From contig NZ_CP104067.1 in the NCBI RefSeq assembly GCF_026651875.1, positions 1,488,001 to 1,552,000 on the forward strand: DNA of 64,000 bases, given 5' to 3'. Below the pieces are notes generated by a model. It worked only from the letters and a program-made list of their open reading frames with translations, was not told where the DNA came from and did no database searches. Source of the DNA: Alicyclobacillus fastidiosus. Its GTDB lineage: Bacteria; Bacillota; Bacilli; Alicyclobacillales; Alicyclobacillaceae. Position numbers and translations under genes: made by a program. Shown here one piece after another: positions 1 through 64,000 of the stretch (the stretch's first letter is position 1; each line of letters starts with the position of its first letter).

Positions 1-798
1 CCAGTCTTATTTCCTCCGAACCGCTTTGAAGATGGGTCATTTCCCATCGGGGAGTACACGTATCACTTGCCCATCAACGAACCAAACCGGAACAATCACC
101 TACACGGGTTTCTTCACAGTGTCGCCTGGGATGTCACCGCCACCGGCGAAGGTGACCACGATTCATTCGTCGTCCTCACCTTGGTCGTCGACGAGGGCCA
201 TCCCGTCTACAACGCGTTTCCGCATCGCTTTCGCATGGACATCGAGTACCGTCTGTCGAGCAGTGGATTGCGGCAAACGGTGAGCGTCGAAAATGAGGGG
301 ACGTCACCGATGCCTTGTATGCTTGGCTTCCACACCGCTATCAATGTGCCTTTCTCAGCGCGCAGCACGGAGCGAGACTACGTGTTCACCGCGACGGTAG
401 GAAACCGTTTCGAAATGAGCGAGCGCATGCTGCCGACCGGCAACTATCTCGACCTGACACCGGCGGAGCGGATGATGCAAACGTCCGGAATTAGTCCGTT
501 CTTTGAGCCAATGGACAATCACTACACCGCACGACCCGAGCAGGGGCGAAATTGCGCGACGGTGACAGATAGGCGTGAAAACATCCGCTTGGTCTACGAT
601 GTAGGAGTAAAATATCGCCATTGGATGATTTGGAATAACGAGGCGGGTGGTTCATTTTTTTGCCCGGAACCGCAAATCAATGTCGTAAATGCGCCAAACC
701 TCCATCTCCCCTGCGAAGAGACAGGGCTCGTCGTCCTTGAAGAAGGGGAAACTTGGTCAGAGACGAGCACGTTGTTTGTCGAAGACGTCGTATATTGA
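1..798 (+). CDS. galM: aldose 1-epimerase (mutarotase), 5' end outside window
   Basis: Interconverts alpha and beta anomers of hexoses such as galactose or glucose in the cytoplasm. The reading frame is open from base 1, so the N-terminus lies upstream; 265 residues are visible. The segment NNHLHGFLH (residues 31-39) carries the conserved His region of the GalM family, GFHTAINVPF (109-118) the second catalytic His, WNNEAGGSFFCPEP (from about 211) the sugar-binding loop, and the EEGE motif near residue 247 the position of the catalytic Glu. The start, and so the exact length, cannot be given. No downstream partner is obvious; the next gene starts 225 bases later in a separate unit. Confidence 0.85.
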   Translation, partial: PVLFPPNRFEDGSFPIGEYTYHLPINEPNRNNHLHGFLHSVAWDVTATGEGDHDSFVVLTLVVDEGHPVYNAFPHRFRMDIEYRLSSSGLRQTVSVENEGTSPMPCMLGFHTAINVPFSARSTERDYVFTATVGNRFEMSERMLPTGNYLDLTPAERMMQTSGISPFFEPMDNHYTARPEQGRNCATVTDRRENIRLVYDVGVKYRHWMIWNNEAGGSFFCPEPQINVVNAPNLHLPCEETGLVVLEEGETWSETSTLFVEDVVY

Positions 799-1022
799 TC
801 AAATCTATCATTCCCCGGGTACGACCAGGTACGTGAGTGGCGAACGTCGCTTCTTACGTACCTGTTTTTTTGCCTTCGCGCGACTCGATGTCGGACGAGC
901 AGGGAGCGATTGTGCGGGTCGGTATATTCCAGTACTATGAAAAGTACGACTAGACTTACGGCACGTGCCAGAATGGGCTCGACCTCGCGATAACAGGGCT
1001 ACAGAGAAAAGGGTGGTAGCGT

Positions 1023-2261
1023 ATGTGGACATGGGTGCATCATGTGGGCAAGGCGATGATTGCGGCCGTCGTGCTCACATCTGGGATGGTGATGAATGCC
1101 GTCGCCATCGCAGGTGAAAAGGTTCCGGTCAGCAAGGGCACGTTGGTGTCACTCGGTGACTCTATCACATTTGGTTATAATTTAAATGACACTGAAAATA
1201 ATTCCTTGGTTTCCAAGTCTGCGTATCCGTATCTCATCGGTAAGGCGGACCATTTCAACGTATCCGATCTCGGCGTCCCCGGCTGGACCTCGGCCGATTT
1301 GTTGGCCGCTCTCGGTGCGCCCAACTTCAGTCGGGCCGTGCGCGGTGCATCAGTGGTCACGCTCGATATTGGCAGCAATGACCTGCTTCAGTGGGCCAGT
1401 GAGCAAGGACTGCTGACTTCCACTGACGAGTCGACTGCTCTGACCATCACGCCGGAACAACAGGCGGCGGCGGCGGAAGTACTTGCACAGTTTGGCTCCA
1501 ACTTTAAGAATATCATCGCTAAAATTCGTACCGAGACCTCTGCGCCGATTGTCGCGTACAACTTGTATGATCCCTTTCCCAGTTCCTCTGTGCTATCCAC
1601 GGTCGATGAGCAACTTGAAGCTTTTGAGAATCAAGAGATTGACTACGTCGCGGGACAGTACCACAACGTCGCGGTCGCTGACGCGCATGGCGCGTTCAGC
1701 GGAAATCAGCTCTCTTTCGTACGGATAGCAGAGGGTGACGTGCATCCAACGGTACGTGGGCAGAGTGCGCTTGCGCAAGTCGGCGAGCAGGCCTTGAAAG
1801 CTTTACTCAACAAGCAAGCTAAGCCGGGGGCGCAGAGTGGGGTAACTGACCTATTGGTGGGGGCGATTGCCCAAAGCGGAGGCACCACGTCGGGAAATGT
1901 GAATGGAAGTGATGTTACGTTGTCCGTTCCTGCGTCCGCGCTCAAGGAAGCGACCGAAGTGGACTTCACGAGTCAACAGTTTCCCAAGGGGGCCGCATCT
2001 GCAATCGCGACTGAGTTACCACGTGGCGACTTTGCCGTGGAGCTCGCGCTCAACTTTGACTCTAACGCTACATTTACAAAGGCATATACGCTTACCATCA
2101 AGAATCGGGCGATTGCCAAGGGTGCAAAGTTGTATCAAATCGCGGGAAAGACGTTGACGCCTGTGAAGACGACCTCCGCTGTGTCTGGAGAAATGACATG
2201 GAAGGGGACAAAGTCCGGCGACTTCGTGATTCTAAATCCAGCTCAACCTGCAAAGGGCTGA
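1023..2261 (+). CDS. secreted SGNH/GDSL-family esterase with C-terminal beta-type extension
   Basis: Probable exported hydrolase of the SGNH/GDSL lipase-esterase family (412 residues). A hydrophobic N-terminus (residues 11-30) looks like a signal peptide. Block I GDSI (45-48) supplies the nucleophile Ser47, block III GSND (117-120) the oxyanion Asn, and block V DVH (239-241) the Asp/His pair, so the catalytic set is complete. Residues ~265-412 form an extra Thr/Ser-rich domain that I do not recognise; its segment TLTIKNRAIAKGAKLYQI suggests a small beta-sandwich possibly used for surface attachment. The ATG follows GGGTGG weakly. It stands alone; the natural ester substrate cannot be read from the sequence. 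Confidence 0.8.
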   Translation: MWTWVHHVGKAMIAAVVLTSGMVMNAVAIAGEKVPVSKGTLVSLGDSITFGYNLNDTENNSLVSKSAYPYLIGKADHFNVSDLGVPGWTSADLLAALGAPNFSRAVRGASVVTLDIGSNDLLQWASEQGLLTSTDESTALTITPEQQAAAAEVLAQFGSNFKNIIAKIRTETSAPIVAYNLYDPFPSSSVLSTVDEQLEAFENQEIDYVAGQYHNVAVADAHGAFSGNQLSFVRIAEGDVHPTVRGQSALAQVGEQALKALLNKQAKPGAQSGVTDLLVGAIAQSGGTTSGNVNGSDVTLSVPASALKEATEVDFTSQQFPKGAASAIATELPRGDFAVELALNFDSNATFTKAYTLTIKNRAIAKGAKLYQIAGKTLTPVKTTSAVSGEMTWKGTKSGDFVILNPAQPAKG

Positions 2262-2392
2262 CACTGTGATTCCGCTGTCGTGCTCACGGGCTATTCCTCG
2301 GCGGCACTCGCTCAAGAACAGCCCTGTTTTCGCGGGTGTTGTGCGATAAGATGGCCCGGATGGGGGTCAGCCTGTTTGGGCCTTGCGCGGCC

Positions 2393-3595
2393 TTAGCGAG
2401 TTGATTGGCCGATGTCTGCCGATTCCATCGTTGGTCCACGGCGTGCGTGTGGTTTTGGCGCCAGCACGAACGTACACATTGCGGCGAACAGGCTGATGGT
2501 GGCTACGCAGAAGAATCCGGTGTTCAGGCTGAACGATTCCCCAATCCAGCCAACCAAAGACGGACCGCCGAACATACCGAGCGAGTAAATCGCCTGATAG
2601 AAGCCCATCGCTGTGGCACGCCGGGCGGAATCGATATGTTTGATGGCGAGGCCCATCAGCACCGGCATGCACAAGCCCTGGCCGAGCCCGTTGGCCGCCT
2701 GGGTGACGTATAGCCAATTGAGTGAATGAACGGTTGGGATGACACAGGTAAAGATCGCGGACAGTGCAAATCCAATGACGACGACGTTGCGTTCACCGAG
2801 TTTTCGCGATAGAATCCCGCCACTGTACAGTGACGCGAGAGCGTTCGGCAGTGTGGATGCGAGGGTGAGCCAACTTAAATCTATCTTGCTAGCACCTAGG
2901 TGTGTAGCGTCTTCGGGCGTGAAGCCAAACATGGTTGAAAACGTGATGATTTGAGCCAGAACAGCGAGGATGGAGACGCCCAGCACAATTTTGTCGCGGC
3001 CGACCGCGATGAGCTCCTTGGGCTGAATCCCTTTGGCGTCCTTGGCGGGCGGGTTATCTTTGATTCCGAAGCTCATGAGGAACCCGAGTGTGCCACCGAC
3101 GACCGCTAACCAAAATGCCGCGTGCCATCCGAATCGTTGTGCCACGATCCCGCCGAGTGTCGTGGCCAGCAGCTGACCAATGGACGTGAAGAAGCTAATG
3201 ATCCCCATCGCCTTGGGGGCGCTTTCATCGCTGTGGTAACTGGCGTACAAAACCGTAAATACGACCCAGCTCGCCGCAGCGACTCCGGCGAGCAATCGAC
3301 AAATGAGCGCCGCCCATACGGAACTCGTGAGCGCGAAGCCGAGACTACTGAGTGTACCCACTGCTACGCCGCCGATGATGAATGGTTTCCTGCTGCCGAC
3401 TCGGTCTGACCATACACCGAGTGGAATGCGAACGAGCATCTGTGAAAACCCATACGATCCGATAATTACCCCCGACATCGCGAGACTCCCACCGAGCGCT
3501 AGGACATAAGGAGATAATAAAGGGACGTAGGTATAGGTGGAGAACCAGTAAAACATCGTCACTATGTAAAATAAGGTGATCCGATTTGTGGCCAT
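2393..3595 (-). CDS. MFS transporter
   Basis: Twelve-helix major facilitator superfamily carrier, 400 residues, probably a proton-coupled drug or sugar exporter. The family motif A appears between helices 2 and 3 as GVWSDRVGSRKPF. The ATG is preceded on the minus strand by AAAGGGAGTG at good spacing. It faces the SGNH esterase gene convergently and has no operon partner, so its substrate is unknown. Assignment to the superfamily is safe; a subfamily cannot be chosen by reading alone. Confidence 0.85.
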   Translation of the reverse strand: MATNRITLFYIVTMFYWFSTYTYVPLLSPYVLALGGSLAMSGVIIGSYGFSQMLVRIPLGVWSDRVGSRKPFIIGGVAVGTLSSLGFALTSSVWAALICRLLAGVAAASWVVFTVLYASYHSDESAPKAMGIISFFTSIGQLLATTLGGIVAQRFGWHAAFWLAVVGGTLGFLMSFGIKDNPPAKDAKGIQPKELIAVGRDKIVLGVSILAVLAQIITFSTMFGFTPEDATHLGASKIDLSWLTLASTLPNALASLYSGGILSRKLGERNVVVIGFALSAIFTCVIPTVHSLNWLYVTQAANGLGQGLCMPVLMGLAIKHIDSARRATAMGFYQAIYSLGMFGGPSLVGWIGESFSLNTGFFCVATISLFAAMCTFVLAPKPHARRGPTMESADIGQSTR

Positions 3596-3728
3596 TGAGG
3601 CACTCCCTTTACGGCAAAGTAGGCCATCGCGAGACCTAGCGTGAGTGTATCCTGTTTCCTACTATATGAGAAGGAGTGTTCGGCGATGGCAGCACGAACC
3701 CATTCCCCCTTCTCGACTGTACTTACGT

Positions 3729-3759
3729 AAAAAGGGGGCGCCTCGTTTGAGAGACGCCC
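3729..3759 (-). terminator. Rho-independent terminator of the zinc-ribbon gene
   Basis: Nine-base stem 3736-3744 with 3751-3759 (one G-T pair), loop of six, followed on the minus strand by a run of T (A5 at 3729-3733). It lies five bases past the stop of the small zinc-ribbon gene. Confidence 0.75.
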
Positions 3760-3764
3760 ATTAC

Positions 3765-3965
3765 CTAGATACCCAATTGCTTTAGTGCTTCTTCCAGACT
3801 TAGTGTTTGAAGGAGCGACATTTTTTCCTCAATGTCTTGGTCTTCTGAGGTGCCAATTCGAATGAATTTCCTCCGGTCAGAGCGACAATCTGGACACCGA
3901 TTCATCAATTCGTATGTGGCCGTGTTGTATCCGCATTTTCGGCAGACATAGAGATACGATTTCAC
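3765..3965 (-). CDS. small zinc-ribbon protein (66 aa)
   Basis: A 66-residue cytoplasmic protein with two CxxC pairs, CRKC (residues 8-11) and CPDC (24-27), spaced as in rubredoxin-like zinc ribbons. The C-terminal third is acidic and helical (EDQDIEEKMSLLQTLSLEEAL). Upstream bases on the minus strand include GAAAGTGGGTGATGACGAG, a usable ribosome site. It has its own terminator. Function is unknown; such small ribbons often bind nucleic acid or serve as metal-dependent protein contacts, which is inference only. Confidence 0.65.
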   Translation of the reverse strand: MKSYLYVCRKCGYNTATYELMNRCPDCRSDRRKFIRIGTSEDQDIEEKMSLLQTLSLEEALKQLGI

Positions 3966-4087
3966 TCGTCATCACCCACTTTCAGTATGGAAGGTAGGGA
4001 CTGTCGAAGTCTCGCGCATTCTGTCAAACAATCGAAACAATTATCTAATCTTTTCGACAAAAACCTCAGGGAAAGGAGGTAAAATCA

Positions 4088-4117
4088 TTGACGAGTCTGA
4101 AAATTACGTCTTATAAT
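4088..4117 (+). promoter_or_regulatory. SigA-type promoter of the gntR-ABC operon
   Basis: TTGACG (4088-4093) and TATAAT (4112-4117) are separated by 18 bases, a near-consensus SigA promoter; transcription would start near 4124, about 100 bases before the regulator start. Confidence 0.65.
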
Positions 4118-4169
4118 CTTCGTAACCTGGATACGGTCGACGGTCGACGGCGGTAGTGAAATACCCCGA

Positions 4170-4190
4170 TTGATCACGTGAACTGACCAA
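4170..4190. promoter_or_regulatory. candidate GntR operator
   Basis: TTGATCA (4170-4176) and TGACCAA (4184-4190) form an inverted repeat with one mismatch, centred between the promoter and the regulator start. FadR-type GntR proteins often bind short TTGxTC/GAxCAA-like dyads near their own promoters, so autoregulation is plausible. This is inferred from position and symmetry only. Confidence 0.35.
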
Positions 4191-4224
4191 TATGGGTGAA
4201 TCGATTGGCGGAAGGGGGGGTAAA

Positions 4225-4953
4225 GTGAAGCCGATTCAACGAGCTGTACCTTTGGTGAATCAGGTCTATGAGCATTTGCGAGGCGCCATATTGTCCGGCA
4301 CGCTCAAGCCAGGTGAAAAAATTGTCGAAACGAAACTCGCTGGTGAGTTGCAGGTGAGTCGGAGCCCGGTTCGAGAGGCGATTCGCCTGCTGGCGAACGA
4401 ACAGCTACTTAAAGAACAAAATGGAAACATTAGCGTTTTCGTACCGACTATTCACGATTTTCAGGAGATATCAGCACTCCGTTTGGCCGTGGAACCCGCT
4501 GCGGCGGCAATGGCTGCACGAAGGTTTGAAGCGCCCGACGTTCAAGCGTTGCAGACGAGCCTAGAAGCGAACATAGAGGAGACGAAACACTGTTTAGCAG
4601 TCGGGGATATGGAAGGAATCATTCCACTGAACAACGAGTTCCACCGAGTGATCTGGACGTGTGGTGGGAATGGCCGATTCGTTCGAATCATGGAAAATGT
4701 GTCCGCACTTATTCAATATTATTGTTCCCTGGTTCTGGACATCAACCAGCAGCAGACGAACATTCTTCAAGAGCACACAGATATCTACCTAGCCCTGAAA
4801 GCTGGGGATCCAGTTGAAGCGCAGAATGCGATGTATCGGCATATCAACAAAGATCAGCAAGTTATCGAGCGATACGCGGCGAGTTCGGACGGATTCAACG
4901 TAGAGTTTCCGCCGGCCGGTGTCGCGCTATATAAAGAAGGGGAGTTGAGTTAG
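4225..4953 (+). CDS. GntR family (FadR/FCD type) transcriptional regulator
   Basis: DNA-binding regulator: winged helix at residues ~10-75 (RSPVREAIRLLANEQLL is the recognition region) and an all-helical FCD effector domain at ~80-220. The FCD metal-site residues are visible as Asn and His in NNEFHRVIW, His in HTDIYLAL and His in MYRHI, so the domain probably binds a metal and a small carboxylate-like effector. I chose GTG 4225 because GAAGGGGGGG sits just ahead of it; an ATG at 4192 is in frame but has no ribosome site. The stop codon abuts the start of the binding-protein gene, so this gene is the first of the importer operon and probably its regulator. Confidence 0.85.
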   Translation: MKPIQRAVPLVNQVYEHLRGAILSGTLKPGEKIVETKLAGELQVSRSPVREAIRLLANEQLLKEQNGNISVFVPTIHDFQEISALRLAVEPAAAAMAARRFEAPDVQALQTSLEANIEETKHCLAVGDMEGIIPLNNEFHRVIWTCGGNGRFVRIMENVSALIQYYCSLVLDINQQQTNILQEHTDIYLALKAGDPVEAQNAMYRHINKDQQVIERYAASSDGFNVEFPPAGVALYKEGELS

Positions 4954-6519
4954 GTGAGAAGAACTAGAACAACGCTTGCGGCTGTATCAACCTTGATTGC
5001 ATTGGGTGCTGTAGTCGGATGTGGAAGTAGTGGTGGCACTACAACCAACGATTCAAACAGTAGCGGCAATCCTTCGGTGTCCTCGTCGACGAGTCAAACC
5101 GGTACGCTCTCAGTTGGCTTACAAGCGGACCCGGCAACGCTAGACCCCGCTTTGTCGAGTGCGCTCGTCGACCGTCAGGTCATGGCCAACATCTATGACA
5201 CGCTCTTTGCACTCACACCAGACGGCAAAATTGTACCGGATCTCGTCAAGTCGTACGAGATTTCGCAGGATGGTAAGACCTATACATTCCACCTGCAAAC
5301 TGGAGTGAAATTCCAGGATGGGACGCCGTTCAACGCGGCCGCTGTGAAGTTCAATCTCGAGCGCGACTTAGCTCCCACATCAGCGAGAAAGAGTGAGGTA
5401 AGTGTCATTCAGACGATTGACACGCCCGACGACAACACCGTCGTCCTTCACCTCAAGACTCCTTACAGCCCGTTGCTTGGCGTGTTCACGGACAGGGCCG
5501 GAATGATGGTGTCGCCGACGGCAGTGAAGAAGGAAGGAGCCAATTATCCAAACCATCCGGTTGGAACTGGGCCGTACGCGTTCCAAAGCCGAGTCAAGGG
5601 CGACCACATCACGTTGACGGCCAACAAGGATTATTGGAAGGGCGCCCCAAAGATTCAGCAAGTGACGTTCAAGGCATTTAGCGACCCGAACGTGGAATTG
5701 ACGAACTTGGAAAGCGGCGCCATTCAGTTGGCAGACCAAGTTCCAGCTCAGCAACTGGCTTCGCTGAAACAAAACGCCAACTTTGTCGTCTCAAATACGG
5801 CGGGGCTTGGATATCAGGGTTTTTACCTGAACTGCTCGCAGGCGCCGTTTAACAACCAGTACTTGCGCGAGGCGGTGGACGCCGCCATCGACCGGCAAAC
5901 CATCGTCAACGTGGTATTTAAAGGCGAGGCATCGCCAGGGTGGGGGCCATTCAGCCCTGAATCACCCGTGTACAACGCGAAACAGGACACGCCTCCGGCT
6001 GCGAACGGCAGCGAGGTTGAGAAGTTGCTGAAAGAGGGCGGCAAGCCGAACGGGTTCACGTTTACTTTCCAGACCGCCAACAGCCCTGTCAGTACCGAAA
6101 CCGCCCAGATTATTCAGAGTATGTTGCAGAAGTACAACATCAAGATGAACATTCAGCAATTGGAGTTTGGCACGCTGCTGTCGAACAACACCAACCACGC
6201 TTTCCAAGCTTCAGCACTCGGTTGGTCCGGGCGGATCGACCCTGATCAGAACGCCTATCAGTTCTGGCACACGGGCGGATCTGAGAACGGTTCGAACTTC
6301 AGCGACCCCACGGTGGACAAGCTGCTCGAGCAAGCTCGGACACAAGCGAACATGTCGCAGCGGGCACAGACGTACTCGCAGTTCATGGACGAAATGCATA
6401 AGCAAGATCCTTATATCTTCTTGTACTTTCAAAATAATACGTATGCCTATTCGAAAAATCTGCAAGGGTTCCAAGCTTATCCCGACGGGGTCTTCAGAAT
6501 TGCCAACATGTCCATTTGA
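4954..6519 (+). CDS. peptide/nickel-type ABC transporter substrate-binding lipoprotein (SBP_bac_5)
   Basis: Extracellular solute-binding lipoprotein of the DppA/OppA/NikA family, 521 residues. Lipobox AVVGC places the lipidated Cys at about residue 23, followed by a Gly/Ser/Thr-rich linker. Family signatures include LDPALSSALVDRQVMANIYD, LVKSYEISQDGKTYTFHL, FQDGTPFNAAAVKFNLERD, and VGTGPYAF. Translation starts at a GTG directly after the regulator stop codon, with the AAGGGGAG ribosome site inside the regulator gene, a sign of coupling. The ligand (peptide, opine, metal chelate or other) cannot be told. Two permease genes follow, but no ATPase genes. Confidence 0.9.
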   Translation: MRRTRTTLAAVSTLIALGAVVGCGSSGGTTTNDSNSSGNPSVSSSTSQTGTLSVGLQADPATLDPALSSALVDRQVMANIYDTLFALTPDGKIVPDLVKSYEISQDGKTYTFHLQTGVKFQDGTPFNAAAVKFNLERDLAPTSARKSEVSVIQTIDTPDDNTVVLHLKTPYSPLLGVFTDRAGMMVSPTAVKKEGANYPNHPVGTGPYAFQSRVKGDHITLTANKDYWKGAPKIQQVTFKAFSDPNVELTNLESGAIQLADQVPAQQLASLKQNANFVVSNTAGLGYQGFYLNCSQAPFNNQYLREAVDAAIDRQTIVNVVFKGEASPGWGPFSPESPVYNAKQDTPPAANGSEVEKLLKEGGKPNGFTFTFQTANSPVSTETAQIIQSMLQKYNIKMNIQQLEFGTLLSNNTNHAFQASALGWSGRIDPDQNAYQFWHTGGSENGSNFSDPTVDKLLEQARTQANMSQRAQTYSQFMDEMHKQDPYIFLYFQNNTYAYSKNLQGFQAYPDGVFRIANMSI

Positions 6520-6549
6520 TGCCGCCTATCTTCTCAAAGCAAGTTGGTT

Positions 6550-6599
6550 ACAGGGTCGAACTTCGCTCGCTGGAACCCGTGTTCCAGCGAGCGCCCTGT
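6550..6599 (+). other. strong intercistronic hairpin between binding protein and permease genes
   Basis: CGCTCGCTGGAAC (6564-6576) pairs perfectly with 6581-6593 over a four-base loop CCGT. An outer ACAGGG (6550-6555) pairs with CCCTGT (6594-6599). There is no T run, so it is not a classic terminator. Placed after a binding-protein gene, such hairpins usually protect the upstream mRNA and keep permease expression lower, as known for malE-malF. Confidence 0.6.
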
Positions 6600-6636
6600 T
6601 GGAAGCGCGCAGTTGTAATTCCGGGAGGTTCCAGGT

Positions 6637-7590
6637 ATGGCATACGTCGTAAAACGACTTCTGACGATGATTCCCGTACTTTTGTTTCTCAGTATCATGG
6701 TCTTTAGCTTAATTCACTTGATTCCAGGAAATCCGGCTGAAATCATCCTTGGCCAAGATGCCACACCGGCTGCTGTTCAGGCTTTGCGTGCGCAAATGGG
6801 GCTGAACGCGCCGCTGTTCGTCCAATACGTCGATTGGATGGGGAGATTGTTTCACGGGAATTTAGGTTCCTCGCTCATCGATCACGAGGCTGTCTCCTCG
6901 CTCATCGCGCAGCGATTGCCCGTCACAGTGGAATTGGCCATTGGGACGATTGTCGTGGCACTTCTCATCGCCTTTCCACTGGGTATTTTAGCCGCGGTAT
7001 ATCGCGGGAAATGGGCAGACTTCGTCGCGCTCTTCACGTCGACCGTCGGACTCTCCGTTCCACCGTTTTGGATTGGACTGATCTTTCTCCTGTTGTTCAC
7101 CGTGAAAGTGCATTTGTTCCCGTCCTCGGGTTATGTGCCAATCTGGCAGAACCCCGGGCAAAACCTGTCGGTGATGATTCTGCCGATGGTGGCGACTGGG
7201 ATTCGTGAAGCCGCTGTGTTATTGCGCATGCTGCGATCCAGTTTGATGGAAGTGGTCGACCAAGACTTCGTCCGCACCGCGCGCGCAAAAGGGCTCCGCG
7301 GTTGGATTGTCATCGTGAGCCACGCGCTTCCCAATGCACTCATTCCAGTCATTACAACCGGTGGACTGCAGATTGCCGGACTTCTCGGCGGCCTTGTGAT
7401 CACGGAGCAGATTTTCTCTCTGCCTGGATTTGGACAACTGCTCGTACAAAGCGTCTTTAGTCGCGACTACACGACGGTGCAAGGCGCGGCCATGGTGGCG
7501 GCGTTGATCGTCGTGATTGTCAACTTGGCCGTAGATCTCGTGTACGGCATCGTCGATCCACGCATCCGCTTGAATGGAGGGAAGTCGTAA
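6637..7590 (+). CDS. ABC transporter permease, DppB type
   Basis: Inner-membrane permease of the DppB/OppB family, 317 residues, six predicted helices. The N-terminal MAYVVKRLLTMIPVLLFLSIM is typical of DppB, and DFVRTARAKGLRGWIVIVSH is the EAA loop that contacts the ATPase. The ATG follows GGGAGGTTCCAGGT. It lies 117 bases after the binding-protein gene, separated by a strong hairpin. It forms the channel with the DppC-like protein encoded next. Confidence 0.9.
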   Translation: MAYVVKRLLTMIPVLLFLSIMVFSLIHLIPGNPAEIILGQDATPAAVQALRAQMGLNAPLFVQYVDWMGRLFHGNLGSSLIDHEAVSSLIAQRLPVTVELAIGTIVVALLIAFPLGILAAVYRGKWADFVALFTSTVGLSVPPFWIGLIFLLLFTVKVHLFPSSGYVPIWQNPGQNLSVMILPMVATGIREAAVLLRMLRSSLMEVVDQDFVRTARAKGLRGWIVIVSHALPNALIPVITTGGLQIAGLLGGLVITEQIFSLPGFGQLLVQSVFSRDYTTVQGAAMVAALIVVIVNLAVDLVYGIVDPRIRLNGGKS

Positions 7591-7591
7591 G

Positions 7592-8485
7592 ATGGCGTTA
7601 CATCAGAACATCGTCCAGGAAGCAGCCGCGGCTTCAACCGCCGCCGTTCGAGTCAAGCGAACGCGTAGACTATTCCGTAACAGACAACTGTGGGTTGGTG
7701 GTATCATAGTTGGCGTGGTCGTGTTCGTTGCCATCTTTGCCCCACTCGTCTCTCCATATGGGCCAAATGCCAACGACTACACGAATCTTCTCCAAGCGCC
7801 ATCTGCGCATCACTGGTTCGGGACCGACCAGTTGGGGCGGGATCAACTGGCGCGAACGATGATCGGGGCACGCACTTCGATGGAAGTCTCCATTGGTGCG
7901 CTTGTGGTCGGACTCGTGGTCGGGATTCCGGTTGGACTGGTCACAGGGTATTACCGCGGATTTCTCGATGACTGGTTGATCATGCGGATCATCGATGCGA
8001 TTCAGGCGTTTCCGTTTTTGATCTTGGCATTGGTCCTGGCGGCCATGCTAGGGCCGGGTGCGCGCAATGCGATGATTGCGATTGGCATCGGGTACGTGCC
8101 CATCTTTGTGCGTACGGTTCGCGGTCAAGTTTTGGCGGAGTTTGAGAAGGAATACGTGATGGCCGCGAGAGCGCTTGGATCTACGGATTTCCGCATCATG
8201 TGGAAGCATATTTTACCGAACTCCATGACGCCGTTGCTCGTGCAAGCGACGTTGGCGATGGCCTCGGGCATCGTCGCCGAGGCAAGTCTCAGTTACTTGG
8301 GGCTCGGCGTTCAACCGCCCACCGCGAGCTGGGGTACGATGTTGCAAAATTCTCAGGGGTACCTTGGACAGGCGCCTTGGCTGGCGATTGTTCCGGGCCT
8401 CGCTATCGCCGTATCGGTTCTCGGGTTCAACGTGTTGGGCGACGGCATTCAACAGTGGCTCGACCCGAGGCAAGGAAATCGATAA
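7592..8485 (+). CDS. ABC transporter permease, DppC type
   Basis: Second channel subunit, 297 residues, with the N-terminal cytoplasmic leader, first helix (IIVGVVVFVAIFAPLVSPYG) and the GTDQLGRDQLARTM segment characteristic of DppC/OppC. The EAA loop is EYVMAARALGSTDFRIMWKHI. ATG 7592 is preferred because GGAGGGAAG ends nine bases upstream; an earlier in-frame codon at 7574 falls inside the previous gene. The start is one base past the DppB stop. No ATPase gene follows, which leaves this importer dependent on ATPases encoded elsewhere, possibly the pair at 32.1-34.0 kb. Confidence 0.9.
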   Translation: MALHQNIVQEAAAASTAAVRVKRTRRLFRNRQLWVGGIIVGVVVFVAIFAPLVSPYGPNANDYTNLLQAPSAHHWFGTDQLGRDQLARTMIGARTSMEVSIGALVVGLVVGIPVGLVTGYYRGFLDDWLIMRIIDAIQAFPFLILALVLAAMLGPGARNAMIAIGIGYVPIFVRTVRGQVLAEFEKEYVMAARALGSTDFRIMWKHILPNSMTPLLVQATLAMASGIVAEASLSYLGLGVQPPTASWGTMLQNSQGYLGQAPWLAIVPGLAIAVSVLGFNVLGDGIQQWLDPRQGNR

Positions 8486-8513
8486 TCTTGAACTTCCACC
8501 GAAGGGAAGGTGA

Positions 8514-9299
8514 TTGCTTACGAAGAACACCGATTCGCCTAAAGCCCAGGCCGACGAAAAACTTGGCGGGAAGCGCTCAGTGTACAGTATACTTCTTCTA
8601 CTTTCGGGTATCGGTGGATATATTGACGCATTTAGTTGTTTGGGGCTGGACCACGTGTTCACGGCCAATATGACAGGAAATGTCGTACTGTTGGGCATCG
8701 AAGCCGTGTCGGGGGACATCATGTCCTCCATCAGGTCTGGAATCGCCCTTGTGGGCTTCCTTTTGGGCGTCGTGATTGGATGGTTGATTCTCAACGCAGG
8801 CAGACAGTCGTGGGGGCAGCGCCGCCGGATCATCAGCGCTATCCTGATTGAAGCGCTGACGTTGGCTGTATTATCGGCTGAACTCGTCCTCGCAGCGAAG
8901 TTGTCTGAAGCGCAAGTGGAACTTTGCATTGCCATCTCGTCGTTGGCGATGGGCGTGCAAAGCGTGGTCGCCCGTTTGATCAACATTCAAGGCGTGACCA
9001 CCACGTACATCACCGGCATGATGGTCTCGGCCGTCGAATCGTTTTTGAAAGACTTCAAAACGACGTCGGCAGGGGCTGTCGTTGCACCGCCGAAGGCAAG
9101 CCAATGGAAGTTCCCCTTGGCCGCCGCGGTGATTTATATCGTAGGTGCGCTCGGCGGGGCCGTTTTAACGTTGCATTTGCACCACTGGATCGGCGTCGGT
9201 GCCCTTATCGTGGTAGCGGCCGTGCTTCTGATTTCCATCATCGGCGGGCGCAGGCATCGCGCCGTACTCGGACAGAGTTACCAGACGCTTACACAGTAA
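8514..9299 (+). CDS. YoaK-type membrane protein (DUF1275)
   Basis: Integral membrane protein of 261 residues with about six hydrophobic segments. The opening GGYIDAFSCLGLDHVFTANM and the TGNVVLLG segment, and later NIQGVTTTYITGMM, are hallmarks of the YoaK/DUF1275 family found widely in bacteria; its role is unknown. The start is TTG 8514 behind GAAGGGAAGGTGA. It lies 28 bases after the permease operon on the same strand and may be read through from it. A strong bidirectional terminator follows. Confidence 0.8.
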   Translation: MLTKNTDSPKAQADEKLGGKRSVYSILLLLSGIGGYIDAFSCLGLDHVFTANMTGNVVLLGIEAVSGDIMSSIRSGIALVGFLLGVVIGWLILNAGRQSWGQRRRIISAILIEALTLAVLSAELVLAAKLSEAQVELCIAISSLAMGVQSVVARLINIQGVTTTYITGMMVSAVESFLKDFKTTSAGAVVAPPKASQWKFPLAAAVIYIVGALGGAVLTLHLHHWIGVGALIVVAAVLLISIIGGRRHRAVLGQSYQTLTQ

Positions 9300-9319
9300 T
9301 TAGGTAAAGGCGGTTCACT

Positions 9320-9365
9320 AAAACAGAGGGTCCGGTGTCGCTTGCGGCACTGGACCCTCTGTTTT
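9320..9365. terminator. bidirectional terminator
   Basis: A 20-odd base stem (9320-9341 with 9344-9365, two G-T mismatches) is flanked by A4 and T4, so it can stop transcription from both sides. It separates the YoaK-type gene from the converging msrB gene. Confidence 0.85.
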
Positions 9366-9381
9366 GTCGTCATAGCCGCTG

Positions 9382-9828
9382 TCAATCAGCTTGCTTCTGA
9401 AATAATTTGACGTACGCGCCGTACCCCTCTTTTTCCAAATCGTCTTTGGGCACAAAGCGAAGGGCTGCAGAGTTGATACAGTACCGCAATCCACCTGCTG
9501 CACGCGGTCCGTCGTCGAAGACGTGACCCAAGTGCGAGTCGGCTGTCTCACTTCGGACCTCGGTGCGGATCATACCGTGGCTGTAGTCGGTCTTTTCGAC
9601 AATCTCTTGCGGGTCGATGGGCTTCGTAAAACTCGGCCAACCGCACCCGGAGTCGTACTTGTCGAGCGAGCTGAAGAGCGGTTTGCCGGAGACGATGTCG
9701 ACGTAGATCCCATCGCCGTGATGGTCCCAGTAATCGTTCTGGAATGGTGGCTCTGTAGCGCTGTGTTGCGTCACCTCATACTGCAGTGGAGTGAGTCGCT
9801 GTCTCAAATCCTCGTCGTCTTCTGCCAT
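9382..9828 (-). CDS. msrB: peptide-methionine (R)-S-oxide reductase
   Basis: Repairs methionine-R-sulfoxide in proteins using thioredoxin. The catalytic Cys117 is in [11 protein letters not shown], the family signature, and the fold motifs GCGWPSF (61-67) and [11 protein letters not shown] (98-108) are intact. The four zinc-binding cysteines of some MsrB proteins are absent, which matches the zinc-free subclass seen in many Bacilli; Cys62 is a possible resolving residue. Length 148 aa is normal for a single-domain MsrB. GGAGGG precedes the ATG on the minus strand. Confidence 0.95.
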
Positions 9829-9867
9829 GGTTCATCCCTCCAAATATGACGTGCGATGGCGATCTCG

Positions 9868-10905
9868 TCATTGTGCGGTGGCGTGTGCGTCTGCACCCGT
9901 ACCTGAAAGACCAAAGGCGTCTGCGATCAACTCGAAGGAGTTCAGCCTATCCTCAAATCGCGCGGTCGTCGTCGCCAGCATCACTTCGTCGGTTCCATAC
10001 AGCCGGGCGAGCTCTTCAATCTGTTGTTTGACACTCGCTTTGCTTCCGACGATCATCCGCTTTCTGTTTTCCTTCACCAGTGCTAATTCGTATCGACTAT
10101 ACGGGTACGATTGTGCCATCTCCAAGGTGGGTGTTCCGTTTGACCGTTGACCGTTGGCTAGTAGCACCAGTGACAAATCGAGGACGGACGCGAGCTTTTC
10201 CGCCTCTTCGTCGGTCTCAGCGCAAAAGGCAAAGATGGCCACGCTCGTTTTCGGTGCTGTGGCTAGTAGAGATGGCACGAACGTGTCGCGGTACATGCGC
10301 ATCGCTCCGACGCCGCCTTCGCCGTTGATGAAGTGGGCAAAGGTAAACGCAGTGCCTTTTTGCGCGGCGACATAGGCGCTTCCGTCACTGGACCCCAACA
10401 GCCACATCTCCGGCACCGTATCCACGACTGGGGAGGCCGTCAATCCGAAGAATCGATGCTCCTCTGGCAGAGAGTCCGTGAGATAGTCGCGGAGGTCCTC
10501 CACCTGTTGCATGTAATCCACAGCATTTCGCGCCTTACCTTCCTGTAACGCCATCGTCGATCTCGGCATCCCACCCGGCGCCCTCCCCAGGCCAACGTCA
10601 ATTCGCCCCGGATACAGCGCCTCGAGCATGCGGAAGTTCTCCGCCACCTTATACGCGCTGTAGTGAGGGAGCATCACGCCGCCCGAACCGATGCGGATGT
10701 GCTCCGTCTTCGCCGCGAGGTGTGCAATGAGAATTTCTGGGGTCGATCCCGCGAGCGTCGGCGCGTCATGGTGCTCGGACACCCAGAGTCGATGATAACC
10801 ACGTCGCTCCGCCATCTGTGCAACTTGCACCGTCTGTTGGAGTGCTTCTCTTGCAGTGCTGCCGTTTGCGATGGGGGATTGATCGAGAATGCTAAGTTTC
10901 AACAT
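9868..10905 (-). CDS. luciferase-like (LLM class) flavin-dependent oxidoreductase
   Basis: Bacterial-luciferase-like TIM-barrel monooxygenase, 345 residues, of the subgroup beginning LKLSILDQSPI and containing RLWVSEHHDAPTLAGS, IRIGSGGVMLPHYSAYKVAE and RIDVGLGRAPGG. These proteins use reduced FMN to oxidise an organic substrate; this one's substrate is unknown. ATG 10905 was chosen because GGAGGGG lies seven bases upstream on the minus strand; an earlier codon at 10932 has no ribosome site. It lies 39 bases behind msrB on the same strand, so the two may share a transcript. Confidence 0.85.
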   Translation of the reverse strand: MLKLSILDQSPIANGSTAREALQQTVQVAQMAERRGYHRLWVSEHHDAPTLAGSTPEILIAHLAAKTEHIRIGSGGVMLPHYSAYKVAENFRMLEALYPGRIDVGLGRAPGGMPRSTMALQEGKARNAVDYMQQVEDLRDYLTDSLPEEHRFFGLTASPVVDTVPEMWLLGSSDGSAYVAAQKGTAFTFAHFINGEGGVGAMRMYRDTFVPSLLATAPKTSVAIFAFCAETDEEAEKLASVLDLSLVLLANGQRSNGTPTLEMAQSYPYSRYELALVKENRKRMIVGSKASVKQQIEELARLYGTDEVMLATTTARFEDRLNSFELIADAFGLSGTGADAHATAQ

Positions 10906-11053
10906 GCGCCATTCCCCTCCCTGTTTATCCACATCCCTAACCGCTTCGGGGAGAGATTACGTTTGAGTGTACAGCCTGAGTATACCCTTTCGACAGCGAT
11001 TACAAAAATGTAAGTAAGAATAGAAACGTTAGTTTAAAGCGCTGGGTGTCGGG

Positions 11054-11821
11054 TCAGCCTTGTACGCCGATTTTGGTCGCTATCCACCCGACGTACTCTT
11101 TCACGGCCAACGCGGTCACGTTCAATGCGCCTGCAGATGGCAACCACGAGTACTGCCCACGCCCGGACTGTTCGTTCGCTTGATAGTCTGTCGGAAACGG
11201 GGTGACCGCAATCCCCTCACGCTTGAAGTCCAACACCGCTCGAGCCATATGAAACGCGGAGGTGACGAGAATCGGGTGAACGAACTGGTGCGCGTTCAGA
11301 ATCGGTTTCGTAAACTGTGCATTTTCTTCCGTGTTTCGGCTGTTGTTCTCCGTGTAAATTGAATTCGCCGGAATGCCGAGGCCGACCAGCTCACGCTTGG
11401 CGATTTGCGCCTCGGACTCACTCCTTCCAGCGACGACATTGTTTGGTCCGGCCGTGATGATGATCGGAAGGTGCTGCATGTAATAAAGCCGCGCCACCGC
11501 GATCAGTCGGTTGGCCGAATTGCCCGTGAGGCCGCCTTGACCATCGATATCAGGTGTCCCGAGGACGGAGCCGCCCCCGAGCATCACAATCACGTCGCCG
11601 TGAGGATGCCGTGGCTGCGGGTAGGCGTCTTCGAGCGGCCTGATCAGTGCGTTCGCGAACGCTTGGGTGGTTGTCACGTACAGAATGACCGCGAAGGCCC
11701 ACAGGCAGACGCCGGCGGCTCGCGTCTTGCGATAGACGAACGCGCCGACGCAAACCATCAGGATGACGAACAGCCCAGGTGGCAAAATGAAGGATTCGAT
11801 GGTTTTCAACAGGGAAAACAT
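11054..11821 (-). CDS. YdcF/ElyC-like membrane-anchored DUF218 protein
   Basis: 255-residue protein with two N-terminal membrane segments (about 5-25 and 32-55) and a DUF218 domain. Motifs VIVMLGGGSVLGTP, RLIAVARLYYMQHLPIIITAG, SEAQIAKRELVGLGIP and ENNSRNTEENA are diagnostic. Family members ElyC/SanA take part in envelope and lipid-carrier homeostasis in enterics; the role here is inferred only at that level. ATG 11821 has GGAGGTGG at the right distance; a TTG six bases earlier is too close to it. It follows the unknown gene at 11.8-12.7 kb by 20 bases and is probably co-transcribed. Confidence 0.85.
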   Translation of the reverse strand: MFSLLKTIESFILPPGLFVILMVCVGAFVYRKTRAAGVCLWAFAVILYVTTTQAFANALIRPLEDAYPQPRHPHGDVIVMLGGGSVLGTPDIDGQGGLTGNSANRLIAVARLYYMQHLPIIITAGPNNVVAGRSESEAQIAKRELVGLGIPANSIYTENNSRNTEENAQFTKPILNAHQFVHPILVTSAFHMARAVLDFKREGIAVTPFPTDYQANEQSGRGQYSWLPSAGALNVTALAVKEYVGWIATKIGVQG

Positions 11822-11841
11822 GGGCAACCACCTCCAAGGAA

Positions 11842-12738
11842 CTACGCCTCAGTCGTGAGCGACGCTATCCGCTCGTGCAACGTCTCCACATCCTCGGTGG
11901 CGGTTGCCAAACCGCGCTCGTAAATCCGCCGCGCTTTTTCGACGTCGACCAGTGCCGGGTTGCGATGATACCTTGGGCTGTATTCGTCGCCCCAGTCGAT
12001 GAACGTCCACGCGTCGTCGGGATACGCGTTGCACAGTTCCTCGCAGATGGCGTCCGCCGCCGCCGCATCACCGAGGACGAACAGGGCCACGCTTTGCGCA
12101 CTCTGCATGTTCAAAAGAATTGGCGTCGCAGAGGATGGAAATGTATCGCGAAATGACGTCGTATAGTCGAGCAGCGCTTGGGCGAGTTGCGGGAATTCGT
12201 CCACTTGGTTGGTGAGCTCCATTTCGACATCCTGGACCCAACTGAACAGGTCCATCGGCAGGACGTTCTCCATGACCTGCGCATCGAAGACGGAGATGTC
12301 CCGGACCGACTGTTCGACGGCGAAATTGCGCAGGCTTCTCCAGGCATTCAGCCACTTGTCGAGGGCCTGCATGCGATTGCCCGACTGGATATCTTCGATT
12401 CCTTTGCGCATGAGGCTAGCGAAGTCTTCCCAACAAAACAGGTCGGTACAGAGTCTATCCCAAAGCGCCACGGTCGCGGCGGTGAGGAGGGCGGGCGACG
12501 TGCCCCGATTGGCCTCCCAACGCCGTGCTACGGCGTTTATGGAGTGGTGTTTGCCTGCTACCTTGCGGAAAACTTCCTGATCGATGTCGACGCCGACGCG
12601 GTGAAGTTCCGCGAAGATCTCCTGAGTCGAGAGCGTCGTCATTCGTTCAATTTCGGTACTTAATGTAGATGTTTCACGAGAATCGGCCAACTTTTGTAGC
12701 TCCTTTGTAAAATCGACGATTATCCTATTCTTATCCAT
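11842..12738 (-). CDS. hypothetical protein with C-terminal TPR-like region
   Basis: 298-residue soluble protein I do not recognise. The middle has a region with several Trp and Cys (LWDRLCTDLFCWEDF) and the sequence YPDDAWTFIDWGDEY followed by ARRIYERGLATATEDVETLHERI near the C-terminus reads like one or two tetratricopeptide repeats. SEC-C-adjacent helical proteins of this kind often carry such a tail. ATG 12738 is favoured; a GTG 39 bases earlier is in frame but lacks a ribosome site. It is divergent from the TPR-like gene at 12.8 kb and likely shares a control region with it. Confidence 0.65.
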   Translation of the reverse strand: MDKNRIIVDFTKELQKLADSRETSTLSTEIERMTTLSTQEIFAELHRVGVDIDQEVFRKVAGKHHSINAVARRWEANRGTSPALLTAATVALWDRLCTDLFCWEDFASLMRKGIEDIQSGNRMQALDKWLNAWRSLRNFAVEQSVRDISVFDAQVMENVLPMDLFSWVQDVEMELTNQVDEFPQLAQALLDYTTSFRDTFPSSATPILLNMQSAQSVALFVLGDAAAADAICEELCNAYPDDAWTFIDWGDEYSPRYHRNPALVDVEKARRIYERGLATATEDVETLHERIASLTTEA

Positions 12739-12829
12739 GATAGCACGCGCGAAGACGTTCGACTCGCGAAGGGTCACGCGAACGGGTTACAATGGTACAA
12801 AACGTGAATCACAGAGACGGGGGTTTCTC

Positions 12830-13654
12830 GTGACTGGCCAGGAAGAAATCAATCAATCTGCGGACCATCTGGTGATGAACGCAGTGGATACGATACGTGA
12901 ACGATTACAAGACGAAGAGGCCAGGTCGCGCCTGACCGCCATCGAAGACGCCTATCTCACCATCGGACGAAGCGATGTGGAACAGTGCCGCGCGTGGCTG
13001 CAGGCGGCGATTGAAGAGACTCGGGACGCGTGGCCGATGCGGTTGTATCTCGCAGATGTCCACCTGCAGGCGGGCGACGAGCAGTCGTTTGAGCGGGAGG
13101 TGGGGGAGTGTTTGGCGAGATCGAGTGATCCGTTCGTGGTCGTCTCCCTGTTTATGTTCATGACGCGACTCTACGTGCTGCGCGCGAAAAGCGTGACGGC
13201 AGCGGTCGAGTACGTTCGGGAGACGGTCGAAAACAACCCTAGTGTGGCGCCGTACATTCGTTCCATCTTCATTCAAACCTTGCTTGAGGCGGGGGACTTT
13301 GAGGAAGCGTATACGCATCTGCAAGTCGCGGTGCACGAGAACAATTCGATGCTCACGATTGAAGGGCTGGAGATCCTTCCGATCTTGCTCGCACGACTCG
13401 GTCGGTGGGAGGATGTTGGCAGCGTGACGGAGAGCGTCGGATTGTTCGCACGTGAGCAGCTCAGTGTCGGGGAGAGATTCCAATTTGTGCAGAGGCTGAT
13501 GGAAGATGTGCGGGAACGCGAGCAGTTAGGGGATGTTCAGACCGCGCGATTCTTGATGGACGTCGCGAAGGCTGTCGATGACGACCACCCGGATGTGCGG
13601 GGGTATCTGTCGATTGGCGTTCAGATGCCAACAGGTTGGTGGCCGGTTCAGTAG
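12830..13654 (+). CDS. hypothetical TPR-like repeat protein
   Basis: 274 residues, all-helical and acidic, with segments such as VEQCRAWLQAAIEETRDAW, AGDFEEAYTHLQVAVHEN and LGRWEDVGSVTESVGLFA spaced about 35 residues apart, consistent with tetratricopeptide-type repeats. The start is GTG 12830, preceded by GACGGGGG; an ATG in frame at 12737 would overlap the divergent gene and has no ribosome site. Together with the divergent protein it may form a pair acting on a common partner. No enzyme motif is visible, so no function is proposed. Confidence 0.65.
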   Translation: MTGQEEINQSADHLVMNAVDTIRERLQDEEARSRLTAIEDAYLTIGRSDVEQCRAWLQAAIEETRDAWPMRLYLADVHLQAGDEQSFEREVGECLARSSDPFVVVSLFMFMTRLYVLRAKSVTAAVEYVRETVENNPSVAPYIRSIFIQTLLEAGDFEEAYTHLQVAVHENNSMLTIEGLEILPILLARLGRWEDVGSVTESVGLFAREQLSVGERFQFVQRLMEDVREREQLGDVQTARFLMDVAKAVDDDHPDVRGYLSIGVQMPTGWWPVQ

Positions 13655-13742
13655 AGTGCGGTTCGCACCCCATATTCTGTTTTGTTCTAACGGATACTAC
13701 CTTTGGGTAGGGCAGCAAATCAGCCGGTAGGGGGAATCGAAG

Positions 13743-13865
13743 ATGTCGAAGAAACATCCGGAACCGACGCACAACGATGCGAACAAAACGCTCCCCATTG
13801 AAGAGCATGAAGAACGCATTCAGGGAGAAACGAAGCGAGCTAAGCAGGGGAAACCCAACAAGTAG
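13743..13865 (+). CDS. small hydrophilic protein (40 aa)
   Basis: A 40-codon frame starting MSKKHPEPTHNDANK and ending RAKQGKPNK, behind GGTAGGGGGAATCGAAG and followed by a strong terminator. It is highly charged, without hydrophobic core, as are several small spore or stress proteins of Bacillota, but I cannot match it to a named family. The combination of ribosome site, ORF and dedicated terminator supports a real gene. Confidence 0.5.
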   Translation: MSKKHPEPTHNDANKTLPIEEHEERIQGETKRAKQGKPNK

Positions 13866-13940
13866 ACTGTGCCGATCTTTTGGTGCCGTTGCACACCTTG
13901 GCTCGCAGACGACGTTGTCCACGTCGAGCCCAAGTGGACA

Positions 13941-13984
13941 AAAAGAGGACCCTCGGTTCGTTCGCCGGCCGAGGGTCCTCTTTT
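13941..13984. terminator. bidirectional terminator
   Basis: AAAAGAGGACCCTCGG (13941-13956) pairs perfectly with 13969-13984, giving A4 on one side and T4 on the other. It lies between the converging 40-aa gene and the DUF1641 gene. Confidence 0.85.
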
Positions 13985-13995
13985 GGGAAATTTCC

Positions 13996-14472
13996 TTACT
14001 TCACTTCTCCGAGGGCATCGAGCATCGCTTGAGTAAAGCGAAGAGCCTTCTGCACGTTCGGGTCCTTGAGCATCTTCAGCAGGGAGAAGACGCTGTAGCG
14101 GGTCTGGTCCTTTTCGGCGCGTTCCTTGGCGATTTCGAACGCCTGGCGGCCCTTTTGAACGGTGCCGAGGCACGGTTGCACGTAACCCTGTGCCATCTTC
14201 GTTAGACCTTCCAGCGTATCACCGTCGGTTACCGCATCTTCTGCTGCGCGATAGACGCGGTCTACCAAGTGGACGACTTTCGCCAAAGTCGGCAGACTGT
14301 CGACGACGGTTACCAAGCTGGCAAGCGTCTCTTCGTCTTTCGTCAAAGCGGTCAAAATGGAAGCGAGTTGTGGCAAGTTCTCAAGTACTGTGTTCAGAGA
14401 GTTTTGCACTTGTGGATTGAGAAGTACGTCGGTTACGTCAACCGACTCGTTCACGTTGGTTGCTTCTGTCAC
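13996..14472 (-). CDS. DUF1641 family protein
   Basis: 158-residue helical protein of the DUF1641 family (compare YrhD of Bacillus, often encoded near formate dehydrogenase; here it is alone). The recognisable part is LENLPQLASILTALTKDEETLASLVTVVDSLPTLAKVVHLVDRVYRAAED, given here only by its pieces LENLPQLASI and LPTLAKVVHLVDRVY at residues ~37-95, plus VFSLLKMLKDPNVQKALRF near the end. The start is GTG 14472 with AGGAGG eight bases before it. The biochemical role is unknown. Confidence 0.75.
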   Translation of the reverse strand: MTEATNVNESVDVTDVLLNPQVQNSLNTVLENLPQLASILTALTKDEETLASLVTVVDSLPTLAKVVHLVDRVYRAAEDAVTDGDTLEGLTKMAQGYVQPCLGTVQKGRQAFEIAKERAEKDQTRYSVFSLLKMLKDPNVQKALRFTQAMLDALGEVK

Positions 14473-14822
14473 GTTGAGTCCTCCTTGCTCTTTGCACCCC
14501 TGGAGTAGCCTGTGCATCATAGCTAGTCTCAGCTGCGTGTTGAAAAAACCTCGATATATTCCGCTGGAAACATTACAGGCTAGGTGTAATGATCCGACGT
14601 GAGAATTCCACTCCACAGTATAGTGGACTTAAAGCCCCTTTGTCTAATCTCAGTATCAGAAAAACTTCGTATACATATGTTCAACCACGAATCGTGCAGA
14701 CCTCGAAGTGTGATAGCTTGCGGGTCGTGCTGCGGCGCAGTTTGGCGAAATTTCGGTATATACGCCGTGATGATGATTTGGTAACATCAAGTTTGCGAAA
14801 TCTCCAGTCATTGGAGTGATCG
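14473..14822. other. 350-base non-coding interval
   Basis: Divergent control region between the DUF1641 gene and the AraC-type regulator. I see no convincing ORF. It contains a small dyad TCCACT...AGTGGA near 14608-14627 and CTCCA/TGGAG at 14803-14818 just before the regulator's ribosome site; neither is strong. Promoters for both genes must lie here but none is close enough to consensus to name. Confidence 0.5.
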
Positions 14823-15638
14823 ATGTTGAAAATGGAAACCTCACGGCAGTCACAAGGGACACACGTCATCGGGGTCGGCTACGCGGAGCACGAGGTACCG
14901 TACCGACACAAGGAACGAGACGTACTCGACTGCTATCTGTTCCGCTTGCAGACAGATGGTCATGCAAGGGCTTTGGTCGACAATCAGATGATGCACGTCA
15001 AGGCAGGCGACTTGTTGATGTTTGGGCCAGGGCAGGCATATGAGCTACAAATCGACCGATTTCAAGAAGATGCGGTGCATTCCACAGACCTCTTCCTGCT
15101 ATGCCAAGGGCCTTGGCTCGACGACTGGTGGAATAAGCGGCGGCGACCGACGCACGCGAGGCTCTCGCTCCACGAACACTGCGTTCACCTCTGGCGGCAG
15201 TTGATTGAAGAGCACCGGCGACCCGGCGTCCCGAACGCCGAGCTATGTGATTACCTCCTACGCGCACTCTGTCTGACGATTGACCGACACGCGCACGACG
15301 CCGAGCGTCATACGACGGTTCCACTTGCCGCAGATAGGATGCGATGGTTCATCGAGCGCCATGCGCCGGACGACATTACGCTCAAGGATGTCGCAGACGA
15401 GGCAGGCCTCAGCATTTCCCGAGCAGTGCACATATTCAAGGAAACCTACCAGCAGACGATTGTTCAGTATTTGCTCGAAGTACGCCTGCAGATGGCGTGT
15501 GACCGAATGCGCTTCAGCACGTTTAATCTCGAGCAAATTGCCGATTCATGCGGTTTTCGGAGCTACTCGTACTTCTACCGCGTCTTTCGATCACGCTACG
15601 GCATCTCTCCCCGCGCCTTTCGCCAACGCGCACAGTAA
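14823..15638 (+). CDS. AraC family transcriptional regulator
   Basis: 271 residues: an N-terminal cupin-like sensing domain (YAEHEVPYRHKERDVLDCYL, with the GDLLMFGPGQAYEL turn near residue 60-75) and a C-terminal pair of helix-turn-helix motifs (DITLKDVADEAGLSISRAVH and FNLEQIADSCGFRSYSYFYR). The terminal signature FYRVFRSRYGISPRAFR is intact. GGAG lies eight bases before the ATG. It lies upstream of, and in the same direction as, the ABC exporter genes, with a T7 tract at 15664-15670 in between; a sugar-type ligand is likely for this family but not shown. Confidence 0.9.
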   Translation: MLKMETSRQSQGTHVIGVGYAEHEVPYRHKERDVLDCYLFRLQTDGHARALVDNQMMHVKAGDLLMFGPGQAYELQIDRFQEDAVHSTDLFLLCQGPWLDDWWNKRRRPTHARLSLHEHCVHLWRQLIEEHRRPGVPNAELCDYLLRALCLTIDRHAHDAERHTTVPLAADRMRWFIERHAPDDITLKDVADEAGLSISRAVHIFKETYQQTIVQYLLEVRLQMACDRMRFSTFNLEQIADSCGFRSYSYFYRVFRSRYGISPRAFRQRAQ

Positions 15639-15823
15639 GATTTGCGCTGGCGGACGGCGCCTATTTTTTTCCCAGCCAAATCCGACAACAAAACGACCAG
15701 ATAGGTCATGGGATTCCCAATTTCTTTGTGGTTAAATCACATCTATGTTGCCGCTTTCTTTAGTTTGTTTAGCAACTGCGAACCGATCAGACGGTCCGAA
15801 GATACCTGAAAGGAGAGACTTTT

Positions 15824-17596
15824 GTGGACGGCGTCTACCGGCGTTTGGGCAGGTTTTATCGCCCTTTTTTACCGTATCTGTACGTGAGTTTGGCGCTCCT
15901 GGTCATCACCACGGCACTCGCGCTTGCGTACCCTTATCTTCTGAAGATGATCGTCAATGATGTGGTCCTCGGTGGGCAGTACGGTAAACTTCCCTGGCTT
16001 TCCCTTGGCATTTTAGTCGCAGCATTCATCAAGGGATTTTTTAACTTTGGTCAGGCGTATCTAGGACAGTTGTTCGGCAGCCGGACGGCGTTCGACTTGC
16101 GCAACGCTCTGTACAGAAAATTGAATCATCACCCCTTTTCCTATTATGACAATATTCATACAGGGGATCTGATGTCGCGGATGACACAAGATCTCGACGC
16201 GTTTCGCATGTTTTTGGCGTTTGGCATTAACCAGTTGGTGAATCTGGCGCTCACCGTGGTGATGGGCATTCTGATGATGCTTTCGATGAATTGGATTCTG
16301 GCCCTGTGTCTAGCTGCACTGCTCCCAATTCTCGCTGTCACCGCCCTCCGCTTCGACAAACAGGTTCATCCGACGTTCCAGAAGATCCGCAAAACCCTGG
16401 GCCAACTCAACTCGGTGGTCCAGGAAAACATCATGGGCGTGCGAACGGTCAAGTCGTTTGCCAAAGAATCATTTGAAATTGACAAGTTCAACGAGCGCAA
16501 CGACGCCTATTTCCAGTCAAACATGGCTGCAACGCGCTTGTGGCGCAAGTTCTTCCCGTTCATCGAACTGGTCGGCAACCTGGGCGTCGTGCTCATTCTC
16601 ATGGTAGGCGGTTGGCTCGTCATGTCCCACCAGATGAATCTCGGCGACCTCGTCGCGTTCCTGAGCGTCGTCTGGTTCATGATTTGGCCCATGTCTCAAC
16701 TTGGCTTCTTGCTCAACAACTGGACTCAGGCGACAGCCGCGGGTGAACGACTACTTGAGATTCTCGAGTACCCTGACGCGCTGGACGCGAGCCACGAACA
16801 CGTCACAGGCGAGATCAAGGGACGGGTTGAGTTCCGGAACGTGACCATCCGCTACGGTGATACGACCGTGATGAAAAACGTCAGTTTCGTCGCGGAACCC
16901 GGCGAAACTATCGCGCTCCTGGGCCTTACCGGAGCTGGAAAGAGTAGCTTGACGTCGCTTATCGCGCGATTCTACGACGTCGGCGAGGGGCAAATTCTCA
17001 TTGATGGCGTCGATGTGCGGGAGTGGGATCGACAGAACTTGCGCAGGCAGGTAGGGGTCGTGTTCCAGGAGCCGTTTCTGTTCTCCACCACCATCTTTGC
17101 CAACATCTCGTACGGTCGCCCGTTCGCCTCGCGGGAGGACGTCGAACGCGCGGCCGCGATGGCGGATGCAGCCGAGTTTATCGACGGGCTGCCGGAGGGG
17201 TACTTCACCCTCGTCGGGGAGCGCGGTATGGGGCTGTCCGGGGGGCAGAAGCAGCGCGTAGCGCTCGCTCGCGCCATCCTCTTGAACCCCTCCATCCTCG
17301 TCCTCGACGATGCGACGAGTGCGGTGGATATGGAGACGGAGTACGAAATTCAACAATCTCTAATGAAGGTCATGACTGGGCGTACGACGTTTATCATTGC
17401 GCACCGCATCTCGTCCCTCAAGCGGGCGGATACCATCCTCGTCCTGGACCGGGGGGAAATTGTGCAGCGGGGGACACACGAAGAGCTGGTGCACCGGGAG
17501 GGACTCTATCAGCGGATCTTCAACATGCAGTTCCAGGATTTCGCATCGATGACGGATCAACCCGTTCATACTGGCACAGACGGTACGAGCAAGTAG
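15824..17596 (+). CDS. heterodimeric ABC exporter subunit, degenerate catalytic site
   Basis: 590-residue half-exporter with six N-terminal helices (~1-310) and a nucleotide-binding domain (~340-575). Walker A is GLTGAGKSS, signature LSGGQKQRV, and Walker B ILVLDDATSAVD. The residue after the Walker B Asp is Asp instead of the catalytic Glu, the mark of the inactive half of heterodimeric exporters such as BmrCD and TM287/288. The start is GTG with AAAGGAGAG ahead. The partner gene follows 18 bases downstream. The pair probably expels drugs or lipids; the substrate is not readable. Confidence 0.9.
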   Translation: MDGVYRRLGRFYRPFLPYLYVSLALLVITTALALAYPYLLKMIVNDVVLGGQYGKLPWLSLGILVAAFIKGFFNFGQAYLGQLFGSRTAFDLRNALYRKLNHHPFSYYDNIHTGDLMSRMTQDLDAFRMFLAFGINQLVNLALTVVMGILMMLSMNWILALCLAALLPILAVTALRFDKQVHPTFQKIRKTLGQLNSVVQENIMGVRTVKSFAKESFEIDKFNERNDAYFQSNMAATRLWRKFFPFIELVGNLGVVLILMVGGWLVMSHQMNLGDLVAFLSVVWFMIWPMSQLGFLLNNWTQATAAGERLLEILEYPDALDASHEHVTGEIKGRVEFRNVTIRYGDTTVMKNVSFVAEPGETIALLGLTGAGKSSLTSLIARFYDVGEGQILIDGVDVREWDRQNLRRQVGVVFQEPFLFSTTIFANISYGRPFASREDVERAAAMADAAEFIDGLPEGYFTLVGERGMGLSGGQKQRVALARAILLNPSILVLDDATSAVDMETEYEIQQSLMKVMTGRTTFIIAHRISSLKRADTILVLDRGEIVQRGTHEELVHREGLYQRIFNMQFQDFASMTDQPVHTGTDGTSK

Positions 17597-17614
17597 AGAG
17601 GAGGAGTGTACCAA

Positions 17615-19417
17615 TTGGAACACACGGATGAAGTTCTTCGATCCCCCTTTATCTATCGCGACGACGAAGCCTTGGAAAAGAAGTTCGAACTATGGCAGAT
17701 GCGTCGCCTGTTCACCTATATGAAACCTTACCCAGGCATCATCGCGGGCGCCTTCGGGGCGACCTGCGGAAATCTGGTCGTCACGCTGCTCGCCCCCTAT
17801 CTGGTGGGGCGAGCTATCGACACGGCCGTCGCAGAGCGTCAACCGTTGGCTCTGATCCACTATGGAATCGTGCTTGTCGCTCTGTACTTGCTCAACTTTG
17901 GCTCCTCGATGCTGCGCATTCACCTCACGAACCGGCTGGGTCAGAGTGTGATTCAGGGGCTGCGCAGAGAGCTGTTCTCGCACGTTCAGACGCTGTCGAA
18001 TGACTTTTACGACAGCCGTCCGGCAGGCTCTATCCTCGTGCGCATCATGAACGACGTCAATTCGCTGCAGGACCTGTTTACCAACGGTGTCGTCAACAGC
18101 ATTACCAACCTGTTCACGCTCATCGGCATCATCGCCATCATGTTTTCGCTCAATTGGCAGTTGTCCATCGCCACGCTCGTCGTGGTGCCGTTCATGTTCC
18201 TTCTGTCGATGCGGCTGACGATTCAAATCCGCCGAGCTTGGCAACAGGTGCGCATTCGCCTGAGCCGCATCAACGCCCACTTGGCGGAAGGCATCCAAGG
18301 GATGCGCGTCACGGAATCGTACGTCCGCCAGGATGAAAACCAAGTCTTTTTCGAGCGCATGAATCGCGATTACATGGATAAGTTCTTACTGGCGCAGCGC
18401 TGGAGTATTCCATTTGGACCCTTAGTCGATCTCACCGGCGCCCTCGGCAGCACGCTTCTCTTCTGGTATGGCGTCCATCTGCTCCACAATCACGTCGTGA
18501 CGGTGGGCTTGCTCGTCGCCTTCGCAAATTACCTGGGCAATTTCTGGACGCCGATTGGGCAGCTCGGTCAGGTCTACAACCAGATTCTCGTCGCCATGGC
18601 GTCGTCGGAGCGCATCTTCCAGTACCTCGATACGAAGGCGCTAATCAAGGATGCAGATGCGGCAAAGCCAATGCCTATCACGCGCGGCCGCGTGTCGTTC
18701 GACGACGTCGTCTTCGCATACGAGCAGGGTCGCAGGGCGCTCGACGGCGTCAGTTTTGACGTGTTACCAGGCCAGACCATCGCCCTCGTCGGTCACACTG
18801 GTGCGGGAAAGAGCACGGTTATCAGCCTGCTAGCGCGCTTTTACGATCCCACTTCTGGCCGCATCCTGATAGACGGGCAGGATATCCGCGATGTCACCGT
18901 GGAAAGCCTTCGCTCACAGGTGGGCATGGTGTTACAGGAGACGTTCATCTTCTCCGGCACCATCATGGACAACATTCGGTACGGCAATCCTGCGGCGACC
19001 GACGAGGAGGTCAAGGCGGCGGCCACCGCCGTTTACGCCAACGAGTTCATCGAGCAATTGGAGAACGGCTATTACACGGAGGTACGAGAGCGCGGAAGCC
19101 GTCTGTCGCAAGGTCAACGTCAACTGCTCTCGTTCGCCCGCGCGATTCTCGCGAATCCCCAAATTTTGATACTCGACGAGGCCACGGCGAGTATCGACAC
19201 GTACACTGAGCACTTTATTCAAAAGGGACTTGAGGTACTGTTGGCTGGTCGGACGGCGTTTGTCGTCGCGCACCGATTGTCCACGATTCGCGACGCCGAC
19301 CAAATTCTCGTCTTTGATCACGGCCAGATTGTTGAACGAGGTACGCACGAAACGCTCATGCGCACTCGCGGCTATTACTACGATTTAGTGGCTGCACAGT
19401 ACCGTTTTTTGGCGTAA
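17615..19417 (+). CDS. heterodimeric ABC exporter subunit, catalytic
   Basis: About 600-residue partner: an N-terminal cytoplasmic stretch, six helices (~40-320) and an ATPase domain with Walker A GHTGAGKST, signature LSQGQRQLL and Walker B ILILDEATASID, including the catalytic Glu. The altered signature (Gln in place of Gly) would face the partner's degenerate site, so the dimer should have one working site. TTG 17615 is favoured because AGGAGG ends ten bases before it; GTG 17606 is in frame but only one base from that site. It forms an operon with the preceding gene. Confidence 0.9.
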   Translation: MEHTDEVLRSPFIYRDDEALEKKFELWQMRRLFTYMKPYPGIIAGAFGATCGNLVVTLLAPYLVGRAIDTAVAERQPLALIHYGIVLVALYLLNFGSSMLRIHLTNRLGQSVIQGLRRELFSHVQTLSNDFYDSRPAGSILVRIMNDVNSLQDLFTNGVVNSITNLFTLIGIIAIMFSLNWQLSIATLVVVPFMFLLSMRLTIQIRRAWQQVRIRLSRINAHLAEGIQGMRVTESYVRQDENQVFFERMNRDYMDKFLLAQRWSIPFGPLVDLTGALGSTLLFWYGVHLLHNHVVTVGLLVAFANYLGNFWTPIGQLGQVYNQILVAMASSERIFQYLDTKALIKDADAAKPMPITRGRVSFDDVVFAYEQGRRALDGVSFDVLPGQTIALVGHTGAGKSTVISLLARFYDPTSGRILIDGQDIRDVTVESLRSQVGMVLQETFIFSGTIMDNIRYGNPAATDEEVKAAATAVYANEFIEQLENGYYTEVRERGSRLSQGQRQLLSFARAILANPQILILDEATASIDTYTEHFIQKGLEVLLAGRTAFVVAHRLSTIRDADQILVFDHGQIVERGTHETLMRTRGYYYDLVAAQYRFLA

Positions 19418-19540
19418 TCAACGACTGACGTTTTCGATTGCCCAGTGAACATGTATACTACAGGTTGAATTGCCGTCCAAGCGGGCCAGGCTAGGTTCAC
19501 GGCTGAGTTTCGTTCGGACGTATCTTCTTCGGACATTGAG

Positions 19541-19566
19541 GGGCCCGGGTTGACCGGGCTCATTTT
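19541..19566 (+). terminator. probable terminator of the ABC exporter operon
   Basis: GGGCCCGG (19541-19548) pairs with 19554-19561 over a five-base loop, followed by ATTTTAT. It is modest in T content. It may also lie in the 5' leader of coaA. Confidence 0.4.
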
Positions 19567-19591
19567 ATGTGTCATTTCTGGGGGCAGAGGA

Positions 19592-20554
19592 ATGCGTCAA
19601 GCGAGCATGGAAAAGAGAACGTTTTCACCGTATATCAAATTTTCCCGCGACGAGTGGCGGAACTTGCGGGAGGCTACGCCGCTCACGCTGACGGAAGCGG
19701 AGTTGGCGACACTGCACGGGCTCAACGAGCAAGTGTCGCTCGCCGAAGTCGAAGAAATTTACCTGCCGCTGACGCGCCTTCTGAACCTGTATGTCGGGGC
19801 TACGCAAAATCTGTACCAAGCGTCGCACCGGTTTCTTGGCTATGCGGGAGAAAAAGTACCCTATATCATCGGTATCGCGGGGAGTGTCGCCGTGGGCAAG
19901 AGCACCACTGCGCGCATCATTCAGGCGCTCTTGTCGCGCTGGCCGAATCACCCCAAAGTAGATCTGGTGACGACCGACGGCTTTTTGTTCCCAAATCGGG
20001 AGTTGGAGCGCCGCGGCATCATGCATCGAAAAGGGTTTCCCGAGAGCTATGACACGCGCAAGCTCATTCATTTTCTTGCAGATGTGAAGTCTGGAAAGCC
20101 GGAGGTTATCGCACCGGTGTATTCGCACTTGACATACGATATCGTGCCCTCCGAGCAGATTGTCGTGCGGCGCCCGGATATCGTCATCCTCGAGGGGGTA
20201 AACGTCCTGCAGACGAGCCGATCAGCCAGTGGCAACCGCCCGATGAACGTGTTCGTCTCCGACTTTTTTGACTTCTCCATCTATGTCGACGCCCAGGAGT
20301 CGTTCATCCGCGGGTGGTACGTGGAACGGTTTCAAAAGCTGCGGGAAACTGCATTTCGCGATGCCAAATCGTATTTTCACCGCTATGCCAGCCTCACAGA
20401 GGACGAGGCAAACGAAACGGCATTGCGAATTTGGGAAGAGATTAACGCAAAAAATCTGAAAGAAAACATCCTTCCTACGAAACAACGGGCGGATTTGATT
20501 CTTCAGAAGGGCGACCACCATATGGTCGAGCGGGTACACTTGCGGAAGATTTAA
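19592..20554 (+). CDS. coaA: type I pantothenate kinase
   Basis: First committed step of coenzyme A synthesis: phosphorylates pantothenate with ATP. 320 residues, close to the 316 of the E. coli enzyme. The P-loop GSVAVGKS is at 97-104, the TTDGFLFPN motif follows (DGF holds the catalytic Asp), and [18 protein letters not shown] and RYA segments are typical of the bacterial type I enzyme. Start ATG 19592 follows GGGGGCAGAGGA; an in-frame start at 19550 lies inside the upstream hairpin and is unlikely. Confidence 0.93.
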
Positions 20555-20595
20555 TGGGTCGCGGCGTCTAAGCATCCATAACAGCACCCAAAAGA

Positions 20596-20630
20596 GCGCA
20601 CTCAGGACCAGTGTCTTGCGTGCGTTTTTT
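20596..20630 (+). terminator. terminator after coaA
   Basis: GCGCAC (20596-20601) pairs with GTGCGT (20620-20625), with an inner CACT/AGTG dyad, and runs into T6. Confidence 0.5.
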
Positions 20631-20683
20631 GTTTTGTTCCTCCTTGTCAAAGTGTGAACATTTGCAAATGGGCAGATCTAGCG

Positions 20684-20712
20684 TTGCGCAGTCTGGATGG
20701 CTGCGCTAAACT
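20684..20712 (+). promoter_or_regulatory. promoter of cggR-gap
   Basis: TTGCGC (20684-20689), 17 bases, TAAACT (20707-20712): a SigA-type promoter. The transcription start would fall near 20719, directly before the CggR operator, as in Bacillus subtilis where the repressor blocks just downstream of the promoter. Confidence 0.55.
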
Positions 20713-20720
20713 AAAGTTAA

Positions 20721-20756
20721 CGGGACGAAAAACGAATCGGTGGGACTTATGTAGTC
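20721..20756 (+). promoter_or_regulatory. CggR operator
   Basis: CGGGAC (20721-20726) and TGGGAC (20741-20746) are direct repeats with a 20-base period, and AGTC (20753-20756) follows the second by six bases. This is the layout I recall for the B. subtilis operator: CGGGAC, six bases, TGTC, four bases, then the same again. The first TGTC-like element is CGAA and thus poorly kept. Confidence 0.65.
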
Positions 20757-20789
20757 CCGATGAGTCGAAACCGGGATGGGTGAACCTGC

Positions 20790-22843
<2,054 letters not shown>

Positions 22844-22864
22844 TGGCCTTTCTGCTTACAAAAA

Positions 22865-22957
22865 GCCGCCCGATCATCCCGCCGTGGATGGTCAGGCGGC
22901 AGTTTGAGGGCATCAAAAAACCGAGCTATCCGGTTGTCCGGACGGCTCGGTTTTTTT
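22865..22957. terminator. tandem hairpins ending gap and purA
   Basis: First hairpin: GCCGCC (22865-22870) with GGCGGC (22895-22900). Second and stronger: A6 CCGAGC (22915-22926) with GGCTCGG T7 (22944-22957) and an inner CCGG pair. The A-run and T-run make the second one work in both directions between the converging gap and purA. Confidence 0.85.
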
Positions 22958-22967
22958 AAACTTCGTT

Positions 22968-24230
22968 TTATAGGTTGCGAATCATCGTCTGTTCGCGGTC
23001 GGGTCCAACGGAGACGAACTTCACAGGAACGCCTACCCAAGCCTCGATTTGTTCCACAAACGCCTGTGCGTTCGCAGGGAGTTCAGTAAATGAGCGGCAG
23101 TGCGAGATATCCTCACTCCAGCCTTTTAGCATCTCGACTTTCGGCGTCACGCGCTCCAAGTCGTACGCTTGCAGTGGCCACTCGTGTTCTTGACCGTCCA
23201 ATTGGTATGCCGTGCAGACGCCAATCTGGTCGAGGCCGGACAAGACGTCCAGTTTCATCAGTGCGAGTTCCGTATAGCCGTTAATCCATGCGCCGTAGCG
23301 AAGCGTCGGGATGTCGAGCCAACCGCAGGCGCGCGGCCGGCCGGTGGTCGCTCCGTACTCATGCCCTTGCCGCTGTAGGTACTCACCCTCTGCGCCCTTC
23401 AATTCGGTCGGGAAGGGGCCTGCTCCGACCGCTGTCGTGTAGGCCTTCGTAATCCCTGTCACGCGTCGAATGGCGGTTGGCGGAATGCCTGCGCCCGCCG
23501 GGATACCGCCCGAAATCGGTGAGGACGAGGTGACGAATGGGTAGATGCCCCAGTCGAGATCGCGCATGATCCCGAGTTGACCCTCGAGCAGCACGTGCAG
23601 ATTCTTTTGTGCCGCCTCGTACAACAGCGGCGTCGTGTCTTGAATGTAAGGCAGCAGGCGTTCGCGCGCCGCCATGAGCTCTGTCCACAGGTCTTCAAAC
23701 TGTCCGTAATTCGCGAGCGCGGGGATGCGGTTCAGTTTGGCTTCCCAGGCTAGGCGCAGGCGCTCCTCAAACCGGCCAAGGTCGCGCAATTCGCCAAACT
23801 GAAGGCCGAATCGGCCGACTTTATCCTGATACGCCGGGCCAATCCCTTGGAGGGTGGTGCCGACTTTTTTGCTGCGCTGTTCCTCTTCCCATGTATCTTG
23901 CCAGATGTGGTATGGGAGGACCATGTGCGCCCGTTCGGAAATGACGAGCCGCGATGTATCGATATTGCCAGCCTCGAGCGTCTGTAACTCGCGGACGAGC
24001 TGCCCTGGGTGAATGACCATGCCCGCGCCGAGGATAGATGTCGTATGTGGATGGAAAATCCCAGACGGCACGAGGTGAAGTGCAAACTTGCCGTACTGAT
24101 TGACGATGGTGTGACCTGCGTTCCCACCGCCCTGATATCGAACGACGATATCCGCTTGTTCTGCTAAATAGTCGACCATTTTGCCCTTGCCTTCGTCGCC
24201 AAACTGCGCACCAATCACTGCATGAAACAC
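22968..24230 (-). CDS. purA: adenylosuccinate synthetase
   Basis: Joins IMP and aspartate using GTP, the first step from IMP to AMP. 420 residues. QFGDEGKGK (9-17) is the GTP-binding loop with the catalytic Asp12, GNAGHTIV holds catalytic His40, and GIGPAYQDKVGR and GVPVKFVSVGPDREQTM are typical of the family. The start is GTG 24230 behind GAGGGGG on the minus strand. It is monocistronic, with an inverted repeat in its leader next to the ribosome site. Confidence 0.96.
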   Translation of the reverse strand: MFHAVIGAQFGDEGKGKMVDYLAEQADIVVRYQGGGNAGHTIVNQYGKFALHLVPSGIFHPHTTSILGAGMVIHPGQLVRELQTLEAGNIDTSRLVISERAHMVLPYHIWQDTWEEEQRSKKVGTTLQGIGPAYQDKVGRFGLQFGELRDLGRFEERLRLAWEAKLNRIPALANYGQFEDLWTELMAARERLLPYIQDTTPLLYEAAQKNLHVLLEGQLGIMRDLDWGIYPFVTSSSPISGGIPAGAGIPPTAIRRVTGITKAYTTAVGAGPFPTELKGAEGEYLQRQGHEYGATTGRPRACGWLDIPTLRYGAWINGYTELALMKLDVLSGLDQIGVCTAYQLDGQEHEWPLQAYDLERVTPKVEMLKGWSEDISHCRSFTELPANAQAFVEQIEAWVGVPVKFVSVGPDREQTMIRNL

Positions 24231-24243
24231 TTGATGACCCCCT

Positions 24244-24263
24244 CTAGGAAAATCCTTTCCTAG
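24244..24263 (-). promoter_or_regulatory. inverted repeat in the purA leader
   Basis: CTAGGAAA (24244-24251) pairs perfectly with TTTCCTAG (24256-24263) over four bases, directly upstream of, and touching, the purA ribosome site. It may be an operator or a small RNA hairpin affecting translation; no match to a known purine box is claimed. Confidence 0.35.
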
Positions 24264-24401
24264 TGTACGATTTTGTTTTATATGTGTAAAATGAATGATG
24301 TGTATAAAATGAATTCGAATTTCGTATAAATGCGTGTTCGAGGCGGATCATATGCCGCTGGCCCATAGATTAGGTCACGTAATAGACGAGGGGGGACGGC
24401 G

Positions 24402-25307
24402 ATGCTCGAAGCCTATGAAACGTTTTTGGCGGTGGTCGAGAACGAGACGGCATCCGCTGCAGCTGAAGTGCTGCACACCACGCAACCGACGGTGACGCGA
24501 CAGATTCAACAGTTGGAGCGAGCGCTTGGTACGGCCTTGTTCGACCGGGTTGGCAAGCGCCTCATCCTCACGCGCGCGGGCGAACGCGTGTACGATACCG
24601 CGCGTGAGCTGTTACAGACGCAGAACCGCCTCTTGGACGCCTTGTCCGAACTGGCGGACCCGGAGCAAGGAACGGTTCGCCTCGGGTCCGGTGTCACGCC
24701 TTCCATCTATTTATTGCCGAACGTCATCGCAAACTATGCAGTCAAGCACCCAGCTGTCAGATTTCAAATCGTGACCGGTTCTTCGAAGGTGATGACCGAG
24801 CGCCTGAAGCAGCGGGAAATCGATCTCGCCTTTGTCACCACCCCCCCGGACGACCTCGCTCCATTTTGTGCGATGCCGCTTTGGCGGGACGAGTTGTGCG
24901 TGGTCGTCTCTCCGTCGCACAGGCGTGCCGGGACGAGTTGTTCCATATCCGATTTGGCGGATATGCCGTTCATTTTGATGAGATCCGACTCGGGACTTCG
25001 CCATATCGTCGAGGAGAAGTTGGAGAAGGGGCGAGGGGCGCTGCGAGCGGTCGTGGAAACCGATAGCTTGGAGGCCATCAGCCGCTTTGTCCAGGCCGGA
25101 CTGGGAATGGGTGTGTTACCCAAGTCGGCAGTGCTCGACGACGTGGCGCAGCAGCGCCTCGCTCTCGTCGCGCTCACGGATGTAGAGTTGGGATCGCGCA
25201 CCATCACCGCCCTCACCCGACGCGGTGCCGGGTTGCCTGCAGTGACCGCTGCCTTTGTCGAATTCTTGCCGTCTTTCATGGAGGCAGAAGTAGGCGAGTT
25301 GAGGTAA
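24402..25307 (+). CDS. LysR family transcriptional regulator
   Basis: 301 residues: N-terminal winged helix (AYETFLAVVENETASAAAEV, TTQPTVTRQIQQLERALG) and a periplasmic-binding-like effector domain (~90-295). GEVQ-type linker and the ALFDRVGKRLILT loop are intact. It is divergent from purA, but the purine link is not proven. It is followed by the two-component genes on the same strand, 36 bases away, and could be the first gene of that unit. Confidence 0.9.
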   Translation: MLEAYETFLAVVENETASAAAEVLHTTQPTVTRQIQQLERALGTALFDRVGKRLILTRAGERVYDTARELLQTQNRLLDALSELADPEQGTVRLGSGVTPSIYLLPNVIANYAVKHPAVRFQIVTGSSKVMTERLKQREIDLAFVTTPPDDLAPFCAMPLWRDELCVVVSPSHRRAGTSCSISDLADMPFILMRSDSGLRHIVEEKLEKGRGALRAVVETDSLEAISRFVQAGLGMGVLPKSAVLDDVAQQRLALVALTDVELGSRTITALTRRGAGLPAVTAAFVEFLPSFMEAEVGELR

Positions 25308-25328
25308 CATGAGTTCAGGTAACATGAG
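25302..25328 (+). repeat. 15-base tandem duplication at a gene junction
   Basis: AGGTAACATGAG occurs at 25302-25313 and again at 25317-25328, with period 15. The first copy contains the LysR stop codon and the second supplies a GAGG upstream of the response regulator, so the duplication changed the spacing between the two genes. Confidence 0.7.
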
Positions 25329-25343
25329 GTGAGGGTGATGCAC

Positions 25344-26015
25344 ATGGCTGTGTTGCTGGTAGAGGACGAACCTGGGTTAGTGGAGTTTCTCACGCTTGAA
25401 CTCGAACTTCAGGAACTTATCGTGAACGTCGCCACAGATGGCCAGACTGCACTCGAGCTGGCGCGAACAAATCCCTACGACCTCGTGCTCCTGGACGTCA
25501 ATTTGCCTGATATGAGCGGTTTTGACGTGTGCAAGGGAATTCGTGAACTGACCGCGGTTCCGATTATCATGTTGACCGCGAGAGGCGAAGTCGCCGATAG
25601 AGTTCAGGGACTGGACGCGGGTGCCGACGACTACCTCGTCAAACCGTTTGCCATCGAGGAATTATTTGCGCGCATTCGCGCCTTGCGGCGCAGACAGAGC
25701 GCCCCGTCCAATTCCGAACCGACGATTTACTTCGGCGAGGTCATGGTGCATTTGGATACGCACCGGGTGACCTATCAGTCGCAGGAGGTCGAATTGACCG
25801 CCCGCGAATACGACCTATTGTTATATCTCCTGCGCCACCCCAATGAGACCTGGTCAAGGCAGACCTTATTGGAGCGCGTTTGGGGGTTTCACGCAGTCGG
25901 CGACACCAACGTCGTCGACGTGTATATCGGCTACCTTCGCCAAAAAGTTGATCCAGACAAGGCCTTCATCAAAACGGTCCGCGGGCAGGGGTACCGATTT
26001 GAGGTGAGGGCGTGA
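25344..26015 (+). CDS. OmpR-family response regulator
   Basis: Receiver domain (1-115) with Asp7/Asp8 acidic pocket, phospho-acceptor Asp51 in LVLLDVNLPDMSG, Thr in MLTARGE and Lys in LVKPF, then a winged-helix DNA-binding domain (~130-223) ending GRGYRFEVRA-like (VRGQGYRFEV). ATG 25344 has GAGGG at eight bases; ATG 25338 and GTG 25335 are also in frame. The gene overlaps the sensor kinase start by four bases, so the two form one two-component system. Confidence 0.92.
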   Translation: MAVLLVEDEPGLVEFLTLELELQELIVNVATDGQTALELARTNPYDLVLLDVNLPDMSGFDVCKGIRELTAVPIIMLTARGEVADRVQGLDAGADDYLVKPFAIEELFARIRALRRRQSAPSNSEPTIYFGEVMVHLDTHRVTYQSQEVELTAREYDLLLYLLRHPNETWSRQTLLERVWGFHAVGDTNVVDVYIGYLRQKVDPDKAFIKTVRGQGYRFEVRA

Positions 26016-27559
26016 TCGGGCGGACGCTCAGTGCGAGAATTACGTGGTGGAGTGTCGTTTGGTGTGCGATTGTCCTCCTCGTCTTTACGATGATCTACAC
26101 GGTGTCGTTTCACGCCCGGAGCGTACAATCCTACAAGCACGTCTTGCAACTGGAGATGGCGACGCTGCTCGGTCAAGGCGTGGACAAGCTCGTCGAGCAG
26201 GACGACTCGAGCAACTGGGAGCGGTATGCCGCCGTGACCGATTCCGCCGTGCGCCTGACCGACAATCGAGGGAACGTCCTATTTCAAATCACCAGTCCTT
26301 CGTTCTCGTCCGCGCGAATCAACCAGATTGCCAACTCGGTGGCGAGCGGTTTAGACGCTGGAGCTTCCGGTCAGAGCGGTACGCAAACGAGATGGAACCA
26401 GTCGTACCAGTGGCACGATGAAAAAGGGACGCACCACGCCATTGTGGCTTCGCGTCAGGTATCCTTTCAAAACGGCACGAGTGGCACGTTGCAGGTGTTC
26501 AGCCTGACGGACGAGTTGGCGAAGGAGACCTGGTGGACGTTTGAGTGGTTGACCGCGCTCGACGTGCTGATTCTCGCGCTGTTTGCCTTTGGCATGCGCT
26601 GGTTTACGCAGAGAGGCCTGCGGCCTCTGAACCTGTTGATGGAGGGGATTCAGGAGGTCGAATGGAACCAGTCGCCACGCTTGAATCTGCACAGGGTCCC
26701 GGGCGAGGTAGAGTCGCTGCAGCAGTCCATCAACCAACTGCTCGACCGGATCGACCAGGGTGTGCAGGAGCAGAATCGGTTTATCGCGGACGCCTCTCAC
26801 GAATTGCGAACGCCCTTGGCCATCATCGCTGGTCATGCGAACCTGTTGCGGCGGTGGGGGCGGGAGAACGTCCGCGTCTGGGAGCCGGCCGTGCGCAATA
26901 TCAACTCGGAAGTGGCCCGTCTGCAAAAGCTGGTCAATCAGTTGTTGTTGTTGGCGAAGTTGGAAGAGGCGCCGCAGCGGCGCGTGGAGGGGCTGACGAG
27001 CGCAGACATCCAGGCGCTGTTTGCGCAATTGCGCCAAGACGCCGCGGTGTTACGCCCCGACCTCGATATCGTCGTTCGGGTACACATGACGTCGCAGGCG
27101 CGCGCCTTTATGGACGAAGATGACCTCCATCAAGTCCTCGTCGTGCTCATCGACAACGCGCTCAGGCACACGCAAGAGGGGCGCGTCGAGCTGGCAGCGC
27201 ACGGGGATGAGGGAATGGTCCGCTTCACGGTGTCGGATACCGGGGAGGGCATGCACCCGGACGTGGTGCCTCACGTGTTCGACCGATTTTACCGCGCAGA
27301 CGCCGCCAGGGCATCCAGTCGCGGTTCGGGACTTGGGCTGGCGATTTGCAAACAGATTGTCGAGTCGTATCAAGGAAAGATTTACTTGCGCTCGAAGCCT
27401 GGCAGGGGAACGACTGTCATCGTGCGCATGCCGATGCAAGAACCTGTTGGACTAGAGCATCTCGTTCCAGGTCCACCACACGCGCCTGGAACGGAACATA
27501 AGGAGATACCGATAGATGAATCGCGACGAACTGCTTACCCTGATGCCATTGAACATTGA
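26012..27559 (+). CDS. two-component sensor histidine kinase
   Basis: 515 residues: helix 1 at ~12-34, an extracytoplasmic sensor region (~35-175), helix 2 at ~178-197, HAMP (~198-250), HisKA with His263 in ASHELRTPLAII, and ATPase domain with N box VLIDNALRHT and G1 VSDTGEGMHPD. The G2 box is GSGLGLAI. The start is GTG overlapping the regulator stop. After the kinase core (MPMQEPVG, ~470) there is a ~40-residue tail whose coding sequence overlaps the next gene's start by 44 bases. Confidence 0.92.
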   Translation: MIGRTLSARITWWSVVWCAIVLLVFTMIYTVSFHARSVQSYKHVLQLEMATLLGQGVDKLVEQDDSSNWERYAAVTDSAVRLTDNRGNVLFQITSPSFSSARINQIANSVASGLDAGASGQSGTQTRWNQSYQWHDEKGTHHAIVASRQVSFQNGTSGTLQVFSLTDELAKETWWTFEWLTALDVLILALFAFGMRWFTQRGLRPLNLLMEGIQEVEWNQSPRLNLHRVPGEVESLQQSINQLLDRIDQGVQEQNRFIADASHELRTPLAIIAGHANLLRRWGRENVRVWEPAVRNINSEVARLQKLVNQLLLLAKLEEAPQRRVEGLTSADIQALFAQLRQDAAVLRPDLDIVVRVHMTSQARAFMDEDDLHQVLVVLIDNALRHTQEGRVELAAHGDEGMVRFTVSDTGEGMHPDVVPHVFDRFYRADAARASSRGSGLGLAICKQIVESYQGKIYLRSKPGRGTTVIVRMPMQEPVGLEHLVPGPPHAPGTEHKEIPIDESRRTAYPDAIEH

Positions 27560-28310
27560 AATCAACACTGGCGAAGACCCGTCAAACGCTTTGCACAACA
27601 TCCTCATGGACGACGAGTGGGCGCGCGAGGTCGGGCGCGAGGAACGCTTCCCGACGGTGCGCGTCTGGCGCCATGCGCCCGTCCAGGGACTGGTGGTGAG
27701 CAAGCGCGATGTCGCTGGGGCAAAGGGAGAAGAGGCGATGCAGGTGATGGCCGGACTCGGATGGCCCATCTTCGTGCGGCCGACGGGCGGAACCGCAGTT
27801 CCCCACGGGGCAGGCGTACTCAATCTCTCGTTGCTCCTTCCGCGCACGCAGGAGAAAGTGACGACCGACGCGTACTACCGGTTGTTGTGTCAGCCGATAT
27901 TGGACTGGTTTGAAAGCATGAGTCTCGACGCGACCACGGGCGCGGTCCCGGGGAGTTACTGCGACGGCAACTACAACGTCCTTGTGGACGGTCTGAAACT
28001 CGTCGGCACGGCGCAGGCCTGGCGTGGGGGGATAGCTGGAACAAAGTCCCGCCACCCAGGGTATGTCCTGGCACACGCCTGTATCATGATCGATGTGGAT
28101 ATGGTCGAAGCGACGGACGTCATCAATCGCTTCTACGAGGAGGTCGGAGACGACTACCGAGTAGACGCACGCACATCGACCTCACTCGCGCAATTGCTTC
28201 GCCTGAAACGGATCGAGGAGGCGTACGACGCACGGACGGCTCAGGCCGACTTCGTCAGATTCCTCGAGCGATACTACTCGGATGCGAATCTCGACGTGCA
28301 GGTGCGCTAA
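27516..28310 (+). CDS. lipL: lipoate/octanoate protein transferase, LipL-like
   Basis: 264-residue cofactor transferase of the biotin/lipoate A/B family. RPTGGTAVPHG (88-98) is the substrate-binding loop, Cys149 in PGSYCDGNYN matches the acyl-thioester cysteine of LipL/LipM (Cys150 in B. subtilis LipL), and DGLKLVGTAQ carries the conserved Lys. Cys places it with octanoyl transferases, most like LipL, which moves octanoyl from GcvH to E2 subunits; that exact role is inferred. AAGGAG sits upstream of the ATG inside the kinase gene, suggesting the three genes are one unit. Confidence 0.75.
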   Translation: MNRDELLTLMPLNIEINTGEDPSNALHNILMDDEWAREVGREERFPTVRVWRHAPVQGLVVSKRDVAGAKGEEAMQVMAGLGWPIFVRPTGGTAVPHGAGVLNLSLLLPRTQEKVTTDAYYRLLCQPILDWFESMSLDATTGAVPGSYCDGNYNVLVDGLKLVGTAQAWRGGIAGTKSRHPGYVLAHACIMIDVDMVEATDVINRFYEEVGDDYRVDARTSTSLAQLLRLKRIEEAYDARTAQADFVRFLERYYSDANLDVQVR

Positions 28311-28350
28311 CACCTCGTCTCACATTTGCGCCGCAGTGGGTCCGTACGAA

Positions 28351-29607
28351 CTACGAGGCGGACCCTTTTGGCGGTCGCACAGGGATGGGGAGCTCGACAT
28401 GTACCGTCGTACCTTTGCCGATGCCGTCGCTTTCGATGCCGATTTTGCCGCCATGTGCCTCCGTTACCCAACTGGCGATGGCGAGACCCAGCCCTGTGCC
28501 TTTTGAGCTCTGCTCCCGAGACCTCGCTGGATCCACCGTGTAAAACCGGTCGAATACCCGCTTCAAATCCTCTTTTGCAATTCCGAGTCCCGTATCCCGC
28601 ACCAAAATGAGGGCCGTGTTGCGCTGCTGCGCCAGCGAGATCTCGATTTCACCGCCCTCCTCTGTGAACTTCATGGCGTTGTCGAGGAGGATGACCAGCA
28701 ATTGATGCAATCGATCCCGGTCTCCCTGGATGGTGATAGGCACGGGAACCGTCGCCTTTAAGTGAACCCCTTTCATCTGTGCGAGCGTCTCGTACAACTC
28801 GTGCACGTGGAGGATCAGATCTCGCAAATCCACTGGTGCACGTTCGATATCCACCTGATCTGAGTCGGACCTCGCCAAGGTCAACAAATCTTTCACGAGC
28901 TTGGACAGGCGCCGCGATTCGCCGTGCGCGTTGTTGAGCCACTCGAGGTTCTCCGTGACCGTTTCATCGGTGTGCTCCATCACGATGCCGAGATTAGACT
29001 GAATGACGGCGAGCGGCGTGCGCAACTCGTGCGACGCGTCGGCTACGAATTCGATTTGACGCTGCCAGGCGGAGCGAATCGGGCGAAGCATCCGATCCGC
29101 CAGGATGAATCCGACCAGCGTAGCTCCCACGAGGCCGAAGAGTCCGACGAACAGGATGATTCGCTGCAAGTTGTCGAGTTCATTCAGCCAAAAGCTGTCC
29201 TCGAAGATGGCTGCCAGGTACATATTCTGCCCGCCCGGGGCGGATTGGACGGGAATGAACAAAATTCGAAAATGATCGCCACTCGTCGCGTAGTTGATGA
29301 ACGTCCGCTTGGTGAGCTTAGCTACGCGATTGTTGATGTCTGTCGCCAAGCTTTCACCGAGTTCAGGGGACCAGTACAGTGGCGTACCCGCGCCGTACGA
29401 CTCAATGACGGAAACGTCCCGGAAACCACGTGGAGGGACGAAACCGGCATCGAGAAATGCCTGCACGGAATTTTGAAGATCCTTGTCGATATTCTGCATA
29501 TACGTCCCGCGAACGATGGCGAAGACGGCAAATGACGTGATGGAGTACAGCACCACGAGCAGAATGACAGACAGGAGTGTAATGCGAAACCGAAGTCGTT
29601 TAAACAA
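28351..29607 (-). CDS. two-component sensor histidine kinase
   Basis: 418 residues: helix at ~10-33, sensor region ~34-148, helix ~149-171, HisKA with His193 in ASHELRTPLAVIQ, ATPase domain with N box ILLDNAMKFT and DTGLGIAKEDL, and GTGLGLAIA. The start is probably TTG 29607, behind GAAGGTCTTGG; the sequence there is MFKRLRFRITLLS. It lies 71 bases after its response-regulator gene, with which it forms a second two-component system encoded on the opposite strand to the first. Confidence 0.9.
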   Translation of the reverse strand: MFKRLRFRITLLSVILLVVLYSITSFAVFAIVRGTYMQNIDKDLQNSVQAFLDAGFVPPRGFRDVSVIESYGAGTPLYWSPELGESLATDINNRVAKLTKRTFINYATSGDHFRILFIPVQSAPGGQNMYLAAIFEDSFWLNELDNLQRIILFVGLFGLVGATLVGFILADRMLRPIRSAWQRQIEFVADASHELRTPLAVIQSNLGIVMEHTDETVTENLEWLNNAHGESRRLSKLVKDLLTLARSDSDQVDIERAPVDLRDLILHVHELYETLAQMKGVHLKATVPVPITIQGDRDRLHQLLVILLDNAMKFTEEGGEIEISLAQQRNTALILVRDTGLGIAKEDLKRVFDRFYTVDPARSREQSSKGTGLGLAIASWVTEAHGGKIGIESDGIGKGTTVHVELPIPVRPPKGSAS

Positions 29608-29678
29608 TCACCAAGACCTTCTTTACCCTTTTGACATAGACGCGCACGAGTGTGGCGGGACCTCGTCGCCGCCCCTCG

Positions 29679-30362
29679 TCAAGATTGGGGCTCCGGGTGG
29701 AAGATGTAGCCCACCCCGCGGACGGTTGCGATGTATGACGATTTATCCGCCTCGTCGATCTTTTTGCGCAAGAAGTGCACGTAATTCTCGACGGCGTTTC
29801 CGATGACGTCCGCATCGGGCCCCCACACCCTGTCGAGGATGATCTCCTTGGAAAGCACTTTGCCTTGATTGCGCATGAACAGTTCTAAAAGTTGGAACTC
29901 CTTTGCCGTCAACGTCAGCGGCTCGTCGTTTCGCGTCACCGTGCGCGTCGTGAAGTCGAGCCGAAACGGGCCAGCCTCCATCGCATCGGTGCCGCTAATT
30001 TGCCCGGTGCGCCTCGTCAACGCGCGCACGCGCGCGAGGAGTTCCTTGTTGTCGAACGGCTTCACCAAGTAGTCGTCAGCACCCGCGTCGAGGCCGACGA
30101 CCCGGTCCTCCACAGTGTCCTTGGCGGTGAGCAGCAGGACCGGCGTTTGGATTTCCTGCTCGCGCATCCCCTTGAGGATGTCTATCCCGGACATGTTTGG
30201 CAGCATGATGTCGAGGATGATAATGTCATAACTATCCGTCGTGGCCAAGTCGTAACCCATTTCTCCATCGTGTTCGACATCGACCACGTATTGATTCTCT
30301 TTCAGCAGTTGTTTAAGTGCTGCGGCGAGTCTTCGCTCGTCCTCCACGAGTAAAATACGCAC
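29679..30362 (-). CDS. OmpR-family response regulator
   Basis: 227 residues, with receiver pocket Glu7/Asp8, phospho-acceptor Asp51 in IIILDIMLPNMSG, conserved Thr/Lys in LLLTAKDT and LVKPFDNKELLARVRAL, and a winged-helix output domain with ILDRVWGPDADVIGN and VRGVGYIFHPE. GTG 30362 is chosen because GGAGG ends eight bases before it; the frame is open 24 bases further. Gene order regulator then kinase. Divergent from the MFS gene. Confidence 0.92.
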   Translation of the reverse strand: MRILLVEDERRLAAALKQLLKENQYVVDVEHDGEMGYDLATTDSYDIIILDIMLPNMSGIDILKGMREQEIQTPVLLLTAKDTVEDRVVGLDAGADDYLVKPFDNKELLARVRALTRRTGQISGTDAMEAGPFRLDFTTRTVTRNDEPLTLTAKEFQLLELFMRNQGKVLSKEIILDRVWGPDADVIGNAVENYVHFLRKKIDEADKSSYIATVRGVGYIFHPEPQS

Positions 30363-30412
30363 ACCTCGTGCCTCCCTACCCTGCAAAGTGTCCTTGTTCT
30401 ATTGTACATGGT

Positions 30413-30440
30413 TTGCACCACAGATTGAACGTGATATACT
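30413..30440 (+). promoter_or_regulatory. promoter of MFS gene
   Basis: TTGCAC (30413-30418), 16 bases, TATACT (30435-30440). It would start transcripts near 30447, giving an 80-base leader before the MFS start codon. Confidence 0.55.
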
Positions 30441-30526
30441 ATCGCCTGCTTAGACGCGCGCATAGACCGCAATTACAGACGATTAAGCGCTTACACGACG
30501 TGCTCGAACGTCGAAGGAGGATGTTC

Positions 30527-31765
30527 ATGATTCGCGCGCTCAGCCGGAGCAAACACATGCAGACCGATATCCCCCTGGTCGTGTGGTTGCTCGGGCTCGG
30601 ATGCCTGTTAAACGTAGGTGGCTTGTCACTGCTCTGGCCAGTGAATTCCATTTACATTCACACAAGTCTTCACAAGAGTATGGCGGTCGCCGGAATGGTG
30701 ATGATGGTGTATTCCGGTACAGGGTTGCTTGGCAGCTTCATCGGCGGCTGGTTGTACGATCGCTTTGGTGCCATGCGAGTCATGGTGTTCACGCTCGTGG
30801 TCAGTTGTCTCGTCATTCTGCTTCCGGCCATCACGCCAAGCTTTGCGGTATATGTCCTGGTGATGGCCGTGTTTGGCACGTCCTGCGCCATTCCGTTCCC
30901 AGTCTTTAACGCAGTCGTCGGCCACGCCTGGCCCGCAGGTGGGCGGCGGGCGTTCAACTTTCTGTACGTCTCGAACAACCTCGGGGTCGCCATCGGTACT
31001 GCGCTCGGGGGCGCCATGGCGTCGAACTCGTTTCGCTCCGTGTTCTTTGGCATCGCAGTCGGCTACGCATCCCTGCTTTTGCTGGTCGTCACAGTGCTTA
31101 GGCGCCCGCTCTACGAGATTCGCGCGCAATTGCGCGACGACGCGGGGGACTCGAACGAAGGTCTACGTGCACCCATCCCTTGGGGTGGCATCGGCATTCT
31201 ATTGGCAGGGTATATCACGGCGTGGATGGTCTACGTTCAGTGGCAGAGCACGGTATCTGTGTACATGCAGGCGACCGGTTACTCGCTAGCGTCGTACAGC
31301 CTCTTGTGGACACTCAACGGGCTGATCATCTTCCTCGCTCAACCGCTCGTATCCTATGTGACTCGGCGATTTTGGTCGTTGGCCGCACATATGGTCGGCG
31401 GCGTGATCCTTTTGGCCCTCAGCTTCTTTTTCATGTTATTTGCACATAACTATGTGATGTATGTGATCGCCATGCTGCTCACGACGCTCGGTGAGATTTT
31501 CGTTTGGCCAGCCGTCCCGGCGGCCATCGCGCAAATTGCGCCAGCAGGGCGTTTGGGCACACTCCAGGGCCTCGTCGGCAGCGCGGCTACGTGTGGTCGC
31601 ATGATTGGCCCCGTCCTGGGCGGGGTTCTCTACGATTACGCCGGGTTTCACTTTATTCTCCTCTACGCCATCCCGACGCTCATCCTGCCGGTGATTCTAT
31701 TTTTGCTGTACCACCGGTTTACGGCACCACACCTCGACGAGATGGGCCCAGAACGACGGTTCTGA
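30527..31765 (+). CDS. MFS transporter
   Basis: Twelve-helix carrier, 412 residues, motif A GGWLYDRFGAMRVM after helix 2 and a motif C-like VFGTSCAIPFPVFNAV later. GPVLGG-type turn near the end (MIGPVLGGVLYDYAGF). Start ATG 30527 lies six bases past AAGGAGG; ATG 30521 abuts the ribosome site and is less likely. Divergent from the second two-component system, hence a possible target of it. Substrate unknown. Confidence 0.85.
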   Translation: MIRALSRSKHMQTDIPLVVWLLGLGCLLNVGGLSLLWPVNSIYIHTSLHKSMAVAGMVMMVYSGTGLLGSFIGGWLYDRFGAMRVMVFTLVVSCLVILLPAITPSFAVYVLVMAVFGTSCAIPFPVFNAVVGHAWPAGGRRAFNFLYVSNNLGVAIGTALGGAMASNSFRSVFFGIAVGYASLLLLVVTVLRRPLYEIRAQLRDDAGDSNEGLRAPIPWGGIGILLAGYITAWMVYVQWQSTVSVYMQATGYSLASYSLLWTLNGLIIFLAQPLVSYVTRRFWSLAAHMVGGVILLALSFFFMLFAHNYVMYVIAMLLTTLGEIFVWPAVPAAIAQIAPAGRLGTLQGLVGSAATCGRMIGPVLGGVLYDYAGFHFILLYAIPTLILPVILFLLYHRFTAPHLDEMGPERRF

Positions 31766-32052
31766 GCCCTGTTTCTCCGCTACATTTTCACCTATGTTAG
31801 GGTCCCTTACACAACTTAAAAATAAGAGAATTCTTAACTTGCTGGCTAAGGGTGCCAAGAGCCCAGTCGTGACGGGGTTTTTGACAAAATAGATGCTCAT
31901 TTTCCAATTTATGGTCTGTTTACAAGGGATCTTCGGGTGGCTAAAATTTCGCTTGTAACACGGAATTGTCAGTTAATTTTGTCTCGCAAAAATATTATTA
32001 ACTTTACGGCGGGGCCGATGCGTTGCGTGCCGAGCGTTAAGGGGGGAGATGG
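31766..32052. other. non-coding interval before the importer operon
   Basis: A 287-base, A+T-rich control region. It contains TTGACA at 31881 and TTGTCA at 31966, but neither has a -10 at the right distance, so no promoter can be named with confidence. It ends in a purine-rich ribosome site (GGGGGGAGATGG) for the first ATPase gene. Confidence 0.4.
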
Positions 32053-33018
32053 ATGGCAGAACCGCTGCTTGCCATTCGGGACTTACGAACGTACTTCATC
32101 AGCAAGGATGCAGAGGTGCATGCCGTCGACGGGATCGACATCGATGTGCAGAGAGGTCAAATCGTCTGCATCGTCGGTGAATCTGGCTGCGGAAAAAGCA
32201 TGACTTCCCTATCGATCATGCGCTTAGTACCGAAACCGCACGGAAAGATTGTGACAGGTCAAATCATCTTTGACGGCGAGGATCTCCTTCAGCTCAAGGA
32301 CGCGAAGATGGCCGACGTGCGCGGCAACGATATATCGATGATCTTTCAGGAGCCTATGACTGCACTAAATCCGGTCCTAACCATCGGCGAACAAATCGGT
32401 GAGGTGTTGATTCGCCATCGCGGGTTGAACAAGCGGCAAGCGTTGGAACAATCGATAGAAATTCTGAAATTCGTAGGTGTTCCGAGGGCTAATGAGATCA
32501 TCCGGGAGTATCCCCACCAGTTGTCTGGGGGTCTTCGCCAGCGCGTCATGATTGCGATGGCGATGGTATGCAAACCGAAGCTCTTAATCGCCGACGAGCC
32601 GACCACGGCGTTGGATGTGACGATTCAGGCACAGGTTCTCGAGTTGATGAAGAAAATGCGCGAAGAGACGGGGACGGCCATCATCCTCATCACCCACGAC
32701 CTCGGCGTCGTCGCCGACATGGCGGATCACGTGGTCGTCATGTATGCAGGCCAAGTGGTGGAGAGCGTACATGCGGACGTCATTTTCGACACGCCGAAGC
32801 ACCCCTATACGAGGGCTCTCCTCGACTCGATCCCATCCTTGGAAGAGGAGAAGGACGTGTTGTACTCGATTCCTGGCACTGTGCCGAATGCAGCCAACTT
32901 TCCACAGGGCTGTCGATTCGCGCAGCGCTGTCCCTTGGCCCAGGACAGTTGCTTTGCCACGATGCCAGAACTCCGGGAAGTGGAGAAGGGTCACTTTGTT
33001 CGCTGTGATCTGATTTGA
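32053..33018 (+). CDS. peptide-type ABC importer ATPase, DppD/OppD type
   Basis: 321 residues with Walker A GESGCGKSM, Q-loop MIFQEPMTALNP, signature LSGGLRQRVMIAMAM, Walker B LLIADEPTTALD and His-loop ITHDLGVVAD. The C-terminal extension CRFAQRCPLAQDSC is the oligopeptide-transporter type that holds an iron-sulfur cluster in known DppD/F. First gene of the five-gene operon; the next ATPase gene begins 14 bases after its stop. Confidence 0.95.
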   Translation: MAEPLLAIRDLRTYFISKDAEVHAVDGIDIDVQRGQIVCIVGESGCGKSMTSLSIMRLVPKPHGKIVTGQIIFDGEDLLQLKDAKMADVRGNDISMIFQEPMTALNPVLTIGEQIGEVLIRHRGLNKRQALEQSIEILKFVGVPRANEIIREYPHQLSGGLRQRVMIAMAMVCKPKLLIADEPTTALDVTIQAQVLELMKKMREETGTAIILITHDLGVVADMADHVVVMYAGQVVESVHADVIFDTPKHPYTRALLDSIPSLEEEKDVLYSIPGTVPNAANFPQGCRFAQRCPLAQDSCFATMPELREVEKGHFVRCDLI

Positions 33019-33032
33019 GAGGGGGGATTGCG

Positions 33033-34001
33033 ATGAGTCAGAACCTATTGGAAGTGACCGATTTACAAAAACATTTCCCGATCACAGCCGGCTTTTTCAA
33101 ACGGCAGGTCGGAGCGGTTAAAGCGGTTGACGGGGTTTCCTTCTACCTCAAGGCGGGTGAAACGCTCGGCATCGTGGGTGAATCTGGCTGCGGCAAGTCG
33201 ACGACCGGTCGGATGGTCATGCGGATCATTCAACCGACGCGGGGAAAAATCGTCTTCGACGGGCAGGACATCAGCCGATTGCGAGGGCGCGCATTGCGGG
33301 ACATCCGGCGCAAGTTTCAGATGGTCTTCCAAGATCCTTACGCGTCACTGAACCCGAAGATGAGCGTCGGTGAAACGATTGCGGAGCCGCTCATCGTCAA
33401 TCAGGTCCTAAAGGGGCGTCAGGCCACAGAGCGCGCTGTGCAGCTGTTGGAAACCGTCGGCTTGCGCGGCGGGGACTTTAATCGCTACCCTCACGAGTTC
33501 TCTGGAGGACAGCGGCAGCGTATCGGCATTGCCCGAGCGGTCGCACTCAACCCGAAACTGATTGTCGCAGACGAAGCGGTCTCGGCGCTCGACGTGTCCA
33601 TTCAATCCCAAATCCTCAACTTGTTGATGGATTTAAAGAGCGACTTCAATCTGTCGTACTTGTTCATTTCGCACAACTTGGCCGTCGTCCGCCACATCAG
33701 CGACCGGGTCGGGGTGATGTACCTCGGGCACATGGTGGAAATCGGACCGAAACATTCGCTCTACGGGGAGCCACTCCATCCGTATACGCAGGCCCTCATC
33801 TCAGCGGCTCCTGAACCGAAGCGGGTAAACCGGCGGGCCCGAATCATTTTACAAGGTGATGTACCCAGTCCTGCAAATCCCCCGAAAGGCTGTCCATTTC
33901 ACACCCGCTGTCCGCGCGTCATGGACGAATGCAAGGTAGAACGGCCTGTTCTCCAAGAGGTTCGTCCCGATCACTTCGTCGCGTGCCACCTGCATCGGTA
34001 G
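33033..34001 (+). CDS. peptide-type ABC importer ATPase, DppF/OppF type
   Basis: 322 residues: Walker A GESGCGKST, Q-loop VFQDPYASLNPKM, signature FSGGQRQRIGIARA, Walker B LIVADEAVSALDVS, His-loop FISHNLAVV, and C-terminal CPFHTRCPRVMDEC with the conserved cysteines. ATG 33033 follows GAGAGGGGGGATT. It forms with the DppD-like subunit the motor of the importer at 32-38 kb, and could also serve the ATPase-less importer at 5-8.5 kb. Confidence 0.95.
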   Translation: MSQNLLEVTDLQKHFPITAGFFKRQVGAVKAVDGVSFYLKAGETLGIVGESGCGKSTTGRMVMRIIQPTRGKIVFDGQDISRLRGRALRDIRRKFQMVFQDPYASLNPKMSVGETIAEPLIVNQVLKGRQATERAVQLLETVGLRGGDFNRYPHEFSGGQRQRIGIARAVALNPKLIVADEAVSALDVSIQSQILNLLMDLKSDFNLSYLFISHNLAVVRHISDRVGVMYLGHMVEIGPKHSLYGEPLHPYTQALISAAPEPKRVNRRARIILQGDVPSPANPPKGCPFHTRCPRVMDECKVERPVLQEVRPDHFVACHLHR

Positions 34002-34094
34002 GTGAATGGCTCGAATCGTGAAAGGAGTGAGGAACTGAGCACAGCGCAGGCATCTTCGTTCTCATGTCTATCGAATTCAACAGGTCGAGCACAA

Positions 34095-34119
34095 CACCTC
34101 GGAATCTCGCACCGAGGTG
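34095..34119 (+). other. intercistronic hairpin before the binding-protein gene
   Basis: CACCTCGG (34095-34102) pairs with CCGAGGTG (34112-34119), loop of nine, in the 163-base gap between the second ATPase gene and the binding-protein gene. No T run follows, so an RNA processing or stability role is more likely than termination. Confidence 0.4.
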
Positions 34120-34164
34120 AAGAGAAGCATCATTAAACTTGCAGATAAAAAGGGGGAATTCGAA

Positions 34165-35928
34165 GTGAAATCTCGTCCGATGCTACTTTTGGCCGGCGTC
34201 ACGACGGCCGTCATCCTAGCTGCTGCCGGTTGCGGAAACTCGACAAACACCTCGAGCACGTCGAATAGTTCAAATACCAGTACGGCAACATCCAGCGGGC
34301 AGACGCCGCAGAAGGGCGGAACGCTCGTCGTCGCGCTGCCGCCACAGACCAACCTCACATGGTATTTTCCACTAGAAAACTCGCAGAACGCGAGCATCTA
34401 TAACGCGGAACTGTTCAGCCAGATGTTCATGCCCGTACTGTACATCGACAATAATTACGACATCGATTACAACGATTCGCTTGCGTCCAACGTCTCCTAC
34501 AATAAAGCGGGGACGCAGTACACGATTACCCTCAATCCCAAATACAAGTGGTCCGATGGTCAACCTGTGACTGCCCAGGACGTCGTCTGGGGATACAACA
34601 TCATCGCCGCCACCGACAATCCGAAAGCACCGGCGCCGTGGCCGAATTACAACGCCGGATCCGGTGGCGTTCCAGCTAATATACAGAGCGTCAAAGCGAC
34701 CGACGATCACACCGTGGTCGTGACGCTGAAAAAGGCAGTCAACCAGCAGTGGTTTATCTACAACGGGATCGGTCAGTTGTACGCATTCCCACAACACGCT
34801 TGGAACAAGTATCCGAACAACATGACTCAGGAAATTACCTACTTGGGTAAAGAGGCAACCGACCCCACCTTCTTCAAGGTGGTCGATGGTGCGTTTAAAC
34901 TGCAGAGTGCAGTGAACAACCAGTCCTGGACGATGGTACCAAACGACAATTTCGACGGTCACAAGAGCACGCTCGACAAGTTGATCTTTGAATACGAAGG
35001 CTCGAGCGACTCCGAATTCGCCGCGCTCAAAACAGGGTCTGTCAACCTTGGCTATCTCGATCTCGCTCAGATCGGTTCCGAGAACGCGCTGAAGTCGCAG
35101 GGTGACGTCATTACAGCGGGCTACCGCTTTGCGTATTTTGACACCGAGCTCAACCTTCAAAAGGGTTCCCCGCTGTACAGCGCATTTAACGATCTAAAAG
35201 TTCGTGAAGCCCTGCAGATGGGCGTCGACCAAGATGCCATCGTGCAAGATATCTACCACGGCGTGGCAGCGCCACAGTACGGCGCCATTCCGACTAAGCC
35301 CAGTACCAAGTATTTAGATCCCCGCCTCGCAAAACCAATGTTCCCGTTCAACATCGACGCCGGTAAAAAATTGCTCGAATCGGACGGATGGTCGCTCCAA
35401 AACGGCGTGATGACCAAGAACGGCGTGCAATTGAAGTTCACGTTGATGTACTCCAGCGGCAGCGCGTCGACCGATCAGATGGAGCAGTTAATTCAGCAGG
35501 ATTGGAAGCAGATGGGCGTCGACGTGACGTTAAAACCGACGCCGTTCGCCACCTTGATAGGAATCATGGACAATCCAAAGGATAGCAGTCAATGGACGGC
35601 GGCTGGTGCGCAGGGCGTGATCTACGGCGGATCGTACCCAACAGGGGAACAGCTCTTTGAGCCAGGCGGACTCGACAACTTCGGTTATGACAACCCGAGC
35701 ATCGACAAGCTGATTGCGACGACAAATCAACCGGCCGCTTCCGCACAGCAGTCACAACAGGACTTCTACAACTACGAATACGCTTTGTCGAAGGATGCGC
35801 CGGTCATCTGGAACCCAAACCCGGGCACGCTGACCGTCACGGCGCCAAACGTACACAACGCGACCGCGCAGTACCTGAATCCGACCACAGGATATCCCTT
35901 GTTCCAATACGTCTGGATGTCGAAATAG
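34165..35928 (+). CDS. peptide-type substrate-binding lipoprotein (SBP_bac_5)
   Basis: 587-residue binding lipoprotein. Lipobox LAAAGC puts the lipidated Cys near residue 23, followed by a Ser/Thr/Asn-rich linker. SBP_bac_5 features: LVVALPPQTNLTWYFP start of the mature domain, KYKWSDGQPVTAQDVVWGYN, and DLKVREALQMGVDQDAIVQDIYHG. GTG 34165 is chosen over an in-frame start at 34117 because AGGGGG lies eight bases ahead and gives a proper signal peptide. Aromatic residues are many, as is common in OppA-like proteins. Confidence 0.9.
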   Translation: MKSRPMLLLAGVTTAVILAAAGCGNSTNTSSTSNSSNTSTATSSGQTPQKGGTLVVALPPQTNLTWYFPLENSQNASIYNAELFSQMFMPVLYIDNNYDIDYNDSLASNVSYNKAGTQYTITLNPKYKWSDGQPVTAQDVVWGYNIIAATDNPKAPAPWPNYNAGSGGVPANIQSVKATDDHTVVVTLKKAVNQQWFIYNGIGQLYAFPQHAWNKYPNNMTQEITYLGKEATDPTFFKVVDGAFKLQSAVNNQSWTMVPNDNFDGHKSTLDKLIFEYEGSSDSEFAALKTGSVNLGYLDLAQIGSENALKSQGDVITAGYRFAYFDTELNLQKGSPLYSAFNDLKVREALQMGVDQDAIVQDIYHGVAAPQYGAIPTKPSTKYLDPRLAKPMFPFNIDAGKKLLESDGWSLQNGVMTKNGVQLKFTLMYSSGSASTDQMEQLIQQDWKQMGVDVTLKPTPFATLIGIMDNPKDSSQWTAAGAQGVIYGGSYPTGEQLFEPGGLDNFGYDNPSIDKLIATTNQPAASAQQSQQDFYNYEYALSKDAPVIWNPNPGTLTVTAPNVHNATAQYLNPTTGYPLFQYVWMSK

Positions 35929-35959
35929 CCGTTGCCTGAGCCTATAAGTTTATGCAATG

Positions 35960-35991
35960 GGTCCGGGGCGCGCACTTGCGAGTCTCGGACC
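35960..35991 (+). other. intercistronic hairpin after the binding-protein gene
   Basis: GGTCCG (35960-35965) pairs with CGGACC (35986-35991) immediately before the permease ribosome site GGAAGGAGG. The first importer also has a hairpin at the matching place, downstream of its binding-protein gene. Confidence 0.4.
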
Positions 35992-36005
35992 AGGAAGGAG
36001 GAACC

Positions 36006-36893
36006 ATGGTTACACCGGCTGAGTTACTAGAGCAAAAACGTCCTGCGGTTCAGTCATCTGGCCGGTCTCGGGCGTGGAGGCGCTTCTGGAGCTATCCTTT
36101 AAGCACTGCGGGGATTATCGGCGTACTTTTTTTGTTCGCCTTTTCATTCCTAGGCCCTGTGTTCTACCATGTCGACCCGCTGGCACAAAACATCACACAT
36201 ATGTTGCAGCCCCCTTCCGCAACTCATCCAATGGGTACGGATGACCTTGGACGCGACGTCTTGTCCCGACTGATGGTCGGTGGGCGCTCATCTCTGGAAG
36301 TCGGCTTTTTGTCGGCATTTGTCGCGATGGCCTTCGGAACCTTGTACGGGATGATCAGTGGCCTCGTCGGTGGATGGACGGATATCATTTTGATGCGTAT
36401 CGTAGACGTTTTGCTCTCGATTCCAAGTCTATTTATCCTGCTGTTCCTAGACGTCACGTTCAAACCGAGTGTTGTGCTGATGATTTTCGTCATTGCTTCC
36501 ACGAGTTGGCTGACCGTCAGCCGTATCGTTCGCGGCGAAGTTCTGAAGATCAAGACGGAGACATACGTCGAAGCGGCACGTCTGGCTGGCGTCGGCCCAT
36601 GGCGACTGATGCTGAAGTACTTAGTTCCAAACTTTATTGGAACGGTCCTCGTCACAACGACATTTAGCGTCGCGGACAGCATCCTGACGATTGCCGGACT
36701 CAGTTTCTTGGGGCTGGGACTTCCACCCCCGGCACCGAACTGGGGCGCTGAGTTATCCGAATCGCTCAACTATATCTTCCAGAACTCTTGGTGGCTGATA
36801 TACCCACCGGGCATTCTGATCTTACTGTCCCAGTTGTCTGTCAATTTCATCGGAGATGGTCTCCGCCACGCATTGGAAACTCGAGTCGATTGA
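36006..36893 (+). CDS. ABC importer permease, DppC type
   Basis: 295 residues, six helices, DppC hallmarks GTDDLGRDVLSRLMVGGR and EAA loop ETYVEAARLAGVGPWRLM. ATG 36006 lies after GGAAGGAGGAACC. Together with the DppB-like subunit encoded next it forms the channel. Order C then B is the reverse of the first importer in this window, indicating the two systems are not a recent tandem duplication. Confidence 0.93.
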   Translation: MVTPAELLEQKRPAVQSSGRSRAWRRFWSYPLSTAGIIGVLFLFAFSFLGPVFYHVDPLAQNITHMLQPPSATHPMGTDDLGRDVLSRLMVGGRSSLEVGFLSAFVAMAFGTLYGMISGLVGGWTDIILMRIVDVLLSIPSLFILLFLDVTFKPSVVLMIFVIASTSWLTVSRIVRGEVLKIKTETYVEAARLAGVGPWRLMLKYLVPNFIGTVLVTTTFSVADSILTIAGLSFLGLGLPPPAPNWGAELSESLNYIFQNSWWLIYPPGILILLSQLSVNFIGDGLRHALETRVD

Positions 36894-36946
36894 AGCAGTC
36901 GACGAGAGTGTCCATCGCGAATCGTACGAAAGAGGGGTGATTTCCG

Positions 36947-37906
36947 TTGGTGAACTACATCGTGAAGCGCATTTTGCAGGCGATTCCAGCCCTCCTCGGC
37001 ATTAGCATTATGTCGTTTGTCCTCCTTCATATTGTGCCTGGCGATCCCGTTCGCATTATGTTGGGTGACCACTATACTGCTGCGCGGGCGGCAGCCCTCT
37101 CTGAACAATTAGGTCTGAACAAACCGCTCTGGCAGCAATATTTCCTCTGGTTGGGGCACTTGTGTCAGGGAAACCTCGGGTTTTCCTACGAGTTCGGCAA
37201 ACCAGTCACGGGCGTCATCTTGAACGCGATGCCCACAACACTGTCCCTGGTATTGTTCGCCACGCTGTTGGCACAGTTGTTCGCCATCATCTTAGGCACT
37301 ATTCAGGCGTATTTTGAAAATTCCATATTCGATCACGTCGTCACGGTGGTGAATTACTTCTTCTATTCAATGCCGGCGTATTGGTTGGGAATCATTATGG
37401 TGATCGTCTTCGCAATCGATTTAAAATGGTTTCCTGCCGGCGGCATTATCAACAACCAAGATCCGAATCCGGGCTTCCTTGACCGATTGCATCACCTGAT
37501 TCTACCATCGATCACGCTAGCGCTCATCTCGTTGGCGGGCTGGTCGCGGTACATGAGATCTTCTGTGCGGGACACGCTTCTGCTCGATTATGTTCGAACG
37601 GCGCGCGCGAAGGGACTTCGCGAGCGGCGCGTGGTGTTTCGTCACGTCATCCGGAATTCGGTACTTCCGCAAATCACACTCTTTGGTGTGTCGTTTCCCG
37701 GTCTGTTTGCAGGCGCCCTCTTCCTGGAGGAAATCTTTAACTATCCCGGAATGGGACTTCTCTATTGGAATGCGACAAACGTTCGGGATTATCCCATCCT
37801 ATTAGGCGTCACGATGCTGTTGGGCGCGTTGACGATTATCGGCAATCTGATTGCGGATATCCTCTATAGCGTTGTGGACCCGCGGATCAGTTACTTGTCG
37901 TCATGA
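36947..37906 (+). CDS. ABC importer permease, DppB type
   Basis: 319 residues with the DppB N-terminus NYIVKRILQAIPALLGISI, the GDPVRIMLGDHYTAARAAAL segment and EAA loop DYVRTARAKGLRERRVV. The start is TTG 36947 or GTG 36950, after GAAAGAGGGG. It ends the operon; a strong terminator follows 15 bases after the stop. Confidence 0.93.
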   Translation: MVNYIVKRILQAIPALLGISIMSFVLLHIVPGDPVRIMLGDHYTAARAAALSEQLGLNKPLWQQYFLWLGHLCQGNLGFSYEFGKPVTGVILNAMPTTLSLVLFATLLAQLFAIILGTIQAYFENSIFDHVVTVVNYFFYSMPAYWLGIIMVIVFAIDLKWFPAGGIINNQDPNPGFLDRLHHLILPSITLALISLAGWSRYMRSSVRDTLLLDYVRTARAKGLRERRVVFRHVIRNSVLPQITLFGVSFPGLFAGALFLEEIFNYPGMGLLYWNATNVRDYPILLGVTMLLGALTIIGNLIADILYSVVDPRISYLSS

Positions 37907-37921
37907 GTTCGGTTCCACACG

Positions 37922-37952
37922 CGGCCGGCCTGCCCGTAGGCTGGCCGTTTTT
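37922..37952 (+). terminator. terminator of the peptide-type importer operon
   Basis: Ten-base stem (37922-37931 with 37938-37947), loop GCCCGT, then T5. Confidence 0.85.
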
Positions 37953-38106
37953 GTGTGCCGAGACGCCTGCCTCGAAACTCGACCATCCGTGCCGCACGGG
38001 ACGCGATCAGATGGAGTAGAGGATGGGTACTGGCAAATACGTCGCAAAAAAACTATCATCGGAGTGTACAACACGTATACGACCGTGTTCGAAAGGTGGG
38101 CTTAAA

Positions 38107-38673
38107 GTGAACCAGTTGCAACAAATATTGGAACACAATCAGCGATTTGTAGAAGGTCGTCAATATGAACAGTATCAGACATCTAAATTTCCTAATAAAA
38201 ATCTCATCATCTTATCGTGCATGGATACGCGGCTCAGTGACTTGTTGCCTCGTGCCATGAATCTGAAGAATGGCGACGCGAAGTTTATCAAAAATGCTGG
38301 GGCAGTCGTTTCCCATCCATTTGGCAGTATCATGCGCAGCATCATTGTCGCGGTGTACGACCTCGGCGCGGACGAGATTTGCGTCGTCGGTCATCACGGG
38401 TGCGGTATGAGTAGTATTAATCCAGATGAGACCATCAAAAAAATGACCAATAGCGGCGTCCTACCAGAGACGATTGAAACGTTGGAGTATGCGGGCATCG
38501 ACTTGAGTGAATGGCTCCAGAGAATTGAATCGATTCCCGACAGCGTGCGCCGCAGCGTTCAAATGATTCGAAATCACCCGCTGTTGCCGAAGTCGCTGGT
38601 GGTACACGGCCTGATCATCGACCCTGAAACTGGGAAACTGGACGTCGTCGTCAACGGCTATCAAGACCAATAA
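38107..38673 (+). CDS. beta-type carbonic anhydrase
   Basis: Interconverts CO2 and bicarbonate. 188 residues, the size of the YtiB-like beta class. Zinc ligands Cys38 (SCMDTR), His96 and Cys99 (GHHGCGM), plus the Asp40/Arg42 dyad, are all present. GTG 38107 is behind AAAGGTGGG; the frame is open further upstream but without a ribosome site. It stands alone between the importer terminator and the MarR gene. Confidence 0.92.
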   Translation: MNQLQQILEHNQRFVEGRQYEQYQTSKFPNKNLIILSCMDTRLSDLLPRAMNLKNGDAKFIKNAGAVVSHPFGSIMRSIIVAVYDLGADEICVVGHHGCGMSSINPDETIKKMTNSGVLPETIETLEYAGIDLSEWLQRIESIPDSVRRSVQMIRNHPLLPKSLVVHGLIIDPETGKLDVVVNGYQDQ

Positions 38674-39007
38674 CGGGTCTCACAAGCCTTTGTGCGATTC
38701 GCGCGACGCGTCGAATCACCCCATTCACCCCTCCCTGGAAGGACTCAGACGCCCGCTCTGCCCTTGCCAATGTGCAGGGCGGGTCTCCACAGAAGGCGCG
38801 CAATTTGGTGCGTTACCCGCAGTTCCTGCACTGCGTCACCCCTCGCTGGAAAGAGCGAAACTTTCCGATATGGACGAATCAATTGTCACCAATTGTTCAC
38901 ACGCTTCCCATTGTGCTTACAATCATGAACTCTGTATCATAGTTAATGCTGCTTTTATTTCGTAAGCGAAATGTTTGTACTCGAAATGAACCGTAGGGGG
39001 CGGACAT
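38674..39007. other. 334-base control region before the MarR-family gene
   Basis: No convincing ORF. It holds TTCACA (38895) then TACAAT (38917) at 16 bases, a plausible SigA promoter, two CAATTGT direct repeats near 38879-38895, and the 16-base inverted repeat described separately. The first 150 bases are G+C-rich with a weak dyad around GCCCT/AGGGC near 38761-38781. Confidence 0.4.
38957..38972. promoter_or_regulatory. candidate MarR operator
   Basis: ATTTCG (38957-38962) and CGAAAT (38967-38972) form a perfect inverted repeat with a four-base spacer, about 35 bases before the MarR gene and downstream of the likely promoter. Size and place fit autoregulation by MarR-type repressors. The half-site TCGAAAT recurs at 38982. 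Confidence 0.4.
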
Positions 39008-39469
39008 TTGGATACGACGACGGATTTGATGAATGGTCGACAGCGAGCTGGGGTGCTTATCGATTCGTTTCGCCAAGTCAACCGTTCGATGGATCGACTG
39101 TGGCGTCATCAGGCGGAATCCTTAGGGCTGACGCTAGTTCAATTGATGGTGCTGCGAACGCTGACGGACGATTCGGCCTTGTCCTTGGGAGCCTTGGCCG
39201 AGAGCTGCCAAATCGGGTGCAGCACGATGAGTGGCGTCGTGAAGCGACTGGTGGAATCCGGTGCGGTGGAACGCCATCGACTAGAGGATGACCAAAGAAC
39301 TATCGCGATTCGACTCACTCCGAAAGGCGTGGAGTTAAAGAATCAGGCGTTTGGAGAAGAGTCGTGCATGCGCAACGCCTTTTTACGATTCCTAGACTTA
39401 TCCGACAACGATATAGACGCCATGCTCGCGCTACATCAAAAACTGATAGAGGCTCTAAATAGAGAATGA
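39008..39469 (+). CDS. MarR family transcriptional regulator
   Basis: 153-residue winged-helix regulator: recognition region SLGALAESCQIGCSTMSGVVKRLVESGAVER and the wing DQRTIAIRLTPKG are typical. The start is TTG 39008 behind TAGGGGGC. It directly precedes a DHA2 exporter gene (31-base gap), so it very likely represses that exporter. A Cys in the recognition part (SCQIGC) could give redox response, which is inference. Confidence 0.9.
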   Translation: MDTTTDLMNGRQRAGVLIDSFRQVNRSMDRLWRHQAESLGLTLVQLMVLRTLTDDSALSLGALAESCQIGCSTMSGVVKRLVESGAVERHRLEDDQRTIAIRLTPKGVELKNQAFGEESCMRNAFLRFLDLSDNDIDAMLALHQKLIEALNRE

Positions 39470-39500
39470 TTTTGAGATTATTGCAGATGGAGAGATGAGT

Positions 39501-41015
39501 ATGGGGCAAGCATCCGTAAATCCAGTCCGCACTGGACCGATTTTCGCAATTATTTTAGTGGGCGCATTCGTCGCATTTTTAAATCAAACGTTAATCAACG
39601 TAGCATTGCCGCAAATGATGGATCGATTACACATCACTGCGACGACCGGGGATTGGCTGACGACCATCTTCATGTTGGTCAACGGGATTGTGATTCCAAT
39701 CACCGCGTTTCTGATGGACCGATTCACGACAAGGCAATTGTACATCACGTCGATGGGACTTTTCACAGCCGGGACTCTGATCTGTTGTATCGCACCAAAT
39801 TTCGCCTGTATCCTAGTGGGTCGCGTCGTTCAGGCGGCTGGGGCAGGCATTCTGTTTCCACTCATCACCAACATCATCTTCACCTTGTTTCCACCTGAAA
39901 AGCGCGGTGCGGCGATGGGCATTTTCGGGATATCCATCAACTTTGCACCGGCCATCGGGCCAACGCTCTCCGGGTGGATTGTCGAGAGCCACTCGTGGCG
40001 TGTATTGTTCCTGATCATTTTACCGATTGCATTCATCGATCTCGTCATCTCCGTGTTTGTACTGAAGAACGTATCCGAGACGAGTCGTCCGAAGCTGGAC
40101 GTGTTGGGCGTGATTTTGTCGACCATCGGATTCGGTGGTGTTCTCTACGGCTTCGCCACAGCTGGTGACTCTGGCTGGGGCAGTACCGATGTGGTGACGA
40201 TGCTCGTCGTCGGCGGGGTAGGCATTCTCCTGTTTGTCTGGCGGCAGTGGGTTGTCGGGCATGCGCTTTTGGAATTTCGTATTTTTCGATATCCCATGTA
40301 TACCCTGACGACCATCATCAACGTGGTCGTCACGATGTCTCTCTACTCCGGCATGATTTTAATGCCGATTTACATGCAAAATGTGCGCGGATTTTCGCCG
40401 CTGCTCTCCGGTCTCATGCTGTTGCCGGGCGGAATTGTGATGGGTGTCATGTCGCCGATCACCGGTCGTCTGTTCGATAAAATGGGCGCTCGCTGGCTGG
40501 CCGTGTCTGGACTGGCGATTACTGTGATCACGACCTATGCACTGACTCGCCTCACCTTGGACACGAGTTTTACGTACGTGGTCATTGTCTATACACTTCG
40601 GATGTTCGGAATGGCTATCTTAATGATGCCCATTTTTACGGCTGGACTGAACGAGCTTCCGATGAGCTTGAACCGGTACGGTACGGCGATGGTGAATACG
40701 CTGCGGATGATTGCGGGCGCAGTCGGAATGGCACTCTTCGTGTCCATCATGACGAACGTGGGAGCGACACACACCAAGGCCATTATCGTGCGCGAACACA
40801 TTGCGCCTGCAGATAAGGTCCATATGGCAACGGCGTTAAATCAAGGTCTGGTTGCGGGAATCAACGAAGCGTTTGTGGTCGCGACGATATTGACGGTCGT
40901 TTCGTTCCTGCTCTCGTTCTTCATTCAACGGACGTCGCCGAAAGAGGACACGATTACGAATCAAATTCAGAGAAAAACGGAACAGAAGACGGGCTTGGCA
41001 GTCGCTCACGACTGA
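39501..41015 (+). CDS. DHA2 (EmrB/QacA) family drug:H+ exporter
   Basis: 504 residues, 14 predicted helices. Motif D1-like LNQTLINVALPQMM in helix 1, RVVQAAGAGILFPL in helix 4 and APAIGPTLSGWIVESHSWR (motif C) in helix 5 define the DHA2 family of multidrug exporters. ATG 39501 has GGAG eight bases ahead; ATG 39495 is too close. Together with the MarR gene it makes a classic drug-responsive pair. Confidence 0.9.
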   Translation: MGQASVNPVRTGPIFAIILVGAFVAFLNQTLINVALPQMMDRLHITATTGDWLTTIFMLVNGIVIPITAFLMDRFTTRQLYITSMGLFTAGTLICCIAPNFACILVGRVVQAAGAGILFPLITNIIFTLFPPEKRGAAMGIFGISINFAPAIGPTLSGWIVESHSWRVLFLIILPIAFIDLVISVFVLKNVSETSRPKLDVLGVILSTIGFGGVLYGFATAGDSGWGSTDVVTMLVVGGVGILLFVWRQWVVGHALLEFRIFRYPMYTLTTIINVVVTMSLYSGMILMPIYMQNVRGFSPLLSGLMLLPGGIVMGVMSPITGRLFDKMGARWLAVSGLAITVITTYALTRLTLDTSFTYVVIVYTLRMFGMAILMMPIFTAGLNELPMSLNRYGTAMVNTLRMIAGAVGMALFVSIMTNVGATHTKAIIVREHIAPADKVHMATALNQGLVAGINEAFVVATILTVVSFLLSFFIQRTSPKEDTITNQIQRKTEQKTGLAVAHD

Positions 41016-41050
41016 TGTGACGCGGCACGACTCTCGTGAGGGGATAGAAC

Positions 41051-41079
41051 AGGGGTGCACCATGGTGCGCCTCTTTTTT
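41051..41079 (+). terminator. terminator of the marR-exporter operon
   Basis: AGGGGTGCA (41051-41059) pairs with 41066-41074 (two G-T pairs) over CCATGG and leads into T6. Confidence 0.7.
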
Positions 41080-41137
41080 ATTCGCAGGGGAACAATCGAA
41101 GCTACGACAGGTTGGAAGACCAACAGCTTGGCTTTCA

Positions 41138-41172
41138 GAAAAAGGGACAGTCGCTTGGCACAGCGACTGTCC
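41138..41172 (-). terminator. terminator of the minus-strand unknown gene
   Basis: GGACAGTCGCT (41145-41155) pairs perfectly with 41162-41172; on the minus strand the stem is followed by CTTTTTCTG. Confidence 0.7.
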
Positions 41173-41285
41173 TGGAGGCAAGGATTTAAATTGAAAGCGG
41201 CGACTTGAGGTCGACTACGAGCTCAATTATAATCATCCGGTTTTGCGTGGGGATGGAGACGATGTGTAATTTGTGTGGAGCGGAT

Positions 41286-41741
41286 TCATGCTCGTCCGGC
41301 CACCTCGTTCAAAAATGACGAAATACAAAACGTCACCTGGCGGTGACGCCTGCGAATGCATTCGAATTTCACGTGCAGGGTCGCTTTCGACCAATCGGTA
41401 GGTTCTTGGCCTACGGGTTTCAAGCGAACGTCTTTCGCCTCGTTGGTACCGACGTGGAGCACGGAGATAGGATGGTCATCGAGGAAGATGTCCGGGGTGA
41501 CGACGTGGTGGTTCACTTGAAGAAGCATCATGACGTCGAGTGCCGGTCCGGTGCCGTAGTTTCGTATTCGCACCGTCAATTCACTGGGCTCTATCGATAT
41601 TTCGTCGATTGACAACACCGGTACGAACGAATCGATGACACTGCGGCGAGTCTGATATAGCGAGCACAGCGCAATCGCCAGCGTGCCGACCGACGAAACG
41701 ATGGTCGCAGATTCAATCATGTCGAGCGTTGTCCACCACAT
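41286..41741 (-). CDS. hypothetical membrane-anchored protein
   Basis: 151 residues: one N-terminal hydrophobic segment (IVSSVGTLAIALCSLYQT, ~12-30) followed by a beta-rich domain with SELTVRIRNYGTGPALDVMM, a pattern seen in many small unnamed bacterial proteins with an Ig-like fold. It has its own terminator and lies opposite to its neighbours. It might sense or bind at the membrane face, but no function is proposed. Confidence 0.6.
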   Translation of the reverse strand: MWWTTLDMIESATIVSSVGTLAIALCSLYQTRRSVIDSFVPVLSIDEISIEPSELTVRIRNYGTGPALDVMMLLQVNHHVVTPDIFLDDHPISVLHVGTNEAKDVRLKPVGQEPTDWSKATLHVKFECIRRRHRQVTFCISSFLNEVAGRA

Positions 41742-41937
41742 TGTGCGCCCCCCTTATTCCGCTCCTCGTCGGGATCGTATTCTACGCAGTTTGAAAAACT
41801 GTATGAATTCCATCGTCCTATCGTTCACCGAGTACGAGCTGTGCGGTGGCCATGCTTCTGGTATTTTGGTGCATGCTTTTTTCCATTTAAGGCAACTTAA
41901 TGTTTGTCTCAGTTGCTGTGAAGAAAGGAGTTCGCGC

Positions 41938-43488
41938 ATGTACGGGAGCATTGTGTCGCTGGTTCCATTTTTTGTGGTCATTCCCATCGCGCTGTGGACC
42001 AAACAGGTTATTCCGGGGCTCGCCATCGGGTTGTTCATCGGCGCTTATCTACTCCATCCTTCAATGCTTGGAGGCCTGCAGTCGGCCATCACATACGTGG
42101 TTCGTGAGACCACAACAAGCGGCAATCTCAACTTGGTTCTGTTTCTGTACGGATTCGGTGCGTTCGTCGGCCTCATTCGGGTTACTGGAGGAGTAGCTGG
42201 ATTTGCGGAGTGGATAGGGAAGCGCATCAAGACGGAGCGCGGAGCGTTTGTCCTCACGTGGGCATCTTCCATCGCGACGTTCATGGCGCCTGACTTTCGG
42301 ATTATCACCATCGCACCGGTGGTGCGGCGAATCTTCACCCGGCTGGGTGTAAAGCCCGAGAAGGTAGCGTATGTCATCGACGTCACGTCGACCCCACTAT
42401 GTGCCATTGTTCCGCTCGGTACGGCGTTTGTCGGGTACATGGTGGGGCTCATGCACACCTCACTCGATCACACCCGAACCACCTATACTCCCTACAGCCT
42501 CTTCATCGCGAGCGTGCCGTTCAACTTCTTCGCTTGGGTGATGCTCGTCGTGGGCTTCGTTCTCACGTTTTTCACCCGCAACCACGCTCGTGCCACGGCG
42601 CAAACGTCACAGGCGACCGAGCCGGACTATCTCGGTTCCCGGAACCGCCGCCATATCGAGCAGAAGATGCGCCAGGTCGCGGCGATGGCCAGCATGGAAA
42701 CCGGCGCCATCGGCGCCGTTCCGGGTGTGGACGTTCGCCGCAGCGACGCGCGACAAGATACCGACAAGGACATTCCCGACCCTGTCGAACTCGTATCGGA
42801 GCGGGTGCATCCGAGCGCGGCCAATCTGATCGTTCCGCTCGTCGTCCTACTCGTCCTCACCATTGGCCTCACGTACGTCTCCGGATTCGCGAATGGCGGG
42901 CGCGGCGTGTTTCAGGCACTCGTCCAGGCCAATGCGTCGGCGGCGATGTTGCAGGCGCTCATCGCAACGCTCGTCTTTATGTTTGTGTTCTACGCATGTC
43001 GACGCCAACCTATCGACCGCACGATGTTTGGCTTTATGCAGGGCGGCAACGAGATGATGTCCGTCATCGTGCTGCTGGTCCTCATCTGGGCCGTGTCGGC
43101 CGTTTCGAGCGATCTCGGCTTTTCCCAGTTCTGCCAGCGCGAAATCACCCGGTTCGTGCCGCACGCGTTCATCGTGCCAGCACTATTTGTGTTCGGCTGT
43201 GTCATCTCCTATTTTATCGGCTCGTCGTTCGGCACGTGGGGCATGTTGATGCCGCTCGGTTTTTCGCTCGCGGCTACCGGCGCTGGCGGGTTGCCACTGA
43301 TTGCCGGGGCCATTTTTGCCAGTGGGACATTCGGCGGATTTGCGTCGCCACTCAGCGACAACACGGTTGCCATGGCGACGATGATGAAGCTACCCGTGAT
43401 GCGCTATGCCAACTACAAAACGAAGAGCGCGGCCATCGCCGCGGGGATTTGTGTCCTCTTGTACATCGTCGTCGAATGGGTCCTCTAA
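41938..43488 (+). CDS. NhaC-family Na+/H+ antiporter-like protein
   Basis: 516 residues, about 11 helices. The stretches FMAPDFRIITIAPVVRRIF, STPLCAIVPLGTAFVGYMVG and GSSFGTWGMLMPLGFSLA with GGFASPLSDNTVAMATMM are characteristic of the NhaC ion-transporter superfamily. Residues ~215-295 form a long hydrophilic loop (from RNHARATAQTSQ to SERVHPSAAN) that is larger than usual. ATG 41938 follows GAAAGGAG; an earlier frame opening at 41683 is not supported. The transported ion or acid could also be an amino acid or carboxylate. Confidence 0.8.
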   Translation: MYGSIVSLVPFFVVIPIALWTKQVIPGLAIGLFIGAYLLHPSMLGGLQSAITYVVRETTTSGNLNLVLFLYGFGAFVGLIRVTGGVAGFAEWIGKRIKTERGAFVLTWASSIATFMAPDFRIITIAPVVRRIFTRLGVKPEKVAYVIDVTSTPLCAIVPLGTAFVGYMVGLMHTSLDHTRTTYTPYSLFIASVPFNFFAWVMLVVGFVLTFFTRNHARATAQTSQATEPDYLGSRNRRHIEQKMRQVAAMASMETGAIGAVPGVDVRRSDARQDTDKDIPDPVELVSERVHPSAANLIVPLVVLLVLTIGLTYVSGFANGGRGVFQALVQANASAAMLQALIATLVFMFVFYACRRQPIDRTMFGFMQGGNEMMSVIVLLVLIWAVSAVSSDLGFSQFCQREITRFVPHAFIVPALFVFGCVISYFIGSSFGTWGMLMPLGFSLAATGAGGLPLIAGAIFASGTFGGFASPLSDNTVAMATMMKLPVMRYANYKTKSAAIAAGICVLLYIVVEWVL

Positions 43489-43598
43489 TGGGAGGACTCC
43501 GCGATGAGTACTCTTCATTCGTCGACTGGAGATTTGCTTCAACTCTCGAAAGTACGGTATGTTAATTAGGTTGACCTCGCACAGAAAGGGGGACAGCT

Positions 43599-45344
43599 AT
43601 GAATGCGAAATCACTGATGCGGCAGTTTTTGTGGGAAAACAAACGAGCGTACGGAATTTCTATTCTAGCAATTATCATCTCAAATTTTATCAATGTTCAG
43701 TTTCCGAATATCTTAGGACGGTTCACCAATGCGCTTCAAGCACATCGTCTCACTTCAAAAGACGTCTTGGTGTACGCGGCACTCCTGCTCGTGGTGGGCG
43801 TTGTCTACGTGCAGTTTTACGCCATCGGACAATACCGCAACGGGAAGTTGGGGCGTCAATTTGAGTACCTGTTGCGGCGGCGACTATTCGCGCATTGGGA
43901 GCTTCTGTCCACTGAATACTTCCGCCATCGAAGTATCGGAGATCTACTCAACCACGCGATGAACGATATTCGCCAGGTGCGCGAGGCGCTGTCGGGAGGC
44001 CTCAACATTTTGACCAACGCCATCTTCCTCCTGCTGGCGACCCTCATCATGACGTTTACCACCATCAGTATCAAACTGACCTTGTTTAGCATGATTCCAC
44101 TCGTGTTTATCCCGGGGTTCATCGTCTGGTTTGGCCCGCAAATTCGCGACTCATCCCGAAAAGTGCAGGAGGCCTTATCCGACATGTCCGAACTGACCGA
44201 GGAGAGCTTCAGCTCCATTCGGCTCATCAAGGCGACGGCAAATGAGCGCGTTGAGACGGAGCGCTTTCGCGATAAGGTTGACCACATCGTGAGTCAGCAG
44301 TTGACCCTGTTCCGGCGCAGTGCGACTTTCCAAGCGTTCATCCCGACGATGAGCTCCGTCAGTTTCGCCATCGCGTTGTTGTACGGCGGATATTTAGCGC
44401 TGTCTGGTCAGATTAGGCTGGGCGCGTTTGTCGCGTTCACGCTGTACGTCGGCCAACTGGTGCAGCCACTGCAGCAAATCGGGTTTGTCATCAACAACTT
44501 TCAGCGCGCGTCCGCATCACTCATCCGTTTGCAAGTGCTCCTCGAGGAGAAGCCAAGTATCACCAACGCACCGCATCCGGTGGAATTGACAGGCGTCCGC
44601 GGAGAAATTGAAGTGCACTTGCCAGCTTTTCAATATTCGGATGCGCAAGTGCCTGTGCTCCGGAACATCGAGTTTCGGGTGCAGCCGGGACAAACTCTGG
44701 GCATTGTCGGGCGGACGGGCTCCGGCAAGACGACGCTCGCCAATCTGCTGCCGCGCATATTCGATCCGCCGGCAAACACCATCTTCCTCGACGGTCACGA
44801 CATCCGGGAAATCCGCCTCGAGACGTTGCGCAAAGCGATTGCTTATGTGCCTCAAGATGGATTTTTATTTTCGACGTCTGTGGGGGAGAACATCTCCTTC
44901 GGTGACGCGGACGCCTCGCGAGCGAAGGTGGAACAGGCGGCGAAGGCAGCGCGCGTGTACGACGACATCGTGGCGTTTCCAGACGGCTTCGACACCGTGA
45001 TTGGGGAACGAGGTGTGACGTTGTCTGGCGGGCAGCGTCAGAGGACGGCCATCGCGCGGGCGTTTCTCAAATCGGCACCCATCCTCATCATGGACGACAG
45101 TTTGTCGGCGGTGGACATGAGCACGGAGAAGCAAATCATCGCGGCCTTGGGGCGAGTGCGTCAGACGCGAACCACGCTGATCATCGCGCACCGCTTGTCC
45201 GCAGTGCGGCATGCCGATCACATTATCGTGTTGGAAGACGGAGTCATTGCAGAAGAGGGAACGCACGAGGAGCTCATCGCCAAGGATGGACTGTATGCGA
45301 AGACGTACCGCATTCAACAGGAGGGGGAGGTGACGAGAGTATGA
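43599..45344 (+). CDS. heterodimeric ABC exporter subunit, degenerate catalytic site
   Basis: 581 residues: six helices and an ATPase domain with Walker A GRTGSGKTT, signature LSGGQRQRT and Walker B ILIMDDSLSAVD, in which the catalytic Glu is replaced by Asp. This is the inactive-site half, as in the YheI/BmrC-type subunit. AAAGGGGG precedes the ATG. Its stop overlaps the partner's ATG (ATGA), a sign of tight coupling. Confidence 0.92.
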   Translation: MNAKSLMRQFLWENKRAYGISILAIIISNFINVQFPNILGRFTNALQAHRLTSKDVLVYAALLLVVGVVYVQFYAIGQYRNGKLGRQFEYLLRRRLFAHWELLSTEYFRHRSIGDLLNHAMNDIRQVREALSGGLNILTNAIFLLLATLIMTFTTISIKLTLFSMIPLVFIPGFIVWFGPQIRDSSRKVQEALSDMSELTEESFSSIRLIKATANERVETERFRDKVDHIVSQQLTLFRRSATFQAFIPTMSSVSFAIALLYGGYLALSGQIRLGAFVAFTLYVGQLVQPLQQIGFVINNFQRASASLIRLQVLLEEKPSITNAPHPVELTGVRGEIEVHLPAFQYSDAQVPVLRNIEFRVQPGQTLGIVGRTGSGKTTLANLLPRIFDPPANTIFLDGHDIREIRLETLRKAIAYVPQDGFLFSTSVGENISFGDADASRAKVEQAAKAARVYDDIVAFPDGFDTVIGERGVTLSGGQRQRTAIARAFLKSAPILIMDDSLSAVDMSTEKQIIAALGRVRQTRTTLIIAHRLSAVRHADHIIVLEDGVIAEEGTHEELIAKDGLYAKTYRIQQEGEVTRV

Positions 45345-47128
45345 GCAGGATTGAAGGCGCTCGCCCGGAGCCGCAAAAAGCTGGAATGTCCAGTCTCGGC
45401 CGCCTCTTGCCGTATGCGAGGCCCTATGTCTGGCAGTTCGTGCTCGTCCTCGTTCTCGTCGTCATCTTTAACGCGTCGACCGTGATGCAGCCTTATCTCG
45501 TGAAAGTGGCCATCGATAGCGATATCTCGACGAAGCATCCAAGTTATCACGGATTGCTCGTCATCGCGCTCATTTATGTAGGCGTGGTCATCGTCGGCGT
45601 CGTGGCCAACTTCGCTCAGACGGTCTTGCTCCAGAACGCCGGCCAAAATGTCATCCGCTCCATACGCCTGTCGCTGTTCTCGCACATCGAGCGCCAAGCG
45701 ATGCGCTTCTTTGACACGCGCGCAGTCGGTCGGCTCGTGACCAATGTGTCGAACGACACGGAGACAGTCAGTCAGTTCTTCACGAACTTTTTCCTCAGTC
45801 TCATCCGCGATGGACTGAGTATCGTCATGATTGTGTTTGCGATGTTTCAACTCAATGCGCGGATTGCCCTTTACTGCATGGTGATCATCCCGGTTATCTT
45901 CGCGATTTCCGCCCTGTTTCGCGGTCGTCTGCGGCGCGCCTACCAAACGACGCGGACGCGGTTGTCGAACGTCAACGCCTTTTTGGCGGAAAACCTCGCG
46001 GGAATGCGGATCATCCAGATTTTCCACCAAGAAGAGCGGCAATCCCGCGCCTTCGAGGCGTTAAACGAATCGCACCGCGAGGCAAACGTTCACGAGTACC
46101 GCACGTCGGTCTGGTTCAATCGCGCGTTTGAAATTCTCGGCAACGTCGCGGTTGCCGCTATCGTCTGGGTTGGCGGTGGGGCGGTCTTGAGGCACTGGAT
46201 CGAGTTCGGAACGCTGTACGCCTTCATTCGTTACATTCAGCAGTTCTTTCAGCCGATCAACGCGATGACGCAACAGTGGAACACGCTCCAGTCGTCGATG
46301 GTGGCCGCGGACAGAATCGGTCAGGTGTTGGCGGTTCAGCCGGAAATTGAGGACGTTGCTCAAACCGTCGACATCCGTAAAGCAGAGATCCGAGGACGGG
46401 TGGAATTTCGGCATGTGACGTTCGGTTACAAACCGGGCCAACTAGTGCTCCAGGACATCAATTTCACGATTGAGCCCGGGCAGTTTATCGGTGTGGTGGG
46501 TGCGACAGGCGCTGGCAAGAGTTCTGTGATGAGCCTGTTGACGAGGTTCTACGAGCCGCAGGAAGGGGCCATCACGGTTGACGGCGTGTCCATCGATGCT
46601 TACTCACAGGAAGATTTACACGCCATCATTGGGATTGTGCAACAGGACGTCAGCCTGTTCACTGGGACCGTGAAGGACAATATTCGGCTCTTTCGCCAAG
46701 AGATCTCCGACGAGACCGTGCGGCATGCGGCGGAGGTGGTAGGAGCGGACACGCTGATCGCACGCCTTTCACACGGGTACGAGACAGAGTTGTACGGGAA
46801 AGGATCCAACCTGTCGGCGGGCGAGCGGCAACTCATCTCCTTTGCGCGGATTGTGGCACTTAATCCACGGGTGCTCATCCTGGATGAAGCGACGGCCAGC
46901 CTCGACAGTCAGACAGAAGAACTCGTCCAGCGAGGGTTGAACGCCGTGGCCACGAACAGAACGACGATTGTCATCGCACATCGCCTATCCACCATTCGCC
47001 ACGCGGACAACATCCTCGTGCTCGATAAAGGTCGCCTGGTCGAACAAGGGACACATTTCGAACTCGTCAGACGGGGTGGACTGTATGCGGCCTTGGATGC
47101 ACAAAGCGGCGTCGAGGTCGGGCCATGA
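45341..47128 (+). CDS. heterodimeric ABC exporter subunit, catalytic
   Basis: 595 residues, six helices then ATPase domain: Walker A GATGAGKSS, signature LSAGERQLI, Walker B VLILDEATASLD with catalytic Glu, and switch His in VIAHRLSTIRH. The non-canonical signature would pair with the partner's degenerate site. The pair is likely a BmrCD/YheIH-type multidrug or lipid exporter. It is followed by two membrane-protein genes on the same strand. Confidence 0.92.
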   Translation: MSRIEGARPEPQKAGMSSLGRLLPYARPYVWQFVLVLVLVVIFNASTVMQPYLVKVAIDSDISTKHPSYHGLLVIALIYVGVVIVGVVANFAQTVLLQNAGQNVIRSIRLSLFSHIERQAMRFFDTRAVGRLVTNVSNDTETVSQFFTNFFLSLIRDGLSIVMIVFAMFQLNARIALYCMVIIPVIFAISALFRGRLRRAYQTTRTRLSNVNAFLAENLAGMRIIQIFHQEERQSRAFEALNESHREANVHEYRTSVWFNRAFEILGNVAVAAIVWVGGGAVLRHWIEFGTLYAFIRYIQQFFQPINAMTQQWNTLQSSMVAADRIGQVLAVQPEIEDVAQTVDIRKAEIRGRVEFRHVTFGYKPGQLVLQDINFTIEPGQFIGVVGATGAGKSSVMSLLTRFYEPQEGAITVDGVSIDAYSQEDLHAIIGIVQQDVSLFTGTVKDNIRLFRQEISDETVRHAAEVVGADTLIARLSHGYETELYGKGSNLSAGERQLISFARIVALNPRVLILDEATASLDSQTEELVQRGLNAVATNRTTIVIAHRLSTIRHADNILVLDKGRLVEQGTHFELVRRGGLYAALDAQSGVEVGP

Positions 47129-47238
47129 GCCAAGTGCGGGCACACCGTCCCACTCCATTAGAAGGTTTTCGTATGCTATGATGTCTATGGTCGCGAACTT
47201 GCCCTGCCTGCGGTTCAGGACAAAGGGGGGAAAACCCG

Positions 47239-48099
47239 TTGCAGATACAGAGACCGCGATCCGTCCGTGAAGTGTTTGAGCTCAGCCTCATGCTATACCG
47301 CCGAAGATTTCGATTTTTGATCGGCACAGCATTGGCCGTTCTGTTTCCGTACTATGTAGCGAGCACGTATGTGAAAACGCACTTTATGATCACTTCTGTA
47401 GACCAGGTACAATCGCTGATGAGCGACATGGAGGCGAAAGGCAATAGTGTAAACGCCCTGTTCTCCGTAGTACCCGCTCGAATGTACATCTGGTACCTCG
47501 TGTTAACCGCAATTTTCTTTTTACTCGTGTTGCCCATTGCCTACGGCATGATTGCGCACATGAGTTCGCGGGTGTTGGTACGGGGGAAGGACATGCCCGT
47601 AGCAGAGGCGGGGAACGTATCGTTTCGCCGACTCTTTCCGAATATGGGCACGCTGGCGCTGGCGCTTGTGACGTATGTCGTACTGGGGACTTGCTATATG
47701 TTTCTCCTGTCGCTTGTCGCCTCGGTGGCAGGGGCCCTGTCCGTGGTGATTGCCATCCTCGGCACCCTGGCATTTATTGTTGGGATTGTCGTGTATTTTA
47801 TTCGATTTTCGTTTGTACCGGCGATTGTCGTCGAAGAGGGGACGAGCTTCTTCCGAGCGATGGGTAGGTCTTGGAGCCTCACGAAATCGAACACGGGCCA
47901 ATTGCTCGGATTTTACGTCATGCTCCTCATCGTGTGCTTCATTGCACAGACGTTCATGACTTTAATTGGCGACGTCCTCTTTTACACGCCTGGTGCAGAG
48001 CTTCTGGTCAGTGCCGTGGTGGGGATGCTCATCATGCCGTTTGCCTTCACGTGCATGTCGGTGATGTATCTCGAATTGCGATCCCGTCGTACAGAATGA
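47239..48099 (+). CDS. multi-pass membrane protein, GPDPase-membrane-domain-like
   Basis: 286 residues with about six hydrophobic segments. The cytoplasmic start RPRSVREVFELSLMLYRRRF and RFSFVPAIVVEEGTSFFRAMGRSWSLTKSN match the membrane-domain family found N-terminal to some glycerophosphodiester phosphodiesterases, here as a stand-alone protein. The start is TTG 47239 after AAGGGGGG. Twelve bases separate it from the next gene, so the two are probably co-translated. Function unknown. Confidence 0.7.
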   Translation: MQIQRPRSVREVFELSLMLYRRRFRFLIGTALAVLFPYYVASTYVKTHFMITSVDQVQSLMSDMEAKGNSVNALFSVVPARMYIWYLVLTAIFFLLVLPIAYGMIAHMSSRVLVRGKDMPVAEAGNVSFRRLFPNMGTLALALVTYVVLGTCYMFLLSLVASVAGALSVVIAILGTLAFIVGIVVYFIRFSFVPAIVVEEGTSFFRAMGRSWSLTKSNTGQLLGFYVMLLIVCFIAQTFMTLIGDVLFYTPGAELLVSAVVGMLIMPFAFTCMSVMYLELRSRRTE

Positions 48100-48111
48100 G
48101 GTGAGTCATCG

Positions 48112-49578
48112 TTGAAGTGGTTGCACAGGCTAGAGCACATCTTCCGCATTGAAACGTTCCTGTTGCTCACGTGGATAGTCATTTTTGCTATCCACGCAGG
48201 TGCACCCATAAGTGATCCAGACACCCCATGGCATCTCGCCACGGGGAATTATATTTTGACGCATCACCGGATTCCGAGAACTGATCCGTTCTCCTGGTCG
48301 ATGTACGGCAAACCCTGGGTGACGCAGGAGTGGCTATTTGAAGTCATTCTCGCTTGGCTCGCACAGAAGGTCGGTTTTTTTGGCGTTTGGGCACTTGCGG
48401 TGTTCCTACACACCGTCACTGTCCTTGTGCTCTATCGGCTTTGCTGCGACGTGTCGGACGGTCAGCGCGTGTTCTCGGCCATCGCGGCGAGCCTTGGGAC
48501 GGCAGCGGGTCTCGCGTTCTGGGTCCTGCGGCCACAGCTCTTCTCCTATGTGATGTTTGCCCTCTTTCTTTGGATTCTAGCGCGAGTCAATCGCGGGCAT
48601 CTCAAGGCGTTGTGGGCGGTGCCGCCACTCATCCTCATCTGGGCCAACGCGCACGCGTCTGTAAGCATTGGCATCATCATGTTGGTGTTCGAGGTGGTCG
48701 TGAGTTTCATTCCAACGGTCGGTCGACTTTCTCAACTTCCACTGTCGAATAAGGCGCGCGTGTACTTGCTCATCACTGCACTGGTGTCCATTGGTATCGG
48801 CCTGCTCAATCCCAATACATACCACGAGTTCACGTACGCACTGTTGTCGAATAACACGTTGATGGTCAACAGTATCAACGAGTGGCACTCTCCGGACTTC
48901 CACAGCCAGTACTACAAGTACGGAGTCATTCCATTTGTGGCGTTCGTGCTCGTATTGCTCGTCATTCGAAAACAGAATGTCCCGCTCAAATACGTCTTGT
49001 ACTTTGGCGGCTGCTTTGCGTTGACGCTCGTGTATCAGCGGTTTATGCCATACCTCGCCATCTCTGGGGCACCGCTTATCGCCGCCTGCACGCGGGATTG
49101 GTTACGAGCGCTTCTGAATCCGTCCCGCGTCTTCCGCTATGTACTCGGTATTTTGATGTGCGGTGTAATGATAGATTTTTGCATCAGCGTCCCTGATCTA
49201 CGTGGGTCGGTCGATAGACACTTCGCCACGAACGCATATCCCATCGATTGCGTCAACTATTTGAAGCAACATCCAGTCCCGGGTCCCATGCTCAACGCCT
49301 ATGACTTTGGAGGATATTTGATTTACGAACACATCCCGACATTCGTAGACGGCCGCACGGACATCTTTTTGGAGAACAACACCTTCCAGGACTATATGGA
49401 CCTGCAGAATCTGGCCTGGGATGCGCCAGATTTGTTGAACAAGTACGGTTTCAAATCGGCGATTTTACCGCCGGGCTACGCGTTGAGCGTCTACTTAACC
49501 AACAGCCCAGATTGGCACATCGTCTTTCAGGGTGCCAACGCAGAGATATTCGTTCGAAATGGGAACACATCAGATTAA
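48112..49578 (+). CDS. large polytopic membrane protein, glycosyltransferase-39-like
   Basis: 488 residues, about ten helices. The N-terminal loop DPDTPWHLATGNYILTHHR, then IPRTDPFSWSMYGKPW and VTQEWLFEVILAWL, is typical of a widespread family of membrane proteins with a GT-C-like topology, where the early Asp (SDPDTPW) would be catalytic. The C-terminal soluble part has NAYDFGGYLIYEH and FVDGRTDIF, also family features. Sugar transfer from a lipid carrier is possible but unproven. Start TTG 48112 follows GAGGTGAG. Confidence 0.65.
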   Translation: MKWLHRLEHIFRIETFLLLTWIVIFAIHAGAPISDPDTPWHLATGNYILTHHRIPRTDPFSWSMYGKPWVTQEWLFEVILAWLAQKVGFFGVWALAVFLHTVTVLVLYRLCCDVSDGQRVFSAIAASLGTAAGLAFWVLRPQLFSYVMFALFLWILARVNRGHLKALWAVPPLILIWANAHASVSIGIIMLVFEVVVSFIPTVGRLSQLPLSNKARVYLLITALVSIGIGLLNPNTYHEFTYALLSNNTLMVNSINEWHSPDFHSQYYKYGVIPFVAFVLVLLVIRKQNVPLKYVLYFGGCFALTLVYQRFMPYLAISGAPLIAACTRDWLRALLNPSRVFRYVLGILMCGVMIDFCISVPDLRGSVDRHFATNAYPIDCVNYLKQHPVPGPMLNAYDFGGYLIYEHIPTFVDGRTDIFLENNTFQDYMDLQNLAWDAPDLLNKYGFKSAILPPGYALSVYLTNSPDWHIVFQGANAEIFVRNGNTSD

Positions 49579-49595
49579 TCGGCTCAACACAGCCA

Positions 49596-49632
49596 CGGCC
49601 CGCCGCGAAACGCTCTGCGGCGGGCCGCTTTA
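49596..49632 (+). terminator. terminator of the exporter/membrane-protein unit
   Basis: CGGCCCGCCGC (49596-49606) pairs perfectly with 49617-49627, followed by CTTTATT. Confidence 0.75.
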
Positions 49633-49726
49633 TTGCCCACGCAATCTTTTGCGCTGCACAAATCGCCTTCTAGGCACCTGCTGCATAGGCTAGACGGAAG
49701 GACAATTGGCAGGGGGGATACCACGC

Positions 49727-50638
49727 ATGCGCATTCATCGCGTCCGCCAAGGTGAGACGCTCCGGCAGATTGCTGAAACGTACGGGGTTACGGTACGAGA
49801 TCTCGTCCACTACAATGAACTCTCGTCACAACAAATCGTCCCCGGACTCGCACTTCTCATCCCAGGGGGAGAACCGCTAGGCGTACAGGCGTACATCGTA
49901 AAAAGCGGAGATACAGCGGCATCTATCGCCGCGAAATTCGGTTTATCAAATGAATTGTTCAGTCAGTGGACGGGGTACGAAACGACATCGACCCTTAGCG
50001 TCGGCACACGCTTATACCTACCAGTTCGTCACCCCACGAAGCGAAACATTGAGGTAAACGGCTATTTGCTCCCAACAGGGAGGCCATCCGATGCACACAT
50101 TTTACAGGAGCTTTCCATCTTGACCTACTTTTGTACGTTTAGTTACCAGGCACGCGCCGACGGCAGTTTGGAGGCGCCAAAGGACGACGTCGCACTGAGG
50201 GCCGCGCGCGCCCAGCGAATCCGACCGCTCGTGACTGTGACGAACTTCGATGGAACCAATTTCAACCCAAGCCTCGCTCACACCATTCTCGCGAACGCGT
50301 CGATTCGCCGCCGACTCATCGACAATATGGCCAGCACCTGTAAAGCGAAAGGGTACGGTGGCGTAAACGTCGATTTCGAGCATATGCAACCGGAGGATCG
50401 GCCGCTGTATAACCAGTTTATCGCCCAGTTGCGCGACAGCCTGCACGCACAAGGATTGTCTGTGTCTATCGCCATGGGTCCAAAAACGGCCGACAATCCG
50501 ACTCAGTCATGGATGGGCGCATTCGATTACAAGACGCTGGGCTCTGAGGTCGACTTCCTCATGCTGATGACGTACGAGTGGGGATGGGTCGGTGGACCTC
50601 CTCTTGCGGGCATTCTGCAACACAATTCACACAGTTGA
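49727..50638 (+). CDS. LysM-GH18 spore-cortex hydrolase, C-terminally truncated
   Basis: 303 residues. Two LysM peptidoglycan-binding modules (1-47 and 55-100) precede a glycoside hydrolase 18 domain with the catalytic Glu218 in GGVNVDFEHM. This is the layout of SleL/YaaH, which degrade spore cortex, but those run to about 430 residues. Here family similarity stops after YEWGWVGGPP (~292) and an unrelated tail LAGILQHNSHS ends the frame, so about 125 residues of the barrel are missing. ATG 49727 lies after AGGGGGGATACC. The break coincides with a shift to more A+T-rich DNA. It is likely non-functional or altered. Confidence 0.8.
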   Translation: MRIHRVRQGETLRQIAETYGVTVRDLVHYNELSSQQIVPGLALLIPGGEPLGVQAYIVKSGDTAASIAAKFGLSNELFSQWTGYETTSTLSVGTRLYLPVRHPTKRNIEVNGYLLPTGRPSDAHILQELSILTYFCTFSYQARADGSLEAPKDDVALRAARAQRIRPLVTVTNFDGTNFNPSLAHTILANASIRRRLIDNMASTCKAKGYGGVNVDFEHMQPEDRPLYNQFIAQLRDSLHAQGLSVSIAMGPKTADNPTQSWMGAFDYKTLGSEVDFLMLMTYEWGWVGGPPLAGILQHNSHS

Positions 50639-50796
50639 ACTACAGAGCTTACAGTTCTTGTCGGATCCAGTGTTCTCGGCGAAAGGGTGCATTGGCGTGA
50701 CAAAAACTCGGCGAACCGATGTGGGTAGGATAGTATTGCGCAAAAATCAAAAATATAAATAAGTATCACTAAGCAAGCCAAATGGGGTGACTTATT

Positions 50797-50949
50797 ATGA
50801 ACCGGAAGAAACCGGATTTGTCAGATCAAACTAAAGAAATTCATTCAGCCGTGATCCTAAAGTTAAATCTTCTCGACCGGCAGTTACAAGAAATGACACG
50901 TAAACTGGAACGACTAAGTAGGGCAAATAGCATTAAAAATGAGCGGTAA
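50797..50949 (+). CDS. small hypothetical protein (50 aa)
   Basis: A 50-codon frame starting MNRKKPDLSDQTKEIHSAV behind AATGGGGTGACTT. The latter half (LLDRQLQEMTRKLERLSR) is a heptad-patterned helix suited to a coiled coil. No family recognised. It is the first gene after the truncation of the cortex-hydrolase gene. Confidence 0.45.
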   Translation: MNRKKPDLSDQTKEIHSAVILKLNLLDRQLQEMTRKLERLSRANSIKNER

Positions 50950-51045
50950 AGAGGAGTCAATCCCCCGAAATCGACATGCGTGTCACCAAGTTCGCAATCA
51001 TCAATTTGATGTATCCCTTCGGCGTTTACCTGATTCAAAAAAGTG

Positions 51046-51074
51046 TTGACAGTGAAAAGTCCGGTGTGTTAACT
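51046..51074 (+). promoter_or_regulatory. promoter of the tandem M-box operon
   Basis: TTGACA (51046-51051), 17 bases, TTAACT (51069-51074): a good SigA promoter that would start transcripts about 20 bases before the first M-box. Confidence 0.65.
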
Positions 51075-51097
51075 TCTTTATGGAATGAATTGCATAA

Positions 51098-51300
51098 TCC
51101 TCGTTAGGTGAGGCGTCTGTATAATCACATGCCATTGCCCAGAAACGTCGAAAGACGCCAATGGGTCACCAAGTCTTGTCGGACTAAGGCTTGACTTAAT
51201 ATGGCTGAGCGTTCTGCTCTACGTTATGCAGTGCTAAAGCTCAACAAGGGGGAACCTACTTTGAGTTGGAAACCTCCCTTGTGCGGAGGTTTTTTGGTTT
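51098..51300 (+). ncRNA. M-box (ykoK) Mg2+ riboswitch, copy 1, with terminator
   Basis: The aptamer matches the ykoK leader: TCGTTAGGTGAGGC (51101), TGCCATTGCCCAGAAACG with AGACGCCAATGGGTC, then GGACTAAGGCTTGACTTAA and GCTAAAGCTCAAC. After it ACAAGGG (51244-51250) can pair with CCCTTGT (51276-51282), an antiterminator, in competition with the terminator AACCTCC/GGAGGTT (51271-51277 with 51285-51291) and its T6. In this class, Mg2+ binding frees the terminator and turns the transporter off. Confidence 0.9.
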
Positions 51301-51383
51301 TTTAAGGCAAGAAGTAAATTAGGCAAATAGTAAGACACGATTGACAGTCAATTGTCATACAGTGTCTTAGCTTAAAACAAGCG

Positions 51384-51632
51384 GTCCTCGTTAGGCGAGG
51401 CTTCTATACGAATACATGCCACTGCCCGGAAACGTGGAAACACGCCAATGGGTTGAACAGGTACTGCCGGCTTAAGGCTTTACTTAACGTGGCTGGGTGG
51501 ACGCCCTCTCGGACGCCCGACGTCGTATAGTGCCAAAGCTCAACTAGGGGGATTGTGAAAACGCAGTGCGCGCAGGTTTTTTATGCATGCGTTCTTTCAC
51601 CCCCTGAGGATCGTCCCTCAGGGGGTTTTTAA
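51384..51632 (+). ncRNA. M-box (ykoK) Mg2+ riboswitch, copy 2, with terminator
   Basis: A second full aptamer: TCGTTAGGCGAGGCTTCTAT (51387), GCCACTGCCCGGAAACG, CACGCCAATGGGTTG, CCGGCTTAAGGCTTTACTTAA and GCCAAAGCTCAAC. Its expression platform is different in sequence: AGGGGG (51545) with TGAAAACGCA can pair with TGCGTTCTTTCA and CCCCCT (to 51605), opposing the terminator CCCCCTGAGG/CCTCAGGGGG (51600-51609 with 51616-51625) and T5. It is preceded by its own TTGACA (51341) lacking a good -10, a relic of duplication with the promoter. Confidence 0.9.
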
Positions 51633-51657
51633 ATTGTCCTTTAAGGAGGTGGTAGGT

Positions 51658-51855
51658 ATGGACCCGGAACCTGATAGTCGAATGTGCTTGAGTTCAAACG
51701 ATTTTTATTATGAGGTTGGCGCGGACCAATCTACTACTGACAAAGGAGGGCAATTCCCATGGGTGTTGCAATGGAAAAGAAAGCACAACATTCGGCAGTT
51801 CTTGATTCGGCTCATGTTGGGGATATCAAAGGTGCCCTCGGCACCGTTCGTCTAG
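51658..51855 (+). CDS. overlapping leader ORF (65 codons) with Asp/Glu-Pro start
   Basis: An ORF with a perfect ribosome site, TTAAGGAGGTGG at seven bases, between the second M-box terminator and the transporter. It begins MDPEPDSRMCLSS and runs 97 bases into the transporter gene in another frame. Alternating acid-proline residues right at the N-terminus are what make the MgtL leader (MEPDPTP...) of Salmonella destabilise ribosomes at low Mg2+. The rest (from residue 30) is only an out-of-frame reading of the transporter start. Whether it is a regulatory leader rather than a functional protein is inference. Confidence 0.55.
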   Translation: MDPEPDSRMCLSSNDFYYEVGADQSTTDKGGQFPWVLQWKRKHNIRQFLIRLMLGISKVPSAPFV

Positions 51856-53396
51856 ACGACAATGCGCCACGTAAGTCTTGGTGGGCACGCATTCGCACGT
51901 TACTTGCCATTATGGGACCAGGACTGATTGTCATGGTCGGAGACAACGACGCAGGCGGTGTATCCACGTATGCTCAGGCTGGGCAAAACTATGGCACAAG
52001 TCTTCTGTGGGTCTTACTTCTCTTAATTCCTGTATTAATGGTTTGTCAAGAGATGGTCGTTCGTCTCGGACTCGTCACTGGGGTCGGACACGCACGGTTG
52101 ATCTTCCAACGTTTCGGGAAGTTTTGGGGCGCGTTTTCTGTTGGGGACTTATTCATCCTAAACTTCTTAACGATCGTGACAGAATTCATTGGAATCAGCA
52201 TGGCGATGACCTATTTTGGTGTAAGCGAGTATATCTCGGTACCAGTGGCAGCACTTTTGCTGATTCTAATTACCGTAACAGGAAGTTTTCGTCGTTGGGA
52301 AAGTTCCATGTTTGTTTGCATCGTGTTGAACTTTTTGGTGATTCCGCTCGCCTTTATGAGCCACCCGCATTTCGGACCCATGGTACGTAATACCTTCGTC
52401 CCGAGTGTGCAAGGTGGACTTAATTCTAATGCACTCCTGCTGATCATCGGCTTGGTCGGTACAACGGTCGCACCATGGCAATTGTTCTTCCAACAATCGA
52501 ACGTGATCGACAAAAGGCTGACTCCGCGCTGGATGAAATATGAAAGAGCTGATACGTTTATTGGTGCATTCGTCGTCATCATTGGAGCTGCTGCCATTAT
52601 TGCTGCAACCGCCTTTGCATTCCAAGGCACAAAAGCGTTTGGCAATTTCGTGGACAGCGCAACGGTAGCAAACTTGTTCGCGCATCATGTAAGCCGAGTT
52701 GCCGGCAACGTGTTCGCCATCGTTCTCTTGAATGCTTCCATTATCGGGGCAGGTGCAGTCACCTTGTCGACTTCTTATGCCTTTGGGGATGTGTTTGGGA
52801 TCAACCATTCCCTGCATCGCAGCTTCAAAGATGCAAAAGGATTTTACATTATTTACGCTGCCATTGTACTCGTCGCCGCAGGCATTGTCCTTATCCCGAA
52901 TGCACCGCTCGGTTTAATGACAATTTTGGTGCAAGCGCTCGCCGGTGTGCTGCTCCCAAGTGCAACCGTGTTCTTGCTCATTCTTTGCAATGACAAGGCG
53001 GTGTTAGGACCGTGGGTCAACAAACCGTGGCAAAACGTCTTGGGGGCTATCATTGTCGGTGTATTGACTATGTTGTCACTCATTCTTGCGGCAACGACGT
53101 TGTTCCCAAACTGGAACGTGACGGTTCTCACTGAAATTTTAGCTGGGGTTCTGATAGTATCCCTTTTAGTAACAGGTGTATTTCAAGTGTTACGTCGGGG
53201 AAAGGCTGCTGAAAGAGATTCTGTTGAAGATCTGGATCGCTGGACTTGGCGGATGCTGCCACTAGATGATCTGCCAAAAGCCATGCCCTCTCGGGGTACC
53301 GCAATTGGCATGCTCTCACTTCGAGCATATCTAGTCATCGCCGTGGTGTTATTGGTGGTCAAGGCGATTCAGTTGGCTCTTGGACACACAGTTTGA
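51759..53396 (+). CDS. NRAMP-related magnesium transporter (NMT type)
   Basis: 545 residues, about 11 helices plus a ~45-residue N-terminal cytoplasmic tail. It has the NRAMP fold but lacks the metal-site motifs of Mn2+/Fe2+ members. Helix 1 reads GDNDAGGVST where MntH has DPGN, and helix 6 reads GTTVAPWQLFFQQSN where MntH has MPHN. These changes are those of the Mg2+-transporting NRAMP relatives of Clostridia and others, known to be M-box controlled, so Mg2+ is the likely substrate. AAAGGAGG lies nine bases before ATG 51759; an ATG at 51771 is also in frame. Confidence 0.85.
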   Translation: MGVAMEKKAQHSAVLDSAHVGDIKGALGTVRLDDNAPRKSWWARIRTLLAIMGPGLIVMVGDNDAGGVSTYAQAGQNYGTSLLWVLLLLIPVLMVCQEMVVRLGLVTGVGHARLIFQRFGKFWGAFSVGDLFILNFLTIVTEFIGISMAMTYFGVSEYISVPVAALLLILITVTGSFRRWESSMFVCIVLNFLVIPLAFMSHPHFGPMVRNTFVPSVQGGLNSNALLLIIGLVGTTVAPWQLFFQQSNVIDKRLTPRWMKYERADTFIGAFVVIIGAAAIIAATAFAFQGTKAFGNFVDSATVANLFAHHVSRVAGNVFAIVLLNASIIGAGAVTLSTSYAFGDVFGINHSLHRSFKDAKGFYIIYAAIVLVAAGIVLIPNAPLGLMTILVQALAGVLLPSATVFLLILCNDKAVLGPWVNKPWQNVLGAIIVGVLTMLSLILAATTLFPNWNVTVLTEILAGVLIVSLLVTGVFQVLRRGKAAERDSVEDLDRWTWRMLPLDDLPKAMPSRGTAIGMLSLRAYLVIAVVLLVVKAIQLALGHTV

Positions 53397-53410
53397 ATGG
53401 AAAGATTGAA

Positions 53411-53446
53411 TGCATCCCTTTAGATTTTCGAGGGGATGCATTTTTT
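53411..53446 (+). terminator. terminator of the Mg2+ transporter gene
   Basis: TGCATCCC (53411-53418) pairs with GGGATGCA (53433-53440), followed by T6. Confidence 0.8.
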
Positions 53447-53454
53447 ATTCACTC

Positions 53455-53738
53455 ATAAAATTGACAACGGAAAATGCCAATGTACACCCGAATTCCAGAT
53501 TTATCCCCTGATCAATGTACACGAAACCTGTAAACTTGAAACGTAAGCTTACAGCTAAAAACTGCGTGCTATATGTACGGCATGGGTGACCTTGTACCAA
53601 ACGTTACAGGAAAAAACCACTGATTATTGTTAATGCGCAGCATTAACGACATAATGGTTTGTCCTCATCATTGTTGTTTAAAGTAGTGTTGATGCCCACC
53701 GAAATAATAGCGGGTTTCCCCGCTGTTATTTCGTTTCT
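53455..53738 (+). ncRNA. possible structured small RNA in a gene-free stretch
   Basis: No ORF explains this stretch, yet it is rich in pairing. CTGTAAACTT/AAGCTTACAG (53528-53537 with 53545-53554), GTTAATGC/GCATTAAC (53629-53636 with 53640-53647), and a terminal hairpin of 15 pairs (53700-53714 with 53719-53733, loop TTTC, then TTTCTTT). A TTGACA lies at 53462 without a clear -10. It could be a free-standing regulatory RNA ending at its own terminator; no known class fits. Confidence 0.3.
53700..53738 (+). terminator. strong terminator with no gene directly before it
   Basis: CGAAATAATAGCGGG pairs with CCCGCTGTTATTTCG (one G-T), loop TTTC, then TTTCTTT. The transporter already has its own terminator 250 bases upstream, so this one must end another transcript. 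Confidence 0.7.
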
Positions 53739-54016
53739 TTGAATTGAATATGTCCGCGATATCGACCACTGCAAACAGTGGAAGGCATACAACTATCAAA
53801 ATCGCAAAAACAGCTAATCGTAAGAGTGGGTTACGCCTTTGGTAGCCAGTGTTTTCTCTTGATTGACTACATCAAATTGACCGGGCGGTTCACTTCTTGC
53901 TTCTGCTGCAGCATCTGCAACATTTACACGACGATGAAAGTGTATCGAGCAGCTGGGTTGCGACCGAACGTTTCGAACAAGGTAAAACGGTTGGTTACAG
54001 TACTGGCGAATGAAGC

Positions 54017-54066
54017 CTAATCATGGTTCAAGCCCACCGATCTTTGTGGGCTTGAACTATGATTAG
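54017..54066. repeat. 21-base-pair perfect-type hairpin
   Basis: The arms 54017-54037 and 54046-54066 match at 20 of 21 positions, with an eight-base loop CGATCTTT. No T run follows. It lies between a doubtful ORF and the minus-strand unknown genes and could be a terminator remnant, a cruciform site, or a mini-element. Confidence 0.75.
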
Positions 54067-54087
54067 CGTTTAACTTTGTTGTTACGA

Positions 54088-54312
54088 TCAATGTAAATAC
54101 GGGGAAATGGTTATAACGTGTTGTTCCGACTGTATGTGTCTTGTTCGTTTTAGTGATGTTGACCCTTTTGAACTAATACTTATTATTTTCAGTTGCGTTT
54201 TTCTGTACTTCATCATTAATGATTGAATGTCGTCCATCAAGTTTTGGGTTACTTGATCGTCCACTGCCCCGCGTCTCACAGATTGGATAACTTCTGTAAA
54301 GATATTTCCCAT
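54088..54312 (-). CDS. small hypothetical protein (74 aa)
   Basis: Starts MGNIFTEVIQSVRRGAVDDQ and has a helical middle (NLMDDIQSLMMKYRK). It overlaps the 3' end of the preceding minus-strand gene by 37 bases, and its ribosome site is weak (GAAGA). No family recognised. It may be a real partner of that gene or a chance frame. Confidence 0.4.
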   Translation of the reverse strand: MGNIFTEVIQSVRRGAVDDQVTQNLMDDIQSLMMKYRKTQLKIISISSKGSTSLKRTRHIQSEQHVITISPYLH

Positions 54313-54782
54313 TCTTCATTTACGCGCGAGATAAATGTATTCAAGTCGTGTTCATTCTCACAGATATAGTGATGGTGCACCCAGACCGTATATTTTCTTC
54401 TCTCAACCGCAGTAGCCAGAAATGGGTATTTATCTCCAGAACAAATCACGTACCAACCTCGTGCAACGTTTTTCCACGGGTTTTTAAATACCGTATAAAA
54501 GGGCATTTGTTCTTGGTACGTCCAATCTCTGGATTGTTGCTGACTGCGCAATGTCTGATACAATTGGCTAGCTTGGTTTGGAAACCGGATGATTTCATCC
54601 CATCGTTCTTTGCGCAACCACTGTTTAAAGGATTCTTCACTGTCTTCAAAACGATAGCCCACCACAATTTTTGAATCATCGCGATCATGCCATACGACAC
54701 CGAACCAGCGGTAGTGCATTGTCGACCAATCCAGGCAATGAGGTACGGAGTCAAAACAAAGTTGCGTATGCGTCACGGTCAT
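54276..54782 (-). CDS. hypothetical protein (168 aa)
   Basis: Soluble protein rich in Trp, Tyr and His: MHYRWFGVVWHDRDDSKIVV near the start, then DSEESFKQWLRKERWDEIIRF and YVICSGDKYPFLATAVERRK. The pattern of short beta strands and charged loops suggests a compact alpha/beta fold. ATG 54782 is taken; a GTG three bases earlier is possible. No known family or neighbour suggests a role. Confidence 0.55.
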   Translation of the reverse strand: MTVTHTQLCFDSVPHCLDWSTMHYRWFGVVWHDRDDSKIVVGYRFEDSEESFKQWLRKERWDEIIRFPNQASQLYQTLRSQQQSRDWTYQEQMPFYTVFKNPWKNVARGWYVICSGDKYPFLATAVERRKYTVWVHHHYICENEHDLNTFISRVNEEWEISLQKLSNL

Positions 54783-54785
54783 CAC

Positions 54786-55056
54786 CCATGTATTTAGAAG
54801 TTTGTGCTGATTTTAGGGCAAAACGGAGTAAAGAGGTTATAAAGATATCGGGGAAAGGTATAAAGAATGTGTATAGATACCGTCCGATAAATACATAAAA
54901 TTCTGACTATATATACAAATGATTCTTTTACTTCAGAAATTTAAGACCTTAAACCGCTACTTCTATATATTTTTTTATCCAAAACAGTCCTAGAATCGTG
55001 ATGTCCATCCATCGCGATTCTAGGACTGTACTCGTTTCATCGAGGAGGTTACACAC
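54786..55056. other. A+T-rich interval before the Usp gene
   Basis: About 270 bases of A+T-rich DNA with no ORF, TATATATACAAATGATTC-type promoter-like stretches near 54907-54930 and a long hairpin directly before the Usp start. Confidence 0.4.
54984..55029. repeat. 20-base-pair hairpin upstream of the Usp gene
   Basis: Arms 54984-55003 and 55010-55029 match at 19 of 20 positions, loop TCCATC. On the minus strand it is followed by TTTTGG. It lies 27 bases before the Usp start codon and so would be part of its leader RNA, or a terminator for transcripts arriving from the right. Confidence 0.75.
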
Positions 55057-55529
55057 ATGGAGAAGATTTTGTTGGGAGTCAATCATTCCAAAGCATCAGA
55101 AAATGCCGCTCGAGTTACACGAGAACTGTTGAGTGCGTATCCCATAGCTGAGGTGACAGCAGTATATGTGACTGAAATCATCATCAGCAAGTTCGGTAGT
55201 GGACCGCTGCTTGGAATGCAGTATGAAAAGGAACTGGCGTTGAACATTCATCGAAAACTTGAGGTGGAATGCTTCAAAAATGTCAGGGCATGTTTTTTCA
55301 TTTCGAACACAGGATAGGGACTAATCCTGCGAAGGTGATCTGCCAGGCTGTAATAGAACATGACAGTGATTTCATTGTGGTTGGTAATCCGAATAAAAGC
55401 ATTTTTAAAGAAATCATGGTTGGTGGTGTTAGCCACCGTGTAGCGTCTTATGCCAAGGTACCTGTTCTACTGGCTCCAGATAAACCTTGTGTGGTGACTT
55501 CTAACGGTAGAATACTCTTCCCAAACTGA
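55057..55529 (+). pseudogene. universal stress protein (UspA family) with a -1 frame break
   Basis: The first frame (55057-55317) gives MEKILLGVNHSKASENAARV and continues to residue ~81; the second (ending 55529) gives RIGTNPAKVICQAVIEHDSD and IVVGNPNKSIFKEIMVGGVS, the ATP-loop half of UspA. Joined by a -1 shift they make one normal Usp of about 157 residues. The shift point is the T6 tract where codons TGT-TTT-TTC (55291-55299) present the heptamer T-TTT-TTC, a classic slippery site. So this is either a one-base-deletion pseudogene, a sequencing slip, or programmed or transcriptional slippage. GGAGG lies 10 bases before the ATG. It borders the kdp operon. Confidence 0.75.
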
Positions 55530-55599
55530 CCTTGTTTGTCAATCAGCAGTTAAGCTTCATGTCTAATTAATCCGAATACTCAGTGAATTAGGATCTGCA

Positions 55600-55650
55600 T
55601 TTTTATATTTTCTTTATACGATACCGTCAAATCTTTACGTCCTTTATATA
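55600..55650 (+). promoter_or_regulatory. candidate KdpE box and kdp promoter
   Basis: TTTTTATATTTTCTTTATAC (55600-55619) resembles the T-rich KdpE site of E. coli as I recall it (TTTATACTTTTTTTACA). TATATA (55645-55650) would be a -10 without a proper -35, as expected for an activator-dependent promoter, with transcription starting near 55657, ~100 bases before the first small ORF. Confidence 0.4.
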
Positions 55651-55753
55651 CGCTTCTGCCGTAGAATTTGCGACAGATCAAAGTTCATTGTCGCATGTAG
55701 GGGTAATGGCAGGAACAGTTTAAAAATCTGTGTACACAGGGAGGAAGATATAA

Positions 55754-55837
55754 ATGGGGGACATTGTGTCATTAGCGCTGTTCGCAGTGACTTTCGGACT
55801 TTTTGCCCTGTTGGTGCGAATTTTTGACAAGGTGTAA
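55754..55837 (+). CDS. 27-residue membrane peptide ahead of kdpF
   Basis: MGDIVSLALFAVTFGLFALL followed by VRIFDKV, behind GGGAGGAAG. It is a single hydrophobic helix with a basic/acidic tail, and differs from KdpF, which follows 52 bases later. Small helices of this type are seen upstream of kdpF in some Gram-positive operons and are usually left unannotated. It may be a second accessory subunit of the KdpFABC complex; that is inference. Confidence 0.6.
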   Translation: MGDIVSLALFAVTFGLFALLVRIFDKV

Positions 55838-55889
55838 CTACCGAAATCCGCAGTATTCAGTGAAGTTCTTGGACGAGGAGGAATACACC

Positions 55890-55967
55890 GTGTGGGTCTT
55901 ACTTGCGATATCGGTTGTACTGATGGGTTACCTAACCTATGTCATATTCAATCCTGAAAAATTCTAA
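55890..55967 (+). CDS. kdpF: K+-transporting ATPase subunit F
   Basis: 25-residue membrane peptide, MWVLLAISVVLMGYLTYVI then FNPEKF, the usual KdpF shape (one helix ending in a (R/N)PE(R/K)F motif). It stabilises the KdpFABC complex. The start is GTG 55890 after AGGAGGAAT. It lies 31 bases before kdpA. Confidence 0.85.
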   Translation: MWVLLAISVVLMGYLTYVIFNPEKF

Positions 55968-55998
55968 GTCGTTTCCTGTGGAAAAGGAGTGAACTTCG

Positions 55999-57705
55999 TT
56001 GACGTTGCTTGGAAGTCTTCAAATATTGTCTGTCATTGCGATTATTCTTATCGCAGGCATTCCCCTTGGCGGATACTTGTACCGTGTATTCACAGGTCAG
56101 CGCGGTTGGTTGGAACCTGTTTACGCGCCCGTAGAACGATTGCTGTATCGACTGGTGGGCGCCAATCCATCTGTGGAAATGGACTGGAAGGCATACTTAA
56201 AGTCGCTATTGCTAGTGAATCTAGTCATGATGATGTTTGTGTATCTGCTTTTCCGTTTAATGGGTCATCTGCCTTTGAACCCGGATCACATTCCATCGAT
56301 GCCTTGGGCGCTCGCATTTAATACCGCAGCCAGTTTCATTACAAATACGAACTGGCAGAATTACGCTGGCGAGTCATCCATGACTTACCTTGGGCAAATG
56401 TTAGGCATCACTTACTTGCAGTTTACATCTGCTGCAACGGGATTTGTGGCAGCTATCGCGTTTCTGAGAGCTCTTGTGAACAATAAATCGCGTTCGATAG
56501 GGAACTTTTGGGTGGATATGGTGAAAATCCATACGCGTGTACTGCTGCCGTTTGCCTTCATTGCCGCGATCGTTCTGGCAGGATTGGGTCTACCGGAAAC
56601 ATTACTTGGAGCCGAAACGGTACACACCTTGCAAGGTGCAACGCAAACTATATCCCGTGGACCGGTAGCATCGCTTGAGGCGATTAAGCAGCTCGGAACC
56701 AACGGTGGAGGATATTTTAACGCAAACTCTGCTCATCCATTTGAGGATCCGTCTGCACTGACGTGTGTCATTGAAATTATTCTAATGGGATTGTTGCCGA
56801 CGGCTCTTATTGCGACGTTCGGCAGGTTTCTCCGCAATCGCAAACAGGCGACAGTGTTGTATGTGCTTTTGACTGGAATGCTGCTCGTTGGAGCTTTCCT
56901 TGTGTACGGAAGTGAAGCGGCTGGAAATCCCATACTTCACAAATTGCTAGGCATAACCGGACCAAACATGGAAGGCAAAGAAGTGCGCTTCGGCATACCG
57001 CTTAGTAGCCTATTCGTGGCTGCGACCACGGCTTATACCACGGGTGCTGTCAATACAATGCATGACAGCTTGACGCCGTTGGGTGGCTTTGTGCCCATAT
57101 TGTTTATGATGTTCAACATGGTATTTGGTGGAAAAGGTGTCGGGTTGCTCAATATCATTATGTTCCTCATTATCACGGTGTTTCTGTCAGGACTTATGGT
57201 GGGACGGACACCTGAAATCTTCGGTAAGAAAATCGAAGCGCGAGAGATTAAGTTGGCGACAATCGCGATGTTGGTCCACCCATTTGTCATCTTGGTCCCG
57301 ACCGCCATCGCGGTAGCAACCCATATGGGTGTGTCCTCTATGAACAACTCATATTTGCACGGTTTTTCCGAAGTGCTGTATGCATTCACTTCTGGCGCTG
57401 CGAACAATGGCTCAGCATTCGCCGGGTTAAACGGAAATACGACGTTTTACAACGTATCCATTGGGTTGGTTATGCTTCTCGGTCGGTACATTTCGATCAT
57501 CGCGATGTTTGCCATTGCAGGTTCCCTGGCGAAAAAAGCAGTCATTCCGGAAAGCCCGGGTACCCTCAAGACCGATACGTTCTCGTTTGGTGGTATTTTC
57601 CTAGCAGTCGTTGTGATTGTAGGCGCACTGACCTTCTTCCCGGCGTTAGCGATAGGTCCAATTGGCGAGCAAATCCAAATGTGGGCTGGGCAGTTAAGTC
57701 ACTAA
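55999..57705 (+). CDS. kdpA: K+-transporting ATPase subunit A
   Basis: Potassium channel-like subunit of the high-affinity KdpFABC pump, 568 residues with ten helices. The four pore loops are visible: TNTNWQNYAGES, LGTNGGGYFNANSAHPFE, TTGAVNTMHDSLTPLGG and SGAANNGSAFAGL, so selectivity for K+ should be normal. The start is TTG 55999 with AAAGGAG at nine bases. Works in the membrane with KdpB, C and F. Confidence 0.96.
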   Translation: MTLLGSLQILSVIAIILIAGIPLGGYLYRVFTGQRGWLEPVYAPVERLLYRLVGANPSVEMDWKAYLKSLLLVNLVMMMFVYLLFRLMGHLPLNPDHIPSMPWALAFNTAASFITNTNWQNYAGESSMTYLGQMLGITYLQFTSAATGFVAAIAFLRALVNNKSRSIGNFWVDMVKIHTRVLLPFAFIAAIVLAGLGLPETLLGAETVHTLQGATQTISRGPVASLEAIKQLGTNGGGYFNANSAHPFEDPSALTCVIEIILMGLLPTALIATFGRFLRNRKQATVLYVLLTGMLLVGAFLVYGSEAAGNPILHKLLGITGPNMEGKEVRFGIPLSSLFVAATTAYTTGAVNTMHDSLTPLGGFVPILFMMFNMVFGGKGVGLLNIIMFLIITVFLSGLMVGRTPEIFGKKIEAREIKLATIAMLVHPFVILVPTAIAVATHMGVSSMNNSYLHGFSEVLYAFTSGAANNGSAFAGLNGNTTFYNVSIGLVMLLGRYISIIAMFAIAGSLAKKAVIPESPGTLKTDTFSFGGIFLAVVVIVGALTFFPALAIGPIGEQIQMWAGQLSH

Positions 57706-57761
57706 TTTAGCCCTAGGATACAACGGACCACGTGAAAAGTGCGGAAAAGGAGACGTATGAA

Positions 57762-59816
57762 ATGGCAAAGAAGGGTGTAAAAACCATGTCAAGCGACATT
57801 GTCAACCGTGCGCTTGTCGAATCGTTTGTCAAGTTAGATCCACGTGCAATGCTTAAAAATCCTGTAATGTTTATCGTGGAAATCGGTTTCGTTATTACAC
57901 TTTTGATTACATTAGACCCAAATTTGTTCGGCGGACACTTTGGGTCCAATCAGAGGATCTTTAACTTCATCGTTTGTATTATCCTGTTCATCACTGTGTT
58001 GTTTGGGAACTTTGCCGAAGCAATTGCGGAAGGGCGCGGCAAGGCGCAAGCCGAATCATTGCGCAAGACGAAAACGGATTTAATGGCAAACCGGAAGGAA
58101 CCAGACGGGACGTATGAATTGGTACCCGCGACGACGCTTCGCAAGGGAGATACAGTTCGTGTTCAGGCAGGAGAAATGATTCCGGCGGATGGAGAAGTGC
58201 TTCACGGTCTCGGCAGTGTCGATGAATCTGCAATTACTGGCGAATCGGCACCTGTTATTCGGGGCGCCGGTGGTGACTTTAGCTCTGTAACAGGCGGAAC
58301 GAAGCTGTTGTCAGACGAGCTCATCATCAGAGTCACGGTTGACCCAGGTGAGTCGTTTTTGGACAAGATGATTGGTCTTGTCGAAGGGGCAAGTCGACAG
58401 AAGACACCGAACGAATTGGCATTGTCCGTTCTATTGGCTGGTCTCACGATCATCTTCCTGATTGTGGTTGTAACCCTGGAACCCATGGCACATTACCTGG
58501 GGCATTCGATTGATGTTGCCACCTTAATTGCTCTCTTAGTTTGTTTGATTCCGACGACGATTGGCGCACTTTTGTCTGCCATTGGGATCGCTGGGATGGA
58601 CCGTGTCATCCGATTCAATATCATTGCCAAGTCCGGTAAAGCGGTCGAGGCAGCCGGTGATGTGAACACCTTAATTCTCGACAAAACAGGAACGATTACC
58701 ATTGGGAACCGCTTGGCGAGCGAATTTACACCTGTGGGTTCGCACACGGAGAAGGAACTGGTGGAAGTAGCCGTTCTGTCTTCACTTTTCGACGAAACCC
58801 CAGAAGGACGTTCCGTTGTGGATTTGGGCAAAGAGAAAGGCATCCAAATAGCGCATGAGAGATATACCGACGCAGAAAATGTAGAATTTACCGCCGATAC
58901 ACGGATGAGCGGTTTGAACCTGGCGGATGGAACGATTGTCCGTAAGGGCGCCGTTGACGCGATCAAACGTTTTGTTCAGGAGCAGAGAGGAGTTATTCCA
59001 GCTGATCTCGACGCGAAGACGGAACGGATTGCGAAAGAGGGCGGAACGCCCCTTGCCGTTGTGAAGGGCAACGAGGTATATGGTCTGATTTATCTCAAAG
59101 ACATTGTGAAACCGGGCATGCGTGAGCGATTTGAAGAGTTGCGCAGAATGGGTATCAAGACGGTCATGTGTACCGGTGACAACCCCCTGACGGCTGCGAC
59201 CATTGCTTTGGAAGCTGGCGTGGATGACTTTATCGCTGAGGCAAAGCCAGAAGACAAGATGCGACTCATCAAAGATGAACAAGCCCAAGGCAAGTTGGTC
59301 GCCATGTCCGGCGACGGTACGAATGATGCGCCTGCTTTGGCGCAAGCGGACGTTGGACTTGCGATGAATACAGGGACCACTGCTGCTAAAGAAGCCGGTA
59401 ATATGGTTGATTTGGACTCAGACCCGACTAAGCTCATCGAAGTGGTGTCCATCGGAAAGCAGCTATTAATCACGCGGGGAGCCATCACGACATTTTCCAT
59501 CGCCAATGACGTAGCGAAGTACTTCGCGATTATCCCGGCAATCTTTGCTGCCGTGGTTCCGCAACTACATGTCTTGAACATTATGTTTCTAACGAGTCCG
59601 CATAGTGCGATTCTTTCGGCTCTGATTTTTAATGCGATTATCATCCCACTCTTGATTCCGCTGGCGATGAAAGGCGTCAAGTATAAACCGATGAGCGCAA
59701 CGTCCATGCTCGTTCGAAACATTTTGCTGTACGGGGTCGGCGGAGTCATTGTTCCGTTCGTGGGTATCAAAATCATTGACTTGATTATCACCGCGCTTGG
59801 ATTGGCGAACATTTAA
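57762..59816 (+). CDS. kdpB: K+-transporting ATPase subunit B
   Basis: P-type ATPase motor, 684 residues. Counting from ATG 57762 the phosphorylated Asp is Asp307 in DKTGT and the TGES loop Ser is Ser162, the same numbers as in E. coli KdpB, which supports this start over GTG 57732. Ser162 is the inhibitory phosphorylation site known in E. coli. [16 protein letters not shown] and KP(E)DK (AKPEDKM) are intact. AAAGGAG lies nine bases before the ATG. Confidence 0.97.
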
Positions 59817-59855
59817 GCGATTGACACGTGAATCAGGGGTTTAAAGGAGGAAGCC

Positions 59856-60425
59856 ATGATGACGAATTTATGGCGATCGTTACGATTTACCATCGTCTTT
59901 GCAATACTGCTTGGGTTAATTTATCCGTTGGTTGTGACCGGTATCAGCAACGTGTTGTTTCCGTTTCAAGCGAAGGGCAGTATGGTGCAGTCAAACGGTC
60001 GAATTGTGGGTTCAGAACTCATCGCGCAGTCCGTTACCGATCCGCGTTTGTTCTGGTATCGTCCCTCAGCCGTGAACTATGCGGCTAACGGATCCGGAGG
60101 TTCAAACCTTGGACCTACCAACCCGGCTTTGATCAAAGAAGTACAAGGCAACATCAAGTCAGCGGGTGTGGCACCTGGCACACCAATCGATTCCATTCCG
60201 CCTGACATGGTTGAATCGTCTGCGTCAGGACTAGATCCCGATATTTCGATTCAAGATGCTATGCTGCAGATTCCTAGAATCTCAAAAGCCACTGGACTAA
60301 GCCAATCCTCGTTACAAGCGTTAGTCAAGCAGAATGAGCAAGGTCCATCTTTAGGAATTTGGGGCACGTCTATGGTGAACGTTATGAATTTGAACTTGGC
60401 ACTCGAGAAACAAATGGGTCGATAA
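59856..60425 (+). CDS. kdpC: K+-transporting ATPase subunit C
   Basis: 189 residues: one N-terminal helix (~10-32) and an extracytoplasmic domain with GSELIAQSVTDPRLFWYRPS and SASGLDPDISIQDAMLQIPR, both family features. It assists ATP/K+ affinity in the complex. AAAGGAGGAAGCC precedes the ATG. It ends the structural part of the operon, followed by a hairpin. Confidence 0.95.
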   Translation: MMTNLWRSLRFTIVFAILLGLIYPLVVTGISNVLFPFQAKGSMVQSNGRIVGSELIAQSVTDPRLFWYRPSAVNYAANGSGGSNLGPTNPALIKEVQGNIKSAGVAPGTPIDSIPPDMVESSASGLDPDISIQDAMLQIPRISKATGLSQSSLQALVKQNEQGPSLGIWGTSMVNVMNLNLALEKQMGR

Positions 60426-60452
60426 AGCGCCTGCGATAAACGTGAGTACAAG

Positions 60453-60482
60453 AGTCTTCCTCGGATGAATCCGAGGAAGACT
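60453..60482 (+). other. hairpin between kdpC and the sensor genes
   Basis: AGTCTTCCTCGGA (60453-60465) pairs perfectly with 60470-60482, loop TGAA. The tail is TAGGCATTTTCG, a poor T run, so at most a leaky terminator. It could set a lower level of the sensor genes against the pump genes. Confidence 0.55.
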
Positions 60483-60522
60483 TAGGCATTTTCGCGAAGA
60501 ATTTATGGGGGAGGTGAGAATT

Positions 60523-61650
60523 GTGAACGGCGAAGATAACAATGAGCAAGCGTCTAAGATCCCTAAGAAAACAGGTAAGCTTCGCTTATTTATCGGTGCT
60601 GCGCCCGGTGTGGGCAAGACGTACACCATGTTACGTGAGGCGAATGCGCTGCGTGAGCGCGGTGTTGACATTGTTATTGGCTATGTAGAATTTCATGGAC
60701 GTCCGGAAACTGCATCTCAAATCAATGGTCTTGAAATCATTCCGTGTCTCGAAATCGAGTTTCAAGGTCGAGTCTTTCAGGAAATTGACGTGGAAGCTGT
60801 CATTGCCCGAAAACCGGATGTGGTTGTCGTCGATGAATTGGCTCACACGAATGTACCCGGATCAATGCATACTAAACGATATCTTGACGTGGAGCATATC
60901 CTCGACCACGGAATTGACGTGCTAACGGCTGTAAACGTACAGCATATCGAAGGCACCCATGAAGATGCGGAAGAGTTGACGGGCGTAAAGGTTCGCGAAA
61001 TCATTCCTAGGTCATTTGTAAAAAGGGCTAGTGAGATTGAGGTTATCGATGTCACTCCGGAAACGCTTCGGCAAAGGTTGCGTGATGGTAGCATCTATCC
61101 TGCGGATAAAGTCAATCAGGCGCTGAATAATTTCTTTCGTCTGACAAATTTGTCCGGGCTGCGGGAACTTGCGCTGCGCGAGGTCGCTGACGATGTGGAT
61201 GAACGGTTGCAACAGTCCTACGACCGAAGCAAAATTCCAGGTCCGGTTGGAGCAAAAGAAACCATTCTCGTGTGCGTAAGCTATCCGGAGCGGTGCGATA
61301 GGCTAGTTAAAAAAGGGAGCCGAATGGCTGAACGCATGAAGTCGGAACTAATGGTCTTGACGATTATGGACGGACTTGAAGATGACTTGTCCGATAGAGA
61401 CAAAACACGGCTTGCGGCACTAAGAACAATTAGTCAGAAGTACGATGCCAGACACATTGTTGAGCCGAGAAATGACCGTAAAATCGGTGAGGTTATCATG
61501 GATGTCGCACAGAGGTTAAACATCACGCAAATCGTTATTGGGCAACCGAAAGCAAGTCAGAAATGGGCATTTTGGCGAGACAATCCAGTGAAATACCTTT
61601 TGCAACACATGAAGTATGTCGATCTGCGCATCGTCGGGTGGAAAGAATAA
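60523..61650 (+). CDS. kdpD: stand-alone KdpD N-terminal sensor (KdpD-Usp), copy 1
   Basis: 375 residues equivalent only to the cytoplasmic half of KdpD: Walker A GAAPGVGKT (25-33), Walker B-like VVVDELAHTNVPG, and a C-terminal Usp domain (~245-372; ILVCVSYPERCDRLVKKG ... QIVIGQPKASQKW). There are no membrane helices and no kinase. GTG 60523 is taken because GGGGGAGGTGA lies before it; ATG 60505 overlaps that site. The Usp part lacks the SxS...FTAxY c-di-AMP motif recalled from S. aureus KdpD. Confidence 0.85.
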   Translation: MNGEDNNEQASKIPKKTGKLRLFIGAAPGVGKTYTMLREANALRERGVDIVIGYVEFHGRPETASQINGLEIIPCLEIEFQGRVFQEIDVEAVIARKPDVVVVDELAHTNVPGSMHTKRYLDVEHILDHGIDVLTAVNVQHIEGTHEDAEELTGVKVREIIPRSFVKRASEIEVIDVTPETLRQRLRDGSIYPADKVNQALNNFFRLTNLSGLRELALREVADDVDERLQQSYDRSKIPGPVGAKETILVCVSYPERCDRLVKKGSRMAERMKSELMVLTIMDGLEDDLSDRDKTRLAALRTISQKYDARHIVEPRNDRKIGEVIMDVAQRLNITQIVIGQPKASQKWAFWRDNPVKYLLQHMKYVDLRIVGWKE

Positions 61651-61672
61651 CATGGAAGCGGGAGAAAAAGAA

Positions 61673-62773
61673 ATGGCACGCAAAGGGCGACTAACTATTT
61701 ATGTAGGTGCTGCACCAGGCGTTGGGAAAACCTATAAAATGTTGCAAGATGCCAACGATTGGTTAGCGAGAGGGATGGATGTCGTGATTGGACTTGTTGA
61801 GACCCACGGACGTCCTGACACGGCAGCCCAAATTGACAACCTAGAAACTATCCCAAAACGCTTGATATTGATTGAGGGTAGGACCTATGAGGAGCTGGAT
61901 GTCGAAGGAATCCTGAAACGAAACCCCAAAATTGTCCTGATTGATGAATTAGCTCATACGAACGTTCCCGGTTGCGAACGTGAGAAACGGTATCAAGATA
62001 TTGAATACATCCTTGAGCATGGAATCAACGTGGTCACAGCGGTCAATATCCAGCATTTAGAAAGCCTGCGAGATAAGGTGGAGCACATCACAGGGGTCAG
62101 GGTCCGTGAGCGTGTGCCAGATTGGTTTATGGACTTAGCTCGCGAAGTGAAGCTGATTGATGTTAGCCCAGAAACGCTGCAGCAGCGCCTAGTTGAGGGA
62201 AAGATTTATTCGCTCGATAAAGTAGACCGCGCTCTCGACAATTTTTTCCGCATCGGAAACCTGTCTGCTCTTCGCGAAATTGCTTTGTTGGAAGTAGCAG
62301 ACGATGTGGATCAACGACTCGACCAACAACGTTTGAGGGAAACGGGACAACATAAATCAAGGAAACCCAAAGAAAATATTCTCGTATGCGTCAATTATCG
62401 TCCTCACTCAGAAAAACTGATTCGACGTGGATGGAGGATTGCGGACAGACATAAGGCAAAACTTTATGTCCTTGTCGTTTTGTCTGACGAAGAGATGACT
62501 GAGGATGAACAGAAGGATTTGCAGCGAATCAAAGAGTTAAGTGAACAATTTGATGCCACGTTCATCACGCAAAAGGCAAACGAAAGGGGCGTTGGCGACA
62601 CGATTGTTGAAGTGGCGAAAGAGCTTCGTGTATCTCAATTGGTAATCGGTCAACCGCTTCCGGCTAGGACGTGGATCGGTAAACTACAGGGAAATCCAGT
62701 GGATTATGTTCTCGAGAACGCAGAATTTGTGGACTTGTATGTAGTCTCCAATTCCAGGGAGCTAAGGTGCTGA
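61673..62773 (+). CDS. kdpD: stand-alone KdpD N-terminal sensor (KdpD-Usp), copy 2
   Basis: 367 residues, a diverged paralogue of the previous protein with the same order: Walker A GAAPGVGKT (12-20), Walker B-like IVLIDELAHTNVPG, Usp domain with ILVCVNYRPHSEKLIRRG and QLVIGQPLPARTW. Differences are spread over the whole length, so this is an old duplication. ATG 61673 follows GGGAGAAAAAG; ATG 61652 is in frame as well. Six bases separate it from the kinase gene. Confidence 0.85.
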   Translation: MARKGRLTIYVGAAPGVGKTYKMLQDANDWLARGMDVVIGLVETHGRPDTAAQIDNLETIPKRLILIEGRTYEELDVEGILKRNPKIVLIDELAHTNVPGCEREKRYQDIEYILEHGINVVTAVNIQHLESLRDKVEHITGVRVRERVPDWFMDLAREVKLIDVSPETLQQRLVEGKIYSLDKVDRALDNFFRIGNLSALREIALLEVADDVDQRLDQQRLRETGQHKSRKPKENILVCVNYRPHSEKLIRRGWRIADRHKAKLYVLVVLSDEEMTEDEQKDLQRIKELSEQFDATFITQKANERGVGDTIVEVAKELRVSQLVIGQPLPARTWIGKLQGNPVDYVLENAEFVDLYVVSNSRELRC

Positions 62774-62779
62774 AAACAC

Positions 62780-64000
62780 ATGACGACAAAACGGACACCA
62801 CGCGGTGGGGTGACATTGTTTCTAGGGGAAGCTGATGGCAATTCCAAAACTTGGTCACCCTACGCTATGGTTACGATATTTATTGCTCTACTGACGGCTC
62901 TTCTGCATCCCCTGCAAGCGTCGTCATTCGAGTTAGTCAATATCGCATTATTATACCTGCTCCCCGTCCTCATCAGCGCAGTGAAGTGGGGTCTACGCCC
63001 TGCTTTTTATGCTGCAGTAGTCGGTCTGGTAGCATTCGATTGGTTTTTTGTACCGCCATTATACAGCTTTGCGGTGTCTGACTTACGGTACGTCATCTCC
63101 TTCGCTGTTTTTTTGACCGTAGCGACACTGACCGCAAGTCTCGCTTCAAAGTTACGTGCGCAACTGAACACCGTCAGACAGCGTGAGGCGGTCACAACCG
63201 CCTTGTACACGCTGAGCCGCGAAATTACCGCTATCGGAGATTTGAGTACGGTGCTAGCGACCGTAGTCCGACAAATCTCAGAAACGGTTGGCACCGAGGT
63301 AGGGATTTTCCTCCCTGACCCAGAAGGGGAGTTGCAGTTGTCAGCCCATTCTGATGAGCGTTCCGAATGGGGAAGCAACCCATCTGAACTGACGATTGCC
63401 AGATGGGTGTTCCGTAACGGAGAAATGGCGGGACGGGGTACACAAACGTTACGTGAGTCTCCAGATTTGTACGTCCCGTTACGGACGGAAGAGCAAACCC
63501 ATGGTGTACTTGCCGTCAACTTAGGAAGAGCAGAATCACTTGATGATCCAGAACGATTCAGATTGATCGATGCACTCGCCAGGCTAGCCGCTGTCGCCAT
63601 AGCCAAGGTGAAACTCTCGGAAGAGGCAAAGGTGGCTCAACTTACGGCAGAGTCCGAAAGGCTTAGGACGGCTATCCTGGATTCACTTTCCCATGAACTC
63701 CGTACACCGTTGGCAACGATTATTGGAGCGGTCACCGGGCTATTGGATGCGGGAGATGTTTTTACAACGGATGATCGCAATGAACTACTCAAAACCATTC
63801 GTGATGGTGCTATGCGAATGAATCGATTAGTGACCAATCTACTGGGCATGGTTCGCCTCGAAAGTGGAATGTTGCAATTGCACAAGGGATTGTGTGATGT
63901 AGAGGATATTATCGGTGTCGTCTTAAGACAGGTTGAAGACGCTTTGCAAAACCGCAAGGTAAGGGTCATTTTTGATCCGAAAACCCCTCGTGTGCCAGTC
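62780..64000 (+). CDS. kdpD: stand-alone KdpD-type membrane histidine kinase (runs off window)
   Basis: The frame begins MTTKRTPRGGVTLF and is open to the last base (407 residues seen). Four helices (~28-120; VNIALLYLLPVLISAVKWG and FDWFFVPPLYSFAV are the KdpD DUF4118 membrane unit), a GAF-like domain (~140-280) and HisKA with His305 in SHELRTPLATIIGA. It lacks the KdpD-N and Usp domains, which the two preceding genes supply. The ATPase part and probably kdpE lie beyond the window. AAGGTG precedes the ATG at about ten bases. Confidence 0.9.
   Translation, partial: MTTKRTPRGGVTLFLGEADGNSKTWSPYAMVTIFIALLTALLHPLQASSFELVNIALLYLLPVLISAVKWGLRPAFYAAVVGLVAFDWFFVPPLYSFAVSDLRYVISFAVFLTVATLTASLASKLRAQLNTVRQREAVTTALYTLSREITAIGDLSTVLATVVRQISETVGTEVGIFLPDPEGELQLSAHSDERSEWGSNPSELTIARWVFRNGEMAGRGTQTLRESPDLYVPLRTEEQTHGVLAVNLGRAESLDDPERFRLIDALARLAAVAIAKVKLSEEAKVAQLTAESERLRTAILDSLSHELRTPLATIIGAVTGLLDAGDVFTTDDRNELLKTIRDGAMRMNRLVTNLLGMVRLESGMLQLHKGLCDVEDIIGVVLRQVEDALQNRKVRVIFDPKTPRVPV

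Follow-up and report, generated by a model that had tools for sequence, protein, structure and literature searches.

A conserved leader open reading frame behind M-box riboswitches in Bacillota: a candidate ribosome-gated second switch for a putative Mg2+ transporter gene

A 65-codon open reading frame (ORF) led by a Shine-Dalgarno (SD) sequence lies between tandem M-box riboswitches and an NRAMP-family gene in the 64,000-nucleotide stretch of DNA analysed here (the window). Leaders of this type recur behind M-boxes in the same order, in the class and in the wider phylum, and the leader gene is almost certainly real. The reading tentatively put forward, at a little under even confidence, is a second switch, placed behind the M-box and gated by ribosomes, that resembles enteric MgtL and MgtQ; by analogy with these, an acid-led start may favour early ribosome loss when Mg2+ is low.

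A covariance-model search placed two M-box aptamers (RF00380) on the forward strand of the window, at 51093-51258 (146.4 bits, E 3.2e-33) and 51380-51557 (147.9 bits, E 1.3e-33), both about 100 bits above the Rfam cut-off of 44. A pattern scan located a terminator-like hairpin of the intrinsic type behind each (51268-51294 and 51599-51626); these two compare with a mean of 0.8 in shuffles of the region, and both carry T tails, the downstream terminator that marks an M-box. The leader SD AAGGAGGT follows at 51643-51650 and the leader ORF at 51658-51855, opening at ATG 51658 with M-D-P-E-P-D-S-R-M and ending at the stop codon 51853-51855. The ORF list begins this frame at an ATG at 51583, 5' of the terminator, with no SD recognized by eye. 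The transporter SD AAAGGAGGG is at 51742-51750 and the transporter ORF (545 residues) at 51759-53396, and 97 nt of the leader ORF are shared with it. An earlier note on this DNA had described the ORF between terminator and transporter, its MDPEPD opening, its perfect SD and the 97-base run past the transporter start, and the sequence and ORF list bear out this description. A short SD-led ORF before a transporter gene, the arrangement of MgtL-type leaders, is found in the window. The product of the downstream gene belongs to the Nramp family of Pfam (E 2e-77, 261.1 bits against a gathering score of 29.8). It stays below the threshold of the NCBIfam MntH subfamily model (113.6 of 430 bits) and reaches that of the general model NF037982 (60 bits, threshold 50). 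M-box control of an NRAMP gene, a feature of the NrmT branch, is present in the window, and the M-boxes suggest that this protein transports Mg2+. The two complete M-boxes stand in tandem before one gene (51093-51557), each with its own terminator-like hairpin; G211 likewise has two M-boxes, with about 100 nt between them.

The distribution of the leader was determined by M-box searches at three taxonomic levels, the labels Bacilli, Bacillota and Bacillus being assigned to the compared genomes from sequence. Within the order, 50 M-boxes were detected in 39 of 59 genomes. Inspection of the sequence or ORF list for all 50 revealed a leader behind 42, including the additional copies in G016 and G029 and a G051 leader with no transporter of the usual kind in view. 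Eight M-boxes lack a leader: the first of the tandem pair of the window, one at a contig end (G031b), two before genes of the MIKTYFY type (CorA for L080) and four before genes of the MK[IF]G[ST]TFY[LF]SR type (MgtE with a PRC domain, L078). The leader overlaps the start of the downstream gene in 39 of the 40 loci measured, the exception being G041; 39 of these loci belong to the order, and the remaining one, G091, comes from a different family in the class. A start codon is present in 39 of the 40 loci (ATG in 16, GTG in 17, TTG in 6) and the SD is kept. Outside the order, 75 M-boxes were fetched from among the matches listed, with some presumed near-duplicates and the weak tail left out. Among the matches listed, 34 of 74 other class loci have a short SD-led ORF beginning with M, V or L and then D or E as judged by eye, 3 have another short ORF and 37 have none that could be assigned by eye, including short-gap CorA loci of the MIKTYFY type (L108 is CorA). 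All 30 MgtE-type loci fetched from one Bacillus-like genus, out of 43, carry a leader starting MD[S/H]P[H/D]S, and in 27 the start of the gene could be placed. The MgtE of that genus resembles B. subtilis MgtE. M-boxes were found in 72 of 199 genomes of a phylum sample, where the 29 new loci supplied for examination show starts such as MDADPEPQ, VDADPGPQ, MESDDD, MESEEGD, MDGDPSP and MDSGPSP. Leaders range from 12 to 160 residues and precede genes of seven Pfam families (NRAMP, MgtE, CorA, P-type ATPase, MgtC, ABC permease and DUF1003). The sole relative in a scan of named genomes was L001 (Paenibacillus filicis), a piece of an NRAMP gene with a differing upstream region.

Several loci have an unusual arrangement. 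The M-box and terminator of G031 are at one contig end and the leader and NRAMP gene at another (L070, L047); a group II intron match adjoins the leader, which suggests that an intron was inserted between terminator and leader. The second NRAMP copy of G091 (L046) has a shortened transporter N-terminus that continues, in the same frame, a leader-like start, MGDGP, and no M-box was found in that stretch. The two locus copies of G029, one chromosomal and one on a small contig (L024, L052), share a leader that reads GTA where the start codon is expected, and the transporter copy on the small contig is in pieces.

The conserved part of the leader is its N-terminus, M-D-x-x-P-x-S-R-M, which codons 1-9 of the window ORF (51658-51684) match. 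Across 71 distinct leaders, Asp occupies residue 2 in 59 and Glu does so in 8, Pro stands at residue 5 in 47, Ser at residue 6 in 44 and Arg at residue 8 in 29; these residue counts are partly circular because the leaders, which also provide the codon counts below, were picked by eye. Three tests are independent of this picking: a leader profile, a pattern scan for an SD and start, and an objective rule that takes the first short ORF with a strong SD before the gene. The profile, trained on 30 distinct N-termini (29 of the order and one of G091), gave scores of 3 bits or more to 15 of 74 held-out class M-box loci; shuffles (n = 50) yielded 0.06 such loci on average and never more than 1, and the reverse strand 0. 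The objective rule, which overlooks some true starts and takes some wrong ones (L198, L208), returned an acid at residue 2 in 17/23 class ORFs versus 2/26 background ORFs, and in 10/15 ORFs of the phylum sample versus 1/43. Mean acids in residues 2-7 by the same rule were 1.00 versus 0.65 for the class and 1.60 versus 0.28 for the phylum sample. A degenerate pattern of SD, start and D-x-[G/S]-P-S, narrow enough to miss most leader variants including that of the window, matched 10 of 398 class genomes (11 rows). The match lies directly behind an M-box in nine of these and has no start codon in place in the tenth, G216; the reversed control pattern gave 3 matches in the same 398 genomes.

These comparisons separate two parts of the proposal in the earlier note that the leader is MgtL-like with a conserved acid-proline start. 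The leader ORF and the acid at residue 2 are kept among relatives, but the DPEPD string is not. Close relatives read D-x-G-P-S instead (VDAGPSHQR, VDIGPSPR, MGDGPSCRM), and DPEP directly after the start occurs, besides the window, in only three fetched loci (L014, L015 and L079, with VDPEPNCRM, VDPEPNSRM and MDPEPNGRR). On these sequences DPEPD counts as a lineage variant. The window start fits the alternating acids of the EPDP type, yet at least two acids in residues 2-7 are found in just 26 of 62 distinct N-termini and one or none in the other 36. Starts outside the class are more acidic (MDADPEP, MESDDD); those within it have M-D/E, then usually P and S. The M-box and DPEPN leader of L014 and L079 stand before a DUF1003 gene, which hints at a role in Mg2+ for that family.

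The stretch from the leader SD through the spacer and start codon to the Asp2 codon finds its complement about 80 nt away, in a segment close to the transporter SD. This long-range helix over both ribosome sites was absent from the earlier note. Arm S of the window (GGUGGUAGGU, 51648-51657), at the leader ribosome site, pairs throughout with arm S' (AUCUACUACU, 51729-51738), directly 5' of the transporter SD; the window helix is rich in G-U, and 29 of 39 swapped partners are equal or better. The mean pairing energy over 40 loci was -25.1 kcal/mol for own partners and -19.7 kcal/mol for shuffled ones (0/5000), and a good helix was absent in G054 and G091. The test was repeated with permuted partners after 18 of the 40 loci were removed as near-duplicates, and the 22 representatives, all but G091 from the order, gave -25.9 versus -19.9 kcal/mol (0/10,000). 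The corresponding values were -21.7 versus -17.0 kcal/mol (0/10,000) for 22 class loci, left from 35 after removal of 9 near-duplicates and 4 loci with a missing gene start, and -22.8 versus -15.9 kcal/mol (0/10,000) for 14 phylum loci, with L208, L210 and L217 left out. Individual pairing fails in L155 and G121a in the permuted-partner test and in L205, L209, L212 and L213 in the phylum test; L199 forms 26 pairs without a break, counting G-U.

An alignment of 22 loci was used to examine covariation. Helix cells were paired in 79.0% of cases, compared with 73.1% in shuffles and 44-54% when the helix was slid, and the covariation score was 0.293 versus 0.220 in shuffles (0/500) and at most 0.186 when slid; the structure counted is favoured in these comparisons because it was taken from one of the aligned sequences. 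Two-sided change was seen in 14 of the 24 pairs (shuffles, 9.4) and in 33 cells (shuffles, 15.7). A slide by -1 gives 13 and 32, so the two-sided counts are barely above it and weigh against the helix model. RNAalifold on a sequence-only alignment found no more than a 5-pair core. The first base of the start codon co-varies with its partner (G-C 11, A-U 4, U-A 2, U-G 2, other 3). The leader start is very probably paired. A different pairing, between CCUAGU of the leader and ACUAGG at the 3' end of the M-box, showed no covariation by eye and was dropped.

A single hairpin is predicted to cover both ribosome sites of the window (MFE -50.8, z -2.26, 5/200 shuffles as good). Its outer 5' arm, UUGUCCUUU at 51634-51642, is predicted to pair with 51745-51753 at the transporter SD. 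The in silico cost of opening that SD was 7.9 kcal/mol in free RNA and 1.9 kcal/mol with the leader site occupied, and it stayed at 7.9 kcal/mol with a modelled ribosome at about codon 6. The corresponding means over 40 loci were 7.3, 4.7 and 7.0 kcal/mol. An alternative structure that hides the transporter site and is changed by leader occupancy, as in MgtQ, was thus found in silico for the window; occupancy eases opening in 29 of the 40 loci and has the reverse effect in 10. The S' segment of several relatives also contains CCCUCC, able to pair with the transporter SD instead, and this possibly accounts for the mixed direction.

Loci with a long interval between leader and gene have another feature. 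A fold-based scan, run without a shuffle control, found that this interval holds a strong terminator-like hairpin in 10 of 15 loci with a gap of at least 190 nt and in 2 of 67 with shorter gaps; the long-gap loci include ATPases, an ABC permease and MgtC. Such second hairpins were recorded in L094, L098, L099, L106, L112, L120, L123, L090, L096 and L200, that of L106 being bulged and detected by the fold-based scan after the pattern scan had overlooked it. The 5' arm of the second hairpin in L200 is S' itself, the partner of the leader ribosome site, and an unloaded leader would therefore favour read-through there.

The proposed mechanism has two layers of control. M-boxes with terminators let transcription pass when Mg2+ is low, and the tandem M-boxes of the window would act in this way. 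The second control would reside in the transcript, where arm S, holding the leader ribosome site and start codon, would reach across about 80 nt to base-pair with S', next to the transporter SD. Unloaded window RNA would hide both ribosome sites, because the hairpin pairs the leader site and, in the window, the transporter SD. A ribosome on the leader start would break the helix and expose the transporter SD, and one that elongates would then cross the transporter SD and start within the overlapping frame. If ribosomes were lost in the first codons and the leader start were reloaded, the transporter SD would stay open. The model requires repeated loading of the leader start, because a modelled ribosome at about codon 6 leaves the SD closed. 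Also weighing against it are the reverse effect of occupancy in 10 of 40 loci, the second hairpins of long-gap loci, the G-U-rich helix of the window and the poor helices of G054 and G091, the low acid counts of most leaders and of the class sample, the GTA of the two G029 copies and the pairing role of the Pro codon in MgtQ. The acid-led start is proposed to favour early loss when Mg2+ is low, in the manner of MgtL and MgtQ, and the Mg2+ dependence through early acid residues rests on this analogy. From the anatomy of the locus, leader ribosomes likely gate the downstream gene, in a direction that differs between classes.

The conserved N-terminus could instead reflect the RNA, with the CCNAGU...CGA stretch and start region forming part of an RNA fold or of a site for a protein, while the frame would be incidental. 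The Ser6 codon is AGT in 40 of 44 leaders and AGC in none, a bias that a nascent-peptide model does not predict and that runs against a purely peptide reading. The start codon and Asp2 codon lie within the helix, and because of this position the conservation of Asp2 may come partly from pairing. Codon usage elsewhere argues for the peptide: the Asp, Gly and Pro codons vary at third positions and are fixed at the first and second, serine at position 3 is encoded by AGT, AGC, TCG, TCT or TCA, and an SD is retained with any of three start codons in nearly all loci measured. Differences between the 24 sequences of the D-x-G-P class occupy 0.331 of synonymous versus 0.037 of non-synonymous sites in codons 4-6, and 0.716 versus 0.579 in codons 7-9. 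Three leader types of Bacillus (10, 12 and 3 sequences) each show synonymous change alone in codons 1-9, and their pN/pS for the whole ORF is 0.69-0.76. By these rates the opening few codons are preserved as peptide, unlike the body, and an RNA element with an incidental frame is considered improbable. The ORF is conserved and SD-led, as would also be expected if it encoded a small protein with an action in trans on the transporter. However, comparable N-termini are shared by leaders of seven gene families and of widely differing lengths, the window ORF gave no match in Pfam or NCBIfam searches, and the weakly constrained body differs between clades. A trans-acting protein is set aside as very improbable because the leader body drifts.

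Plain translational coupling or timing is a closer competitor. The M-box alone would sense Mg2+, leader ribosomes would open the shared hairpin, and the N-terminal motif would set the speed of initiation or early elongation. Neither the hairpin over both ribosome sites nor its release when the leader is occupied calls for Mg2+ sensing, and Arg8 is encoded by CGA, which can be a slow codon, in 19 of 29 leaders. Coupling of this kind leaves aside the acid at residue 2 and the several acids outside the class, which fit the acid rule of MgtL and MgtQ, and the near restriction of one strict motif form to positions behind M-boxes. It is regarded as possible, if somewhat doubtful. The MgtL/MgtQ-like switch behind a riboswitch is the best reading of the window locus, offered as a close call and by analogy with the enteric systems.

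Extended to Bacillota at large, the same reasoning gives a plausible but more tentative proposal. The M-box may often be only half of the Mg2+ switch, and an acid-led leader with an occluded start may make the ribosome a second Mg2+ sensor, coupled to the transporter ribosome site or to a second terminator; the gene would then answer both free Mg2+ and ribosomal Mg2+ supply. If this is true, one logic, early acidic ribosome loss, would operate in enterics and in Bacillota, where it is joined to a riboswitch. Among riboswitches, the M-box of B. subtilis mgtE is a textbook case. Should the mgtE 5'UTR report the ribosome as well as free Mg2+, readings taken with it would mix two signals. According to the part of the source available, the full mgtE 5'UTR has served as a live reporter of free Mg2+, including in a ribosome variant (PMC11567004).

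The earlier note knew of no such leader behind a Bacillota M-box, and none was described in the parts of the open-access full-text literature covered. Subscription papers and preprints lie outside this literature, so the absence of a Bacillota description is not proven. The texts of PMC2965389 and PMC10219788 contained no magnesium terms, and that of PMC13009471 has leader peptides with no mgtE or riboswitch. The M-box-controlled Nramp-related Mg2+ transporters (NrmT) have an M-box before an NRAMP-family gene, as in the window, and the passages of that paper considered contain no leader ORF, "leader" appearing once in its main text, about mgtA (PMC4072509).

The window MDPEPD is the nearest look-alike of the acid-proline start of E. 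coli MgtL (Glu2 and Asp4 in EPDP), also a leader before an Mg2+ importer. In the passages available MgtL works by Rho-dependent termination, and most M-box leaders here, unlike it, carry at most one acid after residue 2 (PMC11282234). MgtQ, the intergenic ORF of Salmonella mgtC-mgtB, is, like the window leader, a short ORF with a strong SD (AGGAGG in MgtQ) before an Mg2+ transporter. As far as the passages extend, Asp2 and Glu5 of MgtQ are needed for mgtB translation, and its Pro codon acted via RNA pairing and not as a residue (PMC8092293). Its Asp2, Pro4 and Glu5, its alternative stems, which mask the ribosome site of the transporter, and the requirement of the leader start for transporter translation are counted as likenesses; in contrast, MgtQ has 8 codons and no M-box and is described from enteric bacteria, whereas the window ORF overlaps its gene and holds its own start codon inside the helix (PMC8092293). 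From the published descriptions consulted, the nearest case is the M-box uORF2/Rv1805A of Mycobacterium tuberculosis. It is called mycobacteria-specific and belongs to a translational M-box with Rho, unlike the window; the likeness, drawn from the description, lies in a conserved SD-led small ORF behind an M-box, a conserved N-terminus with proline and a proposed anti-SD pairing (PMC12810186).
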